Origin: Bradyrhizobium erythrophlei
Lineage (GTDB): Bacteria > Pseudomonadota > Alphaproteobacteria > Rhizobiales > Xanthobacteraceae
Direction: 5' to 3'
Length of the DNA: 64,000 nucleotides
Assembly: GCA_900129675.1 (NCBI GenBank)
Contig: FSRD01000001.1
Location: 5,693,501 to 5,757,500 of the forward strand
Part shown: piece after piece, positions 1 through 64,000 of the stretch
How the letters are laid out: each line of letters opens with the position of its first letter
Numbering within the stretch: position 1 is the stretch's first letter
The notes under the pieces: generated by a model
Databases searched by the model: none
Told to the model about the DNA's origin: nothing
The model's input: only the letters and a program-made list of their open reading frames with translations
Position numbers and translations under genes: made by a program

Positions 1-972
1 TAAAGATTGGGCTCGTTCGCTATCGATCGATTTCGCCACGTCGAGGATAGCCGTGGTGGGCACCAGTTCGAACGATCGCAGCAGAGGATAAGCCAGCGAA
101 ACCGTAGCCAGAAGGACAGCAACACGAAACAGCAACTTCGGCTTAGCCATAAGAACCAAAAGGCTTCCGGAAATTCCATAAAGAAGCGCGCCCATGCTTT
201 TGCAAAGCATGAGAACGGCGCTCAAATATAGGGCTGCCAATCCAGATGGAATGGGACCCAGCCGAGCGCGATTCCGCCAAAGCGCCATGGCGCTTAACGC
301 GCTGGACATCAGGAGAAAGGCGGCGAGCAATCCATGCCCTATGAAGACCATTGGACGAAATCCGCCTTCACGCATTGATTGAATGAACTCAATTGGAGAA
401 TAGTTATAAACCCATTGGTGTAGTTGCGGGCTGAACCTAATCTCAAACAGCAGCGGGATGGAGTAGAAAAGAAAGGCTACCGTGAGGATGCGTAAGATAG
501 TCTCAGTGTCTGTTCGAGTCCGAAGGAAATGTCGTCCAAGCATGAATGGAATGAGTGCTATCAGCGCTGACTCAGCGGCAGAAATTGCATCGTAGAGGCC
601 AACGCCTGGCAGAAAACGCGCGCCGACAGTGAGGTCGTCACCATTCAATTCGCTCGTAATGATTCTCGATATTAGGGTTGATAAGATCAATACCTCGACC
701 AAGCCAAATCGTCTTGATCGCTTTGGCGACTCGCCCCGAGCAAGAAAGAAGCAGCCTGCAAGAGCGCAGAAACTTGCCAAGCTGGCCTTATCGATCTGTG
801 GAACCATCGGGATTTTGATGCCGGTATTGCTGGGGAGAAACAGTTGGGCCGCCAGAATAGTTAGAATCAAGGCTTCCGATCGAGATTTGCAAAATGCGAA
901 CATGCAAAGGCTCGCGATCGGCCAGAGCAGAAGCGCCAATGCCGCAACAGGTGTTAGATTTTCCTCAACCAA
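1..972 (-). CDS. O-antigen ligase/polymerase-like membrane protein (partial)
   Basis: An uninterrupted minus-strand frame runs off the left edge after about 324 codons. The translation is a series of hydrophobic segments separated by short charged loops. It contains FRPMVFIGHGLL around residues 205-216, a pattern I associate with Wzy/WaaL-type polysaccharide polymerases of exopolysaccharide loci. There is no ATG near the front. A TTG at 970-972 with AGGA about 8 nt upstream is the best start, about 76 bp after the end of the GT25 gene. Expected role: inner-membrane polymerisation or ligation of glycan repeat units. The C-terminus is not in the window, and the family call rests on topology and one motif. 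Confidence 0.65.
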   Translation of the reverse strand, partial: MVEENLTPVAALALLLWPIASLCMFAFCKSRSEALILTILAAQLFLPSNTGIKIPMVPQIDKASLASFCALAGCFFLARGESPKRSRRFGLVEVLILSTLISRIITSELNGDDLTVGARFLPGVGLYDAISAAESALIALIPFMLGRHFLRTRTDTETILRILTVAFLFYSIPLLFEIRFSPQLHQWVYNYSPIEFIQSMREGGFRPMVFIGHGLLAAFLLMSSALSAMALWRNRARLGPIPSGLAALYLSAVLMLCKSMGALLYGISGSLLVLMAKPKLLFRVAVLLATVSLAYPLLRSFELVPTTAILDVAKSIDSERAQSL

Positions 973-1048
973 CTTTGTTTTCCTGACAGGTTGCGACGAT
1001 GTCGAACGAGAAACTTCGATCCAACATGCTTGGTTAGTTCTGGGCTTT

Positions 1049-1780
1049 TCAGTCCCGTAGCTTATTTCTCGCGACTCGGAGGAACTCTAAGAGAGGTGCC
1101 AGAAATGTCTTATCCAAAAGCCTAGGAGAGATGTCACTTTTTGTGCCGTGTTGCTTTGCCAAATTGGGAGACGCGACAAAGACACGCGTTTGCGGTCGCA
1201 CCAAGAGCAAGTGGCTGTAAGTACCATCACGGCCCATAGATCCGCCGTCCGGGTGGCCGGCCGGTCTCGATTGACAGTCCTTCATGTAAGTTATCATCAC
1301 GTCAAAAAATGAACCATTGACCGCGTAAAAATGTCCCCCGGTGGTTTGCGTTGAATGGCGGAGCAATCCCGTGTCTGAGGAAGGAGACAGTTTCGGAGTC
1401 AGATAACCAAAATAGATAATGTCCCATTCAGTTGGGATTTGATTGACAATTTTTTGTACAGTCGAGGGCTCGACAACGTTGAACTGAACATCGTCCTCAA
1501 AGACCAGCACGTTCCTTAGGTGCCTATGTCGCGCTAGCTCAAGGACTCTATGGTGACTCGCTACCGATCCCCTAAATCCAATGGAGGGGAAAGATCCTGC
1601 GTCAGCGAATTTTACTGCTGGAAGCAGACTGACCTTAGCTTCTGGATTCTGCTCTGGCTGTTCGATTGCCACCTCAAAGCCCAGCTTCCTAAATTCTCGC
1701 TCCGCTCGTCTTCTCCGATCAATTCGCTCGGGAAGATTGATCAGGAAAGCGTGATCAAAGTAATCGATTATTTGGCGCAC
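1049..1780 (-). CDS. Glycosyltransferase family 25 (LPS-type)
   Basis: A 243-residue protein with the GT25 layout. It opens with an N-terminal AFLINLPERIDRR segment, typical of the family's start, and carries an acidic EDD motif (about residues 95-97, in VFEDDVQF) that would bind metal-sugar nucleotide. A GHPDGG segment follows near residue 175. No signal peptide or membrane segment is seen, so it is probably a cytoplasmic or membrane-associated transferase adding a hexose to a surface glycan. It lies between the polymerase-like gene and a broken methyltransferase on the same strand, which supports a glycan role. Donor and acceptor cannot be read from sequence. Confidence 0.8.
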   Translation of the reverse strand: MRQIIDYFDHAFLINLPERIDRRRRAEREFRKLGFEVAIEQPEQNPEAKVSLLPAVKFADAGSFPSIGFRGSVASHHRVLELARHRHLRNVLVFEDDVQFNVVEPSTVQKIVNQIPTEWDIIYFGYLTPKLSPSSDTGLLRHSTQTTGGHFYAVNGSFFDVMITYMKDCQSRPAGHPDGGSMGRDGTYSHLLLVRPQTRVFVASPNLAKQHGTKSDISPRLLDKTFLAPLLEFLRVARNKLRD

Positions 1781-1803
1781 TTTAGGTTATTCATCCAACA
1801 GAA

Positions 1804-2479
1804 TCAGCGATAGTCCCGGGAAAAACGACTGATTGACGATAGCAGATCATACTTGTCGATGCGCTTCGGCCTGAGGACGGCGAGCCTCCCGTGCATCTCT
1901 AGCTGTGGAAACTTCTCAACCTCGCGGTAGTGCGGTCGGTCGGCATAATCGTCGAACAGTATTTCAAAATCGTCGAGACGACTTATGGAGTAGAGGGCGC
2001 AGTGGACGCGGAAACGACCATCGATCAATATAAGGTCCGGTCGGATACCGTAGGTCCAAGGCAATTCGGCGTAGTGTCTCCATCGCATTAATCTTCGAGA
2101 TGTTTCTATCTTTACGAGTGGAAAACCCCACCTAGTAGTGAGCCCGATATTTGGCGTGCAGCAAACGCCCATTGTGCGAGTCGTATTGAGCGATCTTTCT
2201 CCGAACGCTCTCTAAGTAAGCGCGATCGCTTTCAACTGTAACAAAGTTCTTTTGCAGACGAGCGGCGACAACCGTACTGCCTCCGCTGCCATACTCAAGA
2301 TAGGACGACGTCTTGGCAAGCCGGTCGAGAAAATAGGCCCTGCCGTCTTGATCGAACTGCGGCTGATCAGGCACATCAAATCCGCGTCGGAATCTATCTA
2401 TCAAAAATCTTGCCGTAGATAATGATTTTCTGATCATAGCTTTAACAATGGGCTTGCTACCCTGTCTTAGCCAGCCCAA
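1804..2479 (-). pseudogene. Class I SAM-dependent methyltransferase, frameshifted
   Basis: Two overlapping minus-strand frames together make one methyltransferase of about 210-225 residues. The upstream frame (2132-2479) has the SAM-binding motif LEYGSGGSTV and runs to LLHA. The downstream frame (1804-2172) continues with NIGLTTRWGFPLV and DLILIDGRFRV. Removing one A from the AAA run at 2150-2152 joins them exactly at a point conserved in this family. The first start is TTG (2479), or ATG at 2437. Either the gene is recently broken or a base is wrong in a short homopolymer. Neighbouring glycosyltransferases suggest a sugar or glycan methylation role before decay. Confidence 0.75.
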
Positions 2480-2540
2480 TGGCTGAACTTTAGCGTAGTA
2501 TACTTACTCCGGCCTCGCCAGCCCATTAGCATAAAATCGG

Positions 2541-3578
2541 TCACATATTTCCGCGCTTTGGAATCCGCTTGTGCTCGATCAGCTGTGGACGGCGATCGAG
2601 TAATAGATCGCGACAGAACATCGCCAGACCGAGTCCCTCTGGGAAACGTGCGAGAAGCTGAAAGAAGGCGAGGGCTACCCGATCCGAGGGAGGTCCTGGG
2701 TTGTTGATACTCAGCCGCGCCAGTTGCATCGGGTAGACCAGCCAGGCGATCCATCCAAAATGCAGAAACGCAATCGTCGCCATGAGGCAGGCCAAGGGCA
2801 GCACGAGTCCCCAAACCATCGCGCGGCGTGCCTCACGTACTAGGTGGCGTTCGGGTGGAGCTCCATGCAGATGACTGCCCTGCGCAAAGGCGTATCCGGC
2901 GCGGGTTGTCCTCTTCCACCACTGTCCGAAATGCAGCATCGCTGCATCGTGCAGGGCCATCTCTTCTGCAAGCCGCCAGATCCGCCAGCTTGCCTGGCGA
3001 AGCCGCACCGATAACTCTTCCTCCTCGCCGGCGATCATGTCTTCGCGATAGGCGCCCACGCCTTTCAGCGCTTGGGCGCGCATCATCACATTGCCGGCAA
3101 AGGAACGAACCTCGCCCGTGGGACGATCCCACTCTTTGTCGCAAAGCCAGTTGTAAACCGATTGATCGGGATATCGCTCCCGGAGCCTGCCGCACACCGC
3201 CGCGACATCTGCCTGTCGATCGAGGAATGTGACAGCGGCCTCAGGCCATCCGGGGGCAAGCTCGCAGTCGCCATCCACGAACTGAACGTAAGGGAGACCC
3301 GGGAGGATCGTCAGCAGGCTGGCAAAGCCGGCATTGCGTGCGCGAGCCGCGGTGAAGGGAATGCTGAGATCGAGCTCAATGACGACGGACCCCAGGTCCC
3401 GGGCCGCCTGCACTGATCCGTCCGTTGAGTTGGAATCGACATAAACCACTGCCGCTGCCGTGGTCACCGACCGAAGGCAAGTGATCAACCGCTGGCCCTC
3501 GTTGCGCCCGATGACGACAACGCCGAACTTTGTGGGATTCGTCCCGGATTTGGGGGTAATGCTCTCGCTCGTCTGCAA
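2541..3578 (-). CDS. Glycosyltransferase family 2
   Basis: A 345-residue GT-A protein. FGVVVIGRNEGQRL at residues 18-31 is the nucleotide-binding start, DSNSTDGS follows near 48-55, and the metal-binding DGD lies at about 102-104 (FVDGDCEL). A glutamate-rich EEEE segment near 190 would be the acceptor or catalytic region. Two hydrophobic stretches around 255-285 suggest membrane association. It resembles the GT2 proteins found beside exosortase-type EPS genes. It is intact, unlike the methyltransferase downstream and the acetyltransferase upstream. Substrate unknown. Confidence 0.85.
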   Translation of the reverse strand: MQTSESITPKSGTNPTKFGVVVIGRNEGQRLITCLRSVTTAAAVVYVDSNSTDGSVQAARDLGSVVIELDLSIPFTAARARNAGFASLLTILPGLPYVQFVDGDCELAPGWPEAAVTFLDRQADVAAVCGRLRERYPDQSVYNWLCDKEWDRPTGEVRSFAGNVMMRAQALKGVGAYREDMIAGEEEELSVRLRQASWRIWRLAEEMALHDAAMLHFGQWWKRTTRAGYAFAQGSHLHGAPPERHLVREARRAMVWGLVLPLACLMATIAFLHFGWIAWLVYPMQLARLSINNPGPPSDRVALAFFQLLARFPEGLGLAMFCRDLLLDRRPQLIEHKRIPKRGNM

Positions 3579-3760
3579 AATAGCTTCTCTTAATATCTCA
3601 ATCGGGCGGCGGCTTACGAGGGTGGTATACGTCCATCAAATTTCGATTTGGAAACGCGACAGAGCAGGCAAATTTGTTTTTGGCGAACGGCTTCCCCAGC
3701 GCGGCAGATCGACAGACGCCTAGTCTAGGTATCACGAAACAGACCTGACCGAAGGCACTA

Positions 3761-4280
3761 TTACTGAGCGTGGTGAATTCCTCCGGGATACCCCGTTGCC
3801 ACCCCGTATGGCTCGACGTCGGCAATGACGACGGCGTTTGCCCCGACCCGTGCATGCGCCCTGATCTTTACCGGCCCCAGGATCTTGGTGCCGCTCCGAT
3901 GTCGACATGGCCGCCAATCTCGGGAACCCCGCCGCGGCCGCGGCCGCCAAGCGTGACCTGGTGGAAAATCAGGCAGTTGCCCCCGATTTTTGCGTCCGGA
4001 TGTATGACAATGGGTTCGGGTGAGGGATTAGAAGCCCGCCGCCGATCTGGCAGGTCAGCGGTGTCTCGGCCCCCGTAACCACACTCCAGAAGCGGTGACG
4101 CAGAACGACAAACTTGCAGCAAAGCTTGCCGAAAAGGCCGCCGCGTGCTTGCCAGAACTGGTACCGCCGCACCGTCAGGAGTAACCTACGGCCGGGGTCC
4201 CAGAATTGCCGGGGACGTTCCCGCGTGCAGTCGGGAACCTCAGCGCTGATCTGTTCGGAAGCTTGGTCCACCTGCTCGCA
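3761..4280 (-). pseudogene. Serine acetyltransferase-like (left-handed beta-helix) remnant
   Basis: Three minus-strand frames read in succession give a CysE/LbH acetyltransferase: LLLTVRRYQFWQ and [11 protein letters not shown] (frame ending 3969), then [23 protein letters not shown] (frame ending 3868), then [19 protein letters not shown] to YPGGIHHAQ with a stop at 3761. Single-base losses are inferred near 4012-4014 and 3891-3895. The GRGRGG segment suggests an extra GGCCGC unit. EPS loci often hold such an acetyltransferase, so this was probably a glycan or serine O-acetyltransferase. The N-terminal limit is uncertain. An intact cysE-like gene is present at 60.3 kb. Confidence 0.75.
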
Positions 4281-4504
4281 CCTGTTCGGAATTAAACCAA
4301 TAGCCGACGGCTGAGGTCGTTGGAAGCGGCCGGTCTTGTGGCAAGCAACAATTTCCAAATTTGGCGGCGATTGTAGCCATAGCCCGGTCGCGATCTGTAG
4401 CGGCGTCTGGCCCGTAGCCCTTGAATTGGCGTTCTACGCTGGATTGCAGTATTAATCACGTATATTAAATCGATTTCACTAAGCAAGAATTTCGTGTATA
4501 TCGC

Positions 4505-4554
4505 TTACTCTTCGTTAATCAGGTTACTCTTCGTTAATCAGGTTACTCTTCGTT
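4505..4554. repeat. 19-bp tandem repeat, about 2.6 copies
   Basis: Two perfect 19-bp units (4505-4523, 4524-4542) and a partial third copy (4543-4554) lie just upstream of, or at, the start of the WecG-like gene. The longest frame of that gene would translate them as a repetitive N-terminus. If translation starts at 4563, they sit in the leader. Confidence 0.85.
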
Positions 4555-4562
4555 TTAATCAT

Positions 4563-5867
4563 ATGACGGGCCCGGTGGCTGAGCCGGGCAAAATTTTGAA
4601 GTTCGTGGGGCTATTTGTGTTGAAGAAATTGCACGCGGTGCGCACCGCTCCGGCTTCGTCGATCTTTCCCGAGCGGTCGGCAGACCCGCAATCGGAAAGC
4701 AGCTTTTCTGACGACCTCTCCCGTGATGTATTTGGCCTCCTAGGCATTCCGGTAGATGCGCTCGATTTTCCTTCGCTGCTTCGGTCGATGGACCTAGCAA
4801 CGAATGCCGGATCGCCATTTCTCATCTCGACACCCAACGTCAATTTTCTCGTCAAGAGCCAAAGCAATGGAGAGTTTCGCGAGTCCATGCTTCTGAGCGA
4901 TCTATGTCTTGCAGACGGCATGCCGTTGATCTGGCTCGCCAAGCTGCTGCGCATTCCGATCCATGAGCGAATTGCGGGCAGCGACCTGTTCGGACGACTA
5001 AAATCGGCCAGCGGAACGGGCCGACGTCCGCGGGTGTTTCTGCTTGGTGGGGCCGAGGGGCTGGCGGCTGCGGTTGGCACGAGGCTGAACACCGAAAAGA
5101 GCGGGTTGGAATGCGTTGGTGTGCTCAATCCCGGTTTTGGTACGATCGAAGAGATGAGCTCGCCGCAAATAATCGATGAAATAAATGCGAGTAATGCAGA
5201 TTTAATTGCGGTGTTTTTTGGCGCCGAAAAGGCCCAGGCCTGGTTGCTCCATAACCATTGGCGGCTGCGGGCGCCTGTTCGGGCCCAATTCGGGGCCACC
5301 ATCAATTATGAGGCCGGAACCGTCCGGCGTGCGCCGCCGATGCTGCGGAGCACGGGGTTCGAATGGCTATGGCGCATCAAGGAAGAGCCGTATCTTTGGC
5401 GGCGTTACTGGAGCGACGGCAAGGTATTGCTCGCGATGCTCGTTACCTGCGTGCTACCCTTGATGCTGAGTGAGCGGCGCATGCGAAACGTGAACAAGCT
5501 CTCGATCGAAAGGAGGGAGGATAATGGTTCTGTGACAATCGCCTTGTCCGGGGCCGCGGTTGCCGCACATGTTGATAGCGCGATCGAGCAGCTCCGCGAC
5601 GCGCTCGACAGCGGTAAGCGAATGATCGTCGACGTTTCGAATACGCAGCACGTCGACGCAAGGTTCTTCGGGTTGTTCTTGATGGTGCGAAAGCAATTGG
5701 CCAGCCGGGGACAAACGTTGCTATTTACGGGAGCGTCCGCCCGCCTGCGGCGAATATTCCGCCTGAACAGATTCGAATTCCTCCTGTTGCAGGAAATTCC
5801 TCCTGTTGCAGGAAGGGTGATAGCGGTGGAACCAGACTATCAGCCGGCCGTGTCTTCGGCCGTTTGA
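4563..5867 (+). CDS. WecG/TagA/CpsF-family glycosyltransferase with C-terminal STAS-like domain
   Basis: The frame is open from 4494, but the first codons fall in a tandem repeat, so ATG 4563 is preferred (434 residues). The GT26 core follows: TPNVNFLVKSQ, the LADGMPLIW aspartate region and FFGAEKAQAWL, ending with the FEWLWRIKEEPYLWRRY segment common in family C-termini. These enzymes move a sugar, often ManNAc(A) or a hexose, onto undecaprenyl-PP-linked acceptors at the membrane. About 110 residues after it (from KLSIERRE) contain MIVDVSNTQHVDARFFGLFLMVRKQL-like spacing, which matches a STAS domain. A 19-bp tandem duplication at 5776-5813 shifts the frame and replaces an earlier stop. It is the first gene of the exosortase EPS region. 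Confidence 0.8.
   Translation: MTGPVAEPGKILKFVGLFVLKKLHAVRTAPASSIFPERSADPQSESSFSDDLSRDVFGLLGIPVDALDFPSLLRSMDLATNAGSPFLISTPNVNFLVKSQSNGEFRESMLLSDLCLADGMPLIWLAKLLRIPIHERIAGSDLFGRLKSASGTGRRPRVFLLGGAEGLAAAVGTRLNTEKSGLECVGVLNPGFGTIEEMSSPQIIDEINASNADLIAVFFGAEKAQAWLLHNHWRLRAPVRAQFGATINYEAGTVRRAPPMLRSTGFEWLWRIKEEPYLWRRYWSDGKVLLAMLVTCVLPLMLSERRMRNVNKLSIERREDNGSVTIALSGAAVAAHVDSAIEQLRDALDSGKRMIVDVSNTQHVDARFFGLFLMVRKQLASRGQTLLFTGASARLRRIFRLNRFEFLLLQEIPPVAGRVIAVEPDYQPAVSSAV
5776..5813. repeat. 19-bp tandem duplication inside a coding region
   Basis: Two perfect 19-bp copies (5776-5794 and 5795-5813) sit in the 3' end of the WecG-STAS gene. Since 19 is not a multiple of three, the frame changes. Without the second copy the protein would end LLLQEG at the TGA at 5818-5820. 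With it, translation continues to 5867. Confidence 0.9.
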
Positions 5868-5888
5868 CATACTCATTCAGGGCAAGAG

Positions 5889-8282
5889 ATGAAGCAGCCA
5901 GTTGGTCAGACTTTTCAAATTCGCCGCGGACTTGCGTTGCTGCTCGTGACGTTTGTAGCGGGTTGCGGATCGCCAGAGCAGACCGCGCAGGGATACTATG
6001 ACAGCGGTATGGCGCTCATTGAAAAAAAAGACGATCAAGGCGCGCGACGTGAGCTGCTCAAGGCTCTCAAATATAAGAGCGACAAGGTTGAGGTGTGGCG
6101 CGCACTTGCTGGAATCAATGAGCGGACTGGAGCGGGAGGACAGGCAGTTTTTCAAGATCTGCGCCGTATAATTGAGCTCGATCCAAACGATCTCGATGCA
6201 AGGTTGAAGCTTGGTCGGATTATGGTTGGAGGCGGAGCTGCCGACGCGGCCCTTAAGGTGGTCGATGCTGCCAAGGAGGAAAAACCGAGCGCTCCGCTCC
6301 ACGCGCTAAGGTCGATAATTCTTTTGCGAACCAATGATAACGCTGGCGCGGTACGAGAGGCGCAGCGAGCCTTTGATATCGATCCAGGTAATCTGGATGC
6401 CGTGACATTGCTTGCATCAAAGAGGCTGTCGGACGGTGACGCTGATGGTGCCTTGAAACTGTTGGACTCGCTAAAAGTCGATCCAAAAGACGAAACCCGC
6501 ATTTCGCTTCTAAAAATGCAGATCTATGCGAGAAAGGGTGATCTGGCGAAATCTGAAGACCTGCTTCGTAAGGTTATCTCCCTCAATCCCAGCGAGCCCG
6601 CTTACCGGTCCCAGCTCATTCAATTCCTTGTCGGACAACGTCGATTTGATGAAGCTGAGAAGGAACTTCGTGCTCGGGTTGAGGCCAATCGGGCAGACAG
6701 CAAAGTGGGTCTTGACCTGGTTCGCTTCTTGAATTCGGTCCGAGGGCCTGATGCCACCCGGAAAGAGCTGGAGGCACGAATCAAGGCTGGTGGCGACGTG
6801 TTCGACTATCAGATCGCTTTGGCCGAGCTTGACTTTTCTCAGAACAAAGTCGGCGATGCTGCGCAGGCATTGCAGGCCCTTGCCAATACCGCTGCCACTG
6901 CGGAAAAGAAGACCTCCGCGCAACTTAAACTTGCGGAAATGTACGTCAGCAAGGCGAATATCACAGCCGCCGAACCGGTTATTGCGGACATCCTCAGCAA
7001 GGATAGCAGGAACGCCGGCGCTTTGAAGCTGCGCGCAGCCATTAACATTGATCGAGGGCAGCTCGATAGTGCGATTTCCGATGTGCGCGAAGCACTCAAT
7101 GATCAGCCAAAATCGCCAGATCTTTTGATGCTGCTCGCGGTGGCCTATGAGAGGGTTGGAAAGAACGAACTGGCCGATCGCCAGTATGCCGACGCTTTGA
7201 AATCCTCTGGATTGAATCCCGACGTCGCACTTCGTTACGTCGCGTTTCTGCAACGCACGAACGACGCTGCACGTGCAGAAGACGTGCTGGTGGAGGTTGC
7301 CAATCGCAATCCAAACAATCTGCAGGTTCTGTCCTCGTTAGGGCAGATAAGGCTAACGCGCCAAAAATGGCCGGAAGCCTTGGCTGTCGCCGACGCGATT
7401 GGACGGATAGCGAATGGGGGCGTGCTTGCCGAGCAAATCCGCGCATCGGCTTTCGCCGGCCAGAATAAAATGGATGACAGTGTTGCCGCGCTGGAGCGCG
7501 CTCATCAGGCTGCGCCGGAAGCCGTTCAGCCGTTGGCAGCTTTGGCGTCCGCTTATGTGAAACAGGGCAAGCCGGACGACGCCATCGCCATGCTGAAAGA
7601 CATGACCAAGCGATTTCCCGGAAATACGCAGTTCTTGATTTTGCTTGGACAGGCGCAGCTGGCGAAGAATAACGAGGCTGAGGCTCTGCAGACATTCAAA
7701 GAGGTGGTTGCGCAGCAACCGAAAAATGCCGCCAGTTACAAAGCGCTAGCTGATCTCTATACGAGGCAGAAGAAATTTGATGCCGCTGAAAACGTTCTCC
7801 AGGCAGGGCTAAAGGAGTTGCCGGCCGATTCTACATTGAGGCTTGCCGCCGCGTCGGTGCAGATTCTTAAGGGTGATTATGATGCTGCCATCGCGCAGTA
7901 CGAGGCAATTCTGAAGGATCAACCCAACTCCGTTGTTGCGATCAACAATCTGGTGAGTCTGCTGTTGGATTTCCGCTCTGACAAGGAGAGCCTTGATCGC
8001 GCATTCACTCTGGCTGACGCCTTGAAAAATCTGAACGTGCCACAGTTTCAGGATACGGTTGGATGGGCTCAGAATAAGCGAGGCGATATCAAGGGTTCAG
8101 TTTCGACACTTGAGAAGGCGGCGGAGAAATTGCCATCGCTTGCTGCTGTCCACTATCATCTCGGGATGAGCTATGCGGCCGCGGGGCAGCCGGACAAATC
8201 CGCTGAGGAACTCAAGAAGGCTCTCGCACTTGAGCCGGATGGCACAGCGTTGAAGGAAAGCATTCGCGCCGCAATGAAATAA
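5889..8282 (+). CDS. prsT: TPR-repeat lipoprotein of the exosortase EPS system (PrsT-like)
   Basis: A 797-residue protein. A signal peptide ends in a lipobox (VAGC, Cys26), predicting a lipid anchor. The rest is an almost unbroken array of TPR units (for example ALKYKSDKVEVWRAL, AFDIDPGNLDAV, ALALEPDGTAL). This layout matches the PEP-CTERM-system TPR lipoprotein family encoded in exosortase loci (PrsT), though members can be longer. It is probably a periplasmic scaffold for polysaccharide synthesis or export, or for PEP-CTERM protein handling. It starts 21 bp after the WecG-STAS gene and may be cotranscribed. Its end nearly abuts the convergent barrel gene at 8284. Confidence 0.85.
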   Translation: MKQPVGQTFQIRRGLALLLVTFVAGCGSPEQTAQGYYDSGMALIEKKDDQGARRELLKALKYKSDKVEVWRALAGINERTGAGGQAVFQDLRRIIELDPNDLDARLKLGRIMVGGGAADAALKVVDAAKEEKPSAPLHALRSIILLRTNDNAGAVREAQRAFDIDPGNLDAVTLLASKRLSDGDADGALKLLDSLKVDPKDETRISLLKMQIYARKGDLAKSEDLLRKVISLNPSEPAYRSQLIQFLVGQRRFDEAEKELRARVEANRADSKVGLDLVRFLNSVRGPDATRKELEARIKAGGDVFDYQIALAELDFSQNKVGDAAQALQALANTAATAEKKTSAQLKLAEMYVSKANITAAEPVIADILSKDSRNAGALKLRAAINIDRGQLDSAISDVREALNDQPKSPDLLMLLAVAYERVGKNELADRQYADALKSSGLNPDVALRYVAFLQRTNDAARAEDVLVEVANRNPNNLQVLSSLGQIRLTRQKWPEALAVADAIGRIANGGVLAEQIRASAFAGQNKMDDSVAALERAHQAAPEAVQPLAALASAYVKQGKPDDAIAMLKDMTKRFPGNTQFLILLGQAQLAKNNEAEALQTFKEVVAQQPKNAASYKALADLYTRQKKFDAAENVLQAGLKELPADSTLRLAAASVQILKGDYDAAIAQYEAILKDQPNSVVAINNLVSLLLDFRSDKESLDRAFTLADALKNLNVPQFQDTVGWAQNKRGDIKGSVSTLEKAAEKLPSLAAVHYHLGMSYAAAGQPDKSAEELKKALALEPDGTALKESIRAAMK

Positions 8283-8283
8283 G

Positions 8284-9525
8284 CTAATTCCCGCGCGGCA
8301 GTACGATGTAATTGTTCGTGACTGTCAGCATGATACTATTTGAATTGGCAGGGCCGGTTCCCGAGACGGTAGGCGTTCCGGTAATCGGATCAATTGTTGT
8401 GATCCCGGAGCTAGCAAAACGATGCTGGTACCGATAGGTCAACTGGGCGCTTAGATCCCTGGTAAAATTGTAACCGTAGCTGACCGAGGCAGAAGCGTAG
8501 TCGGTCGTCGTAGTCGAAATTTGTCGGGTGCCGCTGGCGGAAAAGGACAAGGTAGAATGGGCATTGATCGTGTGGCTTACGCTGGCGGCAACAGTATCTC
8601 GTTTGAATAATGAACCAACAATACTTGGTGCAATTGTTTGACTTGCGTCGATCGCGAGGGTCGTGTTCTTGAGCAGCCTGTAGGTCAGGACAGCATCTCC
8701 GATCCAATCGACGAGCGAGCTTGAACCTGACGTATTCGACGATGCGGCCGTCGTTGATGCCAATGTATTAACACCGCCCTCGGTGACGAGATAAGCTGCG
8801 CCAATATTTCCGCGGAACGAGAGAACGGGGGAGAGTGTGGCGTCAACGCCGGCTTGATTGCGGTAAATCTGGACACGCGTATTCGTGGCGTTTTCGTAGT
8901 TGAGCAATTCAAATTCTGATGACGCGTTGATCGCTGTGACCTGGCTCAGACTATGCCGCCACGTGCCGCGGGCAACGGTGTCATTGAAGGGGATCCCGCC
9001 GGTTGAGGGTTCATAGCTTGTGCGCGTTGAGGTGGCTAACAGGCTTAGGTTATCCCGTGCAGTAATTGAACGGTCGATGCCCCCGGTCGCGGTCAATCTG
9101 TCGAGGAATCCGCGTGCGTTGCTTACGACACCTAGATCATTCAGGAGAGCAAAGGAGGTGCTTTGTTGCCTCCAGCTTGATTCCAGAAATCCGCGATCAG
9201 TGTTGTTTTTTTCATGCAGTTCGTATCGGGCTTTAAAGCCGTAGTTGAGGTTTTCCGACGGTACGCCCTCGACGCCCGGTCCCCAATATTTTCTGTAAGT
9301 GCCGTCTGCGTCGAGATCGAATTTGGAGATAGGGGTTAGCGCTTCGGCGTTCGCCGTAATGGTCGAATACGATCCCACGGAAGCTGCGGGGGAAGTCTTC
9401 AGAAACTGGTTGTCATTGAGTTCGATGGCTTCGATTTGCGAGGTCCTGAGAGACCAATCAAGCGCCCATGCCACGGAAGGTGCCATGCCAAAGCAAATAG
9501 AGATCGCTATGGCAGCTCTCTTCAC
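8284..9525 (-). CDS. Exosortase-associated outer-membrane beta-barrel protein
   Basis: GTG at 9525 is chosen because it follows GAAGG, lies 31 bp after the export gene, and gives a clean signal peptide (KRAAIAISICFGMAPSVAWA). The longer frame reaching 9732 overlaps the export gene. The mature protein (about 390 residues) alternates Thr/Ser/aromatic residues in short strands (SQVTAINASSEFEL, AQLTYRYQHRF), as expected for an outer-membrane barrel. It matches the PEP-CTERM-system-associated barrel family (TIGR03016-like) usually found beside the ATPase and export genes. Likely role: the outer-membrane exit for the polysaccharide. Confidence 0.75.
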   Translation of the reverse strand: MKRAAIAISICFGMAPSVAWALDWSLRTSQIEAIELNDNQFLKTSPAASVGSYSTITANAEALTPISKFDLDADGTYRKYWGPGVEGVPSENLNYGFKARYELHEKNNTDRGFLESSWRQQSTSFALLNDLGVVSNARGFLDRLTATGGIDRSITARDNLSLLATSTRTSYEPSTGGIPFNDTVARGTWRHSLSQVTAINASSEFELLNYENATNTRVQIYRNQAGVDATLSPVLSFRGNIGAAYLVTEGGVNTLASTTAASSNTSGSSSLVDWIGDAVLTYRLLKNTTLAIDASQTIAPSIVGSLFKRDTVAASVSHTINAHSTLSFSASGTRQISTTTTDYASASVSYGYNFTRDLSAQLTYRYQHRFASSGITTIDPITGTPTVSGTGPANSNSIMLTVTNNYIVLPRGN

Positions 9526-9556
9526 AGCATCTTGCCTTCGATGAACTTCCAACTGC

Positions 9557-10141
9557 CTAGTCGAACAGACCCCGTTCAGGAACCATAATGACGTCGCCGG
9601 CGTGAAGCCTGATGTTACCTTCGAGGTCGGCGCCGGCTTCATATGCCTTGTAGTTGAACATGAAGATTGTTTCGTCGCCGCCCGCACCGCGTCGTCGAAC
9701 CTGGATACGCTGTTTTGCCGCGAACGGGCCAATGCCGCCCGCCAAGGCGATGGCTTGCATCAGTGTCGTCGGCTGCCGGACAACATAGGACCCGGGCCTT
9801 GATACCTCGCCGGTGATGAAAATCTTGGGCTTCAGGTCGTCCTCCGGGATGTCCTTCGGAGAATTGGCGACCGCAATCGTCACGTCGAGATTGTCATCCT
9901 TGTAGTTGCTTTTCAGCTTGGCCTTTAGAATGTTTTCCAGCGCCTGAGGCGTCAGACCGCGCGCCCGAATGTGACCGGCTAACGGAAACGCGATTTCTCC
10001 GCTCGGATCGACGACGACGTTGCGGTCGAGCTTCGGATCCTGCAGGACCGATATACTCAAATTGTCGCCCGGTTTCAGGGTTTCGGCGTTGACCCCAGGC
10101 ATGCAGATAAACAGACAAAACAAAATGATCACGATCCGCAT
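9557..10141 (-). CDS. Exosortase-system polysaccharide export protein (Wza-like)
   Basis: A 194-residue protein with a signal peptide (cut near VNA-ET). A Poly_export domain follows (LKPGDNLSISVLQDPKLDR ... DPSGEIAFPLAG), then a SLBB domain (IFITGEVSRPGSYVV ... LMQAIALAGG) ending with HAGDVIMVPERG. This is the short export protein typical of exosortase EPS loci, rather than a full-length Wza. No lipobox cysteine follows a typical motif. It should form the periplasmic/outer-membrane channel part for EPS. It is in an operon-like order with the barrel downstream and the ATPase upstream. Confidence 0.88.
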   Translation of the reverse strand: MRIVIILFCLFICMPGVNAETLKPGDNLSISVLQDPKLDRNVVVDPSGEIAFPLAGHIRARGLTPQALENILKAKLKSNYKDDNLDVTIAVANSPKDIPEDDLKPKIFITGEVSRPGSYVVRQPTTLMQAIALAGGIGPFAAKQRIQVRRRGAGGDETIFMFNYKAYEAGADLEGNIRLHAGDVIMVPERGLFD

Positions 10142-10266
10142 GGCTCATCCCCTTATCGAACATGGTCGGCGTCGCCGAAAGGCAGCTTTCGGCGTTTAAT
10201 TTGCTTTAAGTACGGACCAGAATTTCAACCCCTGCCGACTCGCAAACCATAATAGGTTACAAATAC

Positions 10267-11103
10267 TTAGGGAACTCGGGAGACCTTCTTGACCGGAAAA
10301 ATACTGTACTGTTGCTTGTCTGCAATGACGTCCCGAACTAATTGATCCGAAACAACTTTCTTGTCATTGGCGAAACCGTAGACAAGGGCGGTGTCGCAAA
10401 GGACGTTGATCATGCGCGGGATGCCGCCACTTGCCGAGTAGATGAGGGCGCAGGCCTCCCTGGTGAAAAGAGGCCTGGGTGACCCCACCGCCTGGAGCCG
10501 AAACGCGATATAGTTTTCTACTTCCCGCTCCTCCAAAGGCCGTAAATGGAAGTCAGAGGATATGCGCTGGGCAAATTGGTGCAATTTCGGCGCGAGAAGG
10601 AGATCTCGTAGCTGGGGCTGTCCCACCAATATTAGCTGCAGGATCTGAAATTTATCCGCGTTGATGTTGGAAATCATTCGCAGATGCTCAAGCGCCTCTG
10701 GCTCAAGGTTCTGGGCCTCGTCGATGATCAGGATCGTGCGCCGTCCATTAGCAAATTGACCGTAGAGGAAATCCTGTAAGCGCTTGAAAAGTATCGGATA
10801 ATCTCCGTCGAAAGGCTGATCGAGAGACATCAGGATCCATTGTAGCAGCTCCTGGCGTCCCTGCGGCGAGTTCGAGATCAATCCAATGGTAATCGCAGGA
10901 CTGATTTTTTTGAGGAGATGTCTGACAAGCGTCGTTTTCCCGGAGCCGATCTCGCCGGTAATAACGGTGAAGCCAGCATTGTTCATGACGCCGAATTCCA
11001 GCATCGTGAACGCCATGGAGTGCATTTTCCCCCAATAGATCAAATCAGGATCAGGAAGGATCGAAAATGGCTTCTCGCGCAGTTGGTAGAAGGCCTCGTA
11101 CAT
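10267..11103 (-). CDS. ExeA-like AAA ATPase of the exosortase locus
   Basis: A 278-residue P-loop ATPase. It starts MYEAFYQLREKPFSILPDPD, the signature opening of the ExeA/general-secretion ATPase family. Walker A is GEIGSGKTT (residues 50-58) and Walker B is TILIIDEAQ (about 123-131). It corresponds to the PEP-CTERM/exosortase-associated putative ATPase. It lacks the C-terminal membrane and peptidoglycan-binding part of ExeA and ends just after the ATPase lid. Likely energises or regulates assembly of the export machine. It is divergent from the chain-length gene across a 317-bp promoter region. Confidence 0.87.
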   Translation of the reverse strand: MYEAFYQLREKPFSILPDPDLIYWGKMHSMAFTMLEFGVMNNAGFTVITGEIGSGKTTLVRHLLKKISPAITIGLISNSPQGRQELLQWILMSLDQPFDGDYPILFKRLQDFLYGQFANGRRTILIIDEAQNLEPEALEHLRMISNINADKFQILQLILVGQPQLRDLLLAPKLHQFAQRISSDFHLRPLEEREVENYIAFRLQAVGSPRPLFTREACALIYSASGGIPRMINVLCDTALVYGFANDKKVVSDQLVRDVIADKQQYSIFPVKKVSRVP

Positions 11104-11420
11104 TACAATTCCTTAACGGGCGGCGTACCTACTATAGCTCGATCTGATGATGTACTTAGTACCCGTCTCAAGGTTTCTTCGAACTACGTAAACCGCACTG
11201 TTGCCAGCGTATTACCCGCGAAATGGACCATTACCAGCGGATTACGTGCCTCAATGGAAGCCATTAAGATTGAACTCCAATTTATTCCTCCGGAATAACG
11301 ATTCATTAAATCTGATGCAAAATGGATGCTAAGATCGGCTGTAGCCGGAATGACCCATTTACGGATAAGTCTGCGTTGGTACGTACCTTGCACGGCTTGT
11401 CCTGAACGCACACGGTTAAG
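11104..11420. promoter_or_regulatory. Divergent intergenic region between ATPase and chain-length genes
   Basis: This gap must hold promoters for the minus-strand export operon and the plus-strand chain-length/kinase operon. An imperfect direct repeat, CCAGCGTATTACCCGC (about 11200) and CCAGCGGATTACGTGC (about 11235), is visible and could be a regulator site. No clear -24/-12 (sigma-54) element was recognised. Confidence 0.35.
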
Positions 11421-12761
11421 ATGTTGCAGAAACTAGACTTTGAAGACGAATTTCAGATGCCGAATGAGGCAGACCGTAGCCATTTGCTGCGGCCGGCTTA
11501 CTATCGGGCACTGATCAAGCGTCGGTGGGTTTACTTTCTCGTTCCCTCGGTCGTGATTGCTGCCATTGCCATTGGTGCTGCCTTGCTTTGGCCCGCGACC
11601 TATCTGTCGGAAGGCAAGGTCCTCGTTCAGTCGCAGCAGATTCCAACAGAACTCGTACGCCCAACCGTGACCAGTGCCGCGCAGGAGCGTATTCAGGTCA
11701 TCGAGCAGAGGACGATGACCCGAGACAATTTGATCGCGATCATCGACAAGTTTCAATTGTTTCGGGACAAACGATCATTGATGTCGGTCACAGAACTGAT
11801 CGAAATGATGAAAAAACAGACCAAGATTGCGCCGGTGGAACTGGCGCTGGACTTTAAGCAACGGAATCGGCTGGAAAATCCTACCATCGTTTTCTCGGTT
11901 GGTTTTGAGTATTCCGATCCTGTGACCGCGTCGCGGGTAGCGAACGAACTGATGACGCGCATCTTGGGCGAGGATCTCCGCGATCGGACCAGCCGGGCGA
12001 CTGACACCACCAAGTTCTTAGCGCGCGAGGTCCAGAAGCTGCAGGCCGACAATGCAACACTTGACGCAAAGATTGCGCAGCTGAAATTAGCCCAAGGTAA
12101 GCCGAATGCTCCCGGGGGGACGGATCAGCCAACCACGGCTCTAGGACAGCTCAAGGCGGAGCTTGTGCAAAAGGGAGCTCTGTATTCGGAGCGACATCCG
12201 CTTATTCAATCATTGAAACGACAAATCGAAGCGCTTGAAAAAGTGCCGCTTGCCGCTGCCCCCGATTCGAACGTATCGACAAGCTTGGAGGCCCTGGTTG
12301 CGCAGCAGGAGTCCCTGCAGAAAAATCTCGAAACGGCATCAACAAAGTTGGCTGCGGCACAGCTTGGAGAGAATCTCGAGAAAAACCAACAGTCCGAGAA
12401 GCTTGAGATCATTGAGCAGCCGACCGCTCCGCAAGAGCCGGTCAGACCAAACCGTTTGAAAGTAGCGGCCTTTGGCATTGTATTGGCCATCATAGCAGGG
12501 GCCGGTTTGGCGTTTTTGGTTGAAATTTCGGACAAAGCAATTCGCCGCAGCAGCGATGTTTTTGGCGTTGTGGACAATCAGCTGATTATTTCGATCCCTT
12601 ACATCGTCACGACCGCGGAATTGCGTGGACGAAAGCGGCGCCTTTTTCTTTCCATTGTCATCTTTGCAGTCGTTGTTACGGGGGTGCTGGTTGCAGGCTA
12701 TCTTTTTCTGCCTCCCCTCGACCTGATGATCGCTAAGGCGCGGGTCGGGTTGTTCAGGTAG
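11421..12761 (+). CDS. Polysaccharide chain-length determinant (Wzz-like)
   Basis: A 446-residue protein. A Wzz domain starts near residue 20, with a first membrane helix (YFLVPSVVIAAIAIGAALLW). A long periplasmic coiled-coil region follows (residues about 150-340, rich in LQADNATLDAKIAQLK-type heptads). The PxxPxxPNRL-type motif (APQEPVRPNRLKV) precedes the second helix, and an extra C-terminal hydrophobic segment follows. It fits the XrtA-type chain-length protein family (TIGR03007-like). It would set EPS chain length in the inner membrane. A separate kinase gene begins 23 bp downstream, so the Wzc functions are split over two genes. Confidence 0.87.
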   Translation: MLQKLDFEDEFQMPNEADRSHLLRPAYYRALIKRRWVYFLVPSVVIAAIAIGAALLWPATYLSEGKVLVQSQQIPTELVRPTVTSAAQERIQVIEQRTMTRDNLIAIIDKFQLFRDKRSLMSVTELIEMMKKQTKIAPVELALDFKQRNRLENPTIVFSVGFEYSDPVTASRVANELMTRILGEDLRDRTSRATDTTKFLAREVQKLQADNATLDAKIAQLKLAQGKPNAPGGTDQPTTALGQLKAELVQKGALYSERHPLIQSLKRQIEALEKVPLAAAPDSNVSTSLEALVAQQESLQKNLETASTKLAAAQLGENLEKNQQSEKLEIIEQPTAPQEPVRPNRLKVAAFGIVLAIIAGAGLAFLVEISDKAIRRSSDVFGVVDNQLIISIPYIVTTAELRGRKRRLFLSIVIFAVVVTGVLVAGYLFLPPLDLMIAKARVGLFR

Positions 12762-12784
12762 CTACAGTTCCAGGAGAACCAAGC

Positions 12785-13594
12785 GTGGATTCGATCAAAC
12801 AAGCGGTTGAACTTGCAAGAGCGACCGAAAACATGCCTCGGCAAGGCGAGCGCGCGCCTGGGCTTTCTGCAGGAGTTCGGCCCGGCTCCGTCGACGCGCG
12901 AACTAGAGAAGTACGTCTCAATTCCGCTCACCTCGAAAGTTCCCGAATCGTTGCGCATGGCGCGTCGATTGAGCATGGCCGCTATTATGACATGCTGCGA
13001 ACGCAGGTTCTGCAGGAGATGGATAAAAAGAGCTGGCAATTCTTGGCGGTCACTTCCCCGACGGCTGCATGTGGGAAAACGGTAACTGCCTGTAATCTGG
13101 CGCTGAGTATTGCTCGTTTGCCGGAGCGATTGGTTCTTTTGGTTGACCTGGATCTGAGAAAGCCCGCGGTCGCAAAGTATCTGGGCCTCGGCGACACAGG
13201 CGGCATACTCAGCGTCCTCGAAGGTGCATCCCCTTCATCGGAGATCATCCAAGCGAATATAGGTCCAAACAGTCTACTGGTTTTGCCGGGCTCGGTTTCG
13301 TCATCAGGTTCGTCGGAATGGATGGCGTCTCAAACAATGAGCACGCTCTTACAAACGATCAAAAGGGATTTCAGATCACGTATCGTGATATTCGATATGC
13401 CGCCGATTTTGCTTGGCGACGATGTGATCTCGATCTTGCCCAGAATGGATGCGGCTCTTCTCGTCGCCGGCGTCGGAACCACATCTGTGTCCGATATCAA
13501 GGAGTGCCAGAAGCACCTCCAGCGAACTCCGGTTGTCCGAGTGGTTCTGAATAAGGCTACCGAGAGCGCCGATTCATATTATGGCTATTACTGA
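12785..13594 (+). CDS. Exosortase-associated tyrosine autokinase (CpsD/BY-kinase type)
   Basis: Starts with GTG, 23 bp after the chain-length gene. 269 residues. The Walker A region (SPTAACGKTVTA, Lys98) departs from the usual G-E-G-K-S/T but matches the form seen in exosortase-linked autokinases. Walker A' is LLVDLDLRKP (about 118-127), and Walker B is IVIFDMPP. The protein ends SYYGYY, a C-terminal tyrosine cluster that is the expected autophosphorylation tail. It should act with the Wzz-like partner to control polymerisation. Residues 1-60 are poorly conserved and their role is unknown. Confidence 0.87.
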   Translation: MDSIKQAVELARATENMPRQGERAPGLSAGVRPGSVDARTREVRLNSAHLESSRIVAHGASIEHGRYYDMLRTQVLQEMDKKSWQFLAVTSPTAACGKTVTACNLALSIARLPERLVLLVDLDLRKPAVAKYLGLGDTGGILSVLEGASPSSEIIQANIGPNSLLVLPGSVSSSGSSEWMASQTMSTLLQTIKRDFRSRIVIFDMPPILLGDDVISILPRMDAALLVAGVGTTSVSDIKECQKHLQRTPVVRVVLNKATESADSYYGYY

Positions 13595-13600
13595 TCTCTG

Positions 13601-14272
13601 CTAGAGCCGCAAGTCGGCGGGAAGAAAAGCCGCGATCTCGGAGGCCGGAACGAAATACTTGGCGATATCGTGGGTTTCGGTCTTTCCAGTGTCTGCTCGG
13701 GTTCGCGATTGAGAGATCTTGCGGCTCATAATTCCAAGCAGGCATCTTTGCTGCGCGTCGAACACGCCCGATCCCGAATTGCCTGTTTGAGCAACGTCGG
13801 CGATGACTGTACTGAACCTGCGGACTCCGATCGGGAGTCGTTCGGGGGAGAGTATGTAAGAGCGAACGGTTCTCTCGGGAATAACCGTTACCACTTGCTC
13901 CCCTGGCAGCGGCGGCTCCTTGCACAAGCTGTTTCGGCGGAGGCGGAGGCGCATCGGCAGCAGACTTTCCTCAACCGACAATAGTGTCAGATCTGTTTCT
14001 TCGAGGCTGCCTTCCTTGACAACGCGGGTTGGATATTCTTGCCCGCCGATGACGACCTTCGGTCTCGTCAGCCACCCTCGGCCCACTACATGTGCGGCGG
14101 TGATGAATATGCCGTTACCCATGAAGATGCCGTATCCCGGCCAGGACTGAACAGGTGTCCTGTGGACATTGACCGCATAGGCGAGTAACGAATTATCCGC
14201 ATTTTCGGCCGAGGAGGGGCTCGGCAGAAAGGCCAGAAACGCGCCAACCAAGATTAAAGACCGCATGTGCAA
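13601..14272 (-). CDS. Secreted trypsin-like serine protease
   Basis: A 223-residue protein with a signal peptide (SLILVGAFLAFLPSPSSA). The catalytic triad fits: His61 in ITAAHVVG, Asp94 in ETDLTLL, Ser166 in TGNSGSGVF. The serine motif is GNSGS rather than GDSGG, as in several bacterial trypsin-like peptidases. No PDZ domain is present. It lies between the autokinase (6 bp convergent gap) and EpsI, inside the exosortase locus. A role in envelope protein turnover or maturation of sorted proteins is possible but only inferred. Confidence 0.78.
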   Translation of the reverse strand: MHMRSLILVGAFLAFLPSPSSAENADNSLLAYAVNVHRTPVQSWPGYGIFMGNGIFITAAHVVGRGWLTRPKVVIGGQEYPTRVVKEGSLEETDLTLLSVEESLLPMRLRLRRNSLCKEPPLPGEQVVTVIPERTVRSYILSPERLPIGVRRFSTVIADVAQTGNSGSGVFDAQQRCLLGIMSRKISQSRTRADTGKTETHDIAKYFVPASEIAAFLPADLRL

Positions 14273-14387
14273 GCTGTTCGGGTTCAGGAACGGCTAGCAT
14301 TGCTGATCTGTCGAGTGGGTACAAGCCTTTGGATTTGTCGCCTGCTGAACTGCCCTGGAACGATCGGACTTTTCGAAATTCTGCCGT

Positions 14388-15092
14388 TTACGATACGCCA
14401 GTGAAAAATTTGAGCTCCTGCGGGGGGATCGCAGCAAGCAAATCGCGAATGAATTGATCCTGCAGTTTGAACGACGCTTCGCGAGGCAGCCCGATAGTGG
14501 AAACTCTAATCAGAGCTCCATCAGGAATAACCCCACGCAATCCGTATTTGAGCCGGCTGAGTTGATTATCGACGACTCCATTGGAAATATCGTTACCGAT
14601 CCTCATCCAATAGCTAAGCGGCTCCAGGCGTGACTCGCGCTGTGCGATCAGCCGGGTCATCTTGATCGGAGCGGCGCCATCGCGATAACTGATCGCGGTT
14701 TCGGTTTTGTCCGAGATGCGAAAGCCATTCGCCGTGTAGCAAATTTCCGGTCGGTGAGCCTTCAGTCGGTAGTTTTGCACCGGACCATACGCGACGAGCA
14801 ACATAACGATGTTGCCCTGTCCGTCGGTATAACCCCGCCCTACCTCCTGACTGTATACTTTCGCCGAAAGCGAATCCGGCTGAAAATATCCCTCGGGATC
14901 TGTCGGTTTGACGGGACTAATCTCGGGAACCAACGTCCAAGTTCCAAACTGCTTCGGTATCACGTTTTCTAAACTAGGTGCCGCCGATGAGCGTGCCATC
15001 AATTCGGATGGCTCGAGCACTTTAACCAGAGCGGCTGAGCTCAAGATGGCAATGGATGCCAGAATGCACTGAATGCGGCCGATCTTCATCAC
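14388..15092 (-). CDS. epsI: Exosortase-associated protein EpsI
   Basis: A 234-residue protein with one N-terminal membrane anchor. The EpsI domain includes PKQFGTWTLV near residue 45, VAYGPVQNYRLKAHRPEICYTANGF (about 105-130) and a final SFKLQDQFIRDLLAAIPP. The HRPE-CY segment is the recognised family core. EpsI is often encoded next to or fused to the exosortase. Here it is on the opposite strand, with EpsD and a small membrane gene between it and the exosortase. Biochemical role unknown. It is thought to assist exosortase or EPS function at the periplasmic face. Confidence 0.85.
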   Translation of the reverse strand: MMKIGRIQCILASIAILSSAALVKVLEPSELMARSSAAPSLENVIPKQFGTWTLVPEISPVKPTDPEGYFQPDSLSAKVYSQEVGRGYTDGQGNIVMLLVAYGPVQNYRLKAHRPEICYTANGFRISDKTETAISYRDGAAPIKMTRLIAQRESRLEPLSYWMRIGNDISNGVVDNQLSRLKYGLRGVIPDGALIRVSTIGLPREASFKLQDQFIRDLLAAIPPQELKFFTGVS

Positions 15093-15367
15093 ACTAAAAA
15101 TCCCTATTGCTTCCTGCGCAAACCAAGCCAGAACGACCGTCCTAGAAGGTCACCATAGCCGATTTCTGAGGATTAGTAAGTAGTTGCATCAGTTTTAGAA
15201 ATTAACATAAATTACTGAATTACGAGGATGGCCCGACTATTCGCTTCGGACCACTGGGCCTCTCTGTTAATTAGCTTGCGTTGCTTACTCATGAGCTTAG
15301 CCGGCTTTTCCCAGGTCAGCAGATCTAAACGGGCTTTCGCATGCCGATATCACGGGGTTTTGAAATC

Positions 15368-16246
15368 ATGAATTTGTCGATGCGGATGTATCGCGCGGCG
15401 ATCGTTCTCGGATGCTGCGGAGTATTGGCCGCCGGCTGCGGGAAGAAGAGCGGGGAGGCGACTGTTTCGAGTGGACAGGTTGTAGCCCATGTCGGGGACC
15501 AGGTCATAACAACCCAAGAGCTTGAAAATGAATTCCGTTGGGCAAATGTTCCGCCCGACAAGCAAAAGGATCCCGAGGTCATCAAGCAAGTGTTACGCGA
15601 ATTGGTAGCGCGCAAATATTTGCTGCAGCAGGCCCTGGCTGCGAAGCTTGATCGTGAGCCTGGCGTTTTGCTTGATCTGTTGAGGTCTCGCGAGCAGGTT
15701 CTGGAAAACGCATTTCTGATGCGCGCAGTTGCTTCCAAGGCAGCGGGGAAGGCTGATGTCGATAAGTACATCGCAAACAATCCCTCGAAATTCGCCGAGA
15801 GAAAGCTGTTCAGCGTTGAGCAGCTTGGATTCCCGCTAGGTCCGACCGCGCAATCCGTGATTGACGCAAACAAGAACGCCAAATCGCTCGATGAGATCGA
15901 CCAGCAGCTGACGTCCGTTGGCATCCCGCATAGCCGCCAGATGGGAGCGCTGAATGGCGCTGATCTCCCGCAAGATCTCTATAGTGCGATTGAAGCAAAG
16001 AAGGCGGATGATGTGTTCTTCGTTCGCGCGGGTCAAAATGGCGCATTCTTCAAAGTAAAGGGTGAGGAGAAGCGCCCGCTGGAAGGAGAAGCCGCCGCAA
16101 ACGCGGCTCGGCAAATCTTGAGATCCGATGCTCTTAAAGCTGAAGCGGGAATTGCGGCTTATTCTGCGAATCTGGAAGCCAAGTACGAGGGGCAATACGC
16201 TAAAATCATGCAACAGGGGGAAGGATTGCCCGCCGCGAAAAATTGA
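15368..16246 (+). CDS. epsD: EpsD-type peptidyl-prolyl cis-trans isomerase lipoprotein
   Basis: The frame opens at 15341, but ATG 15368 gives a normal signal peptide with lipobox LAAGC followed by KKSG. SurA/PrsA-like N-terminal helices follow (ATVSSGQVVAHVGDQVITTQELENEF), then LVARKYLLQQAL and a parvulin-like C-terminal half that is poorly conserved. This matches EpsD-family PPIases of exosortase EPS loci. It likely folds secreted or sorted proteins in the periplasm. Two small-gap genes follow (73-aa membrane protein, exosortase), so the three are probably one transcript. Confidence 0.82.
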   Translation: MNLSMRMYRAAIVLGCCGVLAAGCGKKSGEATVSSGQVVAHVGDQVITTQELENEFRWANVPPDKQKDPEVIKQVLRELVARKYLLQQALAAKLDREPGVLLDLLRSREQVLENAFLMRAVASKAAGKADVDKYIANNPSKFAERKLFSVEQLGFPLGPTAQSVIDANKNAKSLDEIDQQLTSVGIPHSRQMGALNGADLPQDLYSAIEAKKADDVFFVRAGQNGAFFKVKGEEKRPLEGEAAANAARQILRSDALKAEAGIAAYSANLEAKYEGQYAKIMQQGEGLPAAKN

Positions 16247-16294
16247 GCAGGTTCGTGTTACCCACCCTTATCGCAATGAATTTTCGCTAGGAAG

Positions 16295-16516
16295 ATGACG
16301 ACTTTCTTCGATGTAGTAACGGTCACCTGCTTTGTGGGTTTGGTGATTGCATTTTTTCAGTTCACGGACCGTGAGACCCGTACCCTGGTTCATTTTATTC
16401 TGGCTGGCGTCGTGTTTGCGGTGGCCAATCAGGTCGGTAACGCCGGCTCCGCAGTTTTGGCAGCTCTCTTGATGGTGGCCGGCGTCGTTTATGCCGCTAT
16501 GATTGTAAACCGATAA
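16295..16516 (+). CDS. Small membrane protein next to exosortase
   Basis: 73 residues, nearly all in two or three hydrophobic segments (FFDVVTVTCFVGLVIAFFQF; HFILAGVVFAVANQVG; VLAALLMVAGVVYAAMIV) with a short charged loop TDRETRT. It sits 49 bp after epsD and 62 bp before the exosortase, in the same direction. It resembles the small accessory membrane protein I recall being named with the XrtV sorting system, but I cannot confirm that family. Likely role: exosortase partner or stabiliser in the inner membrane. Confidence 0.7.
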   Translation: MTTFFDVVTVTCFVGLVIAFFQFTDRETRTLVHFILAGVVFAVANQVGNAGSAVLAALLMVAGVVYAAMIVNR

Positions 16517-16577
16517 CGCGGTTGTTGAGTTTATTGCAGAATGCTAATCGTTAAAAATAGCTTCCGGTGCATGATAG

Positions 16578-17498
16578 ATGACTTACACGCAAGCGCTTCA
16601 GCAAGTTAAACCACGCGCCCTGAAAGCCTTCCTTTGGCCGGGACTGCTAATCGGGTCCGTGCTTGCGGCATACGTACCGACTGTTTTGAGCTTGATCGAC
16701 GGGCCGTGGCAGACCGAGCAGGAGGGCCATGGGCCGCTGATCATTGCTGCTTCTCTTTGGCTGGTTTGGCAGTCACGCGAAAGGCTGAGGGCTGTTCAGG
16801 CCTCGCCTGCGCCTGTTACTGGTTGGATCATCCTCACGTTTGGTCTTGTCTTGATGTTCCTGGCAAGAATCCAGCAGGGATTGCTGACCTTCGAAATGTT
16901 TTCCCTGATACCCGTTATCGTGGGTTGTGTCCTGCTTTCAGTGGGCTGGCCGACACTTCGCGTTCTAGCGTTCCCGATTTTCTTTTTGTTATTTGCTGTC
17001 CCTATGCCGGACTGGATAATTGACGCCGCAACGGTCCCGCTAAAAGTATTCATCTCGAACGTCGTTACTCACGTGCTCTATGCCGCAGGTTTTCCGGTCG
17101 CGCAAAATGGCGTCATGATTATGATCGGCTCGTACCAACTACTGGTAAAGGACGCCTGCTCCGGGATGAATTCGATCTTCGCCCTTTCTGCGATCGGGGT
17201 GTTTTATGCGTACGCCTTTCGCTGGGAAGAGAAGGTTCGTAGCCTAATTCTGCTGCTCTCGATTATCCCGATTACGATCCTGGCGAATTTCATCCGCGTG
17301 CTTACGTTGGTTTTGATTGCATATTATGGCGGGCCTGATCTGCTTGAGGGCGTGGTGCATGATATGACGGGTATAGGCCTGTTTGTTGTGGCGATTGTTC
17401 TCTTGTTCTTGCTGGACGGCTTCTTAGGTCTTTGTGGGATGGTGTTGAGAAAGATCCTACGACGAACTGCCGCGCCGGCGGTTGTGCGAGAGACCTGA
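16578..17498 (+). CDS. xrt: Exosortase (PEP-CTERM transpeptidase-like)
   Basis: 306 residues with about eight transmembrane helices. The three residues essential in the family are present: Cys194 in KDACSGMNS, Arg240 in ANFIRVL and His261 in VVHDMTG. GHGPLI near residues 50-55 is also typical. No C-terminal EpsI fusion is present. The enzyme would cleave the Pro-Glu-Pro sorting signal of exported proteins at the inner membrane and probably attach them to a glycolipid or polysaccharide. Six candidate substrates are encoded between 23.8 and 37.5 kb. The subtype cannot be fixed by eye. The EPS genes around it resemble XrtA loci, while the substrates carry the W-A variant of the signal. Confidence 0.92.
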   Translation: MTYTQALQQVKPRALKAFLWPGLLIGSVLAAYVPTVLSLIDGPWQTEQEGHGPLIIAASLWLVWQSRERLRAVQASPAPVTGWIILTFGLVLMFLARIQQGLLTFEMFSLIPVIVGCVLLSVGWPTLRVLAFPIFFLLFAVPMPDWIIDAATVPLKVFISNVVTHVLYAAGFPVAQNGVMIMIGSYQLLVKDACSGMNSIFALSAIGVFYAYAFRWEEKVRSLILLLSIIPITILANFIRVLTLVLIAYYGGPDLLEGVVHDMTGIGLFVVAIVLLFLLDGFLGLCGMVLRKILRRTAAPAVVRET

Positions 17499-17590
17499 CG
17501 ACCGAAAAACTGTGCTTGCTAATCTCAATCGGGCGTTGGCAGTTTCGTCCGCAGAGGAGCGGAGTCTCTTCTCCCGCAGCATCTGATCGC

Positions 17591-18694
17591 TCAGTTCGCG
17601 ATCAGCAGTTCGAGCATCTTACGATCAAGCCAATGTCCGCGAAAATATTCGCGAGGAATGTCGGACCGGTCGTTGTCGAGGACGCCGAACGTCCCACGCA
17701 AGTTCCACATCGACCATCCCCAACCAGCTTCCTTCCAAAGGGCGAGCACATCGCCCATCCACGCGAGGCAGGCGTCATGTGGAGTCTTGTTGTAACAGCC
17801 CCATTCCCCGACATGGATCGGTACGCCTATTTTTATGAGGGGCTCCCACTTCGAGATCAGTTCCTGCCGAAGCTTTTCACGATTCCATTCTATGCCGTGA
17901 CGGTCGGTCATCGGCCAAGATGGCGGATCGGTTGATTCAAATTCGTTTGCAGGCACCCAGGTAGCGGTGTAGTGGCTAACCATCTTTGGCAGATACCCCC
18001 GGGTACTCTGCACGATGCCTTCACTGACTAGGCCCAAGACGGGAGTTTGGCCGATGTCTACGCCGTCCGCGAAAATAAGCCGATCGGGACTCTCTTCCCG
18101 GATAGCAGCAATGAGGTGCCGCGCGATCTCCACGTAACGCGATTGGTCTTTCATAAATGGTGGTTCATTTAGCAGATCGAAACTTAGCTGGCTGCTGGGT
18201 GCATCCTTGTACCGCCGTGCGAGATAGCGCCATTGAAAAACTGCCGCTTCCAGCGCTCGCTCCATTGAGTCGCGAGGGCTATCGAAAAGTTGAAAGGGCT
18301 CAAGCTCACGGCCGTTGACACAATATCCTGGGATACGATGCAGGCTGAGATTGATATGGATTCCATACTGTTGACCCAGTGAGATGGCTCGATCGAGCGG
18401 CTGCAAGGCCATCTCGTCAATGGTCATCCACTTGTTTTTGTCGGACCAAGCCCAGTAGGAGCATGGCAATCGAGCGAAATTGAATCCCCATTCAGCCATC
18501 CATTTGAAGTCCAACTCTTGATAGCGCTGATGGCGCTGGCCGCCGGCCAGTTCGATCAGGTTAAACCCTCGCCAGCGTGGAATGGTCGGCTGAGATCGGG
18601 AGGGGGCAGGCAGCGGTTGGGCGAATGAAGAACTGGTCACCAGGCCAGCCGCAATTGGCATCGATGCAAGAAAGTTTCGTCGATTGATGATCAT
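17591..18694 (-). CDS. Glycoside hydrolase family 5 (endoglucanase-like)
   Basis: A 367-residue protein. It begins MIINRRNFLASMPIAAG, a twin-arginine-like export signal (NRRNFLA), followed by a Pro-rich linker. The GH5 barrel shows the conserved acid/base glutamate in LLNEPP (Glu177) and the nucleophile in HVGEWG (Glu297), plus RGFNL and ARLPCSYW at the expected N-terminal strands. Glycanases are common in EPS loci, trimming or releasing the polymer. Convergent with the exosortase gene (93-bp gap). The substrate is beta-linked glycan by family; the exact polymer is unknown. Confidence 0.87.
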   Translation of the reverse strand: MIINRRNFLASMPIAAGLVTSSSFAQPLPAPSRSQPTIPRWRGFNLIELAGGQRHQRYQELDFKWMAEWGFNFARLPCSYWAWSDKNKWMTIDEMALQPLDRAISLGQQYGIHINLSLHRIPGYCVNGRELEPFQLFDSPRDSMERALEAAVFQWRYLARRYKDAPSSQLSFDLLNEPPFMKDQSRYVEIARHLIAAIREESPDRLIFADGVDIGQTPVLGLVSEGIVQSTRGYLPKMVSHYTATWVPANEFESTDPPSWPMTDRHGIEWNREKLRQELISKWEPLIKIGVPIHVGEWGCYNKTPHDACLAWMGDVLALWKEAGWGWSMWNLRGTFGVLDNDRSDIPREYFRGHWLDRKMLELLIAN

Positions 18695-18789
18695 CCCGTT
18701 AGTTGCCTTTAGTGCGATATCTTACATAGCTTTTGGGAGAGGGTCGCTCAGATCAAATTGAAAACCTACAAGGTGTTGGTCAGATATCC

Positions 18790-18855
18790 ATGAATACAAA
18801 GTCTCAACAGGGGAATGTATTAGAAATGCGAAGGCCATGGGTTGACGAGCAATGA
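18790..18855 (+). CDS. Possible 21-aa leader ORF overlapping the phosphatase start
   Basis: ATG at 18790 opens a 21-codon frame ending in TGA at 18853-18855, which overlaps the ATG of the phosphatase gene (ATGA). Such overlaps often couple translation. No strong ribosome site is visible before the short ORF, so it may be incidental. Confidence 0.3.
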   Translation: MNTKSQQGNVLEMRRPWVDEQ

Positions 18856-19562
18856 CGTTGACATTTGCCATACCCGACATTCACGGACGCCTCGACCTCC
18901 TCGAGGCTGCTATCGAAAGGATAATCGAGCATTCGGAAAGCAGCCCCGCGACAATCGTTACTTTAGGCGACTATGTCGACCGTGGACCGGATAGTCGCCA
19001 AGTGATCGAACGCTTGATGGGATGGCACTCGGAAGAGCTGAGGCTCATAAATCTCAAGGGCAACCACGAAGCGATGATGTGGGAAGTCTGCAATAATTTT
19101 GCTGAGGTAGGCTGGTGGATCCAGAATGGTGGTGATCAGACGCTTATGTCCTACGGCCAACCTTCGCAGAACAATCTCAATATTGGGATTGTTCCTTTGG
19201 CGCATCTTCAATGGTTAGCCAATCTCCCGCTGATGCATGTTGATCAGCACAGGGTATTCGTGCACGCGGCCGTTGACCCGAAGATTCCGCTGGACCGGCA
19301 AACCGAACAAACCCTTCTCTGGAAGCGATATCCTGAGGGGTTCGATCTGGGCCACGACAACCGCCATGTCGTGCATGGACATCACGCAAATCCCGATGCG
19401 CCGATCGTCACCCGCGGCAAGACCAATCTTGACGGACTGGCATGGAAGACGGGGCGACTGGTGGTCGGCGTGTTCGAAGATGACCAACCTGGCGGAGCGT
19501 CGCAGTTTTTGGAGATTGTTGGTCCGGCGGCTACTCTTTTGGATCCGCAACATCAGCGTTGA
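18852..19562 (+). CDS. PPP-family serine/threonine phosphatase (metallophosphoesterase)
   Basis: 236 residues with all PPP signature blocks: PDIHG (Asp9, His11), GDYVDRG (residues 39-45) and GNHE (70-73), plus a later VHGHHA histidine motif. It resembles small bacterial ApaH/PrpA-like phosphatases. It may remove phosphate from proteins or dinucleotide polyphosphates; specificity is unclear. The last 32 bp overlap the convergent XRE gene. It stands at the boundary between the exosortase genes and a phage-like recombination module, and which of the two it belongs to is uncertain. Confidence 0.85.
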   Translation: MTLTFAIPDIHGRLDLLEAAIERIIEHSESSPATIVTLGDYVDRGPDSRQVIERLMGWHSEELRLINLKGNHEAMMWEVCNNFAEVGWWIQNGGDQTLMSYGQPSQNNLNIGIVPLAHLQWLANLPLMHVDQHRVFVHAAVDPKIPLDRQTEQTLLWKRYPEGFDLGHDNRHVVHGHHANPDAPIVTRGKTNLDGLAWKTGRLVVGVFEDDQPGGASQFLEIVGPAATLLDPQHQR

Positions 19563-19836
19563 GTGCTTTGGCTCCTGTTCTCAAGAAGACTCCGAAGCCC
19601 TTCCCCTTTTCAAAGACGAAGTCGACGCCGGCTTTCTGAAAGGTAACTAATACCGATTGAAGATTGGCCGCGGTCATCTGAACCGTCCCTGCAACGACCT
19701 CCGCGCGCCTGATTGTTGCCACGCCAAGCATAGATTCCCTCGCCAGATCCTCGGCGCTCCAGCCGATCAAGGCCCGCGCGGCGCGGATCTGTGCTCCGGT
19801 GATATTTTTAAGATCGTATGATCTATAGTTGACCAT
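19531..19836 (-). CDS. XRE-family helix-turn-helix regulator
   Basis: ATG 19836 is preferred over the longer frame from 19866. About 101 residues. The HTH is visible in ITGAQIRAARALIGWSAEDLARESMLGVATIRRAE, matching small rhizobial XRE proteins that start with TGAQIRAAR. A C-terminal part (ALQ-like segment, FQKAGVDFVFEKGKGFGVFLR) is typical of the same subfamily. It is divergent from the YqaJ-type exonuclease gene, with candidate palindromic sites between them, so it probably represses that operon in the style of a phage regulator. Its 3' end overlaps the convergent phosphatase gene by 32 bp. Confidence 0.8.
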   Translation of the reverse strand: MVNYRSYDLKNITGAQIRAARALIGWSAEDLARESMLGVATIRRAEVVAGTVQMTAANLQSVLVTFQKAGVDFVFEKGKGFGVFLRTGAKALNADVADPKE

Positions 19837-19859
19837 CGTGAAATTCTTTGATATGAAAA

Positions 19860-19873
19860 CGATCATAAGATCG
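19860..19873. promoter_or_regulatory. Candidate operator palindrome between XRE and exonuclease genes
   Basis: Perfect inverted repeat CGATC-N4-GATCG, 25 bp before the exonuclease start. A related GATC-N4-GATC element lies at 19812-19823, inside the first codons of the XRE gene. Position and symmetry suit autoregulation. This is an inference from pattern only. Confidence 0.4.
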
Positions 19874-19897
19874 ATTTCAAATTAAAGGGAGTTCGAT

Positions 19898-20755
19898 ATG
19901 TCAAATGATCTCAATCCGATTGAAACTGCAAGGTCATCGCCTAAACATATCAAGGCTAACCGCCGCCACTTCATCGGGGGCTCCGACGCCCGGATCATCA
20001 TGGGCAAAGACGAGAAGGCGCTGCAGCAGCTCTGGCATCAGAAACGCGGGGAGGCGGAGGGGCCCGACCTTTCGGCGGTGCTAATCGTCCAACTCGGATT
20101 AGTAACCGAGGACCTCAATCGAGGATGGTACGAGCGCAACTCGGGGCATCAGGTCACAGCCGTCCAGAAGCATGCCGTTCACAAGACGATCCCATGGATG
20201 GCTGCGACGCTCGACGGGCTGGTGCCGAGCATTGACGCCGTATTCGAGGCGAAGTTCATGCTGCCGTGGTCGTTTTCCGAAGAAGGAGCCGCGGAAAAGC
20301 ACGCCGCCCAGCTTCAGCACAACATGCTGGTGACCGGTACCAAGAGATCGGTGCTCTCGATTATCAACGGCGGCGGCAAATGGGTCGAAATCTCGGTCGA
20401 GGCCGACCCGATCTACCAGACCATCCTGATTGCGGCCGAGAAGGCGTTCTGGAGCGCCGTGCATACCGGCGAACCTCCCTCGCTGTTTGATTGCGAGCCG
20501 CCGCGGCCGCGCATCGAAGCGGTTCGGGTGGTCGATATGACCAGCTCGAATTCATGGGCTGAATTCGCCGGCCTCTTTCGGGAAACCCGGTCTGCGTTTC
20601 TGGACCACGAGCGGGCGAAGATCGAACTCAAAGGACTGATGCCGGAGGATGCCAAAGAGGCGATGGGGCACGGGATCCGCGCCAAGCGATCCAAGACCGG
20701 CGCGATTTCATTTGACGCCCTGGACGTGGAGGTTGGTCATGCATCGGTCCAGTGA
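19898..20755 (+). CDS. YqaJ-type viral recombinase/exonuclease
   Basis: 285 residues. The N-terminal half carries the PD-(D/E)XK nuclease signs of the YqaJ family: FIGGSDARIIMG near residue 27, AATLDGLV (Asp, about 108) and EAKF (Glu-x-Lys, about 119-121). A helical C-terminal region holds ERAKIELKGLM. The family supplies the 5'-3' exonuclease of phage recombination systems. A GAGTTCG stretch precedes ATG 19898. The next gene, an ERF annealing protein, overlaps its last 17 bp, forming the classical exonuclease plus annealing-protein pair. No other phage genes are nearby. Confidence 0.82.
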   Translation: MSNDLNPIETARSSPKHIKANRRHFIGGSDARIIMGKDEKALQQLWHQKRGEAEGPDLSAVLIVQLGLVTEDLNRGWYERNSGHQVTAVQKHAVHKTIPWMAATLDGLVPSIDAVFEAKFMLPWSFSEEGAAEKHAAQLQHNMLVTGTKRSVLSIINGGGKWVEISVEADPIYQTILIAAEKAFWSAVHTGEPPSLFDCEPPRPRIEAVRVVDMTSSNSWAEFAGLFRETRSAFLDHERAKIELKGLMPEDAKEAMGHGIRAKRSKTGAISFDALDVEVGHASVQ

Positions 20756-21968
20756 AACCGTAGCGGCGATCGCTACTGCCCTTGCCAAAGCGCAAATTGA
20801 ACTCTCAAACCCCGAGAAAAGCGCGGTCGGCTTGATTCCAAATCTAAGCCGAGGGGAGGGCGAGCGGACGTTCCGTTATGCACCGTTGTCCACGGGGCTG
20901 GAGTTGGTCAGAAAATCCCTGGGAGGGCACCAGATAGCGCTGCTGCAGACCACCGAAATCGACCGGCCCAGCGGAACGGTCAACCTGACGACAGTGCTGA
21001 TGCATACCTCTGGCGAATGGATCTCGTCGGATTGGCCGGTATGCCAGTTATCCGACGCAGCAATGCCGCGGCGGATGGGAGCAGCTCTAACATATGCCCG
21101 TCGCTATTCGTTGTTCGCTCTGGTCGGGATCGCAGGGGAGGACGACACGGATCTTGATGCAGCGGAGGCGACGGCCGCCACCAGCAAGATCAACGCTTCC
21201 CGGCTTGCACCGGTACAAATGCCGGCAAGACCGACCGGACAGGTAGTTTCCGCGAAACCGAACTTAACCATAGACCAGTCCGCGACGCAGCGGGAACATT
21301 TGCTCAGTCAAATCGCCAACTGGGCAAGCTTGGACGTTCTTCAGGGCGAGGCGATCAAAGTGCTGCGGGAAAAGAATTCGCTTCTGACCACGGACGCCAA
21401 AATGATTGAGGCTGAATTCGAAGCGAGATTGGCCGTCCTGGAAACTGAGTCCAACACCGCCTCATCGCCGGACGTCCAGCCGCCTCGGACTAACATCGAT
21501 GAAACAGCGACTAAGCCGCGCCAATCGCGCCGGCGACCGCAAAATGTCTCGACTGGCCCTTCGGATAAAAGACCGGCAGTGCCAGTTGTCCCCAACCAGC
21601 GCGTCCCCAAACTATCGCAGCAAAGAGAAATCGAACTGCGACGTTCGAAGATCGACAAGAGTCTGTTGGCTTTTGGTGAAATTCGACGTCTACGGGATAA
21701 GGCCCATTTGCGTTTCGTCGCCTCACAGCCGTGCCTGATCTGCGAGCGCACCCCGTCTGATCCCCACCACCTGCGCTTTGCCCAGCCCCGCGCCATGGGA
21801 CGAAAGACCAGCGATGAATTTGTTGTCCCACTATGCAGAATGCACCATCGGCAAAATCATCAAACGGGAGACGAGCTTTCGTGGTGGAAGACCACGGCTG
21901 CGGATCCGCTAAGGGTTGCTCGGGAGCTATGGGTTTCCAGCCGCGGCATCGTGGACCGTGCCTCTTGA
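20739..21968 (+). CDS. ERF single-strand annealing protein fused to HNH-like domain
   Basis: ATG 20739 follows GGAGG with 7-nt spacing, so it is better than the longer frame from 20649. 409 residues. The ERF domain occupies about 1-150 (TVAAIATALAKAQ, FRYAPLSTGLELVRKSL, GAALTYARRYSLFALVGIAGEDD). A low-complexity linker runs to about 310. The C-terminus has CLICERTPSDPHHLR and VVPLCRMHHRQNHQTGDE, a CxxC...HH...CxxHH arrangement of HNH/DUF968-like nucleases. ERF proteins anneal ssDNA in phage recombination; the attached nuclease-like domain might process joint molecules. Overlaps the convergent gene at 21927. Confidence 0.83.
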   Translation: MHRSSETVAAIATALAKAQIELSNPEKSAVGLIPNLSRGEGERTFRYAPLSTGLELVRKSLGGHQIALLQTTEIDRPSGTVNLTTVLMHTSGEWISSDWPVCQLSDAAMPRRMGAALTYARRYSLFALVGIAGEDDTDLDAAEATAATSKINASRLAPVQMPARPTGQVVSAKPNLTIDQSATQREHLLSQIANWASLDVLQGEAIKVLREKNSLLTTDAKMIEAEFEARLAVLETESNTASSPDVQPPRTNIDETATKPRQSRRRPQNVSTGPSDKRPAVPVVPNQRVPKLSQQREIELRRSKIDKSLLAFGEIRRLRDKAHLRFVASQPCLICERTPSDPHHLRFAQPRAMGRKTSDEFVVPLCRMHHRQNHQTGDELSWWKTTAADPLRVARELWVSSRGIVDRAS

Positions 21969-22463
21969 GAGCGTGGCTGCGGGCGCCTCTTTGATGCGTT
22001 TGGCTTGTAAGGCTTCTCGGGCCTTTTTAGCTTCCTTTGCCTTAGCTTTTTTAGCAGCTTTAGCCCTAGCTTCTTTCTCGGCTTCGTCTCTGGCCGCCAC
22101 GGCGCGATGGATTCTCAACATGCCTTCTGAAAAGGTCTCCGGCGGCGGTGCCAGCACTTGACTCGCTCGAGTATCAGCCAGGACATAGCGCTGTACCGCC
22201 TCATTCATTTCAAAAAAGCTGAGATCGAAGATCGATTCCCTATGTCGGACAGTCTGGGCGGTGACGATCGCGAGCGCGAGCTCCATCGCCTCCTTTTGCT
22301 TTTCGATGAGCATGATTTGCAACCCCGTGCGGGTGCCTTTCATTTCCAGATCGGAGTCGTTCCGCAACGTGCTGGTCCCAACGAGAAGACTGAGGCTGAT
22401 GAGACTGTCGCTATAGGCGTCCAGACATTTGATCGCTTCGCGGGTATCCATTTTCACCACCAT
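21927..22463 (-). CDS. Conserved-looking hypothetical with Ala/Lys-rich tail
   Basis: I do not recognise it. From ATG 22463 (GGAG just upstream) it has 178 residues. The first two thirds look globular and helical (MDTREAIKCLDAYSDSLISLSLLVG, QIMLIEKQKEAMELALAIVT). The end is a long Ala/Lys/Glu helix (KEARAKAAKKAKAKEAKK) that would be a strongly charged coiled or DNA-binding tail. Its last 42 bp overlap the end of the ERF gene on the other strand, which argues that the two have coexisted for some time. A longer frame to 22595 exists without a better start. Confidence 0.6.
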   Translation of the reverse strand: MVVKMDTREAIKCLDAYSDSLISLSLLVGTSTLRNDSDLEMKGTRTGLQIMLIEKQKEAMELALAIVTAQTVRHRESIFDLSFFEMNEAVQRYVLADTRASQVLAPPPETFSEGMLRIHRAVAARDEAEKEARAKAAKKAKAKEAKKAREALQAKRIKEAPAATLSRGTVHDAAAGNP

Positions 22464-22653
22464 TTGCTCCAGCCTACATTTACCGCGCAGGCGTTGGGCC
22501 GCCTGGCTTTGAAGACATAGGAGACTTTCGGCGCAAATGAAGCGCGGAGGTCCAAAAGATATCTGTGGATGTTTGTTTGCTATCTTGCTGCACATGAAGG
22601 TCTATGGACGCGAAAGCGATTCAGCTGACCCGATGCTTTCAAGGAGGACATCC

Positions 22654-23262
22654 GTGAGCGCTGCGACGACAGAAGTTTCGGTTTTCAAGCCGGCAAATGA
22701 ATTGAGCCAGATTTTTGCCATCCCTGCACTGGTTGGCTCCGAAAAGCTCGAGGACTATGAGAGATTCTTGGCGTCCGTCGTTTCGGCGATCAAGCCGACG
22801 GACGTCGTAGGTTGGCTGTTCATCAAGGATTACGTGGATTGGTCCTGGGAGATCCGGCGTGAGCGGATCATCAAGGCCGAGACGATCAAATACTACGAGA
22901 AGCAAGTCGTCGCCGAACTGATCAAATCGGAGTTTGCTCCCTCGGGTCAGTTCGAAGCGGCTTATTATCGCATCTTCAACGCCGGTGCCGACCTCGACCT
23001 TTGGGTAACCGATCCGAAATGTCGCGAGAACGTCGACAAAGGATTGGCCGCGAAGGGCTATGACGCCTCATACATCCTCGCCCAGGCTTACCTCCGGGGA
23101 GACCACGCGATTTCAGCGATCGATAAGAGGATCGCCGGCCACGAGCAGCGGCGCCTTGCAGCATTGAAGGAGGGGGGACTTTGGAGCGATCGCCTCGAGC
23201 GCAAACTGGTCCAAGTAACATCTGAGGTTATCGACGGCGTATTCACCGAGGCAGTGAATTAA
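22654..23262 (+). CDS. Hypothetical protein of the recombination-module region
   Basis: GTG 22654 follows AAGGAGG with ideal spacing, so the longer frame from 22537 is not used. 202 residues, soluble, no signal. Visible features: IPALVGSEKLEDYERFLASVV and VGWLFIKDYVDWSWEIRRERIIKAE, a mostly helical layout. I recall similar proteins annotated only as hypothetical in rhizobial genomes, often followed by a gene like the one at 23268. It ends 5 bp before that gene, so the two form an operon. Confidence 0.75.
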   Translation: MSAATTEVSVFKPANELSQIFAIPALVGSEKLEDYERFLASVVSAIKPTDVVGWLFIKDYVDWSWEIRRERIIKAETIKYYEKQVVAELIKSEFAPSGQFEAAYYRIFNAGADLDLWVTDPKCRENVDKGLAAKGYDASYILAQAYLRGDHAISAIDKRIAGHEQRRLAALKEGGLWSDRLERKLVQVTSEVIDGVFTEAVN

Positions 23263-23267
23263 CGCCC

Positions 23268-23690
23268 ATGGCCTCGGATCGACAAATCGCGGCTAACCGA
23301 AGCAATGCAAGAAAAAGTACCGGCCCGCGTTCGAAAAAGGGTCAGGAGGCTTCGAGTCGCAATGCCCGAAGGCATGGCTTGGCTATTGCCGTCGGATGCG
23401 ATCCCGCTTTGCAGGGGGAAATCGAGAAGCTCGCGAGACTGCTTTCAACGAGTGGCTCACAAGATGTCAGCGGACCTGCGCGCGAGGCAGCGGAGGCCGA
23501 ATTCGAGTTGTTGCGGATCCGCACGGTCCGGGCCTGGCTATTCCAGACCCTCTATTTCGCCAAAGCAAATGCGCCGGATGGCTTGGCCGAACTGAACGGC
23601 AAGCTCGGCAAACTTGAACGATACGAGCGCCGCGCTTTTTCCCGCCGGAAGAGCGCTTTGCGAGCCATGTCCCAAGCCGCCGCGATATAG
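23268..23690 (+). CDS. Small basic hypothetical (N-A-R-K-S-T-G-P-R motif)
   Basis: 140 residues starting 5 bp after the previous gene. It opens with IAANRSNARKSTGPRSKKGQ and then NARRHGLA. This basic N-terminus is widely repeated in small rhizobial and planctomycete proteins of unknown function, often near mobile DNA. A helical region follows (EAAEAEFELLRIRTVRAWLFQ). The N-terminus is reminiscent of transposon or phage-associated proteins that contact nucleic acid, which is an inference. Confidence 0.72.
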   Translation: MASDRQIAANRSNARKSTGPRSKKGQEASSRNARRHGLAIAVGCDPALQGEIEKLARLLSTSGSQDVSGPAREAAEAEFELLRIRTVRAWLFQTLYFAKANAPDGLAELNGKLGKLERYERRAFSRRKSALRAMSQAAAI

Positions 23691-23787
23691 TTTTCGATCT
23701 CAAGCTGGATTCCGCTAATATACAGGCTGCGAATCAGTGACTGCTTAGACTGGTCACGATAACCCGTATTTCGGGCAGGGGTTTTTT

Positions 23788-24468
23788 ATGCGGCTCACTA
23801 TTGCTGTTGGAACGTTTATTTTAGCTATAGGTTTTGGCTCCGCTTCCGTAAAAGCAACCGTTCTCTATCAATCCATCCCCGACCTATCTGCTTCGCGCTT
23901 GGGCACGTTCTGTTCTAACTGTCCGGGGTTGGCGGACCAGCAGTCTGTCGGTCAAATCTTCTCCTTCGGCGTAAGCGCTACCGCGACGAGCCTTAGCTTT
24001 GTTGTTTCGAACGACTATGTTTGGCCAACACCCGTCACGGTCGATATCTACCAAGATGCAGTTGGGACGGTTGGAGCTAATGTCTATAGGCAAACGTTTA
24101 CATCATATGTCTCGGACACTCCGACGGCTAATTTTACCGACGTTGTTTCCGTAAGCTTGGGCAGCGGAGTAACGCTTGGTCCGGGAAGCTATATTGTCTT
24201 TTTGACGAATTCCACTACAGGGCTCGCCATCGCTACTTTTGATGGTCTGCCTGGCAATGCCATCTATAATTACGCCAGCACCTTTCCGGACTTGACGGGA
24301 AATCCTTACGCTTCCCTGACAGAACAGGATATTGGCGTTTTGTTCTCGGGCGTATCAGCTGTGCCGGAGGCTTCTACTTGGGCAATGCTTCTTCTCGGGT
24401 TTGCTGGCATCGCCTTCATGGCATATCGACGGAAGCTGAAGCCCGCGCTGACTTACCATTTGATCTAA
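23788..24468 (+). CDS. PEP-CTERM protein 1 (PEA variant)
   Basis: 226 residues. Signal peptide about 1-23 (ending SVKA-TV). A beta-rich, Thr/Ser-rich extracellular domain follows, with FCSNCPGLADQQSVGQIFSF. The C-terminal sorting signal is VPEASTWA (about 192-199), then hydrophobic MLLLGFAGIAFMAY and basic RRK. Pro-Glu-Ala replaces Pro-Glu-Pro, as in PEP2 at 30554. The domain recalls the choice-of-anchor proteins that follow the same signal. Expected substrate of the exosortase at 16578, exported and then cleaved. A short hairpin (CCCG...CGGG) sits just before the ribosome site. Confidence 0.88.
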   Translation: MRLTIAVGTFILAIGFGSASVKATVLYQSIPDLSASRLGTFCSNCPGLADQQSVGQIFSFGVSATATSLSFVVSNDYVWPTPVTVDIYQDAVGTVGANVYRQTFTSYVSDTPTANFTDVVSVSLGSGVTLGPGSYIVFLTNSTTGLAIATFDGLPGNAIYNYASTFPDLTGNPYASLTEQDIGVLFSGVSAVPEASTWAMLLLGFAGIAFMAYRRKLKPALTYHLI

Positions 24469-24598
24469 CTCGCGATGCCAAACCGAGAACAGAATCTGGG
24501 GCGCCTCCGAAATCGACGGCTGTAAGCGGTTTAATTTTCAGCGATGGCTCTGGCGGAGTCTTGAAGCTTGAGTCGTGATGCTGGTCCAAGATTAGGAC

Positions 24599-24931
24599 CT
24601 AGTAGCATCGACGCCCTTGGCGATCGTGAAAAACGTAATCCGTGCCAGGTTGTGGATAGTATAATTCCCCGCATTCACTAGAATTAACCGGGTATCCCAG
24701 GAGACCATTGCGCTCGTCTCTGGCACTCGGTGACGCGGTCTGGTCGCTACTACCGCGCCCGTAATATTGTCCGCTGAACTGGCCGCTATATTGACCGCCG
24801 TATTGTCCACTGTACTGGCCATTAGCTTGGCCGCTGTACTGCATGTTGACTTGGGCCGCGGCGGGACCAGTCGATCCGATCGATAACGATAATGTCGCTA
24901 CCGCGGATATCAGGATTCCGAGCATTTTCAT
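24599..24931 (-). CDS. Small secreted protein with QYSGQ repeats
   Basis: ATG 24931 follows GGGAG and gives a signal peptide MKMLGILISAVATLSLSIGSTGPAAAQ; the longer frame to 25111 lacks support. Mature chain about 80 residues. It begins with repeated Gln-Tyr-Ser-Gly-Gln units (QYSGQANGQYSGQYGGQYSGQF) and ends with a small Cys-containing domain (SSECGELYYPQPGTDYVFHDRQGRRCY). Tyr/Gln/Gly repeats suggest surface or matrix association. Function unknown; convergent with PEP1. Confidence 0.7.
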   Translation of the reverse strand: MKMLGILISAVATLSLSIGSTGPAAAQVNMQYSGQANGQYSGQYGGQYSGQFSGQYYGRGSSDQTASPSARDERNGLLGYPVNSSECGELYYPQPGTDYVFHDRQGRRCY

Positions 24932-25073
24932 TTTGTGACTCCCGAAAAGATCGACGTAAACGGAGGCGGCGAGGAGTAGTTCCAGCCCACGCATCCATCG
25001 GCGGAGATGGATCCTTAATTTTGGGAGATAAGTCGTGATTTCCCGGTCGCCAAGGGGTATTGGCAAGCAAGAA

Positions 25074-26288
25074 TCAACCTTCTTGAGCGCGGCTTCCCTG
25101 AAACAGCCCAATCAGCTTGCCTGCTTCCCCGTCCACGTCATGCCGCTCCAGCACCCTTTCACGCGCTGCTTCTCCCATCCGCGTAATTTCCTCGGGGGCC
25201 GTATCCAGGCAAGCCTGCATGGCCGAAGCCAAGGCCTCGACATCGCCTGCTGGAACCAGCCAACCGTGCTCGCCCGGAACAACCAGCTCGGGGATCCCCG
25301 CTACGAACGTAGTGATCACCGGTCTTCTCAACGTCATGGCTTCCATGATGACGACCGGTAAACCTTCGGCGAAGCTTGGCAACACCAGCGCGCGGGCCGC
25401 CAGTATTTCATCGCGCACCTGATCGCTGCTGATCCAGCCCGTGATGCGTACCTGCCTTCCAAGTCCGTAGCGCGCGATAAGTGTTTCGAGATCGCCCCGC
25501 ATTTCACCGTCGCCGGCCAGCACCAGCTCGAACTCCGTCCCACGGTCAGACAATTGTCGCGCTGCCTCGATCAGCAATAATTGCCCTTTCTGTTCACACA
25601 GCCGGCCGACGCAGATCAGGCGTCGTTCAGCACCTGGCTGCGCGGACGCATGCTCGTGAAACGCCGGTTCTATTCCGCAATGAACAACCTTTATCTTGTG
25701 CCAGTGCTCATGAGAGACGTTCCGAAAAAGCTGACTGCGCCCGAACGAACTCACTGCGACTACAAAATCGGCTCGCCGGATCTTTTCCGGCAACGCAATG
25801 AATTTCGCCTTGTCGAATTCTTCCGGCCCATGCGCGGTGAAACTCCAGCGCGGTCCCCCCAATTCGAGCACCAGCATGGCCACTTCTGCCGGGTTTGTCC
25901 CAAAATGCGCGTGCAGGTGCTCGGTCTTTTCAGCTCCAAGCCATCCGACGATGACACAAGCTTCAAGCAGATAGACCAGATGAACGGGAAGGGGGCGGTC
26001 GGCCCGTCTGCTTAGTTTCCATGTGAGACCGATAGCCCTGGCCAGACGGATCGGATGGCTGAAGAGGACACGCAGGAAGGCCAACGCCAACGGGCCTGCT
26101 CCGCCTCGCAAAACGAAGCGCGTACGTGCGTGCTCCATTTGGTCTTCTTTGCCGGGTGGAACCTCATCCCATCCCCGTACCGATATACGCAAGACCTCAT
26201 GGCCCTGCCGCTCGAGGGCTAGAATCTCGCGCCGAATGAAGCTGTGGCTGACGGCAGGATAGTGATTGATCAGATAGGCAATGCGCAT
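25074..26288 (-). CDS. Glycosyltransferase family 4
   Basis: 404 residues with the GT-B fold of GT4. N-terminal MRIAYLINHYPAVSHSFIRREI matches the colanic-acid/EPS transferase type that starts this way. The C-terminal donor site shows FAEGLPVVIMEAM (E-x7-E) and VVPGEHGWLVPAGD. No membrane segments. It likely adds a sugar to the EPS repeat at the cytoplasmic face. It is divergent from a deacetylase/GT2 pair across about 200 bp and convergent with the QYSGQ gene. Confidence 0.88.
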   Translation of the reverse strand: MRIAYLINHYPAVSHSFIRREILALERQGHEVLRISVRGWDEVPPGKEDQMEHARTRFVLRGGAGPLALAFLRVLFSHPIRLARAIGLTWKLSRRADRPLPVHLVYLLEACVIVGWLGAEKTEHLHAHFGTNPAEVAMLVLELGGPRWSFTAHGPEEFDKAKFIALPEKIRRADFVVAVSSFGRSQLFRNVSHEHWHKIKVVHCGIEPAFHEHASAQPGAERRLICVGRLCEQKGQLLLIEAARQLSDRGTEFELVLAGDGEMRGDLETLIARYGLGRQVRITGWISSDQVRDEILAARALVLPSFAEGLPVVIMEAMTLRRPVITTFVAGIPELVVPGEHGWLVPAGDVEALASAMQACLDTAPEEITRMGEAARERVLERHDVDGEAGKLIGLFQGSRAQEG

Positions 26289-26488
26289 GAAAGCTGCTCG
26301 TTTAAAGGTTAATCCGTGACACCCCGGATCACCTTTAGCAAGGTAGCCGTGCGAAAATCGAGATTCTGAGTTAAGCTTCGGCGAATGGCATTAACTTTTG
26401 CGCCATGAAAGCCAATTGAATTTCAGGTTTTGTCCCTCATTCCTTTGCTTCCGCTTCGACACCAGCTAGAATTTCAATATCTGACGTG

Positions 26489-27493
26489 ATGTTGCCCCGT
26501 TTTCCAAAAAGCCGTGGATTGCAATTGCTCAACCTTGCTGGAAATAGGCTGACGACGATCCTGTTCCACAGGTTCTTCTTTGAAGAGGAATCCGCGGAGC
26601 GCTCGCGGGACCGACTAAAGCGCCAATGCGAATGGCTCCGCAGTCATTTTAGTCCTTTGAGTCTGGAGTCCGCGACCGGCGCGTTTCAAACCGACCAGCT
26701 TCCGCCCAAACCTCTGCTGATCACCATTGATGACGCCAAAATCGAGCTTCTGCGTGTCGCTGACATCTTTGCGGCTTTCGATCTGCCCATTTCCATTTTT
26801 GTTTGTGTGGGCTGGAGCGCCAAGGAAAGCCCGGACGAGGACAGTTCGGTCGCGCGGCTCGTCAATCAGATCGAGTGGTATGCCGGCGCCCCCAAGACCA
26901 TCGATACAAACCGAGGAAAAATCGCGGTCGGGGCGAGCAAGCTGGAAACTCGAAAGGCAGTTGATCTAATTTTAGCGGATACCGGCGGTCCGCAACCCGA
27001 CCTTGAAGCCATTCTCTCGATCTTACAGAATGAACAAGATGGCCACGATCGCCGCATTTCCTGTTCGTGGGCTGAACTTGCCGACTTGAAGGCGTCGGGT
27101 GCTTCAATCGGAGGTCACTCGGTGAGCCATGTTAATCTTGCGGAGGCTAGTCCGCTGCGAATGAAGTTCGAAATTGCAGAGACGCAGCGGATTTTGGCTG
27201 GAAAGTTCGATACTTGCGAAGTGTTTGCTTATCCGTACGGGATGAGCAACACATTCAGCGCTGCGACCACCAAACAGTTGTCGCAGCAGGGGTTCCGCTA
27301 CGCATTTTTGACCCATTCAGATTATCCAGACTCGGAAACGGATCCGTTACATCTGCCGAGAATCTCAATGCCGGATCGGGCGATGTCGCATCCCGAGTTT
27401 TGCGTAAGGGCGGCGGGCGCCGGAGTTCTTTACCGAAAGCTGAGGCAAGCCCGTGTCTTGAAACAAAAACTCGGACCGGATTGGTTGACCTAA
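26489..27493 (+). CDS. Polysaccharide deacetylase (NodB-like)
   Basis: 334 residues from ATG 26489 (a GTG sits one codon earlier). Motif 1 is LLITIDDAK (the usual TFDDG becomes TIDDA; the two acidic residues remain). Motif 2 is GGHSVSHVNL with the His-x3-His metal pair (about 210 and 214). FAYPYG, in a later motif, is also seen. The family deacetylates N-acetylated sugars; here it would modify the EPS. The stop overlaps the next ATG in TAATG, so it is translationally coupled to the GT2 gene. Confidence 0.83.
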   Translation: MLPRFPKSRGLQLLNLAGNRLTTILFHRFFFEEESAERSRDRLKRQCEWLRSHFSPLSLESATGAFQTDQLPPKPLLITIDDAKIELLRVADIFAAFDLPISIFVCVGWSAKESPDEDSSVARLVNQIEWYAGAPKTIDTNRGKIAVGASKLETRKAVDLILADTGGPQPDLEAILSILQNEQDGHDRRISCSWAELADLKASGASIGGHSVSHVNLAEASPLRMKFEIAETQRILAGKFDTCEVFAYPYGMSNTFSAATTKQLSQQGFRYAFLTHSDYPDSETDPLHLPRISMPDRAMSHPEFCVRAAGAGVLYRKLRQARVLKQKLGPDWLT

Positions 27494-28695
27494 TGCTCAC
27501 ATTGATCTCATTGATTCTTGCCGGGATGGCCGCACTGCTTTCCGTTCCAATTGCCGTTTTGTTCGTCGAGGTAATTGCCGCTCTTAACGCAGTGGTCATG
27601 AAGCAGTTCGAGGAATCCTCTGAAGCTTCCAATTCCCGGGTTGCTGTTATTGTGCCGGCGCACAATGAAAGCACAGGCGTGGTTCCGACAATCGAGGATA
27701 TCAAGCTGCAACTTGGCATTGACGATAGATTGATTGTGGTTGCGGATAACTGCTCTGATGACACGGCGGCCGTCGCGCGCGCATCCCAAGCGGATGTAAT
27801 CGAGCGAAACGATCTGACGCAAATCGGAAAAGGCTATGCGTTAGGCTGGGGCATCAATCATCTTGAAGTCGATCCCCCTGATTTCGTGGTTTTCATCGAC
27901 GCCGACTGCAGGATAGAGCCTGACATGATCGGACGATTGAAACACGTTTGCAGCAAGCTTCAACGGCCAGTGCAAGCCTGTTTCTTGATGAAAACGGCAG
28001 ATGACTCTCCAATTGATCACAGCCTCGCCGAATTCGCCTGGATTTTGAAGAATTGGGTTCGCCCATTGGGGCTCAGGTACCTTAACTGTTCGGTCCAGTT
28101 AATGGGCACTGGCATGATCTTCCCTTGGGAAATTATTCGCTCTGCACCGCTTGCGAGCGGAAACCTCGTGGAGGATTTAAAGCTAGGCCTTGATTTGGCG
28201 GCAGCAGGCAAGGCACCGTATTTTTTCCCGTTCGTAATCGGAAGTAGCGTCTTTCCGACTTCGGAAAAGGGGACTGACAGTCAGCGCAAGCGTTGGGTGC
28301 AGGGTCACCTGCACACGATCATGACTACTCTTCCACGATTGTTGTTCCTGTCGATCAGCCGACGGAACCTCGATCTGCTGGTGATGACGCTCGATTTGGC
28401 CGTTCCACCGCTTTCCTTGCTTGGCTTACTGATTGTGGCGATGTTTGCGCTTTCCTGTGTTGGTTGGCTTGTGGGGTTGTCGTCTGCAGTCGTAGTGATT
28501 TCGGCGGCGAATCTCTTGTTTTTTGCGCTGTCCATCTTGCTTGCTTGGTCGAAGTTCGCGCGGCACGTTTTGTCGGCTGGTGCGCTTCTGTCCATCGGTG
28601 CTTTGGTCGGGACTAAAATCCGACTCTATGTTGAGGTATTACTGGGCAGAGCAGCGACGCAGTGGATTCGAACAGATCGTGGAAAACCGAAATAG
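27493..28695 (+). CDS. Membrane glycosyltransferase family 2
   Basis: ATG 27493 overlaps the deacetylase stop (TAATG); a longer frame from 27214 duplicates the deacetylase region and is rejected. 400 residues. An N-terminal membrane helix, then GT2 motifs VAVIVPAHNES, DNCSDDTA, FVVFIDADCRI and the QRKRWVQGH acceptor motif, and three C-terminal membrane helices. This resembles processive or EPS-type GT2 enzymes. Coupled with the deacetylase, it probably builds or extends a glycan that is then deacetylated. Confidence 0.87.
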   Translation: MLTLISLILAGMAALLSVPIAVLFVEVIAALNAVVMKQFEESSEASNSRVAVIVPAHNESTGVVPTIEDIKLQLGIDDRLIVVADNCSDDTAAVARASQADVIERNDLTQIGKGYALGWGINHLEVDPPDFVVFIDADCRIEPDMIGRLKHVCSKLQRPVQACFLMKTADDSPIDHSLAEFAWILKNWVRPLGLRYLNCSVQLMGTGMIFPWEIIRSAPLASGNLVEDLKLGLDLAAAGKAPYFFPFVIGSSVFPTSEKGTDSQRKRWVQGHLHTIMTTLPRLLFLSISRRNLDLLVMTLDLAVPPLSLLGLLIVAMFALSCVGWLVGLSSAVVVISAANLLFFALSILLAWSKFARHVLSAGALLSIGALVGTKIRLYVEVLLGRAATQWIRTDRGKPK

Positions 28696-28705
28696 TCGCG
28701 CTGAC

Positions 28706-29311
28706 ATGTGCTTGATGCTGCAAGAGCTCACACAAATGCTGCCGAAGAACCAAAATGTCCGCGAGACGTTGTTTACCCGGGCCGACCCTTTAGTTTTCAG
28801 GATCGCAGCGTACATTGCAGCAATTGGCGTCGCCGCGTCTGATATGCTGCTCGCGGGCGCTTGGTGGGCAATTCTGGCCGCAACCGGGCTTGTTGCCGCC
28901 GCCTGCTTTATTTTTCCTGCCAGATCTCCTCAAGATGAATTTCGCAAGAAGATCTTGGCGGCGCTTCGTTGTGTTCGTTTTTCTTCCGTTTGGATGCGGC
29001 TTGGCTGCGCGATCTTCCTGATCTTAATCGTCTCGGTCCTGGATTATTATGTCCGATTTGAGCTTGGACGGGAGTTCAATATTTTCCTGTTACCAATCTT
29101 TCTTGTGTCGCTTCTCTTCGGATTACCTCTTGCGATCTTGACTTGGTTGCTCAGCTTTATCGTAGTCTATTTTGCTGTCATTCCCCCAAGATATGGCTTT
29201 GGGATTTCGGAGTTAAAAGAATTTGCTGAATTGATCAGCTTTTTCTATCTCGGCCTCATGACGTTGACCGTTCCGGTCCTGGTCCGGGCTTCCGCCGCCG
29301 TAGACGAATAG
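28706..29311 (+). CDS. DUF4118-type transmembrane sensor-like protein
   Basis: About 201 residues from ATG 28706 (ATG 28715 also possible; the frame is open from 28523 inside the GT2 gene). After 30 residues there are about six hydrophobic segments. The region DYYVRFELGREFNIFLLPIFLVSLLFG matches the DUF4118 four-helix sensor module of KdpD-like kinases. No kinase domain follows, so it is a stand-alone membrane module. It starts 10 bp after the GT2 gene, so it is likely in the same operon. Function unknown. Confidence 0.68.
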   Translation: MCLMLQELTQMLPKNQNVRETLFTRADPLVFRIAAYIAAIGVAASDMLLAGAWWAILAATGLVAAACFIFPARSPQDEFRKKILAALRCVRFSSVWMRLGCAIFLILIVSVLDYYVRFELGREFNIFLLPIFLVSLLFGLPLAILTWLLSFIVVYFAVIPPRYGFGISELKEFAELISFFYLGLMTLTVPVLVRASAAVDE

Positions 29312-29507
29312 GCCCAGCGTCCAGCCATCCCTCTTGTGAGTGGTGATCGGCGGGTCCTTGGATGTTCCAAGTATACACAGGGTCACGCGACCGTTATTGA
29401 ACCTGACTATAGGGCCGCTCGACCCACTCAATGGGGAGCTGGCAGGTGCATACAACGGCACAGGGCTTGCTTAAAACCTTTCCAAGGGCAAGGCGGGGGG
29501 AGATTTT

Positions 29508-29672
29508 ATGACGACCGCTTATCGGGCTGCCATCACCAGCCGCGAAAAATCCAAAAAGCAGAAGAAGGCCGCCAAGAGCCGTTCGTTGCCCACCATCGCG
29601 CAACGCTACATGGAGTTACGGCGCCTCCGGGAACGCATTTCCGAGGTCGAATCGAGGCTCTACGCGAGATGA
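29508..29672 (+). CDS. Small 54-aa basic protein
   Basis: Below the usual ORF length limits, but ATG 29508 follows a strong GGGGGGAG ribosome site. The peptide is Lys/Arg-rich (EKSKKQKKAAK) with a helical tail (RYMELRRLRERISEVESRLYAR). No function recognised. A degraded copy of the same region lies 600 bp downstream (see 30083-30234), so the sequence was duplicated. Coding status of this copy is plausible, not proven. Confidence 0.5.
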   Translation: MTTAYRAAITSREKSKKQKKAAKSRSLPTIAQRYMELRRLRERISEVESRLYAR

Positions 29673-30553
29673 ATGGCCTCCCGCAAAGATTGCCCGATCA
29701 ACCTATCTCGCGGCCTTGGCAGCCGCCATGGTGGCTTGGGTGTGGGTGCTCTTGAAGGGGTGGAGTGGGTGTTGGGTGTTTAATTTTCACTTCGCAGCGC
29801 TGTTTGGGTCTGAAGGCAGAAAGATCAAGTATCCCGGGTAATAGCTCTGCGGAGGATTGCGCGTCGAGCTTTGATTCCGCTGATTTGCGAGTGATTTGAG
29901 CATATCGCGGATCAGAATAGACCGCGCAAAACCCAACTGAGTTGAAGCTTTTGGCCACCCGGATCCCTGCGATCTGCCCTTCTGGGACCCGGGCATGATC
30001 ATTACCGAACCTTGCTGTAGGGCCGCTCGATCCCCTCGACCTACTTAAAGGGGCTGCTGGCGGGGTGGGGCACATCGCTTGCTTAAGGCCTTACCAGAGG
30101 GCGCGCAGCAATCCAAAAAGCAGGAGGAGGGCGCGAAGACCTCTTCGTCGGCACTGTCGTGCAACGGTACATGGCGCTGCGCCGCCTCCGGGGACGCATT
30201 TTCGAGGCCGAGTCGAGGCGCAATGCGCGATGAATAAGCTCCGGCAAACGGCTCCGCCCCGTCAGCCTATCTCGGTGGCCTTGGCAGGCTCGCTGGTGGG
30301 CCGGGCGTGGGTACGTGGGCGTTCTGGGTCTAGCTTCCTTTTTTTCGCAAGCTTAATGGCGGAGTTTTTGGCAAGCCGTATATATTTGTAGCAGACAAAG
30401 TCTCTTATTTAATCGAAGGGGTTTGACAGCCATTGAGCCCTCCAAAATATAGCCTTCTTGCCTTGTCGATGAGCTTGACAAGCGATCGGATCTATAGCTA
30501 GTTTAATTGTTGATAAATATTGATATTAACTCGATGCGGTGAGGATTAAATAA
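29673..30553. other. Gene-free stretch with degraded small-ORF duplicate
   Basis: No convincing protein gene. It contains the second copy of the 29.3-29.7 kb element (blocks at about 30003-30060 and 30083-30234) and the leader of the next PEP-CTERM gene. Just before that gene lies GGATTAAATAA, identical to the leader of the gene at 35032. Confidence 0.6.
30083..30234 (+). repeat. Degenerate duplicate of the 29508 small gene
   Basis: Sequence parallels 29500-29672: AATCCAAAAAGCAG, then a frameshift, then a frame reading QRYMALRRLRGRIFEAESRRNAR ending in TGA at 30234. The frame change before QRYM means this copy is no longer a clean ORF. Confidence 0.65.
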
Positions 30554-31111
30554 ATGAAAAGATTTATTCTGGGTACTTTGCTTACCGCCTTGACGGTCGT
30601 TGGCTCCGCAAAAGCCGACGTGTTTTATCTCACGACAGGCGGCGCTATCGGCCAGATCGGCGACACGATCCAGAGCCCATATGACATCGTGGTGTTGAAG
30701 GGGGAGAATGGCTTCATTACCGCGCCGGGAACCTACTTAATGAATGAAGTTGACTTTACTGTGGGAATAAATGCAACGGCGGCAAACCCTTTTAATCCGC
30801 GCACAATTCATGAAACGTTGTTTTTATCCGGCAACCCGTTCGCGTTGGACGTCGCGCTGAACGTTGCTATCGACTATAAGGACACTCTTACGATCTCCGG
30901 AGGCAACACGTACTTCTTTGGCGGATATAAGATCGTGCTGGATCCTTATTCGTCGGGCCCGAATGACGTAGGTACTTATGTAGGCAACTTGACAGCAACC
31001 GTATCAGCGGTTCCTGAGGCCTCCACATGGGCGATGATGCTGCTCGGTTTTGCTGGTGTTGGCTTCGTAGCCTATCGGCGCAAAGCAACTCCGGCCTTTC
31101 GTCTCGTCTAA
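30554..31111 (+). CDS. PEP-CTERM protein 2 (PEA variant)
   Basis: 185 residues. Signal peptide [24 protein letters not shown] compact beta-rich domain ends before VPEASTWA (PEA about 154-156), followed by [14 protein letters not shown], then RRK and a short tail. Leader GGATTAAATAA precedes the ATG, shared with PEP5. It is a single-gene unit closed by a terminator at 31136. An exosortase substrate is expected; the body has no family I can name. Confidence 0.88.
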
Positions 31112-31135
31112 TCCACTAAAATCTCGTCACTACGG

Positions 31136-31164
31136 AAAAGCCGTCCCTTTGGGGCGGCTTTTTG
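31136..31164 (+). terminator. Rho-independent terminator after PEP2
   Basis: AAAGCCGTCCC-TTTG-GGGCGGCTTTTT: GC stem followed by a T run, 25 bp after the stop. Confidence 0.85.
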
Positions 31165-31852
31165 TTGTTCTACGGCAACATTCACGACTTGGCTGCTGTC
31201 CGCTACCAGATGCCTGGGTGGTCGCGGCTTGCGAATCGCGGGTTCCGCTTCCAATATTCGCCGGTTGGCTCTCGGCTTCGATTTGGGTCCGTGCATCTTC
31301 ATCGGGCGTCTGGTGGCCGATAGTTTGCGATCAGTGCCATTGGGCTTGTCATTCATCCGACCGGAACTTCCGCCGGTTGGAGTATTTGGGCTTCGGATCA
31401 TGCCGGACAGATTTTCGAGCGCATTGCTCGCCGCATTGAACGAATCGGTTGAGGTCAAGGAAAGCGATTGGAATTCGATCGCCGCAGTCCTGCGCGCACC
31501 AATCGATGCGCCCGACATCCGCCTGCGAAAGACGGTTGATGCGCCGGCGTCGGAGAATCGATTCGCAGCGACGATCAGTTCCGGTATGGCGAGAGTTCGC
31601 GAAGGCCGATAAAGCTCGACTGGGCGACCCCATTAATTGGTTGGCGCGACCGACTCGATTTTGAAACGCGTGCGGAAATTGCGGTTTGCGGGGCCATCGA
31701 GGGCTCAGATGGCTCTTGACACAATTGTGACGCGACCTATGATTTTAGGTTAATATCGAATGGGGATTATGCGCTCAGGCTGTCGATTTTGGTGGGCGCG
31801 CGTGGACTCGGATTTAAGTTTGGCCGCGGTTTATTAGATCAGGCTTTAACGG
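31165..31852. other. Ambiguous stretch, no firm gene
   Basis: Overlapping open frames exist on both strands (31229-31612 plus; 31108-31518 minus, which would overlap the PEP2 terminator). Neither has a recognisable family, ribosome site or typical composition. I see no element I can name. Confidence 0.4.
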
Positions 31853-32080
31853 ATGAGCAGTCATAGTAATTTCAGAAATCAGGAAATAGCCCGGCTGCAA
31901 CTGGAATTGGCGAGCGCCTCGCAGCGGCTTGACGAGCTCGAGAAGCGATCCCGCTTAAGGGCGTGTCAGAAGGCGGACCTTGGTTTCCTCGACGGCACTG
32001 CTGAGTCAGTGGTCGAAAGCGCAGAGCTTAGATTTGCAGCCTATGTCGCATCTGGCATGACCAAGCTTCAGGTAAGTTAA
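31853..32080 (+). CDS. Small 75-aa protein, member 1 of a duplicated pair
   Basis: N-terminal half is a helical heptad-like region (EIARLQLELASASQRLDELEKRS). The C-terminal half LRACQKADLGFLDGTAE ... SAELRFAAYVASGMTKLQ is repeated, with about 85% identity by eye, in the ORF at 33121. It lies immediately before PEP3. No known domain. The conservation between the two copies supports it being a real gene despite its size. Confidence 0.6.
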   Translation: MSSHSNFRNQEIARLQLELASASQRLDELEKRSRLRACQKADLGFLDGTAESVVESAELRFAAYVASGMTKLQVS

Positions 32081-32312
32081 CGGCAAAAGTAACGCAGAAT
32101 CCTCGAGGGGTTTTAGGGTCTCGAGCATTGAGTAATCCTGGCCGCCTCCCTCTGAATGATGTTCTCAACCCGGCCGGGAAAAGTGACGCGTGCGGGTTTC
32201 GCGGTTTAAATGCTCTCCATTGGACCGAGAAAATTATAAAAATGGTTTGACTCGGTTGTCTTCTCGATTTTAAATGAAAAAATAATTTGTGAACTTATTG
32301 CGGAAGTACATC

Positions 32313-33047
32313 ATGTCGACATTGCGTTTGGCTTTTGCAGGCGTTCTGGTTTCATTAGCCGCCGTTGCCGTTAGTGCTCCTGCGAGTGCTCACTTCGTGA
32401 TTGATACGAGCCCGATCGGTGCTGATATGAACCTCTCGGACACAGCCAGCGTGACCGCCGGGACGATTTTCACGGGCTCGGTAAATGGATACGCAGGGTC
32501 GGTCATCGACATCGTTTCCACTGTAAATGTGAGTACCTCCAACGGAAATGCATCGATCGACGGAATCACGCCGAAACACGGCACTCTTATTCCGATCACC
32601 CAGCTCACCTTTACCCCGATCACGGGAACGTTCAACGAGTTCTCGCTCCGAGGTGCGCTTAGCAGCAATCTCGACCAGGTTATTCACGTGACGGTCACGG
32701 ATAATTTGGCCCAGACGTTCGATTTCTTGATCACCTCGAATGGCGATTTTCCTGCAATTGGCCTTACGGCGGAGCCGACCAACGAGATCATCAAAAAAAT
32801 CGTTGTCACGGGCAGCTTTGCCGACATCAAGCAGGTCGGATTTGGTTACGAGGCTGTGACCGCTGTGCCCGAGCCGTCGACCTGGGCGATGATGGTTCTC
32901 GGCTTCGCGGGGCGTTGGCTTCATGGCTTATCGCCGCAAGAGCCAGGGTCCGGCACTGCCCTTGGTCTGATTAGCTCAAACATCATCTTCGAAGGCCGCC
33001 CTTGTGGCGGCCTTTCTAGTTTTGGTGAATTACAGGATATGCAGTAG
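32313..33047 (+). CDS. PEP-CTERM protein 3 with frameshift inside sorting signal
   Basis: ATG 32313 follows GGAAG; GTG 32289 is less likely. Signal peptide ends SAPASA-HF. The body is a beta-rich domain. [16 protein letters not shown] is intact, but then the read frame gives RWLHGLSPQEPG... to 33047. Deleting one G of the GGGG run at 32909-32912 gives [18 protein letters not shown] and a stop at 32968-32970, the normal hydrophobic/basic tail. So in this sequence the membrane anchor is broken. This could be a slippage-prone tract or a sequencing error. A terminator follows at 32991. Confidence 0.75.
   Translation: MSTLRLAFAGVLVSLAAVAVSAPASAHFVIDTSPIGADMNLSDTASVTAGTIFTGSVNGYAGSVIDIVSTVNVSTSNGNASIDGITPKHGTLIPITQLTFTPITGTFNEFSLRGALSSNLDQVIHVTVTDNLAQTFDFLITSNGDFPAIGLTAEPTNEIIKKIVVTGSFADIKQVGFGYEAVTAVPEPSTWAMMVLGFAGRWLHGLSPQEPGSGTALGLISSNIIFEGRPCGGLSSFGELQDMQ
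32991..33018 (+). terminator. Rho-independent terminator after PEP3
   Basis: AAGGCCGCC-CTTGT-GGCGGCCTTTCT hairpin, placed 21 bp after the corrected stop at 32970 but inside the frameshifted reading frame. Its position supports 32970 as the real end. Confidence 0.8.
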
Positions 33048-33120
33048 GCGGGACATTGCGATGCCCCGGACCGAATTCCATTCAATTTCGATGGATGTTT
33101 TCTGGGGACTTTAACAAGAG

Positions 33121-33303
33121 TTGCCGCGTCATTTGGCGGCCAAGCTGGGATCTGAAGCCACAGTGCGAACCCCGCTACGGGCATGCCAGAAGGCTGAGCT
33201 GGGTTTCATGGATGGTACTGCAGAGGCCTCACTGGCAGAGAGCGCGGAGCTTAGATTCGCGGCCTATATCGCCTCCGGGATGACAAAGCTTCAGGTGGGC
33301 TAA
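33121..33303 (+). CDS. Small protein, member 2 of the duplicated pair
   Basis: About 60 residues from TTG 33121 (in-frame GTG 33163 also possible). The C-terminal LRACQKAELGFMDGTAE ... SAELRFAAYIASGMTKLQ matches member 1 at 31853. The N-terminal coiled segment of member 1 is missing, so this copy is shorter or decaying. It sits between PEP3 and PEP4. Confidence 0.5.
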   Translation: MPRHLAAKLGSEATVRTPLRACQKAELGFMDGTAEASLAESAELRFAAYIASGMTKLQVG

Positions 33304-33476
33304 GTCAGCTTTTCTCGCGGTTCTTCATTTCCCTGCGATCGACCATGCCGACGTTGGCTAGTCCGATCTGGAATTGACGACTTTGAGCAATGTTACTAGT
33401 GTCTGCCAAGTCTTGTATCTTGTTCCTTGACAAGGGCAAAACACTCAGTTAATTAATTTTCTGTTAAATTTTTTTA

Positions 33477-33505
33477 TGAGCATTTAAAGTTTTGTGAGCA
33501 TTTAA
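33477..33505. repeat. Tandem 18-bp-spaced direct repeat before PEP4
   Basis: TGAGCATTTAA occurs at 33477-33487 and 33495-33505, just upstream of the ribosome site of the gene at 33515. It could be an operator or a recent duplication. Confidence 0.6.
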
Positions 33506-33514
33506 GGGGGCAAA

Positions 33515-34207
33515 ATGTTAAAGATCCTGCAAGCGCTTCTTGTAGCTGGTGCTGTTGGTTTTTCAGTTGGTGTGGCAAATGCCACCGTAATCACCGATCT
33601 TACCAACACTGGCGTTAATGTGACCGGTGGGATTGATAACGCTTGGATCATTTCAAGCAGCGCGTCGGATCCTGCGCTCCCGAATAATTCCCCAGCTTAT
33701 ACCAACGCGACAAATGGCGTTTTTCCGATCCCGCCATGGGTATCTAATTCTCCCATTTCTAGCTGGGACACGCCGTACAACCCCCTCAATTCGAATACCG
33801 ATCCGGCGGTTGACGGTACATACAAATTTCAGACGACATTTAATCTCGTTGGTTCGTCGAGCGGTGCTTTCATTACCGGTCAGTTCGCTGCGGATAACGA
33901 AGTTGCAGCTATCAAAGTGAACGGGACCACGATCTATACGGGGCCCGGTTTTCCGACCAGTCAGTATAGTAACTGGACTGGCTTCAGTGCCCTCTCGGGA
34001 TTTGTGGCCGGTTCGAACACGATAGAATTCGATCTCGTAAACTACGCCCAGAACGGCGGAAATCCTGGCGGGCTCAACGTCCAGTTTTTAACCGCTTCGG
34101 TTCCAGAACCGTCGACTTGGGCAATGATGATCCTTGGCTTCCTTGGCGTAGGCTTTATGGCTTATCGTCGTAAATCAGGCTCAGGCGCAGCCCTGCGTAT
34201 CGCCTAA
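33515..34207 (+). CDS. PEP-CTERM protein 4
   Basis: 230 residues, ribosome site AAGGGGG. Signal peptide ends VGVANA-TV. The body has a lectin-like or jelly-roll beta pattern ([39 protein letters not shown]), as in the choice-of-anchor proteins that often carry this tail. Sorting signal [14 protein letters not shown] (PEP about 197-199), then LGVGFMAY and RRK. Terminator at 34227. Predicted exosortase substrate. Confidence 0.9.
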
Positions 34208-34226
34208 TCCCTTTCTCACTTTCCAG

Positions 34227-34256
34227 AAAAGCCGCCCTCAAAGGGGCGGCTTTCTC
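34227..34256 (+). terminator. Rho-independent terminator after PEP4
   Basis: AAAAGCCGCCC-TCAAA-GGGGCGGCTTT stem with flanking A/T runs, 19 bp after the stop. Confidence 0.85.
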
Positions 34257-34505
34257 GTTTCGAACGCTGCTGCGGTTGCGCGAGATGGCGTGATCACGGC
34301 GGCGGGCCAGCAGGGGGCTTTGGTGCGGTCAGCGAGACCGACGCCGATCCATTGACCGGGCCCATAGAGTTTGGCGCGTCGATGCTGAGGAAAAGGGCGC
34401 CCCCAAGATCCCGGCCAGTCGACAGGCGCTGACAGACGCGATAGCCTTACGGCAGTCTTATTTCATGATCGCCAGACAACAAACCATGTCGCGGAGGGCT
34501 GCCCC

Positions 34506-34778
34506 TTGATCAGAACGTCATTTTCCCTGATGGCATTGGGATTGGCACTCGCCGCGTCGAGCGCTTCCGCGATGCCCTTGGCGCCGCGTGCTTCCATTGC
34601 CGCCCCCGATGACGTCGTGAACGCCAAGATTATCTGTTCGGAAGACGGCCACTGCTACCAGCGTGGCCGGCCACCGGTCGCTCGCTGGGTCTATGGGGAA
34701 AAGAACTTTTCCGGCCCATACACGGGACCTCGTTACTACGGTTGGCCGAACTACCGCTGGCGCTGGTTCCTGTTCTAG
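34506..34778 (+). CDS. Small secreted protein, two Cys, aromatic C-terminus
   Basis: TTG start preceded by GGAGG. 90 residues. Signal peptide about 1-22 (ALAASSASA-MP). Mature part contains IICSEDGHCYQRGRPP, two cysteines that could pair, and ends rich in Tyr/Trp/Gly/Pro (YYGWPNYRWRWFLF). Similar short secreted proteins are frequent in Bradyrhizobium genomes. No named function. Confidence 0.65.
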   Translation: MIRTSFSLMALGLALAASSASAMPLAPRASIAAPDDVVNAKIICSEDGHCYQRGRPPVARWVYGEKNFSGPYTGPRYYGWPNYRWRWFLF

Positions 34779-35031
34779 GCATTTAGCTGCTCTTACACCC
34801 GTTGGGGTGTGCTCGGCCTCGTTTTCATCCGTACATACTGGCTTAGAGGTCTATCGCGCGCCCGGCGGTCGTTCAAAGTGGTGTGTTTGGCGAGCCATTT
34901 ACGTATGCCGTGCGGCCGGCTGAACTGCCCCCAATGCCTAAAAAACTGTTAAAGCTGCATTCTTCGCTTGCGGAGCGCCAAAAATGTTGAAATACATAAC
35001 CCGGCATAATGTCTGCAGAGGGATTAAATAA

Positions 35032-35553
35032 ATGAAATCGGGGCTTCGCCTATTAATTGGAGCGGTTGCCGGCGTCGTGTTGTCAGTTTCGGCAGCTAAC
35101 GCGGCTATCTATCAGTTTTCTTTCACCACGGCGGCTTCGGACACCGCGTCCGGGTTGTTCGTTACTAACTCGTCTGGAGATCCCGACCAAATCACTGGTA
35201 TCAGTGGCACATTCGATGGTTTGGCAATCACTGGGCTTTCGAATTACGCAAGCGCAGACAATCTGTTGTACGTTAATGGCCCCGCTTTTGCGGATTTCTC
35301 TGGCATCTCTTTCAGCGTTGCGAATGGAAACTCATATAACTGGGCGAACTATCCGGTTACGACGGGCAACTTTCTTGCCTCTTCTAATATTGATCCAGGT
35401 GGATTTGGTTGCTGCCAAAGCGAATTTACACAGGTTTCAGTAAGTGCTGTTCCCGAGCCCTCCACTTGGGCGATGATGATCCTCGGTTTCTTCGGGATCG
35501 GCTTCATGGCGTATGGTCGGAAGTCGTCGACACCGGGTCTGCGCCTCGCCTGA
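35032..35553 (+). CDS. PEP-CTERM protein 5
   Basis: 173 residues. The leader GGATTAAATAAATG equals that of PEP2. Signal peptide ends SAANA-AI. A short beta-rich body includes a Cys-Cys pair (GFGCCQSEF). Sorting signal [14 protein letters not shown] (PEP about 141-143), then FGIGFMAY; the basic cluster is GRKSS rather than RRK, and a late SSTPGLRLA tail follows. Terminator at 35577. Confidence 0.88.
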
Positions 35554-35576
35554 TCTGAACTTTATGGGATTAGAAG

Positions 35577-35599
35577 AGCCGCCTTCGGGCGGCTTTTTT
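35577..35599 (+). terminator. Rho-independent terminator after PEP5
   Basis: AGCCGCC-TTCG-GGCGGCTTTTTT hairpin with stable TTCG loop, 24 bp after the stop. Confidence 0.88.
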
Positions 35600-35774
35600 C
35601 GTTGTCCGTTGCAGCGGGAGGGGGCGATCTCGTTCTTGGGGCCCGACACCACGAAATTACGCTGCACCCCGCCGGACGGTCTGTTACGTTGGCGGCAAAC
35701 CTTTCAGCTGCTTATAAACTGCGTTGACGAGGGCGAAGACGCCCCTGGTTCGAGCGTCGGTCTGTGGATACTCA

Positions 35775-36062
35775 ATGAGCCGAATGAAACTCCTGCTGGC
35801 CGCTGCCCTGGCGGTGTCCATGATCGCTTCCGGCGTCGCTGTTTCCGCGAAAACGGGCCGCATCCAGCGAAAGCCCCCGGACGCTGCCGAGGCCGAGCGC
35901 ATTGCTTCCGAAATCGCCATGAACGAAAAGCTCGCTCCAGAGGGGAGATATCTCGTCACCGACCGGGGCTTCTTCGTGTTTCGCGGCCTGGCGCCCGATG
36001 GCTACACTTATGAGTTTTCTCCGATACCCAATCCCATCTCTGGCGGCAGGACCGTCCGATAG
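35775..36062 (+). CDS. Small secreted protein
   Basis: ATG 35775 (ATG 35784 also possible); the longer frame from 35724 lacks support. About 95 residues. Signal peptide MKLLLAAALAVSMIASGVAVSA, then a charged segment (KTGRIQRKPPDAAEAERIASEIAMNEKLAPEGRYLV) and FFVFRGLAPDGYTYEFSP. Family not recognised. It lies just upstream of the PEP-CTERM remnant. Confidence 0.6.
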   Translation: MSRMKLLLAAALAVSMIASGVAVSAKTGRIQRKPPDAAEAERIASEIAMNEKLAPEGRYLVTDRGFFVFRGLAPDGYTYEFSPIPNPISGGRTVR

Positions 36063-36114
36063 AGAAGGGATTGGGTAATCCGGCGACCCACCAATGGCGG
36101 AGCCCTGCTCGACT

Positions 36115-36220
36115 CAGTGAACGTTTCGGTCGCCCCGGAGCCCGCCACCGGGGCCATGATGGTCCTTGGTTCATCGGCTACCGGGGCAAGTCGTCCGGAC
36201 CTTCGTTCCGAATCGCTTGA
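36115..36220 (+). pseudogene. PEP-CTERM sorting-signal remnant
   Basis: Reads VSVAPEPATGAMMVLG in one frame. A one-base shift then gives FIGYRGKSSGPSFRIA and TGA at 36218-36220, followed by a terminator hairpin. The PEP motif, the hydrophobic stretch (shortened) and the KSS-type tail are all recognisable, but no body or start remains. It is the end of a deleted PEP-CTERM gene. Confidence 0.75.
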
Positions 36221-36247
36221 CCTCCGTCGGTACCGCAACTCTGGAAT

Positions 36248-36271
36248 GGCCGCCCTTGAGGCGGTCTTTTT
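36248..36271 (+). terminator. Terminator after the PEP-CTERM remnant
   Basis: GGCCGCC-CTTGA-GGCGGTCTTTTT, same design as the terminators after the intact PEP-CTERM genes. Confidence 0.75.
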
Positions 36272-36536
36272 GTTGATAACGATTTTGTGGCCATTCCCAG
36301 CGTCAGCTTAAGAAATAACCACTTCGTATTGAATTCAAGGCGGTGGAATTTCCCAAGGCAGAACCAATCGTCTGATTTTCCAGCGAATTATTCTGAGAAT
36401 GATGCAGGTTTAATCTCAACAGAAGAATTAACTGTAAACTCGGCAGGCCGATGTTGTCGCACTGCCACAGATTGCATTAACCGGTTGGTAACGATATAGA
36501 ATCGCTTGCGAGCGGTTTTCGCCTGAGGCTTTTAAA

Positions 36537-37463
36537 ATGTCTTTTCGATTTGGTTTGCTGATTGCGCTATCGAGCGTCTTTCTTGGTTCAACGGCAGCGT
36601 TTGCCGATCTGGTGACTGTCACTAGCTACAATATGGACAACGGTAACGGCGCTACCCAATACACGACGCCTACCGGCGGACAAAACTATTTCGACTTCAC
36701 CTACACGCAGACAGGTCAATCTTCGCCGGCCACGAATGCCGGGATAAACGGCTCCGCAAGTTCAATACCCACAAATTCAAATGCAACTAACGCCCCGCTC
36801 ACTGGCGGAACGGGCATGCTGACCAACGGCGTAATTGCAAGCGACAACTTCTCGCTGGTGAGCGGTTCGGACGGGACGATCAAGAACGGCTGGTCAACGG
36901 GCTACTACGGTTCCCTGAACGGCCAGCCGAGCCAGTATGTCGGCTGGAAATATCAAGATCCGACGATTATTTTTAACCTTGCCGGTGGTCATTACGTAAA
37001 TCAGATCTCGCTTTATGTGGCGGCAGACAATTCAGGTGGCTTGGTAGGCGCACCCGGGAATGTTTCCGTTATGTACGGGAATTCTCTTTTGAATTCCTCG
37101 CTCTACTCTGAAGTGACGACGGATTATAAACCAGCCAGCAATCCGTATGCGGGCAGCACGAGCGTGATTACAATCACGCTAAAGCAGCCCGTTTTGTCCG
37201 ATTTGGCTTTCACCTTGCAGCTTTTCCGAGGTCCGCTTGAGGCAGATGGCTACGCTTACCAGACGGCATTCGTCGACCCCCTAAGCGGATTCAATGACAA
37301 TGCATATGTGCCGAAACTTGAACCCTGGATTATGCTGAGCGAAGTCCAGTTCTTCTCTTCGGCCGTTCCTGAGCCCTCTACTTGGATCATGATGATCCTG
37401 GGTTTCGCGGGTTTGGGGTTCATGACCTACCGCAAGAGGCAGTCTGCTTTGGCGACCGCTTGA
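36537..37463 (+). CDS. PEP-CTERM protein 6
   Basis: 308 residues, the longest of the set. Signal peptide ends AAFA-DL. The body is Asn/Gly/Ser-rich and beta-like (TQYTTPTGGQNYFDFTYTQTGQSS ... VSVMYGNSLLN). Sorting signal VPEPSTWIMMILGF (PEP about 278-280) with Ile instead of Ala after Trp, then AGLGFMTY and RKRQ. A terminator follows at 37489. The 316-bp gap before it holds only the leader and the remnant's terminator. Confidence 0.9.
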   Translation: MSFRFGLLIALSSVFLGSTAAFADLVTVTSYNMDNGNGATQYTTPTGGQNYFDFTYTQTGQSSPATNAGINGSASSIPTNSNATNAPLTGGTGMLTNGVIASDNFSLVSGSDGTIKNGWSTGYYGSLNGQPSQYVGWKYQDPTIIFNLAGGHYVNQISLYVAADNSGGLVGAPGNVSVMYGNSLLNSSLYSEVTTDYKPASNPYAGSTSVITITLKQPVLSDLAFTLQLFRGPLEADGYAYQTAFVDPLSGFNDNAYVPKLEPWIMLSEVQFFSSAVPEPSTWIMMILGFAGLGFMTYRKRQSALATA

Positions 37464-37488
37464 GTGATCGTCTCTTATTGAATTGAAG

Positions 37489-37515
37489 CAGCCGCCTTCG
37501 GGCGGCTTCTTTTTT
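37489..37515 (+). terminator. Rho-independent terminator after PEP6
   Basis: CAGCCGCC-TTCG-GGCGGCTTCTTTTTT, 26 bp after the stop. The stretch 37516-37791 after it shows no gene. Confidence 0.85.
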
Positions 37516-37791
37516 GCCCCATCGCGAGCTGTCGCTTCAGGAATTCCCAATCCAGTGCCAAAGCGGCGATCGATTGAATCTCGCGCTGGGGCTCCAGGCA
37601 GCACGTTTCTGCGTGGGTGTTTGTCTGCCGCAAGAGCAGGCGGGTGGCCATCATGTTGTGGCGCCGGCTCGACCGCGAGCTGCTTAACTGAAGCCGCCTC
37701 AACGCATCGATGATGCCACCCGGATTTCTCTGGGAAGGCGCCCGCTCTGTCTCTCTGTCTTCGGCTTTCCCGAAAAGCAGCTTGCGAGGGA

Positions 37792-40383
37792 TCAGTAGTT
37801 CAGTACCGTCTGCGCGAAGATTCCCTCGGCGCGCTTGTCACCCCCGACACGGAAGCGATATTGCAGCGTCAGCTCCCAATAGCAGGGCGGTGCCATGTAT
37901 TTGGTTTCGCCGAACCAGTAACGCAATGAGCCGCCGGCGCCCGCCGAATAGGCCTGATGGTTGGCGAAGGAATCGTCGTAGCTTGCAGCCAGCACCACGT
38001 GCGGGAAAAACACCAGGTTTGGGCTGATGGGATCGAGCCGGAAGCTGCGGCCGAAGCGGCCTTCCGCAATGCCCACAAGCTGCGTCTTCTCCAGGAACTG
38101 GTCGACCTCGGCGTAGACGTACCAGGTGGGCCAGTTGGTCTCCAGGACGCGAAGGTCGGCACCGACGGTGTAGGAATAGGCGGCGCGCAACAGCGTGTCG
38201 TCACGCGCGGCATCGCCGAGCGCGAACAACTTGTCGATCTCCAAAACCAGGTTGTGCTCGGAGAAGGGCTTCCAGCGGGCGCCGACCATGCCCTGCGTCG
38301 TGCGCAATCCCGTCGGGCCGCCGGCCTGGTCGTACAGGGTTTCGAACAGGCGGCCGAACAACTCGAACAGCGCGCCGTTCTGATTGCCAAACTCGGGTGG
38401 CCGATAGTAAAATTCCGTACCGAGTTGCGAGGTGTACGTGCTGGGGCCGGTAATCGTCAGGAACGGGTTCGGCGCGGATCCGACCTTGCCGTAGGTGATC
38501 GACGAATTGACACCCCACTCGCGCGTCAGATCGGAAACCGTGCGTCGGGTTTCGAAGAGCTTTTGATCGTCAATGTTGATGCGCCCGTCTGCCTTGGCGT
38601 CAATTCCCTCCATGAGGTAATCGACCGCCGTCTGGTTTTCGAACCGGCGCATCGCGGTATATCCGGCATCGATGGTGGCGCGGGGAGGGAGCTGACCGGT
38701 CGCATGCGCGCGGTCGAAAAGCTTCAGCGCTACCGGATCGTTGCCGACCGCGACCGCCAAATAGGCCAAGTCAGCGTCCCGCATCGAACCCAACCTTCCT
38801 TGCGCGATCGCTTGGTCAAATAACACACGGGATTCCGGCTTTCGCTTGAGCTCCAGCAGCGTGTTGATCTGCGCGCGAAAGGCATCGTCCCGTTGTGTGC
38901 CCGTCGCGGGCATCTGTGCGGCGGCCTTGAACGCCACAAGGGACTCTTCCTTGCGCCCGAGGGCCTGCAGGGCATAGGCCTTGCGGATCATCGTGTCATA
39001 GGACGCGGGCAGATTTTGAAGCGCGCGAAGCGCCCGCTGCGGATCCTTGGCGGCAAGCGCGGCGTCAGCGAGCGATAGACGGACATTGCGGGATTGTTCG
39101 AACGACAGGCCGCGCTGCAGCGCAGTCTCCCAATCCGCCATGGCGCCGCGCGTATTACGCTGCAGGTTTCGAGCATAACCCCGCTGCGCGTAAATTTCTC
39201 CCGACGCGTTGCCCTGATTGATGACTTTCGTTGCTTCCTGCTCGGCCTCGGACGGTCGGCCTGCGGAGATCAACAGATTGATCAGCAACACCCGGTTTGC
39301 CGACACTTCCGGGCTATCCTCGATCGCCTTCCGGGCCTCTTCGACCGCGAGCTTGTAGTCTTTCGCGCGCGCGGCCTCGTAGGCTTTACCTGCAGCATCG
39401 TAGCCTTCCGCCGCCTTGTCGATCGGCGTCACGACGCTCTGCACAAGCGGGGCTTCCAGGCTGCAGACCGAGCCATAGGGCGTGTCCTGACAGCTTTGCA
39501 CAGGCATCGGAAGGCCCTTCGCATCGCCCTTCAAGGTGGCCTTGCGGTCAGCCGCGGCTTCCGCATCACCCAAACGGAGAACAACCGCCGGATCGGTCTT
39601 CGGATAACCCTCCAGCAGTTGCCGGGCGGCACGATAATCACCTGCGGCGAGCGCCGCGTCTGCGGCGATCAAGCGGGTGTTCTTGCGTTCGATGTCGGTC
39701 AGGTTGGGTATCGCCAGGGCTACATCGAAATCGGCAACGGCTTGCGGACGGTTACCCGTGCGCTGATAGAGATAAGCGCGCCAGACCAGCGGCACGTAGT
39801 TGCCGGGATCAAGCTTGATCGCTCCGGTCGCGGTCTCGATCGCGCCGGCGAAATCATTGTCGGCCAACTGGGCGCTGAGCAAGAGCAGCCGATAGGACAT
39901 CGCGTCCGGGCCATATTGGACGGCACTGCGCGCGGCGCGGACTGCCGCCTTCGGATCCCCGCGCTCGAGCGCCTTATAGCCTTCGCTCGCGGGTTGCTGC
40001 GCCAAGCGCTGGCGAATGCTCGATTGCCTGGACTCGATTTCCTGGTTCGATGCGAAGGTCTCCGCCGCACCTGTCGCGGCCTGCTCCGCCTGCGTGAGGT
40101 CGCCGGCGGCGACGAGGGCATCAATCAGAAGCAGGCGTAGCCTCAGGATGTCGGGACGGAGCGTGACGGCTTCGCCCGCACGCGCGGCAGCCTTGCGATA
40201 ATCGCCCTGGCTGAAAGTCTTGTAAGCTTCCTCGGCCGCGGAATACGCCTCACCTTCGAGCGGACGGTCGCTGTCGGCGACCTGAGCCATGGCTCCCTGA
40301 CAAAGCAAGGTGGCAAGCGCAAGCGCTCCGAGCCAAGCTCGGAGAATTGGTCGGCATTGATGCTTTGCGCCCCCGAGCCCCAT
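37792..40383 (-). CDS. NfrA-like TPR/outer-membrane exopolysaccharide protein
   Basis: 863 residues. Signal peptide ends GAMA-QV. TPR-like helices cover about 40-600 (AEEAYKTFSQGDYRKAAARAGEAVTLRPD; AIKLDPGNYVPLVWRAYLY). The last 220 residues (from about 640) are beta-strand-rich with aromatics (GTEFYYRPPEF, TWYVYAEVDQFLEK, WELTLQYRFRVGG) ending ...FAQTVLNY, as in the NfrA C-terminal barrel domain. NfrA-type proteins export and modify poly-N-acetylated or related glycans at the outer membrane. It faces the O-acetylation operon 199 bp upstream. Long plus-strand ORFs here are shadows. Confidence 0.82.
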   Translation of the reverse strand: MGLGGAKHQCRPILRAWLGALALATLLCQGAMAQVADSDRPLEGEAYSAAEEAYKTFSQGDYRKAAARAGEAVTLRPDILRLRLLLIDALVAAGDLTQAEQAATGAAETFASNQEIESRQSSIRQRLAQQPASEGYKALERGDPKAAVRAARSAVQYGPDAMSYRLLLLSAQLADNDFAGAIETATGAIKLDPGNYVPLVWRAYLYQRTGNRPQAVADFDVALAIPNLTDIERKNTRLIAADAALAAGDYRAARQLLEGYPKTDPAVVLRLGDAEAAADRKATLKGDAKGLPMPVQSCQDTPYGSVCSLEAPLVQSVVTPIDKAAEGYDAAGKAYEAARAKDYKLAVEEARKAIEDSPEVSANRVLLINLLISAGRPSEAEQEATKVINQGNASGEIYAQRGYARNLQRNTRGAMADWETALQRGLSFEQSRNVRLSLADAALAAKDPQRALRALQNLPASYDTMIRKAYALQALGRKEESLVAFKAAAQMPATGTQRDDAFRAQINTLLELKRKPESRVLFDQAIAQGRLGSMRDADLAYLAVAVGNDPVALKLFDRAHATGQLPPRATIDAGYTAMRRFENQTAVDYLMEGIDAKADGRINIDDQKLFETRRTVSDLTREWGVNSSITYGKVGSAPNPFLTITGPSTYTSQLGTEFYYRPPEFGNQNGALFELFGRLFETLYDQAGGPTGLRTTQGMVGARWKPFSEHNLVLEIDKLFALGDAARDDTLLRAAYSYTVGADLRVLETNWPTWYVYAEVDQFLEKTQLVGIAEGRFGRSFRLDPISPNLVFFPHVVLAASYDDSFANHQAYSAGAGGSLRYWFGETKYMAPPCYWELTLQYRFRVGGDKRAEGIFAQTVLNY

Positions 40384-40581
40384 ACAACCAGCGTTAAACA
40401 GCCCGCGTTAAATACCCGTCAAATCTATCGGAGCGGCCGTTCAAGCGGAACTGTGATATCGAAACTTATGCGTCGCAATATTACGGATCTCGTTCATTTG
40501 GCACGGTTTTTTAAAAGCTGTGACGTTTTTGCAGCGGAAAATCGCGGGGAAAAGCGGACTAAATAACATTAACCAACATTT

Positions 40582-41553
40582 CTATTTCTGGAGCGATTCC
40601 TCGACCTTTAAAAGCCATTGCCGCGGCGGCAGAATGCTCTGTGCAGCCCATTCGCCGACGGCATCCGGCCCGTTCTGGAGCTGGCCCTCATTAAATTGCC
40701 AGACCAGGAATTTCACTGGATTGGACTTGAATTCGGCAGATTGGAGAAACTGCAGCAGCGTCGTCCATGGGCCGATGTCGCCCGGATTCCATTTCAACGA
40801 AACGGGGCGATCAATCTGATTCGAAAGCCGCTGCGGAAATCCGAAATAGGGCTGCACGAAGCTGTTGCCAACCACTGCGACCGGTGAGGGATCGCTGTCC
40901 AGCAAAGTGGCGTTGCCGCTTGCCGGCTTTCGAATGACGTAGGACTCGGGTCCGATGATCCGTTTCCTTTCCGGAGAAAGAAAATTGGCCGCGAGGTCGC
41001 CGAGATGGCGATCGTTGATCCAGTCGCCCAATTGTGCTCCCGATCCGGCTTTGCCAGGGAGCGGGCCAACCGACTTGATGACATCAGCGATTTGATCGGC
41101 GGCGGCTTCCGCCGCGAATGTCGTCCAGTGAAAGTCGGCTCTGTAGAACACTTCCTGTTTGCCGACGATCACCTTCTTGAGAGCATCTCGCAGGTCCGGC
41201 GCGGCGATGCCCGCTGACCTCAGTTCGACCAGCAGGAAATCATATCGCTTCTCGACGGCCTCAGCGATGCTGAGCCCGTCGGGCAGCAGCGCCTTGTAGT
41301 AACGAGGCTTGATCGGAACGACTGCGACAATCAGCTTGATGTTTTGTTGCGCTAGACCGCGGTTGACGTCGGCGATCAGCTGGATCGACGACCTTTCGGC
41401 CGCCGGGCGATCGACGGTCAGGCTTTCCCAGCCCGCAAACAGCCAATTGTCTTTACCCTCGATGACCGCGTCCCGCGCGAAGCCGCAGGTCGCCGAGGCC
41501 GCCAGCAGGAATGCGGTTATCGCCGACCGGGCTGAAAGGGGGCACCGTGTCAT
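40582..41553 (-). CDS. AlgJ/AlgX-like O-acetyltransferase (SGNH-type) 1
   Basis: 323 residues with signal peptide (SAITAFLLAASATCGFA). AlgX/AlgJ catalytic signs: Asp-Phe-His-Trp (DFHWTTFA) and VVGNSFVQ (nucleophile Ser context). WLFAGWESL near residue 40 and VVPIKPRYY are also typical. The family moves acetyl groups, delivered by an MBOAT partner, onto the polysaccharide in the periplasm. Start ATG overlaps the upstream gene's stop by 4 bp (ATGA). It is last of a four-gene acetylation operon. Confidence 0.82.
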   Translation of the reverse strand: MTRCPLSARSAITAFLLAASATCGFARDAVIEGKDNWLFAGWESLTVDRPAAERSSIQLIADVNRGLAQQNIKLIVAVVPIKPRYYKALLPDGLSIAEAVEKRYDFLLVELRSAGIAAPDLRDALKKVIVGKQEVFYRADFHWTTFAAEAAADQIADVIKSVGPLPGKAGSGAQLGDWINDRHLGDLAANFLSPERKRIIGPESYVIRKPASGNATLLDSDPSPVAVVGNSFVQPYFGFPQRLSNQIDRPVSLKWNPGDIGPWTTLLQFLQSAEFKSNPVKFLVWQFNEGQLQNGPDAVGEWAAQSILPPRQWLLKVEESLQK

Positions 41554-42611
41554 GGGCGGCTCGGTACCTGCTCGGGAAATCGACGCTCGGCTTCACTGAG
41601 CGGCGCGGTCAGCGACCGCATGGGCCACTCCCATATCACAACCTTCACCGTGGCCAATATGTCGGGCTTCCGTTGCAGTATATTGAGCAAGGCGCCGGCA
41701 AATCCGCCGCCGGCCTCGCTGACTTGCGCAACCTCCCGCGCAAGAGACGCCTGCAAATATTCGATGAAGCCCGAGTTCAGCGAAAACGAAGAACCGGCAA
41801 GAATGACCGAAGGCGCCGGTGTATCGTCCAAGAGCCCGCCGGAGCGCTCGATCTCGGCCCTCGGGTCTTCCGTAAACTCGGCGGCCGGCGCCAGCCACCG
41901 TGGCGAAGCCATCAATCCGGCCAGACGCGCAAGGTCGCCGGGGCGCTCATGCATGGCACTGCTGGTCAGGTTGATGCGTTCCGACCCGGGTCCTAATTTG
42001 CCTTTGATGATCTGTGCGACAGCTTCTGCTGCGAACCGGGCGCCCGCACTGTCCCAATGGGTGTCGGTGCGCCAGTAGCCGGGATGCGGCCACCGGGTTC
42101 GCAGATCCGCCTGATCGAGCACGGTCGCGCGTGAAGCCTGTCTCCACAACTTTGCCCGAAAACGCGATTGGTTGGCCGCAACGCCGCACAGTTGATCCTC
42201 GACCTGTTCCGCCTTGTCTGGAACGGAAACGACGACCAACAGGATGCCGCGCTTTGTAAGCGCCTGGACCAGAAGCGGCAGCAATCTGGCGCGGGCCGCG
42301 ATGTTTTCGGCATCGTGACGGTTCGCGCTCAGTTCGTCCGCGGAGTAGAGCCAATCATTGCAGCCGGTCCACACCTGCGATCCGGTATCGCGTAGCCCCT
42401 TGTAGAGCAGCCCTGCTGCGAAGCCGTTCAGCGCAGCGCTCCTTGGAATTGCGTCGAACACCGCGCGATCGATCTTGCCGGACAGGGTTCCAGACAAGAA
42501 ATCCTTCAACTGCGCCGTCCGGAAAATGGCGTAGATGGATTCGCCGCCCCTGAAGACGACGGAACAGAAACCTGCGAAGACGATCGCAACAACGGTTATG
42601 ATTTTGATCAT
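41550..42611 (-). CDS. AlgX/AlgJ-like O-acetyltransferase 2
   Basis: ATG 42611 is used; the open frame upstream to 43070 lies inside the MBOAT gene. 353 residues. N-terminal membrane anchor (IKIITVVAIVFAGFCSVVF), WTGCNDWLYSADEL, Asp-Thr-His-Trp (DTHWDSAGARF) and ILAGSSFSL (serine motif). It has the same catalytic design as its downstream neighbour but low identity, as in AlgX and AlgJ pairs. 14 bp after the MBOAT gene. Confidence 0.82.
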   Translation of the reverse strand: MIKIITVVAIVFAGFCSVVFRGGESIYAIFRTAQLKDFLSGTLSGKIDRAVFDAIPRSAALNGFAAGLLYKGLRDTGSQVWTGCNDWLYSADELSANRHDAENIAARARLLPLLVQALTKRGILLVVVSVPDKAEQVEDQLCGVAANQSRFRAKLWRQASRATVLDQADLRTRWPHPGYWRTDTHWDSAGARFAAEAVAQIIKGKLGPGSERINLTSSAMHERPGDLARLAGLMASPRWLAPAAEFTEDPRAEIERSGGLLDDTPAPSVILAGSSFSLNSGFIEYLQASLAREVAQVSEAGGGFAGALLNILQRKPDILATVKVVIWEWPMRSLTAPLSEAERRFPEQVPSRP

Positions 42612-42625
42612 GCGGATTTCATTGT

Positions 42626-44011
42626 TCAGAACTGGAAATAGAGAAATGGAATGACGGTGCGGCTTTGCATCACCCAAAGTGACCACAGCCAAAGCAGCGC
42701 AGCCAACGGGAAGGGCGGCCGTTCGATCGCCCAGGCTGATCCTCGCAATATCTTGCCCATCGCCGGCAAGTACACCACAGCAATGCCGATGAAAAGTGTG
42801 ACCAATTCGAGCGGTCTCATTGCGGGGGCAAAGCCGTTCGAAATGGCGAAGCCGTTCCGACCGGCGAGACCTTGAAACATCGTAGCGGCGGTCTGCCAGT
42901 CCTGCGCACGGAACAAGGTCCAGCCGATCATCACGAACACAACGGTCATGATGTGGCCAGCGATCGCGGGGACGGCCGGCATTAGTGCCGCATTCCAAAT
43001 CCGGCCAGCTACCAGCCCGATGCCGTGCCAAACTCCCCAGATCATGAAGGTCCAGCTTGCACCGTGCCAAAGCCCGCCCAACGCCATCGTCACCATCAGA
43101 TTGACATAGGATCGAAGGCGGCCGGCCCGGTTTCCGCCGAGTGGTATGTAGAGATAGTCACGCAGCCAGCTCGACAGGCTAATGTGCCACCGCCGCCAGA
43201 ATTCCGTAAGCGATGTACTCAAATATGGATTGTCGAAATTTTCCGGAAATTTCAGGCCGACCATCAGTCCGAGGCCGATGGCCATGCTGCTGTAGCCGGA
43301 GAAATCGAAATAGAGGTGCAGTGTGTAGGCGACGACGGTCAGAATCGTGTCTGATGTCGACGGCGCGGACAGCGCGTACCCCGCCTCGACGAGCGGAGCC
43401 AGCGTGTCCGCAATCAACACCTTTTGCGCGAAACCGAGCATGAACCGCCGCAAGCCTTCGGCAAATTCCGCGACGTCGAAGACCCGGGATCGGAGCCTCT
43501 CCGCCACCGACTGATATCTGACGATGGGCCCTGCCACGAGGTGGCCAAACATGGCCTGATAAGTCGAATAGTTGATCAGACTTGGCTCAGCTGCCACGGT
43601 TTTTCTGAACACGTCCACCGAATACGATATTGCGCCGAACACAAAGAAGGACAGTCCGATCGGCAAGGGTATTGGCGACGAGTCTTTGATCGGCGCGCCC
43701 AGGCTGGTCGCGCTGTCGACCAGGAGATTGACGTATTTGAAATAGATCAGGCTGAGAAGCGGCGGCACAATTCCTGCCAGCATCGCCAGTCGCCGCTCCG
43801 CTCCAGAGGCTCGCGCGATCCACAAGCCGGTCAACCATGACCAGCAGGCGATCGCGACGAGCAGCGGCAGGCAATCAAAGCGCCACCAGCCATAGAAAAT
43901 CAGGCTAAAAAGAAGGATCGTGAAGTTTCGCAGCGACGCGGCGACGATCGCGTAACTGATCAGAAAGAGCGGCAGGAAAACAAAGACGAATGAGTCGCTG
44001 ACGAAAACCAT
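42626..44011 (-). CDS. algI: MBOAT O-acyltransferase (AlgI-like)
   Basis: 461 residues, about ten to eleven membrane helices. The family core FWRRWHISLSSWLRDYLYIPLGGNR spans about 271-295, and the catalytic histidine lies in LGGLWHGASW (His316). These proteins carry acetyl groups across the inner membrane for periplasmic O-acetylation of exopolysaccharide. It lies between AlgF-like and AlgX-like genes in the order expected for an alginate-type acetylation module. Confidence 0.9.
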   Translation of the reverse strand: MVFVSDSFVFVFLPLFLISYAIVAASLRNFTILLFSLIFYGWWRFDCLPLLVAIACWSWLTGLWIARASGAERRLAMLAGIVPPLLSLIYFKYVNLLVDSATSLGAPIKDSSPIPLPIGLSFFVFGAISYSVDVFRKTVAAEPSLINYSTYQAMFGHLVAGPIVRYQSVAERLRSRVFDVAEFAEGLRRFMLGFAQKVLIADTLAPLVEAGYALSAPSTSDTILTVVAYTLHLYFDFSGYSSMAIGLGLMVGLKFPENFDNPYLSTSLTEFWRRWHISLSSWLRDYLYIPLGGNRAGRLRSYVNLMVTMALGGLWHGASWTFMIWGVWHGIGLVAGRIWNAALMPAVPAIAGHIMTVVFVMIGWTLFRAQDWQTAATMFQGLAGRNGFAISNGFAPAMRPLELVTLFIGIAVVYLPAMGKILRGSAWAIERPPFPLAALLWLWSLWVMQSRTVIPFLYFQF

Positions 44012-44022
44012 GTCGGGCTGGC

Positions 44023-44742
44023 CTACCGGTCTCGATAGGGTTCGGTTTCGTCAAATTGACCACTCAGCGCCGGCTTGCCGGCGACTTCTCTGAGAAACAG
44101 GCTGTAGTGATCACCCGCGCGAAGCTGGGGCAGCTTGGAAGGTGCGCTGTGACCATTGCAGGATGCTTCGAGTTGGGCCTGAACCGGATTGATCGCGCGC
44201 GATTTGACACTCCCGAAAGTAGCCGCATCGAAAACGGAGGGGCCTTCGGCGACCTTCAGCGAAGCCTCGCAGCCCGCGATGAGATTGAAAAATCGAAGCT
44301 GGGCTTTCAGGTCGTTGGCGCTGCCCTGGCCTTCGTCGATCGCAAAGCCGCTCCAGCCCGCGCCGTTTCGGGAAACGACGAGCGTATAGAACTTGTCGGG
44401 AAGGGGAGTGATGCCTTCGGCGATCGTCGTACCATCGATCGACAGTTTGACAGGTTTGTCTGCGCGCACCGCCCTGTAGCGGCTCGCGACCTCGTTCTCG
44501 TCGACCGGCATCTCGACAGCGTCGATACGCAGTTTGGCGCTCGCCTTCAGGTCGTCCCCCGCGGCCACGCGAATGAAGGCATATCCGGGCGGCGGCCGCG
44601 TGTCATAGAGCTTACCGATCTCCTGTGCGGCACCAGAGTCGACCGCCAGCCAGCAAGCTGCTAGCGCCGGCGGCCAACGCCGCAGGATATACCTTATGAT
44701 CGGAGCAAGCTTCTCGGCGAAAATTCCGGGTGGGCAAGACAA
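44023..44742 (-). CDS. AlgF-like periplasmic acetylation protein
   Basis: 239 residues. Signal region ends with AVDSGAAQE. Beta-rich body with KLYDTRPPPGYAFIRV, RYRAVRADKPVKLSIDG and FYTLVVSRNGAGW, resembling the AlgF superfamily of the alginate O-acetylation complex. First gene of the acetylation operon, 11 bp before the MBOAT gene. AlgF is thought to hold acetyl transfer together in the periplasm. Confidence 0.75.
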   Translation of the reverse strand: MSCPPGIFAEKLAPIIRYILRRWPPALAACWLAVDSGAAQEIGKLYDTRPPPGYAFIRVAAGDDLKASAKLRIDAVEMPVDENEVASRYRAVRADKPVKLSIDGTTIAEGITPLPDKFYTLVVSRNGAGWSGFAIDEGQGSANDLKAQLRFFNLIAGCEASLKVAEGPSVFDAATFGSVKSRAINPVQAQLEASCNGHSAPSKLPQLRAGDHYSLFLREVAGKPALSGQFDETEPYRDR

Positions 44743-45074
44743 GTTGGTGCTCCGGCAGAAGCGATTACACCTGTGTCACATTAATTGCGATCAGTCAGGC
44801 CGACGTCAAGTCGCGGTCAACTTGTCATAGCATCCTGCGCCGGATTGCGAAATTTGCCCCGGCCACGAACCCGGCAGCGTAGTAAACGTCTTGCGCGGAA
44901 GATGCCGCTGTTAGGGTTAAATGCGCTTCCCGTTGCGAGGGTCGAACGGCAGTCTAGATTTGAGGTGGCAGGAAGGATACCACGTCCGCACGCGCTCTCC
45001 ATTCGACTTCCAGATCATTATCAGATGCTCAAGAATTTTCCGATCGCCCAATTTCTTTTAGCGGATTGATCAAT
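44743..45074. promoter_or_regulatory. Upstream region of the acetylation operon
   Basis: 332 bp with no gene. It must hold the promoter for the minus-strand operon and the plus-strand zinc-ribbon gene. No known operator recognised. Confidence 0.3.
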
Positions 45075-45284
45075 ATGAAGGCGGAAACTCAGATAGCCAG
45101 CGAGGATACGCATGAGTACAAGTTGGTCTGCGGGCGATGCGGCAGCCTGACCATCGAGTTGCCAATCCAGGCGCAGCCGGATCCCCGTTCCCTTCTGAAA
45201 TGCGGCCGGTGTGGATCTCCGAGAGGAACGCTTCAGTCGCTCCGCGAAAGGTCTGTTGAGGCAGGCAGTGGATATCCGGGGTAG
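45075..45284 (+). CDS. Small zinc-ribbon protein
   Basis: 69 residues from ATG 45075. Two CxxC knuckles, LVCGRCGS and LKCGRCGS, about 28 residues apart, form a zinc ribbon. No other domain. Such short proteins in rhizobia are of unknown role. Confidence 0.65.
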   Translation: MKAETQIASEDTHEYKLVCGRCGSLTIELPIQAQPDPRSLLKCGRCGSPRGTLQSLRERSVEAGSGYPG

Positions 45285-45824
45285 GCTGAATTGCTGTCTG
45301 CCGGCTGTCTTGCCAGTGTTGGCCGGCGGCGTTTGGAATGCCCCAATGCAAGGTTACCCGCATTTGAACGCAGGCGCCTTCGCCTTTTCCGGCCCCGCTA
45401 ACCTCCGGAATTTTCTGGCCCTCAACTGTGGTACGAGGCGCGGGCAGGGGTGAAAATCGGCCGAACCCTGGCCAGCATCCTGTCGGATGAATAAATTCGA
45501 CCATCAGTGGCGTTACTGCCTAGCCCAGTAAGGGAGGCCCCCCCCCCGGCTCTGCCGGGGAGGCAGCAGAAGTTTGACATTTCCCGCAGTCGCCCATCGA
45601 CCAAACTCCATGGCGAGAGCCACCAAGCACACGATAAGGAGTTTCGTGATGGGCCAGCACTCAATGTGCCAGCGAATTTCGGAGGTGAACAGTGATTTCC
45701 TTCAGCTCCGCATGTTCGAAATGATCGTGAGTTGTGTATTTGTATGCAGGCGAGACGTACTCGGTACCAGGGCGCTATGTTGGGACCCCATCTTTATCCT
45801 GGCCGCTTTGAGCGGCCCCAATCT

Positions 45825-45855
45825 TAAAGCCCCCGGCTTTGCCGGGGGATATTTA
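45825..45855 (+). terminator. Strong terminator-like hairpin
   Basis: AAAGCCCCCGGC-TTT-GCCGGGGGATATTT. No clear gene ends just before it, so it could end a small RNA or be a repeated palindrome. Confidence 0.55.
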
Positions 45856-45965
45856 CTCTGCCTGGGGCTCCGGCCATGCGCGCAAATTCTTGATCATTGC
45901 TCAGGCGGCCGGGAAACCAGCTTTCCCGTCGGACTGGTCGCCAAGACGCCGGCGCAGCGCCTCTA

Positions 45966-45999
45966 TCAATCGAACACATTTCTCAATCGAACACATTTC
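45966..45999. repeat. 17-bp tandem duplication
   Basis: TCAATCGAACACATTTC occurs twice, back to back (45966-45982, 45983-45999). Confidence 0.85.
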
Positions 46000-46543
46000 T
46001 TGCCGACATCAAGCAGCAATGTGCGAACTTGCGGCGTATTTTTCGGCGGATGCGTGACCAGTAATTTAATGGGTGTGCGACGAAGTTCGATGATCGCCGA
46101 CTACCCGCCCTGCGACGATTTGCATAACCGGATGAGTGCACGAAAGAGTTTTCGCCCGGACGAGCAGAACATGCGATCGACTTTGCACCACGCGCAATAG
46201 CGATCAAAGCGCAGCGGCGACAATCAGCCCCCCGATAGCCAGCTCAAGAACGTAGCGCAGCCGCAAATGAGTTGTGAGGTGAGCAGGACAACGGCCCACG
46301 CGACGAACAGGATACGGATACCCATCTTCGCTCTTCCGACTGGCCCCATCCCGCCTATGCATCAAGCAACGCGCAACCACCGAATTCGTTCACCAGCACC
46401 CCAAATTGTTGCGCCTTGCGCCCACGTCCCACCGCGCGCGGGTGGGCGCCGCATGCACGCTGGCTCATCACCAGCGGCAAAGATGATCAGGAGGTCTGTA
46501 TGGCGGTCTTGCTCTTCCGGCTACGACTGGAGATGCCGATGAA

Positions 46544-46942
46544 CTATGCCTTCCGGCGTCCATATCCGATCAGTGCCAAGATTGCTTTTGCAGCAAGAAT
46601 GCCTGCAACACCGCCTGCTACTTTCTCCAACGCATCAAGAACGCGAGCATCGCGGTCTGGAACGAATATCTGCAAGATTTCGAGGATGGCAGCACTGCCG
46701 GACACGAGAAGGGAAACGAACAAGACTCGGCGGGGGTAGGAAAAATAGAAAAGGAGGCCAAGAACCCCATACGCACCGATCCGCTCTAGAAGCGGGAAAA
46801 ATGCTTTATAAAGACCACCATCCGTCAGTTCCGGCCTCTTCTCAATTGAGGTCAGCGTCGCATAGATTATGAAAGCCAAAAGCGCCCAAGCGGCCGCGGC
46901 GATGAGTTTGTGAACGATGTCGCTGGAGGCGGATCTTTTCAT
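46544..46942 (-). CDS. VanZ-like membrane protein
   Basis: 132 residues with four hydrophobic segments and the VanZ pattern (ALLAFIIYATLTSIEKRPEL; LERIGAYGVLGLLFYFSYP; AAILEILQIFVPDRDARVLDALEKVAGG). The glutamates and the LQIFVPDRDARVLD block are conserved in the family. VanZ-like proteins are often near polysaccharide genes. Function uncertain. Confidence 0.8.
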   Translation of the reverse strand: MKRSASSDIVHKLIAAAAWALLAFIIYATLTSIEKRPELTDGGLYKAFFPLLERIGAYGVLGLLFYFSYPRRVLFVSLLVSGSAAILEILQIFVPDRDARVLDALEKVAGGVAGILAAKAILALIGYGRRKA

Positions 46943-47694
46943 TCTCGAGCTGACGATGTGTCAGATCAGGTGGCCATCAATGCTGACTTTGAACTCCGAC
47001 GATAGCCGCAGACGCTGCGCCGTCGAGGGCTCTCATCGAGACCAATCTCGCGATCAAACTCATAAACATTTCCCTCGCAAAAAATTAATGTACGCGATAG
47101 CGGGATGGATTTTCGACGTCAACAGTTCGAACTTCGGTATAGGAGATTTCACGGCCTGCTGTTTTCCGGTTCCAGTTATCGAACCCTCGCGATGATGTTC
47201 TTGCGCTAGCCATTTAACGATACCCGCTTCGGGATCAGTTCCTGACCTGTGCGGCAATGGGATGTCCCCTTCGCCTGGATTAGCGGAGGTCGTCAGAGCG
47301 GCTTGTGAGGTCCGAAAAAGTGCCGATATGCGATGCTCGGAAGCTCATTTATGTCGAGAACATCCTCTCTTCTGGCTCCTTCGATCTGGTTCGCCAGGAC
47401 TATCCGCTGCCAGCTAGCAGCCCTTCCAACGCTGAAACGCGTCCGCTCTTGCCGCGCGACCTCACCCCCGTAAGACTACTGTCCCGCATTCGCGGCTTGA
47501 ACCTTAGCATTCCGGCCGCAGACACATCAGTGCCGGGGGGATTTGGGGCCCAATGAACATCCAACATCGCCAAGCGATCACTACGCGGCAAGATGCTGAG
47601 CCTTGGTATTCCAGCGATCAGCGGGACCGCCATTGAATTACGGGGAGCAAATCTATCCGCCCGGGATTGATTCGCTGCTATTCGGAGTTGCGTT
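46943..47694. other. No firm gene
   Basis: Short open frames on both strands (46917-47195, 47305-47556) have no family, ribosome site or membrane pattern. I see no element to name. Confidence 0.4.
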
Positions 47695-47985
47695 TTGAGG
47701 TGGGACCGTCGGTTTGATCAGCCCGTTTCTCTGCCAAACGGCGGGCTGGCGCGAACGCTACACGACGCAGCGAAATTCATTATAACCCTCCCAAAATTGC
47801 AGCGCGATCGTCCGGAATGGAGGTTGGCGATACATTTTCTCATGGACGCCGCTGAGGATCGCGGACCGATGCTCTTTGCGCGGCTCGGAGTACTCAGAGC
47901 GATGGAACGCAAGCTTCCGATGTACGGTACTCAGCCTACGCCGCGGCACCTCGCACGACCTTCATGGCGCTTTCGCCAAAAATGA
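47695..47985 (+). CDS. Small rhizobial hypothetical protein
   Basis: 96 residues from TTG 47695; start uncertain. LARTLHDAAKFIITLPK ... PEWRLAIHFLMDAAEDRGPMLFARLGVLRAME is the pattern of a short hypothetical protein seen repeatedly in Bradyrhizobium (usual form: PL-TLRDA-EYI-LPK ... PEWQAA-ALLL-AEHGGPTM-ARIG-MRAL). Function unknown. The C-terminal Pro/Arg tail may be extra. Confidence 0.5.
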   Translation: MRWDRRFDQPVSLPNGGLARTLHDAAKFIITLPKLQRDRPEWRLAIHFLMDAAEDRGPMLFARLGVLRAMERKLPMYGTQPTPRHLARPSWRFRQK

Positions 47986-48676
47986 GTCGCCTCTCGCGAG
48001 GGCCGACCAACTAAGATAACCGGGGCGCCGAAAGCTGAAAAGAGATCAACGACCGCTTCGATTTTGGGTCCGCCTAGCTAACTGCAGCGGCAGCCCGCGC
48101 TTTTAGTTCCTCGATCCGGCTCGCAATAATGTCTACCTAACCCAAATAAACGGACGTCGTTGATCGCGAAGCGCGGCAAAAGCTTGGACTTCACCGGCTA
48201 TTAAGCTAGGCGGCCCGCCAAGCCGCGCCTTCCGATGTCGCTTGGAACAAAACGGACCCGAGCGGGTGTCGCGTTGATGCGGTCCAAGGTCTGCTTCCGA
48301 CTCCTGACCGGAAATCGCGGCTCGAGCGCGACTGTTGAATCCAAACCATTTTCATCGGACAATCCAGCAGGCTTTGGCGCGCTTCCGGCGCGGCGATAGA
48401 TGTCGCTGGCGGCTTGCGCCGGTAAAGCGCTCGCATCACGCCGATCCGGCGAGGGCCTGGTTATCCCGTTATTCCTACCGGATCGGCCCGGCGAGCGCCA
48501 TTAACACGCGAGGATTCTACTGCAACCAAAGCGGTCTTATTAAGGGTGGTGTCGGCGCCGTGGTTAATTCGGGGCCGCAAGTGGTTGGCTTTAGTGGGGT
48601 AATCCGCTTGGGCTATTGAATAGGCAGCGAAACCACCCTAATCTTGTCGAGCGACGGTTAAATAAAGGAGCAACTG
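47986..48676. other. No firm gene
   Basis: A plus-strand frame (48335-48619) is open but unrecognised. Nothing else seen apart from the ribosome site of the small ORF at 48677. Confidence 0.4.
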
Positions 48677-48844
48677 ATGGCTCCACGCCCCGTCTTTCCA
48701 TTGCCAGCGGTTGCTTTCGAAGTCGCGGTTATCGGCGCGGCCACTACGACCGCACAGCAAAAGAAGATGTCCACTTCGGCACAACTCCGCAACTCGCTCC
48801 TGGCCGTCCTGATCGGGACGCTCGATGAGTTCTTTGGGGTATGA
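48677..48844 (+). CDS. 55-aa ORF translationally coupled to H-NS-type gene
   Basis: AGGAG sits 7 nt before ATG 48677. The 55-aa peptide (MAPRPVFPLPAVAFEVAVIGAATTT ... LLAVLIGTLDEFFGV) ends in TGA at 48842-48844, which overlaps the ATG of the H-NS-type gene at 48841 (ATGA, 4 bp). Such overlap usually means coupled translation. Residues from 10 to 25 are mildly hydrophobic; no named domain. Confidence 0.6.
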   Translation: MAPRPVFPLPAVAFEVAVIGAATTTAQQKKMSTSAQLRNSLLAVLIGTLDEFFGV

Positions 48845-49191
48845 ACATGAAATCCGACCATCTTGAATCGATGTCCGTTGACGAGCTTTGGGCTCTTCAC
48901 ATGGAAATTGGCGCTGTTCTGGCGCGCAGGATATCTGCAGAAAAAAGGCAGCTTGATCAGCGACTGCGACAACTCGGGGTAGATGCATTTGAAGGAAACG
49001 CTAGGCGAGAACGGCGTCCCTATCCGCGAGTCCTCCCTAAGTACCGAAACCCCGATAATCCCTCAGAGACTTGGGCGGGCCGTGGTAAGCGGCCACGCTG
49101 GCTGACTGCAAAGCTCAGATCCGGGAAGAAGCTCGACGATTTTCGGATCCAACCGTCGTCTAGTCGGAAGCAGCGCTCAGCGAGGGGTTAA
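48841..49191 (+). CDS. H-NS-family nucleoid-associated regulator
   Basis: 116 residues. The N-terminal helix carries MSVDELWALHMEIGAVLARRISAEKRQLDQRL, an oligomerisation type of coiled coil. The C-terminal DNA-binding core is PKYRNPDNPSETWAGRGKRPRWL, the H-NS signature (usual YRNP-NPSETW-GRG--PRW). It would bind AT-rich DNA and silence genes, perhaps the AT-richer segments between 29 and 37 kb or the decayed parts of this locus. Coupled to the 55-aa ORF. Confidence 0.85.
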   Translation: MNMKSDHLESMSVDELWALHMEIGAVLARRISAEKRQLDQRLRQLGVDAFEGNARRERRPYPRVLPKYRNPDNPSETWAGRGKRPRWLTAKLRSGKKLDDFRIQPSSSRKQRSARG

Positions 49192-49472
49192 CGTAAACGA
49201 GGAGACTGCGGCCAGGGCAGGCTTCCGTCTAGCAGCTCCGCGGAATGTCACGGCGCGGCCACTTCCGCTAATGACGCCATAACGGTCTTTGCGACATCCG
49301 GTCCCCGGTGTCCGGCTATTTAAATTGATATATTCGCGCCAAACTGCCTATAATTAAATACTGAAATAATCATTGTTTGTCGCTTGTTCCCTTGAAATTG
49401 TACTATACCGTTGTGTGTACCGAAAACCTCATCCGAGTGTGATGCCGCGTTGGAATCGCCTAAGCTTGCGGG

Positions 49473-49793
49473 ATGATCGGGCTGTTCCGCTTCGCTCTGG
49501 CCGTCCTGGCCTCGCCATTCAGGTCGAAGTTACCGCTTGAAGCCGAGAACGCGGTGCTTCGACATCAGTTGATTGTCTTGAGGCGCAGGCCGCGTGGTCG
49601 CGTTCGGCTCTCTATGTTGCCCGAAGAGAGAGGGGTTATGGCGATTAACGAAGAGCTTGAGACGTTGAGGTTGCTTCGAGCGTTTGCGAAAATTAAGGAC
49701 CGAGTGAAGCGCCGCGAAGTAATCGAGTTGGTCGAAGATCTTGCGCCGCCAGAAGCTGCCCTGGACGATGAACAGTCGAAGCTCCCTCGTTGA
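49473..49793 (+). pseudogene. Transposase/integrase N-terminal remnant fused to unrelated ORF end
   Basis: The first 40 residues (MIGLFRFALAVLASPFRSKLPLEAENAVLRHQLIVLRRR) match the N-terminus of a common rhizobial IS481/IS3-like integrase-transposase. After RGRVRLSM the sequence changes to MAINEELETLRLLRAFAKIKDRVKRREVIELVEDLA, a separate short-protein type also frequent in Bradyrhizobium. No catalytic DDE domain remains. This marks a deletion/insertion junction next to the cyclase gene. Confidence 0.65.
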
Positions 49794-50023
49794 CAAGCAA
49801 TCCGCCTGCGTGACCTCAGGGATCAGAGTGTGGGAGCAGCATGGACGGCCCTCTACCTAACGCCACCGCGCCACATCTTGACTCTACCAAAATGGCCCGT
49901 CGAGGATCGTGGCAGATGAGTCTGCTTCACTCGCGACAGCGGACCTCGGCGTGCCACCAAGCGACTTCGCCCTGGGGCCAGAGCACAGAAGCCGACACTC
50001 GTTTTCATCACGGAGCAGCCCGG

Positions 50024-53000
50024 CTATGAGGCCGCCAGTGCCGCCTCGATCGCCGGCAGCGCCACCAAGAACCCTTGGCGCTCCCCCTCGGCGCGCAACC
50101 TTGACAGATGCTCCGTCAGACCGGTGGTCCGCATGCCGCGGCCGAACGCGGCGAGCGCGCGACCGCGAGCGACTACGAACACCGACCACGGCGACGGCTC
50201 GCGCCGGGCGAATACCTCTAACGCCGTGGCGTGACGCTCGGCCTGATCCCAAGCGCCGACCTGCAGGCAGGCGTCAATCGCGTCTCGCCTGAACAGCAGG
50301 TGGTTGTGACTGACGGCGCCTGCCTCCAGGATTGCCTCGGCTGTCCCGAGCGCGGCCTCGCGCGCGGCCGGATCGTCCGTCGCCAAAGCGAGGACGCCCA
50401 GCGCGAACGGGCCGAGGAAGGTCCCGCCGGCCTCGCGGCTGATGCGCACGGCTTCCTCCGCCGCGAGAACTGCCTCGGCGCGCCGCCCAGCTTGACGATG
50501 CAGCTCGGCCTGGAACGCCAGCGCTTCGGTGTCGAAGCGCCGCGCCCCGAGCCGCCGGGACAGCGCGAGAGCTGCGTCCGCATGCGCCCGCGCCGCATCG
50601 AACTCCATGAGGCTGTACCGGCAGAACCAGGCCGCGTGATGTCCGACCATCTCCGCCCGTTGGTGCCCCACCAGCTGGGCGGCCGCAATTGCTTCCTCCG
50701 CGTCCGGCAGCGCCCCACGCACATCGCCGGTGATCCAGCGGGTGAACGCCGTCATCGACCGGTTCGCCACCTCGATTCGCCCGAAGCCGTGTCGTCGGCT
50801 GAGCGCCACACAGTCGCGGAAATGCTCGTGCGCGCTGAGCATGCGACCGCTGATGTACTCAGCGTCGCCCAGGCCGCCGAGCGCCGCTGCTTCGAGTTCG
50901 GCGGAGCCTGCTTCATGTGCCAGCTCGAGGCTCGCCCGGTGCTCGCGAAGGCAGCCTTCGAGGTCGCCCCGCGGGAAGAGCAGGTTGCCGCGCAGGAAAT
51001 GGACCCGCGCCGCTTCCGCCTTCAGCCCGAGTCGCGATGCGATTTCTTCAGCTCGCTCGAGGTCGGCGAAGGCGCCATTGAGATCGTCCGCGATGCGCTT
51101 GACCGCAGCGAGGCCGAGCCAAACCCGGCAACGATCCTCCTCACTTTGCGCCGTCGCGAGGGCCGCCTCGTAGGCGACCTGGGCGTCGCCCGTCCGACCA
51201 AGGTCGTGGAGCAGTTCACCGCGACGGCAGGCGAGCCCGAATCTCAAGCCGGAATCGTCTGCCAGCACAAGCCCGCGTTCGACTTGCGCGAGGGCCGCCT
51301 CGTAGCGGTACCGCGCGGCCTGAGCCGTCGCCGCCTTGAGATACGCGCCCGCGGCGTCTGGGTCGTCCGCCCGGTCGAGATGCTCGGCGCGCAAGGTAAG
51401 GTCACCCCGCTGCGCGAACCAGTCGGCCGCGCGGCGATGCAGCTCGCGGCGTCGGCTGTGCAGCAAGGTCGCGTACACTGCATCGCGAATCAGCGCGTGC
51501 TCGAATAACAGTTCCTCGCCGTCCGGGCGCAGCAGATGATGCGTAATCAGAGCGCCGATATCGCAGGACCCATCGCCCAGGAGATGGCGCAGCCCGCCGA
51601 GCGAGAACCGCTGACCGAAGACGGTGGCCGCCTGCACCGCCTGCTTCAGCGCCGGCTCGAGCCGGTCCAACCGCGCTTGCACCAGGCTTTGCACTGTCTC
51701 CGGGACAGCATCGCTGTCCACGCGCTCTGCCGCATCTCGGATCAGCTGCTCGAGAAAGAGTGGATTACCTCCCGCGCGTTGGACGCAGCGCGTCGAGAAC
51801 GCGGCCTGCGCGTCGCCGAGCAAGTTGCTGGCGAGCGCGCACGCCTCATCCGTGCGCAAAGGCGCCAGGTCGATCGTCAGCGGCGGTTCATCAATCCGCC
51901 AGCCAAGCACGAGGGGATCGCCTTCAGCGCGCGCGGTAGTGACCAGAAGCGCGCGGCAGCGGTGAGCGGCGCCGGCAAGCGCCGCAAGGTCCTTGAGCGT
52001 GGCGTCGTCCGCCCAGTGTAGATCCTCGACCACCAGCAACACCGGACGCGCTGCGCTCGTGCGATCGACCAGCAGCTGTGCGGTCTCGCGTGCCCCGCGC
52101 TCGCGGGTCGCGTTGTCCATGGCGTCAGCCAAGGCGCGCAACTCGGGCGGCAGCGGCAGAGCGAGGAGGTCGTGCAGGAACACAGAGCGATCTGGCTCTG
52201 CCAATCCGCCCTCCACGGCCGCACGGAGACCCTCGCGGACCGCCTCTTCGGTCCCGCTCGGCGACACACCGAGAAGACTGCGGACGAGTGACCCGATCGC
52301 GTCGCGTCCAGCACCCGAGCCGAAGTCGAGCACAAGCGCGCCGTGGCAGGCGAACCCGACCGCTGTTGCCGCGCTGCGGAACTCCTCGACCAGTCGCGTC
52401 TTGCCAATGCCGGCCTCGCCGCGGACGTGGATCGTCTGCCCGCGATCGCTCTCGAGGCAGGAGTCGAGCGCGGCCGCGAACCGGCGTCGCTCGTGCTCGC
52501 GGCCGACGAACGGCCGCGCCGCACCGGCCGTTGTTGTTGGCATCGGCCCGACAAGCCGCCACGCCCGCACCGGCGCGGCGAAGCCTTTCACCTGGAAGGT
52601 GCCGGCTTCGACGCAGTCCATTCGATCGGCGAGAGCTTGGTGCATCGCCGCCGAAACAAGGATCTCGCCTGGCTCGGCCGCGGCAGTGAGGCGCGAGGCG
52701 AGGTTCACTGACTCGCCAGTCACGGTGTAGGCGCCGCCGACGTCGCTCGCCACCACCTCACCGGAGGCGATGCCGATGTGGACGCTGATCCGCCGCTTGA
52801 GCGCGGTCACGAGCGCCGGCATCGCGTCGCGGATCGCCAGCGCGGCGCGAGCGGCCCGCTCGGCGTCGTTGCCGCGGTCGACCGGCGCGCCGAACACGGC
52901 CATGACACAGTCGCCGATATGCTTGTCGACCGTTCCGCCGTGCTCAATGACGATACGGTCCGACGCCTGGAAGAAGGCACTCAAGACCGCGTGCACGTCC

Positions 53001-53329
53001 TCGGCGTCGAGCTCGGCGCTCAGACGCGTGTACCCGGCGAGATCGGCGAAGACAACGGCGACCTGTCGGCGCTCGCCGAAGCGGACTACGCCGAGGGACG
53101 TTGGCGGGGGGTTGTCGTCGGCACCGGCTGGGTCCCCAGCGATCGACTTGGCACGCAGAACGGCAATCGCGTCGAGCAGTTTGCGGCGATGGCCGACGCG
53201 TGCGACTCCGAGCTCCTTGAGGTCCTCGGCGGTCAAGCTCGGCAGAACAGCGGCGTCGATACCGTTCTCGCGGAACGCCACCTCGTACTGCTGGAGATCG
53301 AGGCTGCGCAGCCAAGCCGCAATATCCAC
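50024..53329 (-). CDS. SAM/adenylate-guanylate cyclase/AAA/TPR regulator
   Basis: GTG start at 53329; 1101 residues. Domains: SAM (about 1-60, IAAWLRSLDLQQYEVAFRENGID); class III cyclase (about 88-260, VVFADLAGYTRLS with metal Asp96, and HIGDCVMAVFGAP with Asp140); AAA ATPase with Walker A GEAGIGKT (about 304-311); ATPase helper motif VLLVVEDLHWADD; then TPR-like helices to the end. The class is common in actinobacteria and rhizobia and makes cAMP or senses signals through its ATPase/TPR part. Base composition is much more GC-rich than the neighbours, so horizontal transfer or a different origin is likely. Plus-strand ORFs here are shadows. Confidence 0.85.
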   Translation of the reverse strand: MDIAAWLRSLDLQQYEVAFRENGIDAAVLPSLTAEDLKELGVARVGHRRKLLDAIAVLRAKSIAGDPAGADDNPPPTSLGVVRFGERRQVAVVFADLAGYTRLSAELDAEDVHAVLSAFFQASDRIVIEHGGTVDKHIGDCVMAVFGAPVDRGNDAERAARAALAIRDAMPALVTALKRRISVHIGIASGEVVASDVGGAYTVTGESVNLASRLTAAAEPGEILVSAAMHQALADRMDCVEAGTFQVKGFAAPVRAWRLVGPMPTTTAGAARPFVGREHERRRFAAALDSCLESDRGQTIHVRGEAGIGKTRLVEEFRSAATAVGFACHGALVLDFGSGAGRDAIGSLVRSLLGVSPSGTEEAVREGLRAAVEGGLAEPDRSVFLHDLLALPLPPELRALADAMDNATRERGARETAQLLVDRTSAARPVLLVVEDLHWADDATLKDLAALAGAAHRCRALLVTTARAEGDPLVLGWRIDEPPLTIDLAPLRTDEACALASNLLGDAQAAFSTRCVQRAGGNPLFLEQLIRDAAERVDSDAVPETVQSLVQARLDRLEPALKQAVQAATVFGQRFSLGGLRHLLGDGSCDIGALITHHLLRPDGEELLFEHALIRDAVYATLLHSRRRELHRRAADWFAQRGDLTLRAEHLDRADDPDAAGAYLKAATAQAARYRYEAALAQVERGLVLADDSGLRFGLACRRGELLHDLGRTGDAQVAYEAALATAQSEEDRCRVWLGLAAVKRIADDLNGAFADLERAEEIASRLGLKAEAARVHFLRGNLLFPRGDLEGCLREHRASLELAHEAGSAELEAAALGGLGDAEYISGRMLSAHEHFRDCVALSRRHGFGRIEVANRSMTAFTRWITGDVRGALPDAEEAIAAAQLVGHQRAEMVGHHAAWFCRYSLMEFDAARAHADAALALSRRLGARRFDTEALAFQAELHRQAGRRAEAVLAAEEAVRISREAGGTFLGPFALGVLALATDDPAAREAALGTAEAILEAGAVSHNHLLFRRDAIDACLQVGAWDQAERHATALEVFARREPSPWSVFVVARGRALAAFGRGMRTTGLTEHLSRLRAEGERQGFLVALPAIEAALAAS

Positions 53330-54593
53330 AGCGACCCCCGTGCTTCGCCAATTACCGGCGACCGCATTGTAGCCGACCGCCCACCAAGAGTGAATACGAA
53401 GCGCCTAACCGCAGCGTTGCCCAGGAAATTGATTACCGACGGTCAGTTGCGTGCGCCCGCAGGCGCCTCCGCCCCCGGACGTGGATACACGTTCGAACGG
53501 CATGCCGGCGGCAACATCCGGGTCAAAGACAGACCTCGGGCCGCGTCCGAGCTAGGTCCGCTCATCCCCGATAGCGGACATGTAGCGACCGCGGTGGCCC
53601 GCCGTGATCGCCGCCGCGGACGAGCGTCCGGATCAGCAAATAGACGAAGAAAGCCCGCCGTTTCCGGCGGGCTTTCTTATTTTATTTCGTCGATAGCGGG
53701 CCAACTATGGTCCGTAACGCGGGCCAACTCGTAGCGGGCAAACTATGGTCGGGACAACACCCACAACAACCTTACCGAACTCCTTCCGGTCCGTCGTCAA
53801 ACTACATCTGTAACACTTCGTGCAGGTACCGCTGCGATGCTCCGATCTTTTGACACTGAACTACTTCGGGCCAGCGAAACGGCAGTTGGCCGTTAGACCT
53901 TGCTTTATTCACTGCGTCATTTGTGCTTCACCGCGAAGGAGTCTGGCTGTCTTCACAGCCGGGATTCGCAATTGCGGGAGCTCGCGGTTTAGTCGCTTTG
54001 CTCTTCATTGAGCGCCAGCCACAAGTGAAAGACCATATGACAATCTCCTTGGGCATGCTCTCGGTGATGTTCCTCTTTTTTTTACTTCTACACGACCTCA
54101 CTGGATTGGAGAGGCTTGCGCATTAAAATACAGGCTCCTGCGCATTGAGGAGTATGAGACGAGCATAAGGGTTAAGTGGGGCGACGACGCGCTCGAAGAG
54201 TTTCAGAAAGCTGCCGAGCGATCACCCTACACTCCACGATAGATACATCGTCCAACCGGTGGGCAACGTTTTGGGCGGCGTTTCCAGTGCTGAAAAAACG
54301 TTATGCAAATCTCGTTTTGTCCCATCGGTCTCTATCGTGCCGGCAGGGCGCGTTATGGTGAGAGCTTTCAATGAGCGGAACGAATTTTAAGTCCCTTGCG
54401 TCTACCAGTTCCGCCGCGCCCGCTTTAGTCAGGAGATCAGATACTTAGCGCGTTACCGGCGAAGGGGAAATGGGATAATCCTGACCGTAAACGCACCTCT
54501 CCTTGAGGGACCTCGCGCGCCAAAGCAAAGCCTCAATGCGGACACCTGGGGCTGCTTTAGGCAATCTCAACGTTGTCCGTATACGAAAGTCCG
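53330..54593. other. Gene-poor stretch upstream of cyclase
   Basis: No firm gene. It contains a strong terminator hairpin at 53649-53685 and three copies of a GCGGGC(C/A)AACT motif between 53694 and 53751 (two extended by ATGGTC). A tiny ORF at 54037-54126 could encode a 29-aa hydrophobic peptide (ISLGMLSVMFLFFLLLHDL), but its start site is weak. Confidence 0.45.
53649..53685. terminator. Strong bidirectional-looking terminator
   Basis: AAGAAAGCCCGCCG-TTT-CCGGCGGGCTTTCTTATTTT. GC stem of at least 12 bp with T-rich flanks on both sides. No gene clearly ends here, so it may serve a lost gene or a small RNA. Confidence 0.75.
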
Positions 54594-55046
54594 ATGTTCT
54601 CTCGCTTGTCCCATCGCCAGCCCGTTTCGCGCACCATTGTGGCGCTGGCGCTATTTGCGCTCGGCATTGCCCTTTCCGGCTGCGCGCAGATCGGCGACAG
54701 CATGTCGCCGGCCTTCGCCGATCCCGCCAAATACGATCTCTATGAATGCAAGCAATTGGAGGTGGAGCGTAAAGGTCTCGCTGTGCGCGCGGCCGAATTG
54801 CAGGGCCTGATGGCGAAGGCCGAGACCGGCGTCGCCGGGTCGGTGGTGGCCGAGATGGCCTACCGCAACGATCTTATTTCGGTGCGTTCCCAGTCCAGGC
54901 TTGCCGATGAAGCCTGGCGGCGCAACAAGTGCCATGAAACGCCGCCCGCGGCGGCTGCCCCCGCCGCTGCGGCGACGCCTCCCGCGCGCTCTGCGGGGCC
55001 GGGCGTCAAAGGCAGTCCGTCGCGTGCCGGCGGCGCGGTGAATTGA
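54594..55046 (+). CDS. Lipoprotein, function unknown
   Basis: ATG 54594 is preferred over 54573. 150 residues. Lipobox ALSGC with Cys about 30. Mature part: CKQLEVERKGLAVRAAELQGLMAKAETGVAG, then a low-complexity Pro/Ala tail (AAAAPAAAATPPARSAGPG). Small lipoproteins of this shape are common in Bradyrhizobium. Role unknown. Confidence 0.75.
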   Translation: MFSRLSHRQPVSRTIVALALFALGIALSGCAQIGDSMSPAFADPAKYDLYECKQLEVERKGLAVRAAELQGLMAKAETGVAGSVVAEMAYRNDLISVRSQSRLADEAWRRNKCHETPPAAAAPAAAATPPARSAGPGVKGSPSRAGGAVN

Positions 55047-55065
55047 GCATGGCCCGCGCGTTTCC

Positions 55066-56265
55066 TCACGCCCGCCAGTCGTAGATCCAGTCCTGACGCG
55101 CCAGCATGCGTTGTGGGCCCATCGCCTTGATCGCGAGGTCGCGGGCGAATGCCAATGGTCCGGTCAGGTGATAGATGCGCCCCTGCCGTCGTGCGGCGCG
55201 CTGGACCTGCAACACCCGCGCGCGCCGCAGCCGGCCATAGCGCTTCAGGGCCACCGGGATAGCCGCGATATTTTCACCGGTGCCCTCACTCAGGACCTGG
55301 GCGAGCACCGCGGCATCCTCGATCGCCATTCCCGCGCCTTGCGCGGCAAACGGCAGCATCGCATGCGCGGCGTCGCCGAGCAGTGCGATCGCGCCGTCGC
55401 TCCATTCGCCGGGGTCCGGCACCGTGAACAGCGCCCATCGCCGCCATTCATCGACCGCGCCGACCAGCATCCGCGCGGTCGCGGGCCATTGCGACGAGAA
55501 CGCGTTCTTGATTTCGTTGGCGTCGCCCGCGGCACTCCAGCCCGGCCTGTTCCAGGTCCCGGGCACCACGGCGACGACGTTGATCTGTCGCGCGCCGGAG
55601 ATCGGATAGGCGACGAGATGGGCGTTCGGCCCCATCCAGAGCTGCACGCGCGCCGAGGTATATTCGCGCGGCAACGCGGTGGCATCGAGCGTTCCGCGCC
55701 AGGCGATCAGGCCGGAGAATTGCGGCTGCACCTCCGGGAACAGATGATTGCGTACCGCAGACCAGATGCCGTCGGCGCCGATCAGCGCCACCGCCAGTTC
55801 CTGCTGCCGCGCATTGCCGCTGCGCTGGACCACTGTCAGGCCCTTGGCATGCCCGGTCACGTCGTCGAATTGGCAGCCGAGCCGCAGATCGATGTCGGGA
55901 TTGTCGTTGACCTCGGCCAGCAGCGCCGCTTGCAGGTCGGCGCGATGCACCACCCAGTAGGGCGCGCCGGCGCGAAATGAGGCGGTCTCGCCAAGCGGCA
56001 GGCGCGCGATCTCACCGCCGGCACGTGCGCTCATGATGTTGATTGCATCTGGCGTCACGGCGCGAGGGCCGAGCCGCGGCTTTAAGCCGAGTTCGACCAG
56101 GATACGGCTGGCGTTGGGTGAAAGCTGCAGGCCGGCGCCGGCTTCTTCCAGCCGCTCGGCCTTTTCCAGGATGACGACGCGAAAGCCCCGTGCCGCAAGC
56201 GCCAGCGACGCCGTCAGTCCCCCGATCCCGGCACCAGCGACGATGATGGTGCGCGTCGCAGCCAC
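55066..56265 (-). CDS. FAD-dependent aromatic-type monooxygenase
   Basis: GTG 56265 is chosen, 7 bp after the zinc-finger gene's stop; the longer frame covers that gene on another frame. 399 residues. Rossmann motif TIIVAGAGIGGLTASLALAARG (GxGxxG), the second FAD motif ALLGDAAHAMLPFAAQGAG (GD near residue 285), and the long helix at the end. This is the class of salicylate/3-hydroxybenzoate hydroxylase. Substrate not known. Probably cotranscribed with the upstream zinc-finger gene. Confidence 0.85.
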   Translation of the reverse strand: MAATRTIIVAGAGIGGLTASLALAARGFRVVILEKAERLEEAGAGLQLSPNASRILVELGLKPRLGPRAVTPDAINIMSARAGGEIARLPLGETASFRAGAPYWVVHRADLQAALLAEVNDNPDIDLRLGCQFDDVTGHAKGLTVVQRSGNARQQELAVALIGADGIWSAVRNHLFPEVQPQFSGLIAWRGTLDATALPREYTSARVQLWMGPNAHLVAYPISGARQINVVAVVPGTWNRPGWSAAGDANEIKNAFSSQWPATARMLVGAVDEWRRWALFTVPDPGEWSDGAIALLGDAAHAMLPFAAQGAGMAIEDAAVLAQVLSEGTGENIAAIPVALKRYGRLRRARVLQVQRAARRQGRIYHLTGPLAFARDLAIKAMGPQRMLARQDWIYDWRA

Positions 56266-56272
56266 GGACCGG

Positions 56273-56518
56273 TCAGGCGACCCTGTCTTTGAGCACGCAT
56301 TCAGGGGGTCGCGCTTCGCCGGCGGCGAGGTCGGCCGCAAAACGATAGAGCGTCGAGCAGTACGGGCAGATGATCTCGTTGTCGTTGCCGAGATCGAGGA
56401 AAACATGCGGATGGTCGAACGGCGGATTGGCGCCCACGCACATGAATTCCTGCGAGCCGATCTCGATCACCGAGACGCCGGCATCGTTGTGGAAGTGCGG
56501 GACGACATGGTCGGACAT
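56273..56518 (-). CDS. CHCC zinc-finger protein (NDUFS6-like)
   Basis: 81 residues. EFMCVGANPPFDHPHVFLDLG and IICPYCSTLYRF supply Cys-x-His-x-Cys-x2-Cys ligands of the zf-CHCC family. Ribosome site AAGGTGAG before ATG. Its homologues are accessory parts of complex I in alphaproteobacteria. It lies 7 bp before the monooxygenase. Confidence 0.85.
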   Translation of the reverse strand: MSDHVVPHFHNDAGVSVIEIGSQEFMCVGANPPFDHPHVFLDLGNDNEIICPYCSTLYRFAADLAAGEARPPECVLKDRVA

Positions 56519-56754
56519 TATTTCTCACCTTGAATGGCAATGACGGACGGACGCAATCAACGCTATGCGGCGGCGCGAAATGCCGCGCACCATACTGGCG
56601 GGAACAGTTGATTCCTAGAGCCCCGACCGCTCATTTGCTCATGCAAATTCGACACAATCTTGTCGTCCCAGAGAAGCCCTTCTTTCGTCGGGGCCGTTGT
56701 GTCTAAAAAGCGGCACACTATTTTGAGGGCAGCGAAAACCCAGGGGTTTTTGGC

Positions 56755-57906
56755 ATGAAACGGACGCGGCGGCTCGGTCTGGCTTTGACTGGTATGGCGG
56801 TGTGCGCGGCAGCGCTCGCGCTGCTGGTGCCGTATGCCCGCGACGCCTTTGCTATCCTGGCGGCGCAGGACGAGCCAGCGCAACTCGCCGATATCAGGAT
56901 CAATTCTGCTCTGCGAAATAACCCGGCACTGGTCGAGCAAAACATCGAGGCGGCGCTGGCCGCTCGTGATGCCGATCTCGCCAACAGCTTTGTCGAACTC
57001 GCGCGCGAGAAAAACCTTGCCCTCAGCGACGCGCTGACGACGCGGGTGAGCGATGCCGTTGCCGAGGAAAAATCGACCTCGCATTTCGCCAGGGGCTTCG
57101 CCACGGGGCTGGTGACCGGCAATACCGACGATGTCGCCAGCCTGTCGGGGACGGTTGCAGGCGATCTCTTCGTGTTCGGCGACATCAGGGATGTGGTGCG
57201 CGAAGGCAAGCACCTGGCGACGGGCGAGGATACCGACCGGCTGGTGCTGGGGCTTGCCGCGGCTGGCCTTGCGGTCACGGCCGCGACGTATGTGTCGGTC
57301 GGTGGCATGGCGCCGATACGTGCCGGCCTGACGATGGTCAAGGATGCCCGCAAGGTCGGGCGGCTGGGTGAGGGGCTGACGCAATGGGCCGGCCGTTCGG
57401 CGCGCGAAGTCGTCGATGCGCCCGTCTTGCAGCAGGCGGTCGCCTCCGGCTCGGTGCTGCGGCCGGGCGAGACCGTCAGCGCGATCAAGGCGGCATTTCG
57501 CGCCGAGAAGGCCGGCGCTCTGGTTCGATTGGCCAAGGACGTCGGCCGCGTCGGTGAGGCGGCCGGTACGCGCGGCGCGCTGGATACGCTGCGGATCGCC
57601 GAAGGCCCGAAGGACGTCGCGCGCGCGGCGCGCCTCGCCGAATCCAGGGGCGGTCAGACCCGCGCGATCCTGAAACTGTTCGGCCGCGGCGCTCTTCTGC
57701 TGGCCGCCGGCGCGTTCAATCTCGCATCCTGGGTATTCGGTGCCCTGTTGGCGCTGTTCGGCTTGCTGTCGTCGATCAAGGCGACCACGGAACGGCTGAC
57801 CCTGGCGTGGCTGCGGGCCAGGAAGGCGCGGCGGCTGCGAAAACAGCTCGCGGCGGCGGCCGCACACCCCGAAGTCCCGCTGGCAGGCACGCTCGCGCAC
57901 GGCTAG
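56755..57906 (+). CDS. Conserved hypothetical membrane protein
   Basis: 383 residues. N-terminal membrane helix (LALTGMAVCAAALALLVPYA), a long Ala-rich helical body, and a hydrophobic C-terminal part (LFGRGALLLAAGAFNLASWVFGALLALFGLL). No enzyme motif seen. The minus-strand ORF across it is a shadow. I recognise the type as widespread in Bradyrhizobium but not its role. Confidence 0.78.
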   Translation: MKRTRRLGLALTGMAVCAAALALLVPYARDAFAILAAQDEPAQLADIRINSALRNNPALVEQNIEAALAARDADLANSFVELAREKNLALSDALTTRVSDAVAEEKSTSHFARGFATGLVTGNTDDVASLSGTVAGDLFVFGDIRDVVREGKHLATGEDTDRLVLGLAAAGLAVTAATYVSVGGMAPIRAGLTMVKDARKVGRLGEGLTQWAGRSAREVVDAPVLQQAVASGSVLRPGETVSAIKAAFRAEKAGALVRLAKDVGRVGEAAGTRGALDTLRIAEGPKDVARAARLAESRGGQTRAILKLFGRGALLLAAGAFNLASWVFGALLALFGLLSSIKATTERLTLAWLRARKARRLRKQLAAAAAHPEVPLAGTLAHG

Positions 57907-57952
57907 GCTTGCGGTCATTATCGATCGCCGAGCCTCAAATCCCCAAAACAAT

Positions 57953-58717
57953 ATGGAAATGATGATGCCGAATTTTCACAACGGCGCTGTTGAAATTGCC
58001 TATCTCGACGAAGGCGAGGGAGATCCGATCGTTCTGGTGCACGGCTTCGCCTCGACCAAGAACGTCAACTGGGTCTATCCCACCTGGGTTTCCGAGCTGA
58101 AGAAAAACGGCCGCCGCGTGATCGCGCTCGACAATCGCGGCCATGGCGATTCCGCCAAGCTCTACGATGCCGCACAGTATGACATCGCTATTATGGCCGG
58201 CGACGTCATCGCGCTGATGGATCATTTGCAGATCGCGCGCGCCGACATCATGGGCTATTCGCTGGGATCGCGGATGACGGCCGTGCTCGCGCGCGAGCAG
58301 CCGCAGCGCCTGCGCTCGGCGATATTGGGCGGCATCGGGATCGGAATGATCGAGGGGGGCGGCCCCGGCGAGAACGTCGCGACCGCGCTGGAAGCGCCGT
58401 CGCTGGAGGACGTGACCGATCCGGTCGGACGGACTTTTCGCGCGTTTGCCGACCAGACCCGCTCCGACCGCCTCGCGCTGGCTGCCTGCCTGCGTGGCTC
58501 GCGGCGCCTGATGACGCGTGAGGAGGCGGCTGCCATCGCCGTGCCCGTGCTGATCGCGGTCGGCAGCAAGGACGAGATCGCGGGCTCGGCCGAGGCGCTG
58601 GGCAAAATCATTGCGGGCTCGCAGGTGCTCGATATTCCGAACCGCGATCACATGCGCGCCGTCGGCGACAAGGTCTACAAGGAGGGCGTTCTCGATTTTC
58701 TGTCACGAAGAGCGTAG
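57953..58717 (+). CDS. Alpha/beta hydrolase
   Basis: 254 residues; several in-frame ATGs (57953, 57959, 57962, 57965). Oxyanion motif VLVHGFAS, nucleophile elbow GYSLGS (Ser, about residue 101), and a late histidine in DHMRAVGDKVY. Typical short esterase/hydrolase. Substrate unknown. Its last 15 bp overlap the convergent membrane gene. Confidence 0.85.
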   Translation: MEMMMPNFHNGAVEIAYLDEGEGDPIVLVHGFASTKNVNWVYPTWVSELKKNGRRVIALDNRGHGDSAKLYDAAQYDIAIMAGDVIALMDHLQIARADIMGYSLGSRMTAVLAREQPQRLRSAILGGIGIGMIEGGGPGENVATALEAPSLEDVTDPVGRTFRAFADQTRSDRLALAACLRGSRRLMTREEAAAIAVPVLIAVGSKDEIAGSAEALGKIIAGSQVLDIPNRDHMRAVGDKVYKEGVLDFLSRRA

Positions 58718-60130
58718 GTCATCCGGCTCGGTCTCGCTTTCGAAATATCTGACGGCGGCGATCAGCAGTACGAATGTCGCGACCCAGACGATGCGCGCGC
58801 CATAGCGGTCGTGCGGTCCGGAGATCACGCCGCAGACGAAGGCGTTGCCAAGCAAGGCAAGCGATACGGTCCCGGCGAGCAGCGTGAGATCGTCGAGCCG
58901 GCCGCGCCGCAAGCCGGCCGCGAACAGTATCGCGACCAGCACCATCGACGCGAGGGCGACGGGGACGTGAATGCGGTTGATGGCGGTGAAGTCGAAGCGC
59001 CATTGTTGCTGGCGCGCGGCGCGCATCGGCTTCACCTGCGACGGGATATAACGCTCGATGATGCCGTAGGTGTGGCCGATCCAGGCATTGGTGCCTTCGC
59101 CGGTGGCGACCTGCGTGAGTTGCTGCGCGGTGGCGGCAAGCGCGGCCTCGGCTTGCCAGGCCGGATATTCAGCGAGCGAACGCAGCACGATGAATCCCAT
59201 CTCGTCGTTCAAGCCCTTGAAGCGGCCGAGCGTGTTGAACATGCTGTTGCCCCACAGAAACTGGTCGGCGGTAGCCGGCAGCTGGTCGCGATAGGGGCAG
59301 AGCTTCAGGTTTTGCTGTTGGCAATGATCCCTCAGATATTGCGTAACGATGCCGTCCTGCAGCATCCGTCCGAACGCGACGCCATACCCGCCGGGCGTCC
59401 AGGCCAATTGTCCCGACAACGCAAAATTCGCCGACAGCAGCATGGCCGCGCCGGCGACGATGGTGAGGCTGCCCTGCGCCAGTCCGGAGACGGGAACCCG
59501 TCCGCGCAGGAGGGGCCGCACTGCCCAGCCGACGCAGCATAACCCGAGCAGCACCGCCAGCGTCGCACTGTGCGTCGCTGCCGCGAAGGCAGTGAAGGCA
59601 AACAGCGAAATTTGTTCGACGGGTGAAGTCCTCTCTCCTTGCAGGACCAGGATGAACAGCGACAGCACCGACAGGCCGGCAAAGATGTCGGTCAGCAGCA
59701 TGCTTGCAAGAAATGGCAGCGCCGTTGTCAGGATCAGCGCCAGGCTCATTGCCAGCAGCCGCAACGGCTGGGCCATGCCCAGCACGCGCAGCGTCAGCTG
59801 CACGATCCACAGCGTCGCCAGCGCCTGAATCCCGAGATTGATCCAGAAGCCCGAATCTTCGCCGAAATGCAGATAGAGGCCGAACATTGTGGAGCGGCTC
59901 GGCACCAGATAGCCCTCATACCAGCGCGCCAGATAGCCCCCGGTATCCCACTGGAGCAGCGGATAGCCGTTCCACAGGGCAGGCGCGAGCAACAAAAGGG
60001 GGACGGCGACGGCGGCGATCCAGACCGACCGTGAGTCGGCTAACCGCGCCCGCAAAATCTGCGTGTTGATGACGTTCCCCCCTGTTTGGGGGACCATGCC
60101 CGGAATGGCGGCGCGGCCGAAATCCGTCAA
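58703..60130 (-). CDS. Polytopic membrane protein, possible glycan-lipid enzyme
   Basis: 475 residues with about ten to twelve hydrophobic segments. A loop after the first helix, WNGYPLLQWDTGGYLARWYEGYLVPSRS, resembles the first periplasmic loop of GT-C transferases (Asp near it), but no family motif is certain. It ends 15 bp inside the convergent hydrolase gene. Widely present in Bradyrhizobium; function not established. Confidence 0.68.
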   Translation of the reverse strand: MTDFGRAAIPGMVPQTGGNVINTQILRARLADSRSVWIAAVAVPLLLLAPALWNGYPLLQWDTGGYLARWYEGYLVPSRSTMFGLYLHFGEDSGFWINLGIQALATLWIVQLTLRVLGMAQPLRLLAMSLALILTTALPFLASMLLTDIFAGLSVLSLFILVLQGERTSPVEQISLFAFTAFAAATHSATLAVLLGLCCVGWAVRPLLRGRVPVSGLAQGSLTIVAGAAMLLSANFALSGQLAWTPGGYGVAFGRMLQDGIVTQYLRDHCQQQNLKLCPYRDQLPATADQFLWGNSMFNTLGRFKGLNDEMGFIVLRSLAEYPAWQAEAALAATAQQLTQVATGEGTNAWIGHTYGIIERYIPSQVKPMRAARQQQWRFDFTAINRIHVPVALASMVLVAILFAAGLRRGRLDDLTLLAGTVSLALLGNAFVCGVISGPHDRYGARIVWVATFVLLIAAVRYFESETEPDDLRSS

Positions 60131-60293
60131 TAGTTGCAGCGGACCCGACTTGATTTCCTGAAAATCCCGACCAATTGCATAGAACGTCTTCAGGGCGGGC
60201 CGTTCGGATGGGGTACTCTGCCGGCGCCTGCCCGGGACAGTCGTTCGCCCGCCGTGCTATAATGCGTAAACCAAACAATCGCGAGAGCAACCC

Positions 60294-61121
60294 ATGGCAG
60301 TGCATCAGGTCAATCCACAGGGTGCGAAACTGGCGGCGCTCGATCCGATCTGGGATCGTGTGCGAGGCGAGGCGGAAGACATCGTCCGCCGCGAGCCCGA
60401 GCTTGCCTCCTTCATCTATTCGACCGTGCTGCATCACGATCGTCTTGAAGACTCCGTGATCCATCGGATTGCCGAGCGGCTCGACCACTCGGCGCTGTCC
60501 GGCGATCTGATCCGCCAGGCCTATGACGAGGCGCTGCGCGACGAGCCAGATCTCGGAAACGCGTTCCGTGCCGATCTGGTGGCGGTCTATGACCGTGATC
60601 CCGCGACCTCGCGGTTCATTGATCCCTTGCTCTACTTCAAGGGTTTTCACGCGCTTCAGACCCACCGGCTGGCGCACTGGCTCTATAGAAAGGGCCGCAA
60701 GGATTTCGCCTATTATTTGCAGAGCCAATCATCGGCGGCGTTCCAGACCGACATCAATCCGGCGGCAAAGATCGGCCGCGGCATTTTCCTCGACCACGCC
60801 ACCGGTTTCGTCTGCGGCGAGACTGCCGTGATCGATGACGACGTTTCGATCCTGCATGGCGTTACGCTTGGCGGGACCGGCAAGGAGAACGAGGATCGCC
60901 ATCCCAAGATTCGTCACGGCGTGCTGATCGGGGCCGGCGCGAAAATTCTCGGCAATATCGAGATCGGTCACTGCGCGCGCATTGCCGCGGGGTCCGTGGT
61001 GGTCAAGCCGGTGCCTCACAACGTCACCGTGGCCGGCGTTCCCGCCAAGATCGTCGGCGAGGCCGGTTGCGCCGAGCCGTCACGCACCATGGATCAGATG
61101 CTCGGCGCGATCGGGCTTTGA
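60294..61121 (+). CDS. cysE: Serine O-acetyltransferase
   Basis: 275 residues. N-terminal helical domain (AALDPIWDRVRGEAEDIVRREPELASF), then the left-handed beta-helix with hexapeptide repeats. Catalytic segments DHATGFVCGE and LHGVTLGGTGKE (His residues), plus GAGAKILGNIEIGHCARIAAG. Makes O-acetyl-serine for cysteine synthesis. Intact, in contrast to the broken homologue at 3761-4280. Confidence 0.9.
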   Translation: MAVHQVNPQGAKLAALDPIWDRVRGEAEDIVRREPELASFIYSTVLHHDRLEDSVIHRIAERLDHSALSGDLIRQAYDEALRDEPDLGNAFRADLVAVYDRDPATSRFIDPLLYFKGFHALQTHRLAHWLYRKGRKDFAYYLQSQSSAAFQTDINPAAKIGRGIFLDHATGFVCGETAVIDDDVSILHGVTLGGTGKENEDRHPKIRHGVLIGAGAKILGNIEIGHCARIAAGSVVVKPVPHNVTVAGVPAKIVGEAGCAEPSRTMDQMLGAIGL

Positions 61122-61250
61122 TCTCCAGCGCATTCTGATATCGGGAAATTGGCGCAGATACCGTCCTTTCAAGACCGAAAAGGCTCTGGCGGTCTGCGCC
61201 ATCTCGTCCTAAAACTCCCCGGAAACCCAAAGATCCGATTGGAGACTGCC

Positions 61251-61469
61251 GTGGACGTTCAGGAAGTCAGGAAGCTCGACGCCTATCTCAAGCGCGTGTT
61301 CGGCAATCCCAGGATTCGCGTGGTGCCGCGGCCCAAAAAGGATGACTCGGCCGAGGTTTATATCGGCGAGGAGTTCATCGGCGTGCTGTTCGTCGATGAC
61401 GAAGACGATGATCGCTCGTTCCAGTTTCAGATGGCGATCCTCGAGGAAGATCTGGCCGATCAGGGGTGA
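61251..61469 (+). CDS. DUF3126 family protein
   Basis: GTG 61251 follows GGAGA and gives the usual DUF3126 length (72 residues). DVQEVRKLDAYLKRVFGNPRIRVVPRPKKDDSAEVYIGEEFIGVLFVDDEDDDRSFQFQMAILEEDL fits the family throughout. It follows cysE, as in many alphaproteobacteria. Function unknown. Confidence 0.88.
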   Translation: MDVQEVRKLDAYLKRVFGNPRIRVVPRPKKDDSAEVYIGEEFIGVLFVDDEDDDRSFQFQMAILEEDLADQG

Positions 61470-61477
61470 GGTGCGGG

Positions 61478-61518
61478 CTAGAGCTCCGGTTCTGATTGAA
61501 TCAGAACCGAAGCTCTAG
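61478..61518 (+). terminator. Inverted repeat after DUF3126
   Basis: CTAGAGCTCCGGTTCTGA and TCAGAACCGAAGCTCTAG pair across a short loop, 9 bp after the stop. Terminator or repeat element; no long T run. Confidence 0.6.
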
Positions 61519-61532
61519 ATTCTTGTTTTGGC

Positions 61533-61579
61533 GCGTTTTCTTCACGCGAACCGGTATCCACTTCGCTCGAAAACGCTAT
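61533..61579. repeat. 47-bp repeat with palindromic ends, copy A
   Basis: Identical over 47 bp to 62884-62930. Ends GCGTTTTC and GAAAACGC form an inverted repeat. Same orientation in both copies. I believe similar elements occur often in Bradyrhizobium and Rhodopseudomonas, but I have not searched. Confidence 0.85.
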
Positions 61580-61587
61580 CGCTGCCG

Positions 61588-62301
61588 CTACCCCTTCGGC
61601 CCGTGCAACTGCACCGTCAGACGGTCCATCGCACCCGCGACATCGCGCCATTGTCCAAGCCAGCTGCGTGGAAAGCGGAACGTCAGGTCGGCGCCGTCGA
61701 CACGGCGCTCGCTCAGGCACATTCCGGGCGTTGCGCCATCGCGCGTGCAGCGCGCACTGAGGCTCGGCACGTTGGCCAGGAACAGGTCTTCGTTGCTGTA
61801 GGGCGAGCCGTCGCGAAACGCGCGCATCGACAATCCGTCGTCGATCGGTGTCGACTCCTGCTCCAGATAGCGCGGATAAATGGTGCGGACGCGGGTGTCG
61901 GGCGCCAGCGTGTCGTGGTGCGCCGATATCGACAGGAATATCCGGTCGATCGGCTGCGGCTTTTCCTCGACCGTGTCGGCGCTGACGTGTTTCGGCGCCT
62001 CGGGCGGTTCGAGCGAAGGGAACATGAAGCCGAGATCGACGCGCTCCTGCGGACCGGAGTGGCGCTGGATTTTCATGCGCACCGCGGTCGTCGGCACATT
62101 GAACAACGTTGCGCCGATGCTGACCGGCAATCGTGCCGGTCCGCTCGAAGGATCGCTTCCCCAGGTCGGCCACAGCAGAAAGGCGACCAGGGCGATCGCG
62201 CCGATGGTGATCGTACCCGCGACCATGATCGGGATCATGTGACCGCGCGGGTCCTTGCGCGTGTCGCGGGCAATGTGCTGGGCCGTCGAAAGAAATGTCA
62301 T
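61588..62301 (-). CDS. Hypothetical inner-membrane protein
   Basis: 237 residues with one membrane helix (IMVAGTITIGAIALVAFLLW, about residues 25-45) and a periplasmic domain with two cysteines (SARCTRDGATPGMCLSER). No family recognised. It lies between the two 47-bp repeats. Confidence 0.72.
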   Translation of the reverse strand: MTFLSTAQHIARDTRKDPRGHMIPIMVAGTITIGAIALVAFLLWPTWGSDPSSGPARLPVSIGATLFNVPTTAVRMKIQRHSGPQERVDLGFMFPSLEPPEAPKHVSADTVEEKPQPIDRIFLSISAHHDTLAPDTRVRTIYPRYLEQESTPIDDGLSMRAFRDGSPYSNEDLFLANVPSLSARCTRDGATPGMCLSERRVDGADLTFRFPRSWLGQWRDVAGAMDRLTVQLHGPKG

Positions 62302-62520
62302 GAACGAGGCATCGTAGGGTTCGAAGCTAAGGCCGAATCACCGCTCGAATATGCCATGCGCCAGCCGATTTCCGCATGATTTCACCGAAAGCAGGAAGCT
62401 GCGAGCCATGCGCAAACGCGGCCGCGGCGGCCCCTGTTAACCTTTCCTTAAGGATGCTGTGGCGGCAGGCCGCCAATTTTGCGAAAGCAGGGCGCGGTTT
62501 GTCGAGTAGCGGAAGTGTCC

Positions 62521-62850
62521 ATGTCCCCCGATGCGTTGAATTCCCTGTTCTCCCTTTGCATCGGCTTCGCGCTGGCTGGCGCCCTTGCCAGCGGCTATCA
62601 GGCCATGGCCGAGCGTCCCGCGGGCTTCGGACTGCTGCAGCAGGGCGTGGCGCCGAAGACGTTTGCCGCCGTCCCGTTCCTGGTCTTTGCCGCGCCCTTC
62701 ATCATCATGCGCAACACGCTGCGCGGCGCCAAAATCGAACGCCGCCGCTTTGAATTCGTGATGATGGCGACCGTCATTGCCGGGTTCTGGAGCCTGATGT
62801 CCGGTACCTTCTTCCTGATGACGTTGCGCGCCGCCGGGGTGCTGGCCTAG
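62521..62850 (+). CDS. Small membrane protein (rhizobial)
   Basis: ATG 62521 preferred over 62479. 109 residues with three to four hydrophobic segments (SLCIGFALAGALASGYQAM; FAAVPFLVFAAPFIIM; FVMMATVIAGFWSLMSGTFFLM). No named domain. Confidence 0.75.
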   Translation: MSPDALNSLFSLCIGFALAGALASGYQAMAERPAGFGLLQQGVAPKTFAAVPFLVFAAPFIIMRNTLRGAKIERRRFEFVMMATVIAGFWSLMSGTFFLMTLRAAGVLA

Positions 62851-62883
62851 CACCCGACCGGTTCTGGTCTGGCATTTTTGGAC

Positions 62884-62930
62884 GCGTTTTCTTCACGCGA
62901 ACCGGTATCCACTTCGCTCGAAAACGCTAT
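62884..62930. repeat. 47-bp repeat with palindromic ends, copy B
   Basis: Identical to copy A at 61533-61579; the two flank the genes at 61588 and 62521. Confidence 0.85.
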
Positions 62931-62956
62931 AAGGTCTCCGCGAACAGGAGAACTCG

Positions 62957-63487
62957 ATGGCGATCTACGAACTGGATGGGCAGGCGCCCGATCTTCCCGC
63001 GGACGGAAATTACTTTATCGCCGACACTGCAACCGTGATCGGCAAGGTGCGCCTCAAGAACTCGGCCAGCGTCTGGTTCGGCGCGGTGTTGCGCGGCGAC
63101 AATGAGTGGATCGAGATCGGCGAAGGGTCCAACGTGCAGGACAATTCGACCTGCCACACCGATCGCGGCTTTCCGCTCACGATCGGAACGAACTGCACCG
63201 TCGGTCACAACGTCATCCTGCACGGTTGCACGCTGGAAGACGGCGCGCTGGTCGGGATGGGTTCGATCGTCATGAACGGCGCGAAGATCGGCCGCGGCAG
63301 CATCGTCGGGGCGAATTCCCTCATCACCGAGGGCAAGGAATATCCCGAGTATTCGCTGATCATCGGTTCGCCGGCGAGCGTGATCCGCACGCTTTCGCCC
63401 GAACAGGTGACGGCGATGGGAAGTGCTGCGAAATTCTACGCCCTCAACGGGCCGCGATTCAAAAACGGCCTGAAGAAGATCGGCTGA
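62957..63487 (+). CDS. Gamma-class carbonic anhydrase family protein
   Basis: 176 residues, left-handed beta-helix. The three zinc-binding histidines lie in TCHTD (His67), VGHNV (His84) and LHGCT (His89), as in gamma-carbonic anhydrases and YrdA/PaaY. Catalytic activity is not assured in this broad family. Confidence 0.88.
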   Translation: MAIYELDGQAPDLPADGNYFIADTATVIGKVRLKNSASVWFGAVLRGDNEWIEIGEGSNVQDNSTCHTDRGFPLTIGTNCTVGHNVILHGCTLEDGALVGMGSIVMNGAKIGRGSIVGANSLITEGKEYPEYSLIIGSPASVIRTLSPEQVTAMGSAAKFYALNGPRFKNGLKKIG

Positions 63488-63543
63488 AGACAGAGCACGG
63501 TCTTCCCCGGACAAGCCGGTCACCAATGAATTGGAGCCGGCCG

Positions 63544-63774
63544 TCACGATTTGGCTTTTCGCACGGGACCTGATCGCGCCTTGCTTTTTGCCGGCGCCCG
63601 GTCGATCGCAGCGCTCTTGCGAAGCGCATCCTTGAGATCGTCGGGGATGCCGTGCTTTTTCAGCACGTCTGCGAACGCCTCATCCGCCAATTCCTGAATC
63701 GTCGCCATCCTGTCGCGCGCAAGCTGCCTGAGCTTGTCGAAGGTGTCTTCGTCGAAGGCGATCAATTTGCGCAA
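63544..63774 (-). CDS. Small ribbon-helix-helix-like protein
   Basis: 76 residues. The N-terminus MRKLIAFDEDTFDKLRQLARDRMATIQELADEAF has the spacing of an RHH DNA-binding protein; the tail is basic (KSKARSGPVRKAKS). Single gene, no partner nearby. Confidence 0.7.
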   Translation of the reverse strand: MRKLIAFDEDTFDKLRQLARDRMATIQELADEAFADVLKKHGIPDDLKDALRKSAAIDRAPAKSKARSGPVRKAKS

Positions 63775-63889
63775 GCGTTATCGACTCCTGCATTTCGGCA
63801 GACACTCATCCAATGATTGCCGATCGAAATTGTTCCGGAAAGGAACAACGGCCTTACGCCGCGGTTGTGATCAGAAAAGGAGAATTGCG

Positions 63890-64000
63890 ATGAAAAGAGC
63901 GTCTGTGACAGCCGCGATTGGCGCGATCGCAATTCTGGTATCGACTGTCATTTCGTCTGCGCAAAGTACCGGCGGAGCCAGCGGTGGAAGTGCAGGTGGC
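63890..64000 (+). CDS. Secreted protein, partial at right edge
   Basis: ATG 63890 after AAAGGAG. The visible 37 residues are a signal peptide (VTAAIGAIAILVSTVISSA-QS) followed by a Gly/Ser-rich start (GGASGGSAGG). Rest lies outside. Confidence 0.65.
   Translation, partial: MKRASVTAAIGAIAILVSTVISSAQSTGGASGGSAGG

Follow-up and report, generated by a model that had tools for sequence, protein, structure and literature searches.

What is a phage-type exonuclease and annealing module doing inside an exopolysaccharide locus of Bradyrhizobium erythrophlei? Phages and mobile elements carry exonuclease/annealase modules such as lambda Red and RecET, and mosaic surface-polysaccharide loci are usually put down to RecA-type recombination and chance. 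The first-pass annotation of the 64,000-nt stretch of DNA analysed here (the window) had described an XRE regulator divergent from a YqaJ-type exonuclease and an ERF annealing protein, and had suggested a domesticated recombination or DNA-uptake system. Our best reading is that Nitrobacteraceae chromosomes harbour a persisting, mobile exonuclease/annealase/HNH cassette of phage origin under repressor control, which often lies next to polysaccharide loci. Among the records listed in searches of the open-access literature, no account of this cassette turned up other than the papers cited here.

Organization of the cassette in the exosortase V locus

The ORF map and the profile matches bore out the described arrangement: positions 19531-21968 hold an XRE gene divergent from an overlapping, intact yqaJ-erf pair, and the module does part exosortase from PEP-CTERM genes (Table 1). 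The cassette probably extends to 23690.

Table 1. Features of the cassette and of its flanks, in window coordinates
Feature	Position	Strand	Remarks
Exosortase V (host context)	16578..17498	+	NCBIfam NF035943, E 6e-97
Metallophosphatase (host context), left edge of insertion	18852..19562	+	conserved in locus, 18 relatives
XRE regulator, C-protein-like	19531..19866	-	likely start 19836; solved-structure and PADLOC matches
Candidate operator AGATCGTATGATCT	19811..19824		just within likely XRE gene
Candidate operator CGATCATAAGATCG	19860..19873		divergent promoter region
YqaJ / lambda-exonuclease-family (RecE-like) exonuclease	19898..20755	+	PF09588, phrog_434
ERF single-strand annealing protein with C-terminal HNH (DUF968-type) domain	20739..21968	+	PF04404, PF06147
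ORF of doubtful gene status	21927..22595	-	no match or homologue
Helical protein, family c4	22537..23262	+	commonest next gene after erf
Short protein, family c14	23268..23690	+	recurs at module copies
PEP-CTERM protein (host context), right of insertion	23788..24468	+	PF07589, E 1.6e-5

The cassette is an insertion into the exosortase V exopolysaccharide locus, a point that the first-pass annotation had overlooked. At its left edge, nucleotide similarity to relatives stops between 19474 and 19532, and in the stretch read no module fragment was found at this site in the relatives carrying the phosphatase gene (0/18) or the exosortase gene (0/21). The phosphatase, whose gene overlaps that of the XRE regulator at the 3' ends, also fits a NinI-like phage phosphatase family (phrog_246, E 7.8e-43); the same gene is conserved in the exosortase locus of 18 relatives. 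Between the two junction stretches, the exact junctions being uncertain, the longest direct repeat measured 9 bp, with no duplicated target, matching end repeat of 10 bp or att-type repeat found, and no inverted repeat exceeded 8 bp. As had been claimed, integrase and virion families were absent from the ORFs scanned, namely 16 window ORFs with PHROGs (six of the cassette and 10 flanking ones) and 19 with NCBIfam, which lends no support to a full prophage at this site. The transposase or relaxase and the terminal repeats of a transposon or ICE were likewise lacking in the six cassette ORFs and the junction stretches, respectively.

YqaJ matched PF09588 (E 1.5e-11, over the cut-off) and phrog_434 (E 3.4e-38), and its profile matched the solved exonuclease 3syy (E 5.5e-5). 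Residues D106, E117 and K119, which we take to be catalytic, are invariant across 13 aligned rows, and the protein is predicted to be a PD-(D/E)XK (YqaJ/lambda-exo) nuclease with conserved active-site residues. The yqaJ and erf genes overlap by 17 nt, the start of erf (ATG 20739) having been picked from relatives, whereas the mechanical ORF begins at 20649. The product of erf comprises an ERF domain (PF04404, E 5.8e-18, over the cut-off) and a C-terminal HNH/DUF968 domain (PF06147, E 1.8e-13, residues 315-376) that was missing from the first-pass annotation. The DUF968 profile aligned only over its HNH part (positions 84-145 of 171); C332, C335, H343, H344, C366, H369 and H370 are invariant across 11 aligned rows. 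Gp77 (9y6u) was matched both by the ERF profile (E 1.7e-20) and by the predicted ERF model (E 5.8e-5). The model of the whole protein (mean pLDDT 74) exhibits an ERF core, a helical middle, a low-confidence linker and an HNH part. Profile and model place the protein encoded next to the exonuclease in a known superfamily of single-strand annealing proteins.

With regard to the regulator, the match to Pfam HTH_3 was weak (E 0.0024, under the family cut-off); the ORF was also matched by the solved controller protein 4yba (E 3.7e-9) and by the PADLOC model 'Control_protein' (E 2.1e-11). Its true start is probably the second ATG, which would give a divergent gap of 61 nt to yqaJ. As the gene caller misses short XRE genes, homologues were counted by tblastn: one lies divergently upstream of yqaJ in 16/61 copies, and in 94/186 copies of a larger, redundant set limited to those with at least 600 nt upstream. 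The 'broken' XRE calls in our survey of 60 loci mainly reflect an 80% coverage rule. Candidate operator palindromes had been announced, and two were located. Across 86 distinct XRE-yqaJ gaps, the density of palindromes whose arms measure at least 6 is 0.50 per 100 bp, compared with 0.148 in single-base shuffles; AGATCGTATGATCT and CGATCATAAGATCG, with arms of just 5 bp, lie under the threshold of this count.

Two further family genes, likewise missing from the first-pass annotation, follow 3' of erf. The first, c4, is the commonest gene next after erf: c4-family ORFs were found in 26/60 relatives' loci and in 0/40 random loci, and tblastn placed c4 downstream of the module in 36/61 copies. Its predicted model is helical (pLDDT 84) and gave no fold match in PDB or BFVD at E<=0.001. 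The second, c14, lies antisense upstream of 37 of the 61 copies and downstream of 2, and was found in 0/40 random loci. Six cassette ORFs were counted between 19531 and 23690; the one opposite the 3' end of erf, with no family over the curated cut-off and no homologue in the loci searched (0 matches), is doubtful as a real gene.

Copies in relatives and rival readings

When the module genes were sought at other sites in relatives, as had been advised, ERF-HNH matches were found in 76 and YqaJ matches in 70 of the 146 Bradyrhizobium genomes, with several copies per genome at differing sites. Given that the copies are patchy and multi-site and that the insertion is absent from all of the 18 syntenic relatives (18/18), a domesticated host gene set with a fixed, vertically inherited position is not supported, contrary to this part of the earlier suggestion. 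Nor did any observation favour a role in DNA uptake, no competence family being named among the ORFs scanned with other aims. What stands is its phage-type character, in the form of intact, selected chromosomal genes around which virion genes were not found among the ORFs scanned.

The module could be what remains of prophages that entered the island, their early recombination genes outlasting the others by chance. The core genes do belong to phage families, a ParB-methyltransferase, DUF5681 or terminase gene occurs in 28/60 loci (20 kb read), and certain copies are disrupted, among them one of the present genome, in which 61% of a relative's YqaJ was recovered and ERF is absent (the 60 loci take in two of this genome, this broken copy and an ordinary pair discussed below). 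Excerpts of PMC8093625 interpret chromosomal annealase genes in Firmicutes likewise, as including unannotated prophages and remnants. Nevertheless, all 28 loci are of non-XRE forms, packaging-type genes being found in 0/15 loci of the XRE form, which appears basal on the YqaJ tree (the root is weak). The yqaJ and erf genes are each intact in 51/60 loci, counts inflated by the choice of loci mostly from good matches, whereas an intact terL was found in 8 loci, a broken one in 3 and none in 49. Median dN/dS, for pairs limited to dS 0.05-1, was 0.171 for YqaJ (1142 pairs), 0.117 for the ERF part (1885) and 0.109 for the HNH part (449), values which argue against decay; this purifying selection may partly stem from time in phages. 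For 140 of the 604 flank ORFs of the 60 loci, no capsid, portal or tail family stood among the best 25 of the 56 matching PHROGs, although terminase did; the remaining 31 match at most two members each. None of the 148 matching phage records covered 80% of ERF-HNH. Full phage genes beside the module in relatives, which the first-pass annotation would have read as simple prophage decay, were thus not encountered as far as scanned, and we consider decay rather unlikely.

A mobile or satellite-like element is a slightly less probable alternative. Here yqaJ, erf-HNH, c4 and c14 would form, with ParB-methyltransferase, DUF5681 and terminase, one unit packaged or moved by a helper phage, the islands serving as landing sites or cargo. 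The multiple copies at differing sites fit this, as do the recurrent order ParB-methyltransferase, DUF5681, TerL, yqaJ, erf in the other form, the finding that 15 of the 20 close IMG/VR loci that were mapped carry at least one of these three packaging-type genes, and a serine recombinase in 10/60 loci against 1/40 random loci. The copy in the window, however, showed neither integrase, duplicated target nor 10-bp matching end repeat, and its form lacks packaging genes; terminase, which a PICI-like satellite would carry along with an integration module but no virion genes of its own, was found in the relatives' other form and is intact in just 8/60 loci. Lastly, anti-phage or DNA-end defence, in which HNH and exonuclease, governed by a C-protein-like regulator, would be directed against DNA entering the cell, is very improbable, for although the regulator resembles restriction-modification controllers, PADLOC models match neither YqaJ, ERF-HNH nor three other ORFs, and yqaJ adjoining erf is a recombination arrangement.

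Association with polysaccharide loci

What is new here is the recurrent closeness of module copies to polysaccharide loci. Polysaccharide genes lie within 8 kb of 32/60 module loci and of 0/40 random loci; the random loci draw on 20 genomes and the module loci on more, and within those 20 genomes 15/32 module loci were positive. The initiating sugar transferase PF02397 was found within 50 kb of 13/33 merged module sites, with 1.5 expected, the 39 module positions being YqaJ matches on main chromosomes, fragments included, minus the diverged pair G000:C4:6480910. A generic island effect was rejected: integrases showed no such pull, with 1/55 merged sites, among the matches listed, within 50 kb of PF02397 and 2.35 expected (61 rows hand-picked among the matches listed, leaving out XerC/XerD-like rows, dense-cluster repeats and minor contigs).

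On the YqaJ tree of 48 copies, the polysaccharide label changes 15 times, against a shuffled mean of 15.1. This scatter speaks against a single ancestral insertion, so that one inherited event does not account for the link; it may also come from turnover of flanking genes or from the 8-kb cut. Grouping by shared flanks gave 8 positive groups out of 22 (window included), and independence is limited by the 37 of 61 loci whose flank similarity places them in one group. Outside Bradyrhizobium, only 4/17 loci of at least 11 kb had a polysaccharide match, and the nearest PF02397 gene to the copy in the window is 84 kb away.

Proposed role and comparison with known systems

We propose that an autonomous, phage-derived recombination cassette of the annealing type sits in the exosortase V locus, would move with islands and may speed exchange, an explanation with about an even chance of being correct. 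The C-protein-like XRE protein would bind the palindromes and keep both itself and the yqaJ-erf operon down. Upon relief, YqaJ would resect DNA ends 5' to 3'. Independently of RecA, ERF would then pair the strands so exposed with partners of short or diverged sequence, and branched intermediates could be trimmed or cut by the HNH domain tethered to it. The cassette itself would travel by recombination of the host's polysaccharide islands, possibly speeding the exchange of island genes. The sequence comparisons suggest, and do not prove, that it helps polysaccharide regions exchange genes. A more specific proposal, tentative at best, is that this regulator-controlled cassette raises exchange over short or diverged homology at linked surface-polysaccharide loci, coat genes being reshuffled by an ex-phage engine. 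If true, a switch-controlled phage-type annealing engine beside polysaccharide loci would offer a direct genetic handle on exchange. Our reading also argues that chromosomal 'orphan' phage recombination genes are not always debris.

The same genome carries an ordinary phage-type pair (L064, G000:C4, about 6.480 Mb) with yqaJ followed by erf, as in the window. Its YqaJ is 23% identical to that of the window, its ERF has no HNH match, and it adjoins primase, helicase, methyltransferase and junction-resolvase-like genes. Restriction-modification systems have C-protein controllers (4yba) that, like the regulator of the cassette, are small, belong to the XRE family and have palindromes in the promoter region; unlike in those systems, none of the six ORFs of the cassette was recognized as a restriction or modification gene. 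Erf-DUF968 fusions and Orf-HNH (DUF968) proteins have the HNH motif in common with the ERF of the window, but the latter aligns to the HNH part of DUF968 only, and the accounts of these proteins give, in the excerpts available, no chromosomal or polysaccharide setting. Finally, the two-protein operon logic of a lambda-exonuclease-family nuclease and a single-strand annealing protein is that of lambda Red and RecET (PMC8093625, in excerpt) and of the SXT module, their mobile-element counterpart (PMC3118119, in excerpt). In contrast to all three, the ERF of the window bears an HNH domain, and the unit is chromosomal, has its own divergent regulator and recurs near polysaccharide loci.

Insertion of the module into the exosortase locus

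The module in the window is an insertion between the exosortase V gene set and the PEP-CTERM genes, and the gene order bears out the first-pass annotation, which had it separating the two. When the loci around the same exosortase were compared in 21 relatives, 18 (14 + 4) were found to carry the phosphatase gene after the exosortase, as in the window; what comes next there is another member of the locus, namely a small ORF, a GH5 copy, the glycosyltransferase or the gene beside it. Fragments of xre, yqaJ, erf and the two downstream genes, c4 and c14, were found in none of the 21 loci (E 1e-3). Nucleotide similarity to these relatives breaks off where the phosphatase gene ends, and direct repeats shared by the two junction stretches are no longer than 9 bp. 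The GH5 gene of the window has matches in only one of the 18 syntenic relatives (G177), on both sides of the phosphatase. The phosphatase itself has a match to phrog_246 (E 7.8e-43), the family of lambda NinI-like phage phosphatases; it is nevertheless conserved in this exosortase locus, and 248 of 265 same-genus genomes contain matches to it.

Features of the module, its insertion edge and related copies in the same 11.7-Mb genome
Feature	Coordinates	Strand	Remark
GH5 (cellulase-family) gene	window 17591-18694		between exosortase and phosphatase
Phosphatase gene	window 18852-19562		at insertion edge
End of similarity to relatives	window 19474-19532		falls within this interval
XRE gene	window 19531-19866	-	regulator
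yqaJ	window 19898-20755	+	exonuclease
erf	window 20739-21968	+	C-terminal HNH domain
ORF			doubtful status
c4	window 22537-23262	+	uncharacterized helical-protein family
c14	window 23268-23690	+	uncharacterized short-protein family
Broken yqaJ	L063:9067-9638		broken relative at another site
yqaJ-erf pair	L064:9054-10696		distant, ordinary phage type

The second domain of the ERF protein, overlooked in the first-pass annotation, is a DUF968-type HNH nuclease domain. Both nucleases, YqaJ and HNH, retain the residues that are invariant among relatives. The predicted structure of the ERF protein (mean pLDDT 74) has an ERF core modelled with confidence, helices in its middle part, a linker of low confidence and an HNH part; a match to the core is the solved protein Gp77. 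This closest solved ERF relative (9y6u) was, according to its entry title, solved in complex with RAZR, and ERF proteins may be recognized by another protein. Short c14-type proteins beginning like MASDRQIAANRSNARKSTGP recur; in 37 of 61 copies they are encoded upstream of yqaJ in antisense orientation. With regard to the other copies in the genome, the broken yqaJ lies beside the conserved core8/core9 genes, a site that holds module copies in G125 (L070), G076 (L081) and other genomes, and the phage-type pair is accompanied by primase, helicase, methyltransferase and junction-resolvase-like genes.

The nearest relatives of the XRE protein are restriction-modification controller proteins. In the relatives' set, 16 of 61 copies have an XRE homologue in divergent orientation upstream of yqaJ; in a larger, redundant set this holds for 94 of the 186 copies whose upstream sequence extends to 600 nt or more. 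Palindromes with arms of at least 6 occur at 0.50 per 100 bp in 86 distinct XRE-yqaJ gaps, compared with 0.148 in single-base shuffles. As to the operator palindromes proposed earlier, the window has two candidate GATC-N4-GATC sites 49 bp apart, whose arms of 5 fall under the threshold of the count. Repression may be exerted from these two sites.

Spread, forms and maintenance of the family

Within the genus, ERF-HNH matches were found in 76 and YqaJ matches in 70 of 146 genomes. Family members are also present in records from Afipia, Nitrobacter and other taxa, mostly Hyphomicrobiales (best 80 of 212 confirmed). Two ERF-HNH loci (L289, L347) are MAG contigs labelled Bryobacterales and Acidobacteriaceae, which could reflect interphylum transfer or wrongly binned contigs of Alphaproteobacteria. 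Among 60 loci read around module copies, two of them from the window's own genome, an XRE homologue is present in 15, none of which has packaging-type genes (ParB-methyltransferase, DUF5681, terminase). At least one packaging-type gene is present in 28, and 17 have neither. At its fuller extent, the order runs ParB-methyltransferase, DUF5681, terminase, yqaJ, erf-HNH, c4 and then sugar-nucleotide genes (e.g. L100, L102, L116). In a YqaJ tree of 48 copies with a weakly placed root, the XRE form appears basal, with a derived group of 33 made up of the other form; the window copy clusters with a Bradyrhizobium copy (L066) and Afipia copies. The recurring run of ParB-N6/N4-methyltransferase, DUF5681 and TerL (phrog_38) adjoins the module in L100, L102, L107, L113, L115 and L116, where no virion genes were seen; in L107 and L113 it follows a core GlcNAc-2-epimerase/AMP-binding pair, with one ORF between. 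This run could be a packaging-gene remnant or a satellite of its own.

As far as tested, the module is not simple debris. Taken singly, yqaJ and erf are each intact in 51 of the 60 loci, which were picked mostly from good matches. For pairs with dS of 0.05-1, median dN/dS is 0.171 for YqaJ (1142 pairs), 0.117 for the ERF part (1885 pairs) and 0.109 for the HNH part (449 pairs). Among the best 25 of 56 PHROG families matched by 140 of the 604 ORFs in the flanks are terminase, methyltransferases, transposases and sugar epimerases, but no capsid, portal or tail family. None of 148 matching phage records covers at least 80% of ERF-HNH, and the best phage YqaJ, from Bradyrhizobium phage BDU-MI-1, is 40% identical. 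Of 22 mapped IMG/VR loci, 20 are close relatives (contigs of 5.7 to 55.6 kb); ParB-methyltransferase, DUF5681 or terminase occurs in 15 of these and epimerases in 2, counts that cover labelled ORFs only and hence speak neither for nor against virions.

Polysaccharide genes around the module

When the loci were probed with 26 O-antigen and colanic-acid proteins of E. coli, at least one match lay within 8 kb of the module in 32 of 60 loci, compared with none of 40 random loci, which came from 20 genomes; restricted to these genomes, the module count is 15/32. Pfam matches in 140 flank ORFs, taken from module flanks only, include 17 NAD-dependent epimerases and 16 GDP-mannose dehydratases (some proteins may be counted twice), as well as four acyltransferases. 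An initiating sugar transferase (PF02397) is no more than 50 kb away from 13 of the 33 merged module sites mapped in 20 complete or near-complete genomes, against 1.5 expected from random placement; for tyrosine integrases, an island marker, the count is 1 of 55 (2.35 expected). Exosortase and YqaJ matches occur together in 10 of 146 genomes. They lie within 45 kb of each other in three (G000, to which the window belongs, G053 and G076) and on different contigs in G001 and G113; of the other genomes, the two measured, G114 and G125, have them approximately 365 and 219 kb apart.

Two counts speak against the link: 8 of 22 shared-flank groups are positive, as are 4 of 17 loci from outside Bradyrhizobium. 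On the YqaJ tree the polysaccharide label is as scattered as under shuffling (15 changes; mean of 15.1 for shuffled labels). A single inherited event does not account for the link, but neighbour turnover or the 8-kb cut could also be a source of this scatter. The module could raise the exchange of the polysaccharide genes beside it or could simply travel with them; the data are compatible with both.

Proposed action and known systems

The individual parts are observed; judging from their families, the module most likely acts under an XRE switch over all steps, in which YqaJ would digest DNA ends, ERF would anneal the exposed strand and HNH would trim or cut the joint. An open-access library yielded nothing on YqaJ, ERF and exopolysaccharide together, or on the ERF family with YqaJ and Bradyrhizobium. 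The Erf-DUF968 fusion has already been published (PMC4118853), and the exonuclease and annealase of SXT are the subject of PMC3118119.
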